Positions 1 to 13,191 of a DNA stretch of 13,191 nt are shown piece by piece. The translations under genes and the position numbers were made by a program. Below the pieces are notes generated by a model, which was not told the DNA's origin, ran no database searches, and saw only the letters and a list, made by a program, of their open reading frames with translations. Each line of letters starts with the position of its first letter. Position 1 is the stretch's first letter. The stretch spans positions 12,456 to 25,646 of the forward strand of contig DCTK01000088.1 in assembly GCA_002329575.1 (NCBI GenBank), given 5' to 3'. The stretch comes from Sutterella sp. UBA1442 (lineage in GTDB: Bacteria; Pseudomonadota; Gammaproteobacteria; Burkholderiales; Burkholderiaceae_F).

Positions 1-46
1 TAAGATTATTGAGCTTATCACCCAAAAGAAAGCGTAATTTGGTCAC
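1..46 (-). CDS. Possible 5' end of a photolyase-related protein, cut by window edge
   Basis: Reading from a GTG at 46 toward the left edge gives 15 codons, (M)TKLRFLLGDKLNNL, with no stop. The LRxLLGDxL pattern resembles the extreme N-terminus of the deoxyribodipyrimidine photolyase-related (Fe-S cryptochrome-like) family, which typically starts with a strand ending in LGDQL. A GGAGG sequence lies at 49-53, but only 2 bp before this GTG, which is unusually close; an ATG at 46-48 is followed at once by TGA. The gene would follow ppk2 on the same strand, beyond a strong hairpin. The identification rests on about a dozen residues and is tentative. Confidence 0.25.
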   Translation of the reverse strand, partial: MTKLRFLLGDKLNNL

Positions 47-53
47 ATCCTCC

Positions 54-101
54 AAACATAATCCCCGGAAAGTTGAAGTTCTCTTTCCGGGGATTATGTT
101 T
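54..101. terminator. 19-bp perfect hairpin downstream of ppk2
   Basis: Arms 54-72 and 83-101 are perfectly complementary over 19 bp, with a 10-base loop. The stem has a CCCCGG core flanked by AT-rich ends, so either strand shows a T-rich 3' side. It begins 14 bp past the ppk2 stop on the minus strand and most likely terminates that gene. It could also act on any plus-strand transcript arriving from the left. Confidence 0.8.
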
Positions 102-115
102 ATGGAGATTGCGCG

Positions 116-1174
116 TTAGTTGTCTTTTTTCTTCTTTTTAGAGTCTTTGTCTTTTGTTTTTTCTTTGAGCATAGCCGTGAATCGATTATCGACATTAGCG
201 CGAGAGAGCACTAATGGGTCAACTTTGCCGATACGGTCAAGATCACGACCTTCATAATCAATCATCGAGAGAACGTATCGCATGGCGTTAAGGCGTGCGC
301 GCATCTTGTCATCGCTCTTAACCACAATCCAGGGGCTCGTGTTCGTATTGGTTGAGAAGAACATGACCTCGGCGGCTCGGGAATAGTCATCCCATTTGTC
401 TAAAGAGGCAATGTCAATCGGGGAGAGTTTCCAGCGTTTTAACGGATCAATGCGACGTTCTTTGAAGCGACGACGTTGTTCTTCCTGGGAAACCGACAGC
501 CAGAACTTAATCAAGATAGTGTCCGAGCGAATCAGATTTTCTTCAAAACCCGGGCATTCACGCAAGAATTCCACATATTGATCGTCCGTGCAAAAGCCCA
601 TCACGCGTTCAACACCGGCGCGGTTGTACCACGAACGGTCAAATAAAACGATTTCACCGGGGCTAGGCAGATGAGCAACATAGCGTTGGAAATACCATTG
701 TCCCTTTTCTTGTTCGTTGGGTTTTGGTAAGGCTGCAACGCGGCAACCGCGAGGATTCATGTTTTCCATAAAGGTGCGGATCGTGCCGCCCTTGCCGGCT
801 GCGTCTCGACCTTCAAAGATAATCATCACTTTGCGACCGGTTTCTTTGACCCATTTCTGAAGTTTCAATAGCTCAACTTGAAGCGCATATTTTTCAAGGT
901 TGTAGCGCTTTTTATTCATGTTGTGCTTGTAGGGATAGTCGGCTTTTTCCCAATTTTCAACGAGTTCATCGTCATCACCTTCACCGGGAGCGGGGCCAAC
1001 GCTCAGCTCTGCTTCTTTTGTCAAGAGTTTGAGAATACGCAAGCGATCAAACGGAGGCTCTTTTTCCAAGATAGAGCGCAACGCTTCGGTTTGAGCGTGA
1101 AGTTCTTGATCGGACAGAATATTGCCTTTGGTTTCAGTTTGATTTTCTGAGCGAGATTTCTTTCTTGTTGTCAT
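116..1174 (-). CDS. ppk2: Polyphosphate kinase 2 family protein
   Basis: A 352-residue PPK2-family kinase, which transfers phosphate between polyphosphate and nucleoside diphosphates or monophosphates in the cytoplasm. Visible motifs are a Walker A loop EGRDAAGKGG (about 121-130), the Walker B-like FDRSWYNRAGVE (178-189), and a basic lid containing RRRFKERRIDPLKRWK (about 234-249). The length fits single-domain PPK2 proteins with an N-terminal extension; the direction of the reaction (NTP synthesis or polyphosphate synthesis) cannot be told from sequence. The C-terminus is a lysine-rich acidic/serine tail, DKDSKKKKKDN. The ATG at 1172-1174 has an AAGGA element about 11 bp upstream. It follows phoR on the same strand but is separated from it by a terminator, so it probably has its own promoter, although no clear one was seen. 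Its place beside the Pho genes fits a role in phosphate storage or use. Confidence 0.93.
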   Translation of the reverse strand: MTTRKKSRSENQTETKGNILSDQELHAQTEALRSILEKEPPFDRLRILKLLTKEAELSVGPAPGEGDDDELVENWEKADYPYKHNMNKKRYNLEKYALQVELLKLQKWVKETGRKVMIIFEGRDAAGKGGTIRTFMENMNPRGCRVAALPKPNEQEKGQWYFQRYVAHLPSPGEIVLFDRSWYNRAGVERVMGFCTDDQYVEFLRECPGFEENLIRSDTILIKFWLSVSQEEQRRRFKERRIDPLKRWKLSPIDIASLDKWDDYSRAAEVMFFSTNTNTSPWIVVKSDDKMRARLNAMRYVLSMIDYEGRDLDRIGKVDPLVLSRANVDNRFTAMLKEKTKDKDSKKKKKDN

Positions 1175-1233
1175 GATGATTGAATTCCTTTTATCAGTGC
1201 GTATCCAACCAATGTACTACCATTTATCCCAAC

Positions 1234-1257
1234 AAAAAAGGCCTCGCGGCCTTTGTT
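1234..1257 (-). terminator. Rho-independent terminator of phoR
   Basis: Arms AAAGGCC (1237-1243) and GGCCTTT (1248-1254) surround the tetraloop TCGC. Read on the minus strand, the GC-rich stem is followed by a run of T (from the A run at 1234-1239). It lies about 25 bp beyond the phoR stop codon and closes the pstB-phoU-phoB-phoR unit before ppk2. Confidence 0.82.
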
Positions 1258-1280
1258 GTTGAGAAATGTATGACAGAAAG

Positions 1281-2525
1281 TTAATCAATGACATTTTCCG
1301 GTGCAAAGATAAGGCTGAAAGTTGAGCCTTTTCCGGGTTCTGAATCGATCTTTAATTGGCATTGATGGCGGATGGCAACGTGCTTGACAATAGCAAGTCC
1401 TAGACCCGTACCGCCCGTATCACGAGAGCGGCTCTTATCGACGCGGTAAAAGCGCTCAGTCAAGCGAGGAATATCTTGCGGCGCAATGCCAATACCGGTG
1501 TCAGCCACAGAGAACACCGCAGATCCATCATCGTTGACTCGCCAACTGATGTCAATCTTGCCGCCTTCAGGCGTGTAGCGTATAGCGTTACTGACAAGAT
1601 TCAAGCAGGCGCTTTTGATCTCATCGACAAAGCCCATCACGGCTTTTTGTGTCGTGATATCGGTGTTGATGGTGTGTCTGCCATTTGAAAGCATCACTGC
1701 GTCTTCGGCTAAAGCCGCCACAAGCTTACTCATGTTGACAACCTCTGGCAGATCGTTTTTGGTGTCGTCCTTATTTTCGAGGCGAGAGAGCGAAAGCAAG
1801 TCATTGACTAGATTGTGCATACGAGAAGCTTCCGCTTGCATGAGTTCAAGTTGCTCTCTGATAATTTTGGGATCGATGTTGTCGTCGGCCAAAATCATGT
1901 CCAAGAAGCCTCGAATAACGGTCAAGGGAGTGCGAAGTTCGTGGCTGACATTGGCGACGAAGTCTTTACGCATCTGTTCGATACGGCGTTGTTCGGTCAC
2001 ATCACGCGTTGTCACGATAAAGTGGGTTTGGTCTGCAACGACAGCCGAGAGAGATAAAATGCCGCCCGTGAGTTTTGACGTCACCTCGATGGGCTTGGCA
2101 AAGTCGCCGGCTTCGAGATAGCTGACCAATGCTTCATTAGAGAAAACTTCTCGCAGGCCTTTACCCAAATGTTCCGTTAATTTGATTCCAAGGTGACGTT
2201 CTGCGGCAGGGTTACACCATTCCAACGTGTTACCTTGCCTGAAAAGTACAACGCCTTCGGGCAAAGCAGATAATGACAAGCGATAACGATCGATACGGGC
2301 CGTGTAGCGATTTTGTGTTTGGCGATAATCAATGGCCTCGGCCACATCCACCCAATGCACGGAAAGATTGAAAACAATGTATACGACCAAAAGTGCAAGC
2401 GCAGCCAACGTGACGCCCATTGCCACTATAAGCGGACTGGACAAGAACATCACAGTGGCAAGGATCGCAACAAGAGTAAGGCCTAACAAACAGCGCTGCT
2501 TGGCATTTAAATCTTTAGCCGGCAT
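1281..2525 (-). CDS. phoR: Phosphate regulon sensor histidine kinase PhoR
   Basis: A 414-residue membrane sensor kinase that, with PhoB, controls the phosphate-starvation response. Two hydrophobic segments (about 13-30 and 32-54) anchor it, with almost no periplasmic loop between them, as in PhoR, which senses through the Pst transporter and PhoU and not through an external ligand domain. A PAS-like region (about 80-175) follows. The HisKA domain carries FVANVSHELRTP with phospho-acceptor His195. The HATPase domain shows the N box NLVSNAIRYTPEGG (from 309), G1 DTGIGI (342-347) and G2 GGTGLGLAIVKH (371-382). It starts 24 bp after phoB and is transcribed with it. The ATG at 2523-2525 has a GGAGG-type site in the phoB-phoR gap. 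It ends in TAA just before a terminator. Confidence 0.95.
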   Translation of the reverse strand: MPAKDLNAKQRCLLGLTLVAILATVMFLSSPLIVAMGVTLAALALLVVYIVFNLSVHWVDVAEAIDYRQTQNRYTARIDRYRLSLSALPEGVVLFRQGNTLEWCNPAAERHLGIKLTEHLGKGLREVFSNEALVSYLEAGDFAKPIEVTSKLTGGILSLSAVVADQTHFIVTTRDVTEQRRIEQMRKDFVANVSHELRTPLTVIRGFLDMILADDNIDPKIIREQLELMQAEASRMHNLVNDLLSLSRLENKDDTKNDLPEVVNMSKLVAALAEDAVMLSNGRHTINTDITTQKAVMGFVDEIKSACLNLVSNAIRYTPEGGKIDISWRVNDDGSAVFSVADTGIGIAPQDIPRLTERFYRVDKSRSRDTGGTGLGLAIVKHVAIRHQCQLKIDSEPGKGSTFSLIFAPENVID

Positions 2526-2549
2526 GGCTAGCCCTCCAAGGCAAAAGTA

Positions 2550-3266
2550 CTACTCGACGTGGGCTCGATAGCCCAAACCGCGAACGGTTTGCAGGAGGTT
2601 TTCAGCCTTTGTGCCTTGTAGTTGTTTGCGCAAACGAAGCATGTGCACGTCAACTGTCCGTTCATCGACATTGGCATTGTCCCAGACGAGCTGCAAAAGC
2701 ATTTCGCGACTGTAGACGCGCTCGGGATTCTTTGCAAACACCAAGAGTAGCTTGAATTCTTTAGCCGAGAGTGACAGAGGCACATCATCGACTTTGGCTT
2801 CAAAGCTTGACTCATTCATGGTCAAAGGTCCGCACACAACTACATCATCGGTTCCGCCCCTATTTTGACTTTGAATGCGATAGCGACGAAGCACGGCCTG
2901 AATGCGCGCTATTAACTCACGAGGCATGAACGGCTTGACAACATAGTCATCGGCCCCGGCGTTAAGTCCTTTAACGCGATCCGATTCACTGCCACGAGCC
3001 GTGAGCATAATCACCGGCAGATCCTTCGTTTTGGGATCGGCGTGTAACTTCTCTAACCACTCAACACCCGAGAGCTCAGGGAGCATGTAGTCGAGCAAAA
3101 CCAAGTCAGGGCGGTTTTCTTCGACAATTCGCTGAGCCGTCACGGCGCTGTCGGTGCACTCGACTTCAAAGCCAGCGCCTGCGCAAGCAAAAGAAATCAG
3201 TGTGCGAATCGGCGCTTCGTCTTCAACAATCAAGATGCGGGCAGATTTAATTTCGTTGTCGCTCAT
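2550..3266 (-). CDS. phoB: Phosphate regulon response regulator PhoB
   Basis: A 238-residue OmpR/PhoB-type transcription factor. The receiver domain (about 10-125) has the acidic pocket E15/D16, phospho-acceptor Asp59 in LVLLDYMLPE, Thr89 and Lys111 in VVKPFMP. The C-terminal winged helix (about 140-238) ends with the family pattern DERTVDVHMLRLRKQL...TVRGLGYR. Phosphorylated PhoB binds Pho boxes as tandem dimers, and one lies upstream of pstB in this window. The ATG at 3264-3266 is preceded by a perfect AGGAGG four bases upstream. It lies between phoU (88-bp gap with a hairpin) and phoR (24-bp gap). The stop is TAG, and the frame then runs open straight into phoR. Confidence 0.96.
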   Translation of the reverse strand: MSDNEIKSARILIVEDEAPIRTLISFACAGAGFEVECTDSAVTAQRIVEENRPDLVLLDYMLPELSGVEWLEKLHADPKTKDLPVIMLTARGSESDRVKGLNAGADDYVVKPFMPRELIARIQAVLRRYRIQSQNRGGTDDVVVCGPLTMNESSFEAKVDDVPLSLSAKEFKLLLVFAKNPERVYSREMLLQLVWDNANVDERTVDVHMLRLRKQLQGTKAENLLQTVRGLGYRAHVE

Positions 3267-3324
3267 GCGACCTCCTGAAAAGTCCTATATTCATGATAAG
3301 CGAAAATATGTGCACCAAAGGATA

Positions 3325-3349
3325 AACCTTCGTCTATTTGACGAAGGTT
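3325..3349 (-). terminator. Hairpin between phoU and phoB (weak terminator or attenuator)
   Basis: Arms AACCTTCGTC (3325-3334) and GACGAAGGTT (3340-3349) form a perfect 10-bp stem with a five-base loop, starting 5 bp after the phoU stop. Read on the minus strand the stem is followed only by GTTTATCC, a poor T tract. It may reduce, but probably does not abolish, readthrough from pstB-phoU into phoB-phoR; an RNA-processing or stabilising role is equally possible. Confidence 0.55.
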
Positions 3350-3354
3350 AATTA

Positions 3355-4065
3355 TCACGGCAAATTGGCTAGATTTTCAGGTAACGCATCAAGCCTCAAA
3401 TGACGAATATCCTCACCGTCGAGCACAAAAATGACATGCTCGGCAATGTTGGTGGCATGGTCGCCGAGTCGTTCATAGCATTTCAGAATGTTCAAACATG
3501 AGAGCGCGACATCGGTTTTTTCAGGGTGTTGCTGTAAGAACTTTGTGATTTCCTTAATGCCGCTGTGGAAACACTGATCCACTTCTTTATCGGCACGAAG
3601 TGTGTTCACTGCGGCCGTTTCGCTCATATTTTTGAGCGCTAACATTGCCATGTTAACCACTTTGGTGCTCGACTCTACGATGCCAGAGTCGGCAACAATT
3701 TTGATCAATTCATCAGGAACTTGAGCCTTACATTCACGTGCGATGTTGCGGGCCTGGTCACCCATACGCTCAAAGTCGGTGGACATTTTTGCCATCCCGA
3801 ATACTAAGCGCAAGTCTTTGGCAGCCGGCTGATGCTTAGCAATCAAAAGCGTGATGGCGCGGTCAGTGGAGACTTCCAAGGCGTTAATGGCAGAGTCGCG
3901 ATCTCGAACGCTTTGGGCTAAATCAATGTCTCCGTTGCGGAAAGCTTTCCCGGCGTTGGTAATTTGTTCCAGGACCAGATCGCCCATGCCGTAGAGCAAG
4001 TGTCGTAATTCGTCCAAATCTTCATCAAACTGGTGCACCAAATGCGATTGTGCAGACATAATCAT
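3355..4065 (-). CDS. phoU: Phosphate transport system regulator PhoU
   Basis: A 236-residue PhoU, a cytoplasmic adaptor between the Pst transporter and PhoR that keeps the Pho regulon off when phosphate is plentiful. It consists of two similar three-helix bundles, each with the family's metal-binding signature: FERMGDQARNIA (about 98-109) and YERLGDHATNIAEH (about 197-210). The length matches the family. ATG at 4063-4065 is chosen because AGGAG lies 8 bp upstream; an internal ATG two codons later is also possible. It begins 18 bp after pstB, so the two are co-transcribed. It ends in TGA right before the phoU-phoB hairpin. Confidence 0.95.
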   Translation of the reverse strand: MIMSAQSHLVHQFDEDLDELRHLLYGMGDLVLEQITNAGKAFRNGDIDLAQSVRDRDSAINALEVSTDRAITLLIAKHQPAAKDLRLVFGMAKMSTDFERMGDQARNIARECKAQVPDELIKIVADSGIVESSTKVVNMAMLALKNMSETAAVNTLRADKEVDQCFHSGIKEITKFLQQHPEKTDVALSCLNILKCYERLGDHATNIAEHVIFVLDGEDIRHLRLDALPENLANLP

Positions 4066-4083
4066 TTTTTAATCTCCTGCAGA

Positions 4084-4854
4084 TTAACCGAAGCGACCCG
4101 TAATGTAGTCTTCCGTCTCTTTACGCGTGGGCTTGGTAAACATGACTTCCGTGGTACCGAATTCGATAAGTTCGCCCAAATACATGTAAGCGGTAAAGTC
4201 GGAAATACGAGCGGCTTGTTGCATGCTGTGAGTAACGATAACCACCGTGTAGTCTTTCTTTAACTCGTCAATTAAGTTTTCGATCTTAGCGGTAGAAATC
4301 GGGTCAAGAGCCGAGCAGGGTTCATCGAGTAAGAGCACTTCAGGTTTGACCGCAATGGCGCGGGCAATACATAAGCGCTGTTGTTGACCGCCGGAGAGTG
4401 CGAAGCCGGATTCTTGCAACTTGTCCTTAACATCACTCCAAAGGGCGGCTTGACGAAGAGCCCATTCGACACGGTCATCTAATTCTGATTTCGGGAGTTT
4501 TTCAAACAAGCGTACTCCGTAGGCGATGTTGTCATAGATCGACATCGGGAAGGGGGTCGGTCGTTGGAACACCATACCGACCTTAGAGCGCAAGCGATCA
4601 ACGCCTTCGGTTTTGGTCACAATGTTTTCGCCGTCGAGCCAAATTTCACCCTCGGCGCGTTGCTCCGGATAGAGCTCATACATGCGGTTAAAGGTGCGCA
4701 GTAGCGTGGACTTGCCGCAGCCCGACGGGCCGATGAACGCCGTCACTTTATTTTCAGCAATCGACAAGTTGATATTTTTAAGCGCGTGAAAAGCGCCGTA
4801 GTAGAAATTGAAGTTTTTGACTTCAAGTTTAGTCGGTGCAGTCAATTCAGACAT
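4084..4854 (-). CDS. pstB: Phosphate ABC transporter ATP-binding protein PstB
   Basis: A 256-residue ATPase that powers high-affinity phosphate import through the PstC/PstA membrane channel. All ABC motifs are present: Walker [10 protein letters not shown] (42-50), Q-loop Gln97 in [11 protein letters not shown] (PstB-typical), signature LSGGQQQR (153-160), Walker B VLLLDEP (173-179) followed by the PstB-typical CSALDP, and H-loop His209 in [10 protein letters not shown]. The ATG at 4852-4854 has GAGGAG 8 bp upstream. It is the first gene of this unit and has a Pho box in front. The partner genes pstS, pstC and pstA, which normally precede pstB, are absent; the next gene upstream is divergent and unrelated. 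The partners must lie elsewhere if the transporter is complete. Confidence 0.96.
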
Positions 4855-4909
4855 CCCGAAAACTCCTCAAGAGTGACAAGTAGTTAGCCATTACAAACAG
4901 TTTGGGCGA

Positions 4910-4915
4910 AGTCTA
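4910..4915 (-). promoter_or_regulatory. Candidate -10 element of the pstB promoter
   Basis: TAGACT on the minus strand (4915 to 4910) matches TATAAT at four of six positions. It lies downstream of the Pho box, where PhoB-activated promoters have their -10, with the Pho box taking the place of a -35. This is a positional inference. Confidence 0.4.
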
Positions 4916-4921
4916 CGAGCA

Positions 4922-4954
4922 GGGCATGACCGAAAAGTGACAGAAATATGACAA
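4922..4954 (-). promoter_or_regulatory. Pho box: three PhoB half-sites upstream of pstB
   Basis: On the minus strand three half-sites follow one another at exact 11-bp intervals: TTGTCATATTT, CTGTCACTTTT and CGGTCATGCCC. On the plus strand the TGAC cores are at 4927-4930, 4938-4941 and 4949-4952. The first two closely match the known Pho box (two 11-bp repeats, a CTGTCA-type heptamer plus an AT-rich tetramer). The third is weaker. The array ends about 67 bp before the pstB start and is oriented toward pstB, so PhoB should activate pstB-phoU-phoB-phoR under phosphate starvation. Confidence 0.85.
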
Positions 4955-4984
4955 ATTGATTAAACGCGAAAAATTTCCCAGCGC

Positions 4985-4990
4985 TACAAT
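4985..4990 (+). promoter_or_regulatory. Candidate -10 element for the aldolase-like gene
   Basis: TACAAT on the plus strand, 65 bp before the ATG at 5056, matches TATAAT at five of six positions. No good -35 hexamer sits at 16-18 bp upstream; TTGATT at 4956-4961 is too far (23 bp). If real, this start diverges from the pstB promoter and lies just outside the Pho box. Confidence 0.3.
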
Positions 4991-5055
4991 CATCCTTTCC
5001 AGCGCCAATTACTTGGTGTCACTATGGGTTCTGTATCTCTAAAGGAGTTTATGTC

Positions 5056-6081
5056 ATGATTCGTTTGGCCTGCGATTATCAAGAAGGTTGTCATCCCAAA
5101 ATTTTGGAAAAGCTCATTCAGACCAATATGGAAAGTACGGTCGGCTATGGTTTCGACGCTTATTGTGAAAGCGCTAAGGCTAAGATTCGCGAAGCTTGTC
5201 AAGCTCCTGATGCAGAGGTCTTCTTGTTAGTGGGCGGCACACAAACGAATGCCACAGTCATTCGCTCCATTCTTCGTCCTTGTGAGGGCGTGATTGCTGT
5301 TAAGAGCGGCCATATCAACGGACACGAAGGCGGCGCTATTGAAGCGGGCGGCCACAAGGTGCTCACCATTGCTGCACACGATGGCAAGATGTGCCCTCAA
5401 GAACTCGATCAATACATTCAAGATACTTTCGCTGACGATGCTTGGAATCATTCCGTCATTCCTGCCATGGTTTACGTCTCTCAAGCGACTGAAACGGGAT
5501 CTGTCTACACGTTAGCCGAAATGACCGCCATCTCAGAAGTCTGTCGCAAGCACAACATGGTGTTGTTTGTTGACGGTGCTCGTTTGGGTTATGCCTTGGC
5601 GAGTGAAGGCAGTGATATGACCTTGGCAGACTTGGCACGCTTGACGGATGTTTTCTATATCGGAGGTACGAAAGTGGGCGCCATGTTTGGTGAAGCCGTG
5701 GTCTTTACCAACAAGACGCTTACACGCAACTTCTTTACGATTCAAAAGCAAAGCGGCGCAGTACTCGCTAAAGGTCGCATGTTGGGTATCCAATTTGACG
5801 TGCTCTTTACCGACAATCTCTACTTCGAAATTAGTCGCCATGCTGTGGCCATGGCCATGAAGTTGAAAGAGGCGCTCAAAGCGAAAGGGTATCAATTCTA
5901 TGCTGAAAGCCCCTCAAACCAACAATTTGTCATTTTAGAGAATGCACAATTGGCAAAACTTGAAGAGCAAGTGGCTGTAAGTCGTTGGGCAAAAGTCGAT
6001 GACACTCACACCGCCGTGCGTTTGTGCACGAGTTGGGCCACTAGCGAAGAGACAATCGATAAAGTGATTGAATTGCTTTAA
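5056..6081 (+). CDS. Threonine aldolase-like PLP enzyme (beta-eliminating lyase family)
   Basis: A 341-residue fold-type I pyridoxal-phosphate enzyme of the low-specificity threonine aldolase type, which cleaves threonine or allo-threonine and related beta-hydroxy amino acids to glycine and an aldehyde. The likely Schiff-base lysine is Lys206 in YIGGTKVGAMFGEA. The PLP-ring aspartate is Asp173 in FVDGARLGYA, with the family's conserved arginine at 176. The N-terminus LACDYQEGCHPKILEKL matches the usual start, and GGTQTN (60-65) fits the phosphate-binding turn. The ATG at 5056 has AAGGAG 8 bp upstream; an ATG at 5051 meets TGA after one codon and is excluded. It is monocistronic, divergent from pstB and convergent with the RidA-type gene. 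Substrate preference, and any stereospecificity (which would decide between ltaE and other symbols), cannot be seen. Confidence 0.88.
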   Translation: MIRLACDYQEGCHPKILEKLIQTNMESTVGYGFDAYCESAKAKIREACQAPDAEVFLLVGGTQTNATVIRSILRPCEGVIAVKSGHINGHEGGAIEAGGHKVLTIAAHDGKMCPQELDQYIQDTFADDAWNHSVIPAMVYVSQATETGSVYTLAEMTAISEVCRKHNMVLFVDGARLGYALASEGSDMTLADLARLTDVFYIGGTKVGAMFGEAVVFTNKTLTRNFFTIQKQSGAVLAKGRMLGIQFDVLFTDNLYFEISRHAVAMAMKLKEALKAKGYQFYAESPSNQQFVILENAQLAKLEEQVAVSRWAKVDDTHTAVRLCTSWATSEETIDKVIELL

Positions 6082-6099
6082 TTTGATTCGAGAATAAGT

Positions 6100-6133
6100 A
6101 AGCGGGATGAGATTTTTCGAACTCATCCCGCTT
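6100..6133. terminator. Bidirectional terminator between convergent genes
   Basis: Arms AAGCGGGATGAG (6100-6111) and CTCATCCCGCTT (6122-6133) form a perfect 12-bp stem with a 10-base loop. On the plus strand a CATTTTT tract follows soon after; on the minus strand the stem is preceded by A-rich sequence, with a weaker T tract after it. It lies 18 bp past the aldolase stop and 7 bp past the RidA-type stop, so it serves both. Confidence 0.85.
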
Positions 6134-6140
6134 TGCATTT

Positions 6141-6602
6141 TTAGTCGGTTACTTCTACTACACAGGTAATTTCTGTAGCAGCGCCTTCGGGCAAATCGTA
6201 CGCGCCCAAGGCAATGCGGGTGCCGACACCGGCTTCGCCATAAAGAGCTTTAAATAAACCGCTCGCCCCGTTAATGACTTGCGGATGCATGCCAAAGTTT
6301 TGCGTGCAACGGACAAAACCTGTCAAATGAACAAACTGTTTAATTCGATCCAAGTCGCCCAATTCACGCTTTAAAACGGCGAGCACATTTAAGGCACTCA
6401 GTTGTGCGGCGCGCTGGCCCTCTTCGAGTGTTAACGTATCACCAACGATACCGGCAATCTGCAACTCGCTATTGATATCAGGCGTTTGGCCCGAAACCCA
6501 AATAAGATTGCCGACGCGACGACAAAAGGTGTAAAGACCTGCAGGTTCAGCCACGGCGGGCAGTTCTAATCCCATTTCGGCCAGTTTTTGTTCAACGATC
6601 AT
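6141..6602 (-). CDS. RidA/YjgF-family protein
   Basis: A 153-residue member of the RidA (YjgF/YER057c/UK114) superfamily. Characterised RidA proteins hydrolyse reactive enamine/imine intermediates made by PLP enzymes. At 153 residues it is longer than canonical RidA (about 128), and it fits the related YjgF-like subfamily of about 150 residues, with VGNLIWVSGQTP (about 30-41), LSALNVLAVLKRELGDLD (about 69-86) and the C-terminal VGTRIALGAYDLPEGA (about 126-141) followed by EI. The Arg in TRIALGA aligns with the catalytic arginine of RidA, so deaminase-type activity is possible but not assured for this subfamily. The ATG at 6600-6602 has GGAG 8 bp upstream. It converges on a PLP enzyme gene, a functionally suggestive neighbour, but the two are not co-transcribed. 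A CATAAT at 6633-6638 could be its -10. Confidence 0.88.
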   Translation of the reverse strand: MIVEQKLAEMGLELPAVAEPAGLYTFCRRVGNLIWVSGQTPDINSELQIAGIVGDTLTLEEGQRAAQLSALNVLAVLKRELGDLDRIKQFVHLTGFVRCTQNFGMHPQVINGASGLFKALYGEAGVGTRIALGAYDLPEGAATEITCVVEVTD

Positions 6603-6646
6603 GACATAGACTCCAAAAGAAATTTCTCACTGATTATGAAACAAAA

Positions 6647-6681
6647 GAAAACGCCCGAAGCACAATGCTTCGAGCGTTTTC
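6647..6681 (-). terminator. Terminator of the SulP transporter gene
   Basis: A long stem: 6647-6654 pairs with 6674-6681 and 6656-6662 with 6666-6672, with one C-A mismatch between the two blocks and a three-base loop. On the minus strand the stem is followed by a T-rich tail (TTTTCTTTTGTTTC). It starts about 20 bp past the SulP stop codon. Confidence 0.85.
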
Positions 6682-6701
6682 GAATATAGAAGATCGAGAT
6701 A

Positions 6702-8408
6702 TTAATGAATATTTCTCAACAATTCTCGAGCCAGTTTTTCCGCCTCAAACATGTTATCGACCATGTTGCGACCGAGTGTTTGAGCAATACCCGTGCGTTG
6801 CAATTGACGCAGGGTGTGATCGGTTGCACCGCAAATGATCAACTCAAAATTACGACGTTTTAAAGCGCGCATGTAGGTAGAGATGATATCCATGGCGGAG
6901 TTATCGATATTCATGAGGCTTGTGCAGTTAAAGATCACCACTTTGTTGGCATTGTGAGCCGTGATGCGCTTCGGATCGGTCACATGATTGAGCTTGGAGA
7001 CAGAACCGAAGAAAAGCGAACCTTGTAAGCGCCATGCTTCAATGCCTTCAGGGCAATCAGCCGATAACGTCATGGGGGTGACCTTCGTGAGCGTATTCAT
7101 ACGATAGATGAAGAACAAGCACGAGATGAGTAACCCCACTTCGACGGCTACCGTCAAGTCAAAGATAACCGTCAGGAAGAACGTGGCAAGCAACGTGACC
7201 TTGTAGGACATCGTCATATGGCGCAAGCGCTTGAATTCAGCCCAGTTACCCATGTTGGAGGCCACAAAGAACAAGATCGCAGAAAGCGCAGCTAACGGGA
7301 TGTTCGAGGCCAATGGGGCAGCTATCAGCACGATGACAAGCAATGTGATTGCGTGCACGACGCCGGAAATCGGTGAGACGGCACCGCTTTTAATATTGGT
7401 AACCGTACGAGCAATCGTGCCAGTGGCTGGAATGCCGCCGAAGAACGGAACGATGATGTTGGCAACCCCTTGCCCCATAAGTTCTTGGTTGGGGTTGTGG
7501 CGATCGTCGGTCAAAGTGTCAGCCACGCGTGCGCACAGCAAAGATTCAATCGCGCCTAAAAGAGCAATGGTGATCATCGGGCCGACGAGATTGCGAATGT
7601 TTTGCCAGTCAAATGTGGGCACTTGCAAATCAGGCAAGGTTTGCGGAATGCCGCCGAATTTGCTGCCGATTGTTTCGACCGGGAGGTTAAAGCTTGTGAC
7701 GGCAATCGTCGAGAGCGCCAAAACTATCACTGTTCCCGGAATTTTCGCCAACCAACGACGCCATTGAGCAACGCGCGTCGAGGTGTTATTAGGCCAGAAC
7801 TTAACAATGGCAAAGGAGAATAAGGCAATGCTTAGCGCATACCAGTTAACGGTGTGGATGTGATGGTAGATCGCATCCATTTGTCCGAAAAAGTCTGCCG
7901 GCATCTTATCGATTTGCAAACCGAGGAAATCCTTAACCTGCGACAGGCCGATGAGTACGGCAATACCGTTTGTGAAACCGATCACGATGGAAATCGGAAT
8001 AAAACGAATGAGATTACCGATTTTTAGCAACCCCATCAGGAAAAGCAAGATCCCGCTACCGATTGTGGCAATCATCAAATTGGCCAGACCGTAGTTGGCG
8101 ATAATGCCGTAAATAATAACGATAAAAGCGCCGGCTGGACCGCCGATTTGAACACGACAACCGCCTAAAATGGCAATCAAAAAGCCGGCAATGATTGACG
8201 TGTAAATACCGGCTTCAGGCGTAACACCCGAAGCAATGGCAAAAGCCATAGCCAGCGGCAGGGCCACCATGCCGACAGTTAAGCCAGAACTGATGTCGCG
8301 GGCAAGATTTTTACCGTTGTAGTGACCGATTAAGTCGAAACTGGCTGGGTGAAAAGGCTCAAACGGAGCATTGTGCAGCGCAGATTTGAGACGTTGGACG
8401 ATGGACAT
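6702..8408 (-). CDS. SulP family anion transporter with STAS domain
   Basis: A 568-residue inner-membrane anion permease of the SulP/SLC26 family, whose bacterial members move sulfate, bicarbonate or dicarboxylates. The N-terminal membrane part (about 40-440) has many hydrophobic helices and carries the family signatures GLTVGMVALPLAMAFA (42-57) and PEAGIYTSIIAGF (64-76), plus VQIGGPAGAF (87-95) in the substrate-site region. The cytoplasmic STAS domain (about 450-568) contains the loop NCTSLMNIDNSAMDII (504-519). The length is normal. The ATG at 8406-8408 has only a weak purine-rich GAAAAGAAA upstream. The gene is a single unit: the metG terminator lies just upstream and its own terminator downstream. 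The transported anion cannot be assigned from sequence. Confidence 0.92.
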   Translation of the reverse strand: MSIVQRLKSALHNAPFEPFHPASFDLIGHYNGKNLARDISSGLTVGMVALPLAMAFAIASGVTPEAGIYTSIIAGFLIAILGGCRVQIGGPAGAFIVIIYGIIANYGLANLMIATIGSGILLFLMGLLKIGNLIRFIPISIVIGFTNGIAVLIGLSQVKDFLGLQIDKMPADFFGQMDAIYHHIHTVNWYALSIALFSFAIVKFWPNNTSTRVAQWRRWLAKIPGTVIVLALSTIAVTSFNLPVETIGSKFGGIPQTLPDLQVPTFDWQNIRNLVGPMITIALLGAIESLLCARVADTLTDDRHNPNQELMGQGVANIIVPFFGGIPATGTIARTVTNIKSGAVSPISGVVHAITLLVIVLIAAPLASNIPLAALSAILFFVASNMGNWAEFKRLRHMTMSYKVTLLATFFLTVIFDLTVAVEVGLLISCLFFIYRMNTLTKVTPMTLSADCPEGIEAWRLQGSLFFGSVSKLNHVTDPKRITAHNANKVVIFNCTSLMNIDNSAMDIISTYMRALKRRNFELIICGATDHTLRQLQRTGIAQTLGRNMVDNMFEAEKLARELLRNIH

Positions 8409-8436
8409 TTTCTTTTCGAGAAAGAGTTGTTTCTAA

Positions 8437-8464
8437 CGTGTAAACACCGATTTCAAAATGGCAA
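8437..8464 (-). promoter_or_regulatory. Weak candidate promoter of the SulP gene
   Basis: On the minus strand TTGCCA (8464 to 8459; five of six matches to TTGACA) is followed after 16 bp by TACACG (8442 to 8437), a poor -10. It lies immediately downstream of the metG terminator and about 30 bp before the SulP start, so position favours it more than sequence does. Confidence 0.28.
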
Positions 8465-8495
8465 AAAACAGTTGGCTGATCAGCCAACTGTTTTT
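8464..8495. terminator. Perfect palindromic terminator downstream of metG
   Basis: A perfectly self-complementary stretch centred between 8479 and 8480: five A/T pairs, then CAGTTGGCTGA and its complement. With a small TGATCA apex it makes a stem of up to 16 bp flanked by A and T tracts on either side. On the minus strand it lies 35 bp past the metG stop and ends in a run of T, so it terminates metG; it would work on the other strand too. Confidence 0.87.
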
Positions 8496-8530
8496 AATAC
8501 TAAAAGTGCCGAGCGTATTGTAATGAAATG

Positions 8531-10585
8531 TTAGTGTAAACGCATCCCGGGTTCGGCACCGGTCTGAGGTTCAAGGATATAGAGTCCTTTTTTCTCCGAG
8601 GCGTCACTGGCTGACAAAAGCATGCCTTCACTGACGCCAAAGCGCATCTTGCGAGGAGCAAGGTTGGCAATGACGACAGTAAGTTTGCCTTCCAAGTCCT
8701 TCGGATCATACCAAGCTTTAATACCCGAGAAGATATTGCGCGTACGTCCTTCGCCGATATCGACCGTCAAACGCAAAAGCTTGTCAGAACCTTCAACGGC
8801 CTCACATTTCACGATCTTGGCAACCCGAAGATCGAGTTTGTTAAAGTCATCAATCGTGACCGTTTCGGCGATGGCTTCGCCACCTGGCAACGGTTTTTCT
8901 TCGGGCTTGACTTCCGGCGCGCCCGGTACCAGTGCATCGAGTTGCTTGATATCGGCACGTTGCATTAAGTGCTTGAAGGCAGAAATCGGAGATTCGGGGG
9001 ATAACACGCGATCGGCCGTATCCCAGGTGAGTTCTCCGCAATTTAAGAATGCCTCAACATTGGCAGCTGTTGCCGGCAACACGGGCTTGAGCATCAAGGT
9101 CAAAAGACGGAATGCTTCAAGTGCAACGGAGCAAACGCGGTGCAAATCGGTCTTCTTATCTTCAGACTTGGCCAATTCCCAAGGTTTTTCACGATCAACG
9201 TATTCGTTAACAACATCGGTCAAGTCCATGACGATGCGAAGCGCCTTGGCATATTCGCGATCATTGAAAAGCGAGGCGACTTCGGCCACTTTGTCGCGAA
9301 GCGTGGTGACGATGGCATCATCGGCAATACCGTCGGCGACACGACCTTCGAAACGCTTGAAAATGAATCCGGCGGCACGGCTGGCGATGTTGACGTATTT
9401 ACCGATCAAATCGGAATTCACACGAGCCAAGAAGTCGTTTTTGCTGAAGTCGACGTCATCATTGGTGCGGCCCATCTTGGCGGCCAAGTAGTAGCGCAGC
9501 CATTCAGGGTTCATGCCCAGCTCCAAGTATTTCAAGGGGCTGATACCCGTGCCGCGGCTCTTACTCATTTTGCGACCGTCAACCGTCATGAAGCCGTGCA
9601 CAAAGACGTTATCGGGCACTCGGTACGGTTGACCGGCAAAGTGAAGCATGGCAGGCCAGAAAAGCGTGTGGAAGTACACGATATCTTTGCCGATAAAGTG
9701 AATTTGTTCGGTCTTTTCTTCGCTGAGGAATTTCCAGAAATCAAAACCAACTTTGGCAGCGTAGTTCTTCAAACTGGCCAAGTAGCCTACCGGGGCATCT
9801 AACCACACGTAGAAATACTTGCCCGGAGCATCAGGAATGGGGATGCCGAAGTAAGGGGCATCACGAGAGATATCCCAGTCGCCTAATTTACCGTCAGCCA
9901 ACCATTCTTCGTCCTTGGCGCGAATTTCCGGTTGAACACGATCGACACCGCTTTTGCCTTGACCGTGAACCCAGTCACGAAGGAAGGCCACGCAGGCCGG
10001 ATCCGACAAGCGGAAGAAATAGTGCGTCGAGGTGCGAAGTTCGGGCTTGGCACCGGATAAGGCCGAGAAGGGATTAATGAGCTCGGTGGGCGAATAAACG
10101 GCACCGCATTTTTCACAGTTGTCGCCCTATTGGTCTTCGGCGCCACACTTAGGACACGTCCCCTTGATGAAACGGTCAGCCAAGAACATTTCTTTGACCG
10201 GATCGTAGAACTGTTCGATGTCTTTTGTATAAATCAAACCGGCGGCTTTTAAGCGACGGTAGATGTCTTGAGACAGTTCAACGTTTTCTTCGCTGTCGGT
10301 CGAGTACCAGTGGTCGAATTTGATGTGAAAGCCGTCCAAGTATTGTTTGCGACCGGCGGCAATGCGTGCCACGAATTCCTGTGGAGTGATGCCTTCTTTT
10401 TGAGCAGCAATCATCATCGGTGCGCCGTGTGTATCGTCAGCGCCGACAAAGTGTACGGTGTGACCGTACATGCGTTGCGCACGCACCCAGATGTCGGCTT
10501 GAATGTATTCCATAATATGACCAATATGGAAATGCCCGTTAGCATAGGGCAAAGCGGTCGTGACGAAAATTTGGCGTTTTTGCAT
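8531..10585 (-). CDS. metG: Methionine-tRNA ligase, interrupted by one in-frame TAG
   Basis: Charges tRNA-Met with methionine in the cytoplasm and is essential for translation. The frame spans 684 codons, close to the usual length of long bacterial MetRS. Domains in order: Rossmann fold with HFHIGH (18-23); zinc knuckle CPKC (144-147) and CEKC (157-160); KMSKS (339-343); anticodon-binding helices; and a C-terminal EMAP/Trbp111-like tRNA-binding domain (about 577-684, starting [16 protein letters not shown]). Codon 153 is TAG (10127-10129), between AEDQ and GDNCEKC, where the family has tyrosine (DQYGDNC). No frameshift is present; both sides continue in register. As written, translation gives a 152-residue fragment lacking KMSKS and the anticodon domain. 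The start at 10585 ([17 protein letters not shown]) matches the family. An in-frame start at 10648 would add 21 hydrophobic residues and lies upstream of the likely promoter. A sequencing error is the simplest explanation. Confidence 0.93.
10127..10129 (-). other. metG: In-frame amber codon inside metG
   Basis: The plus strand reads CTA, giving TAG on the coding strand at codon 153. A single base change at 10127 (C to G or A on the plus strand) would restore TAC or TAT, the tyrosine expected in the conserved DQYGDNC segment. The flanking codons on both sides match the family. Confidence 0.95.
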
Positions 10586-10628
10586 GATTTTGTCGCTCAA
10601 TAGCAAAGTAAGTGAAACAAAAAAAAGA

Positions 10629-10637
10629 ATTTTAGCA
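10629..10637 (-). promoter_or_regulatory. Extended -10 promoter element of metG
   Basis: TGCTAAAAT on the minus strand (10637 to 10629) is an extended -10 (TGnTAnAAT type) with five of six matches in the hexamer. No strong -35 is visible, as is common for extended -10 promoters. It lies 44 bp upstream of the metG ATG at 10585 and inside the longer frame that begins at 10648, which supports the shorter start. Confidence 0.5.
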
Positions 10638-11042
10638 AATGCAATCATGACTTAGCTGAGCAAAAGTCGCTATAGCAGGGTTAATCGTTCAAAGGCTCGA
10701 AGAACGCTGAACGAGAAGATTGGTTTTGAAAATTTCGACCCCGTTGTTTTGTTCGTATTTAGGTACTGGTGATATAAAGTAGATGGTAAAAGTTGGTTGG
10801 CTATTGAAACAGTAACTATGACAGAAAGCTTTTATTCGCAAAGTACCTTCCCCACGCAGATATGAGGTATTTTCAACATTATGTTCGAAAAAAAGACTGA
10901 TGAAGCCCAAAAGTAAAATGAAAGTAAGCACCGGTGATAAATGAGTTATAACAACGTTGTAATTCCGGCTATGTACCTGTCCAATGATAGGTGTTTTGAT
11001 TTTGTTTCAGGGATGATAGTTTTGAAATTAGTCCCTTTTAGC

Positions 11043-11072
11043 TTGAGCTTAAACGCAAAAAATCGGACAATA
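11043..11072 (+). promoter_or_regulatory. Weak candidate promoter of apbC
   Basis: TTGAGC (11043-11048) and ACAATA (11067-11072) are separated by 18 bp. Both are partial matches to the sigma-70 elements. The position, about 28 bp before the GTG start and just upstream of an AGGAG ribosome site, is suitable. Confidence 0.35.
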
Positions 11073-11099
11073 TGCTTCTACGTTATCCAGGAGCATACA

Positions 11100-12170
11100 G
11101 TGAATACTAAAGAACAAATTCTCGAAATTTTAAAAACAGTCGTTGATCCGCGACTCGGTTGCGATTACGTTTCTGCACGCATGGTTAAGGTATCTGACGA
11201 TGCTCAAGAGGCGCAAATTCTTTTGGGCTATCCGGCCAAAAACGTGATTGATGAAGTCAGAGCACAGGTTCAGGCCGCTTTCGACAAAGCTGGTCTTGTC
11301 GTTAAATTGGATGTGAAGCAACACATTGTGGCGCATGCCGTGCAACGCACTTTAAAGGTCTTGCCTAACGTTAAAAATATCATTGCAGTTGCCAGTGGCA
11401 AAGGCGGTGTGGGTAAAAGCACGGTTGCGGCTAATTTGGCATTGGCATTGTCTGCTCAAGGAGCCAAGGTTGGTGTGTTGGACGCTGATATTTACGGACC
11501 GAGTCAACCGATGATGTTGGGTGCTCAAGGTCGTCCCATCTCCAATGACGGTCAAAACATGTTTCCGGTCGTATCCCTCGGTCTGGAGATCAATTCCATC
11601 GGTTTTCTCATTGATGCCGATGAACCGATGATTTGGCGCGGTCCTTTGGTTGCGCAAGCCTTAACGCAACTTTTAATGCAAACCAAATGGGGCGATTTGG
11701 ACTATTTGGTTATTGATATGCCGCCGGGTACGGGGGATATTCAATTAACGCTTTCTCAAACTGTGCCGGTGACCGGCGCGGTGATCGTGACCACGCCGCA
11801 AGACATTGCGCTTTTGGATGCCCAAAAAGGCCTTCGCATGTTCAATAAAGTCAACGTTCCCGTCTTGGGTGTTGTGGAAAACATGGCGATGTTTGTTTGT
11901 CCGAAGTGCGGTCATTTGGAACATATTTTTGGTCAAGGTGGCGCTGAGCGATTAAGTCGCACCTATGGGTGTGAAGTATTGGGGCACTTGCCGTTACAGA
12001 CGTCCATTCGTGAGAAAGCGGACTCGGGAGAACCGACGGTAATTGGCGAGCCTGAGAGCGAAGCCGCGAAGATTTATCGCGATATCGCCATTAAGGCGGC
12101 CTGTGCCATTGCAAAAACGGCCAAGGACATGAGTTTGAAGATGCCGACCGTGAAGGTGGAGAAGAACTAA
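11100..12170 (+). CDS. apbC: Fe-S cluster carrier ATPase ApbC/Mrp (NBP35 family)
   Basis: A 356-residue P-loop ATPase that binds and delivers iron-sulfur clusters in the cytoplasm. The N-terminal MIP18/DUF59-like domain (about 1-80) is followed by the NTPase domain: deviant Walker A SGKGGVGKST (99-108), LDADIYGPSQP (117-127), DMPPGTGD (206-213), and the CPKC pair Cys257/Cys260 in MFVCPKCGH that binds a bridging cluster in the dimer. The length fits ApbC. The start is the GTG at 11100, because AGGAG sits 6 bp upstream at 11089-11093 and the protein then begins NTKEQILEILKTVVDP, as in the family. The open frame reaches back to 10941, but that part is AT-rich and unlike the family. It is followed one base later by the hydrolase gene, so the two are translationally coupled. 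Confidence 0.93.
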   Translation: MNTKEQILEILKTVVDPRLGCDYVSARMVKVSDDAQEAQILLGYPAKNVIDEVRAQVQAAFDKAGLVVKLDVKQHIVAHAVQRTLKVLPNVKNIIAVASGKGGVGKSTVAANLALALSAQGAKVGVLDADIYGPSQPMMLGAQGRPISNDGQNMFPVVSLGLEINSIGFLIDADEPMIWRGPLVAQALTQLLMQTKWGDLDYLVIDMPPGTGDIQLTLSQTVPVTGAVIVTTPQDIALLDAQKGLRMFNKVNVPVLGVVENMAMFVCPKCGHLEHIFGQGGAERLSRTYGCEVLGHLPLQTSIREKADSGEPTVIGEPESEAAKIYRDIAIKAACAIAKTAKDMSLKMPTVKVEKN

Positions 12171-12171
12171 A

Positions 12172-13158
12172 ATGCCCCTCGTTCAACCCGATTATGTTGC
12201 GCCGCATTGGCTTTCGGGCCCGCAGTTGCAAACAATCGTTGCGGCCAAAATTTGTAAAAAACCGAAAATGACGTACCGTCGTGAGCGTTGGGAAACGCCC
12301 GATGACGATTTCATTGATGTGGATTGGGCTACGCCGGAGCCGGCCGACCCTAAGGCCTCCGTGCTTGTGCATTTCCACGGACTTGAGGGTAGCTCCCGTA
12401 GTCACTATGCATTAGCTTTAATGCACGAGACTGCTTCGCGCGGCTGGCGCGGTTGCGTGGCACACTTCAGAAGTTGCTCGGGTGAAATAAATCGGAAGGC
12501 CAGGGCGTATTACGCTGGTGATATTGATGAAGTACAGTGGGTGCTTGAAACGGTTAAAGCCCGCTATCCGCAGGCGCCTTTGTATGCTGTCGGGGTTTCG
12601 CTCGGTGGTAACCAACTGTCACTGTTTTGCGGGAAAAGGGCCGATAAGGCGGCTTCATTACTGACGGCAGCTGCAAGCATCGCTGCTCCTGTGGACTTGG
12701 TTGCGGGCAGCAATCTCTTGCGGTACGGCTTCAATCGTGTTTACTCGTCGGTCTTTTTAAATAGCCTTATTCCGAAAGTGCTTCAAAAGTGTAAGACAAT
12801 GCCCGAGCTTGCTGCCAAAATTGACGTCAACGCCGTTCGTAAATGCAAAAATTTCTACGACTTTGATTCGATTTACACTGCGCCGGCCCATGGCTTTAAA
12901 AGCGCAATGGAGTACTGGACAACATGTTCGGCTAAGCCTTGGTTGAAGTACATTAAGGTGCCGTTTTTGCTCATGAATGCTAAAAACGATCCGTTTTTGC
13001 CTGAGTGGGCGTTGCCGACGCTGGCCGATGTCTCTGAGAACGTTTGGTTGGATCAACCCGCAGAAGGCGGTCACGTGGGCTTTCCTACCGGTTCGCCTCC
13101 GGGTGAAGTGACTTATTTGCCTAAACGCATCTTTCGATTTTTCACAGAACGTACTTGA
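12172..13158 (+). CDS. YheT-type alpha/beta hydrolase
   Basis: A 328-residue cytoplasmic hydrolase of the YheT/ABHD1-3-like group (COG0429 type). Visible features are the oxyanion-region HFHGLEGSSRSHY (67-79), the RSCSGEINR segment (100-108) in the position where this family has a conserved RGCSG-like turn, the nucleophile elbow GVSLGGN with Ser143, the acid Asp273 in KNDPFLP, and the catalytic His301 in GGHVGF. All three triad residues are present and the length is normal. The natural substrate of bacterial members is not well defined; esterase activity on short esters is expected. The ATG at 12172 follows the apbC stop by one base, with GGAG about 12 bp upstream inside apbC. It ends in TGA, overlapping an ATG (TGATG) at the right edge. 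Confidence 0.88.
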   Translation: MPLVQPDYVAPHWLSGPQLQTIVAAKICKKPKMTYRRERWETPDDDFIDVDWATPEPADPKASVLVHFHGLEGSSRSHYALALMHETASRGWRGCVAHFRSCSGEINRKARAYYAGDIDEVQWVLETVKARYPQAPLYAVGVSLGGNQLSLFCGKRADKAASLLTAAASIAAPVDLVAGSNLLRYGFNRVYSSVFLNSLIPKVLQKCKTMPELAAKIDVNAVRKCKNFYDFDSIYTAPAHGFKSAMEYWTTCSAKPWLKYIKVPFLLMNAKNDPFLPEWALPTLADVSENVWLDQPAEGGHVGFPTGSPPGEVTYLPKRIFRFFTERT

Positions 13159-13164
13159 TGGAGA

Positions 13165-13191
13165 AAATCACGCCGTTGAGTAACCTCAACG
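13165..13191 (+). terminator. Probable terminator hairpin cut by the window edge
   Basis: CGTTGAG (13174-13180) and CTCAACG (13185-13191) pair perfectly around the loop TAAC, and the window stops at the last paired base. The A-rich flank to the left (AAAATCACGC) would extend the stem if the next bases are GCGTGATTTT, as in the other terminators here. The same bases could instead be the start of an overlapping gene (TGATG, MEKITPLSNLN), which is less likely. Confidence 0.5.

Follow-up and report, generated by a model that had tools for sequence, protein, structure and literature searches.

An in-frame amber codon in metG of a metagenome-assembled genome: a probable assembly error or, failing that, a rare dead variant

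The metG gene in the window, the stretch of 13,191 nucleotides analysed here, is interrupted by an in-frame TAG, for which an assembly error or a rare dead variant is the most likely explanation. The codon occurs in no other sequence examined, and the gene is otherwise well conserved. A consensus error, made in base calling or in the assembly of a rough metagenome-assembled genome, is the probable cause. It is also the simplest one, since the stop has been seen once, tyrosine is present in all relatives examined, the affected metG is the only one found, near-identical alleles are intact, and there is no sign of readthrough. A real codon that is read through would make an essential synthetase dependent on amber suppression despite an intact RF1. 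The part of the literature that was consulted contained nothing on this locus.

The metG frame and its internal stop

The window lies within contig C65 (25,646 bases) of a metagenome-assembled genome of 1,601,338 bases in 126 contigs, which is estimated to be 80.05% complete and 2.15% contaminated. The nearest named MetG relatives, at 83-85% identity, include those of Parasutterella secunda (Sutterellaceae, Burkholderiales), two Candidatus Aphodousia species and Burkholderiaceae. They suggest a Parasutterella-like gut dweller, the gut habitat because two of the Burkholderiaceae among them come from cattle cecum and yak rectum. Within the genus, the window's metG is 84-85% identical to six full-length copies.

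In the window sequence, the plus strand CTA at positions 10127-10129 reads TAG on the minus strand. The initial annotation had described an amber codon here in an otherwise open metG, and this was confirmed: the 685 codons of the frame comprise 683 sense codons, the TAG as codon 153, and the terminal stop (Table 1). The translation contains HFHIGH and KMSKS, which we take to be the HIGH and KMSKS motifs, together with both zinc CxxC pairs. Read through the TAG, the frame scores 894.3 bits against NF001100, the methionine--tRNA ligase model (curated cut-off 587). Taken alone, the piece after the TAG scores 628.2 bits, and the piece before it 243.5 bits, against the same model. The C-terminal tRNA-binding domain is matched by TIGR00399 with 134.8 bits (cut-off 116.65). 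The frame thus has the profile score and the motifs of a MetG protein, but not its uninterrupted reading frame.

Between the two pieces exactly one NF001100 position is left unmatched, and there is no change of frame. Apart from the TAG, neither the motifs nor the domain scores of the two pieces give signs of decay. The annotated absence of a frameshift and of decay, with HFHIGH, KMSKS, zinc cysteines and C-terminal domain intact, is therefore borne out by the translation and the profile scores. Because the stop is a lone one and both halves are conserved to their ends, it is not a chance effect of open reading frame detection. In its domain order, signature motifs, zinc cysteines and C-terminal tRNA-binding domain the frame resembles bacterial MetG (NF001100, TIGR00398/TIGR00399). 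It differs by the single in-frame TAG, at a tyrosine that is kept in every relative examined.

Table 1. Features of the window, with positions counted from its first nucleotide
Feature	Position	Strand	Remarks
metG frame (methionine--tRNA ligase)	8531..10585	-	685 codons including internal TAG and terminal stop
Internal TAG, codon 153	10127..10129	-	tyrosine in all 81 distinct relatives examined
N-terminal piece, 152 codons	10130..10585	-	HFHIGH, first zinc CxxC pair; NF001100 positions 3-153
C-terminal piece, 531 codons	8534..10126	-	second zinc CxxC pair, KMSKS, C-terminal tRNA-binding domain; NF001100 positions 155-675
Polyphosphate and phosphate-regulation cluster	116-4854	-	polyphosphate kinase 2 (TIGR03707), phoR (TIGR02966), phoU (TIGR02135), pstB (TIGR00972)
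phoB-like gene	within 116-4854	-	TIGR02154, below its cut-off
apbC/Mrp frame	10941-12170	+	53-codon leader in the ORF-finder version

Codon 153 in relatives and in near-identical alleles

Among 90 compared metG loci, 88 reach the site of the TAG, and 87 of these have a tyrosine codon, the one exception being the window's own locus. Six loci of the genus had been fetched twice (from contigs of the same length and at the same place, with identical DNA confirmed for four), so that the comparison covers 81 distinct relatives, drawn from the best 80 of 234 candidates and from the genus and hence not every known metG. In this set tyrosine is found at the site in 81 of 81 cases, as expected from the conserved tyrosine that had been proposed for this position, and the matched frame contains no stop in any of them. 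The metG genes of the seven genus relatives that have the gene at or near full length are likewise without an internal stop; in the eighth (G003) only a fragment is present. The solved structure that fits best by sequence, 6wq6 (found with P0001 as the query), has tyrosine at the site as well.

The closest comparison is with two near-identical proteins from contigs that differ from the window's contig. P0001 is a full-length protein of 705 residues, encoded on a contig of 11,460 bases. It has tyrosine at the site, and over the 705 places it has only one other difference from the window. P0121, found in a search with the N-terminal piece, is a partial protein from a contig of 824 bases, also with tyrosine at the site; one other residue differs from the window before the sequence diverges over its final four residues. 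P0001 and P0121 belong to 90% sequence clusters of 88 and 26 sequences, respectively. Neither of the two is thus letter for letter the window's protein, and they may come from the same sample, from another sample or from another strain. P0002, which like P0001 was taken from the best 120 of 7,999 matches in a protein search, is 94% identical and again has the tyrosine. Ten sequences were inspected from the search with the N-terminal piece (best 120 of 1,577 matches), and no protein ending at the TAG was among them. As a side observation, P0121 leaves the family sequence eight residues past the site, where NCEKC is followed by DRGL. A chimera at the contig end may explain this second break, which lies near the position of the TAG in an almost identical gene.

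A second metG was not found in the readable part of the source genome, which is 80% complete and in part reads as N. Two different metG genes were seen in none of the eight other genomes of the genus. Further matches are weak (21.9 to 43.4 bits), and the frames that contain them are about 880 to 1,000 residues long. In G007, the gene consists of two overlapping pieces on contigs C113 and C59 (query positions 40-682 and 1-130), and was probably split by the assembly.

Stop codon usage, tRNA genes and the soundness of the assembly

RF1 is intact in all nine genomes of the genus, the source genome included. For 189 conserved genes with readable ends, the terminal stops are TAA in 130, TAG in 30 and TGA in 29 cases. 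With 30 of 189 genes ending in it, TAG is an ordinary terminator in the source genome. Two marks of suppression or recoding are therefore absent, in that RF1 has not been lost and TAG is not avoided as a terminator. An in-frame TAG in several conserved genes is not seen either; it is present in one of 213, namely metG, in the 726 kb surveyed of 1,601 kb.

The tRNA genes were searched for a CUA anticodon. The source genome yielded 24 tRNA matches, of which ARAGORN names 21, none with this anticodon. A further match, read by eye, is a leucine tRNA with the anticodon TAG, and another is cut by N directly after a GAA anticodon. A lower-scoring match was not accepted as a tRNA by ARAGORN. A CUA tRNA was found neither in these matches nor in the stretches taken from the source genome and two related genomes. 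This negative result is a weak one, because the source genome is incomplete and tRNA-Tyr itself was not found in it. A pattern for the tRNA-Tyr arm identified tRNA-Tyr genes (anticodon GTA) in seven of the eight other genomes of the genus, and had no match in G006 or in the source genome. One pattern match with a CTA loop, in G001 (L133), was no tRNA according to ARAGORN.

The accuracy of the assembly was assessed by comparing 726 kb of the source genome, window included, with the genes of two relatives, G001 and G008. With queries from G001, 213 frames with 74,388 residues passed all filters. Under the strict filter, and with a minimum of 20 aligned residues required on each side, the interior stops were the TAG in metG and two TGA codons in a short frame (L243), that is three stops in two frames. 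The metG codon was thus the only interior amber among the 213 conserved genes. The control genome G008 had five interior stops in three frames under the same filter (248 frames tested for breaks), namely one TAA in L207, two TGA in L208, and one TGA and one TAG in L214. By this standard the source genome has no excess of interior stops. With queries from G008 (98 frames), the metG stop was the sole interior stop in the source genome. The query that matched L243 is in our judgement no gene, because it meets TGA in the control genome (L208), too.

The outcome depends on the filters in the following way. Unfiltered, the survey had returned 7 interior stops in 138 source frames and 19 in 277 control frames, with one frame break in the control. 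A filter on changes at the third codon position then removed 6 source and 20 control frames taken for antisense reading, including the control break. This left six stops in five of 132 source frames, and 17 stops in 257 control frames. Of the six, one was the metG stop, the L150 frame accounted for a TAA and a TAG, and the remaining three lay no more than 20 residues from an alignment end. The strict filter dropped 46 frames for G001 queries on the source genome, 28 for G008 queries on the source genome, and 29 in the control. Among those lost was the L150 gene, which had passed the looser filter. This gene (L150, positions 1-1307, at a contig start) is poorly conserved, with 52% identity to a G001 frame. 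Its reading frame shifts, both stops lie within it, and it is decayed or badly assembled.

The reading frame is lost in 10 of the 213 conserved genes, each time with N inside the break or no more than 40 bases away, and in none of the 248 genes of the control. Because the G008 stretches hold no N, this comparison speaks of scaffold joins and not of single-base accuracy. The 726 kb contain 133 runs of N, of which 111 (in L140-L159 and L220-L259) are exactly two bases long and four are whole stretches. The flanks of 40 two-base runs were compared; one pair overlapped approximately and none exactly, which suggests that most of these runs are not simple unmerged overlaps. The assembly is thus rough at joins and gives no sign of many single-base faults. 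Since all ten breaks are at N runs and no other credible interior stop was found, it looks sound elsewhere. No scaffold join adjoins the TAG, as the window is free of N.

Explanations for the stop codon and the surrounding genes

When a single stop interrupts an essential gene in a draft metagenome-assembled genome, comparison with near-identical alleles from other contigs and samples should come first. If the TAG is a consensus error, codon 153 would encode tyrosine in the living population, which would have an ordinary metG and make normal, full-length MetRS. The chief grounds for this reading are the near-identical alleles that lack the stop and the fact that metG is essential. The codon has much in common with the familiar single-base consensus errors of metagenome-assembled genomes, being a one-off change that affects an essential gene of a fragmented assembly with other local defects. 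It is unlike them in that the other defects found here lie at N runs. Because GG follows the TAG, the base called is identical to the two after it, a context in which phasing errors of Illumina sequencing may favour that base. A single nonsense change among 74,388 compared residues would fit a substitution error rate estimated very roughly at 1 in 10,000 bases, a figure that rests on one event, itself the reason for looking. Against an error stand the lack of N in the window, the apparently sound sequence away from N runs, and a number of interior stops that is not above the control. We nevertheless infer an error rather than a rare real allele, the two being weighed slightly closer to each other because all frame breaks sit at N runs.

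A rare but real nonsense allele in a mixed population is the less likely, though still appreciable, alternative. In this scenario, some cells of one strain carry the TAG and the assembler picked it, the carriers being dead or dying cells, or cells with a partial rescue. The single additional residue difference in each of P0001 and P0121 shows that there is more than one version of the gene in public data. The apparent soundness of the assembly away from N runs and the estimated contamination of the genome would also fit. MetRS is essential, though, so a null metG should vanish at once, and the assembly yielded only one version of the gene.

Suppression of the amber codon by a tRNA with a CUA anticodon, whether tyrosine-inserting or not, with MetRS made by readthrough, is improbable. 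The frame past the TAG is intact to its end, and a suppressor could be in the missing part of the tRNA set, in which no tRNA-Tyr was found. Phages and hosts with amber recoding or suppression translate TAG as an amino acid, and the window resembles them in having the codon in frame and conserved sequence downstream. It is unlike them because RF1 is present, TAG terminates normally, no CUA tRNA was found, and there is no general pattern of in-frame TAG; in addition, the nearest alleles have tyrosine. The narrower proposal, that a Parasutterella-like bacterium makes its MetRS only by reading amber as tyrosine, with the suppressor tRNA encoded in the missing part of the genome, is more improbable still. 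If true, methionine charging, and hence all protein synthesis, would hang on that tRNA.

Even less credence can be given to a second, intact metG elsewhere, with the window copy newly dead. The incompleteness of the genome and its stretches of N leave space for such a gene, but two different metG genes were seen neither in the source genome nor in its eight relatives, with the caveat of the overlapping pieces in G007 and the fragment in G003. Least credible of all is a split MetRS, in which translation would start again past the TAG and the two resulting chains would assemble through the zinc domain. Both halves are conserved, and split class I synthetases exist in nature; E. coli MetRS has reportedly been split artificially. 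However, the first ATG, GTG or TTG past the TAG comes only at codon 193, 40 codons later, and no ribosome-binding site is obvious there. A chain from this codon would be without the second zinc CxxC pair. The codons skipped in this way show no drift, their residues being those of P0001, and the 81 relatives have no stop in the matched frame. The order given in the initial annotation, error before strain variant, tyrosine-inserting suppression and second metG, is supported by the near-identical intact alleles, by RF1, and by the failure to see a second metG or a CUA tRNA.

Elsewhere in the window, metG is accompanied by the polyphosphate and phosphate-regulation genes listed in Table 1. The apbC/Mrp gene likelier starts with the GTG at position 11100, behind AGGAG, than with the leader.
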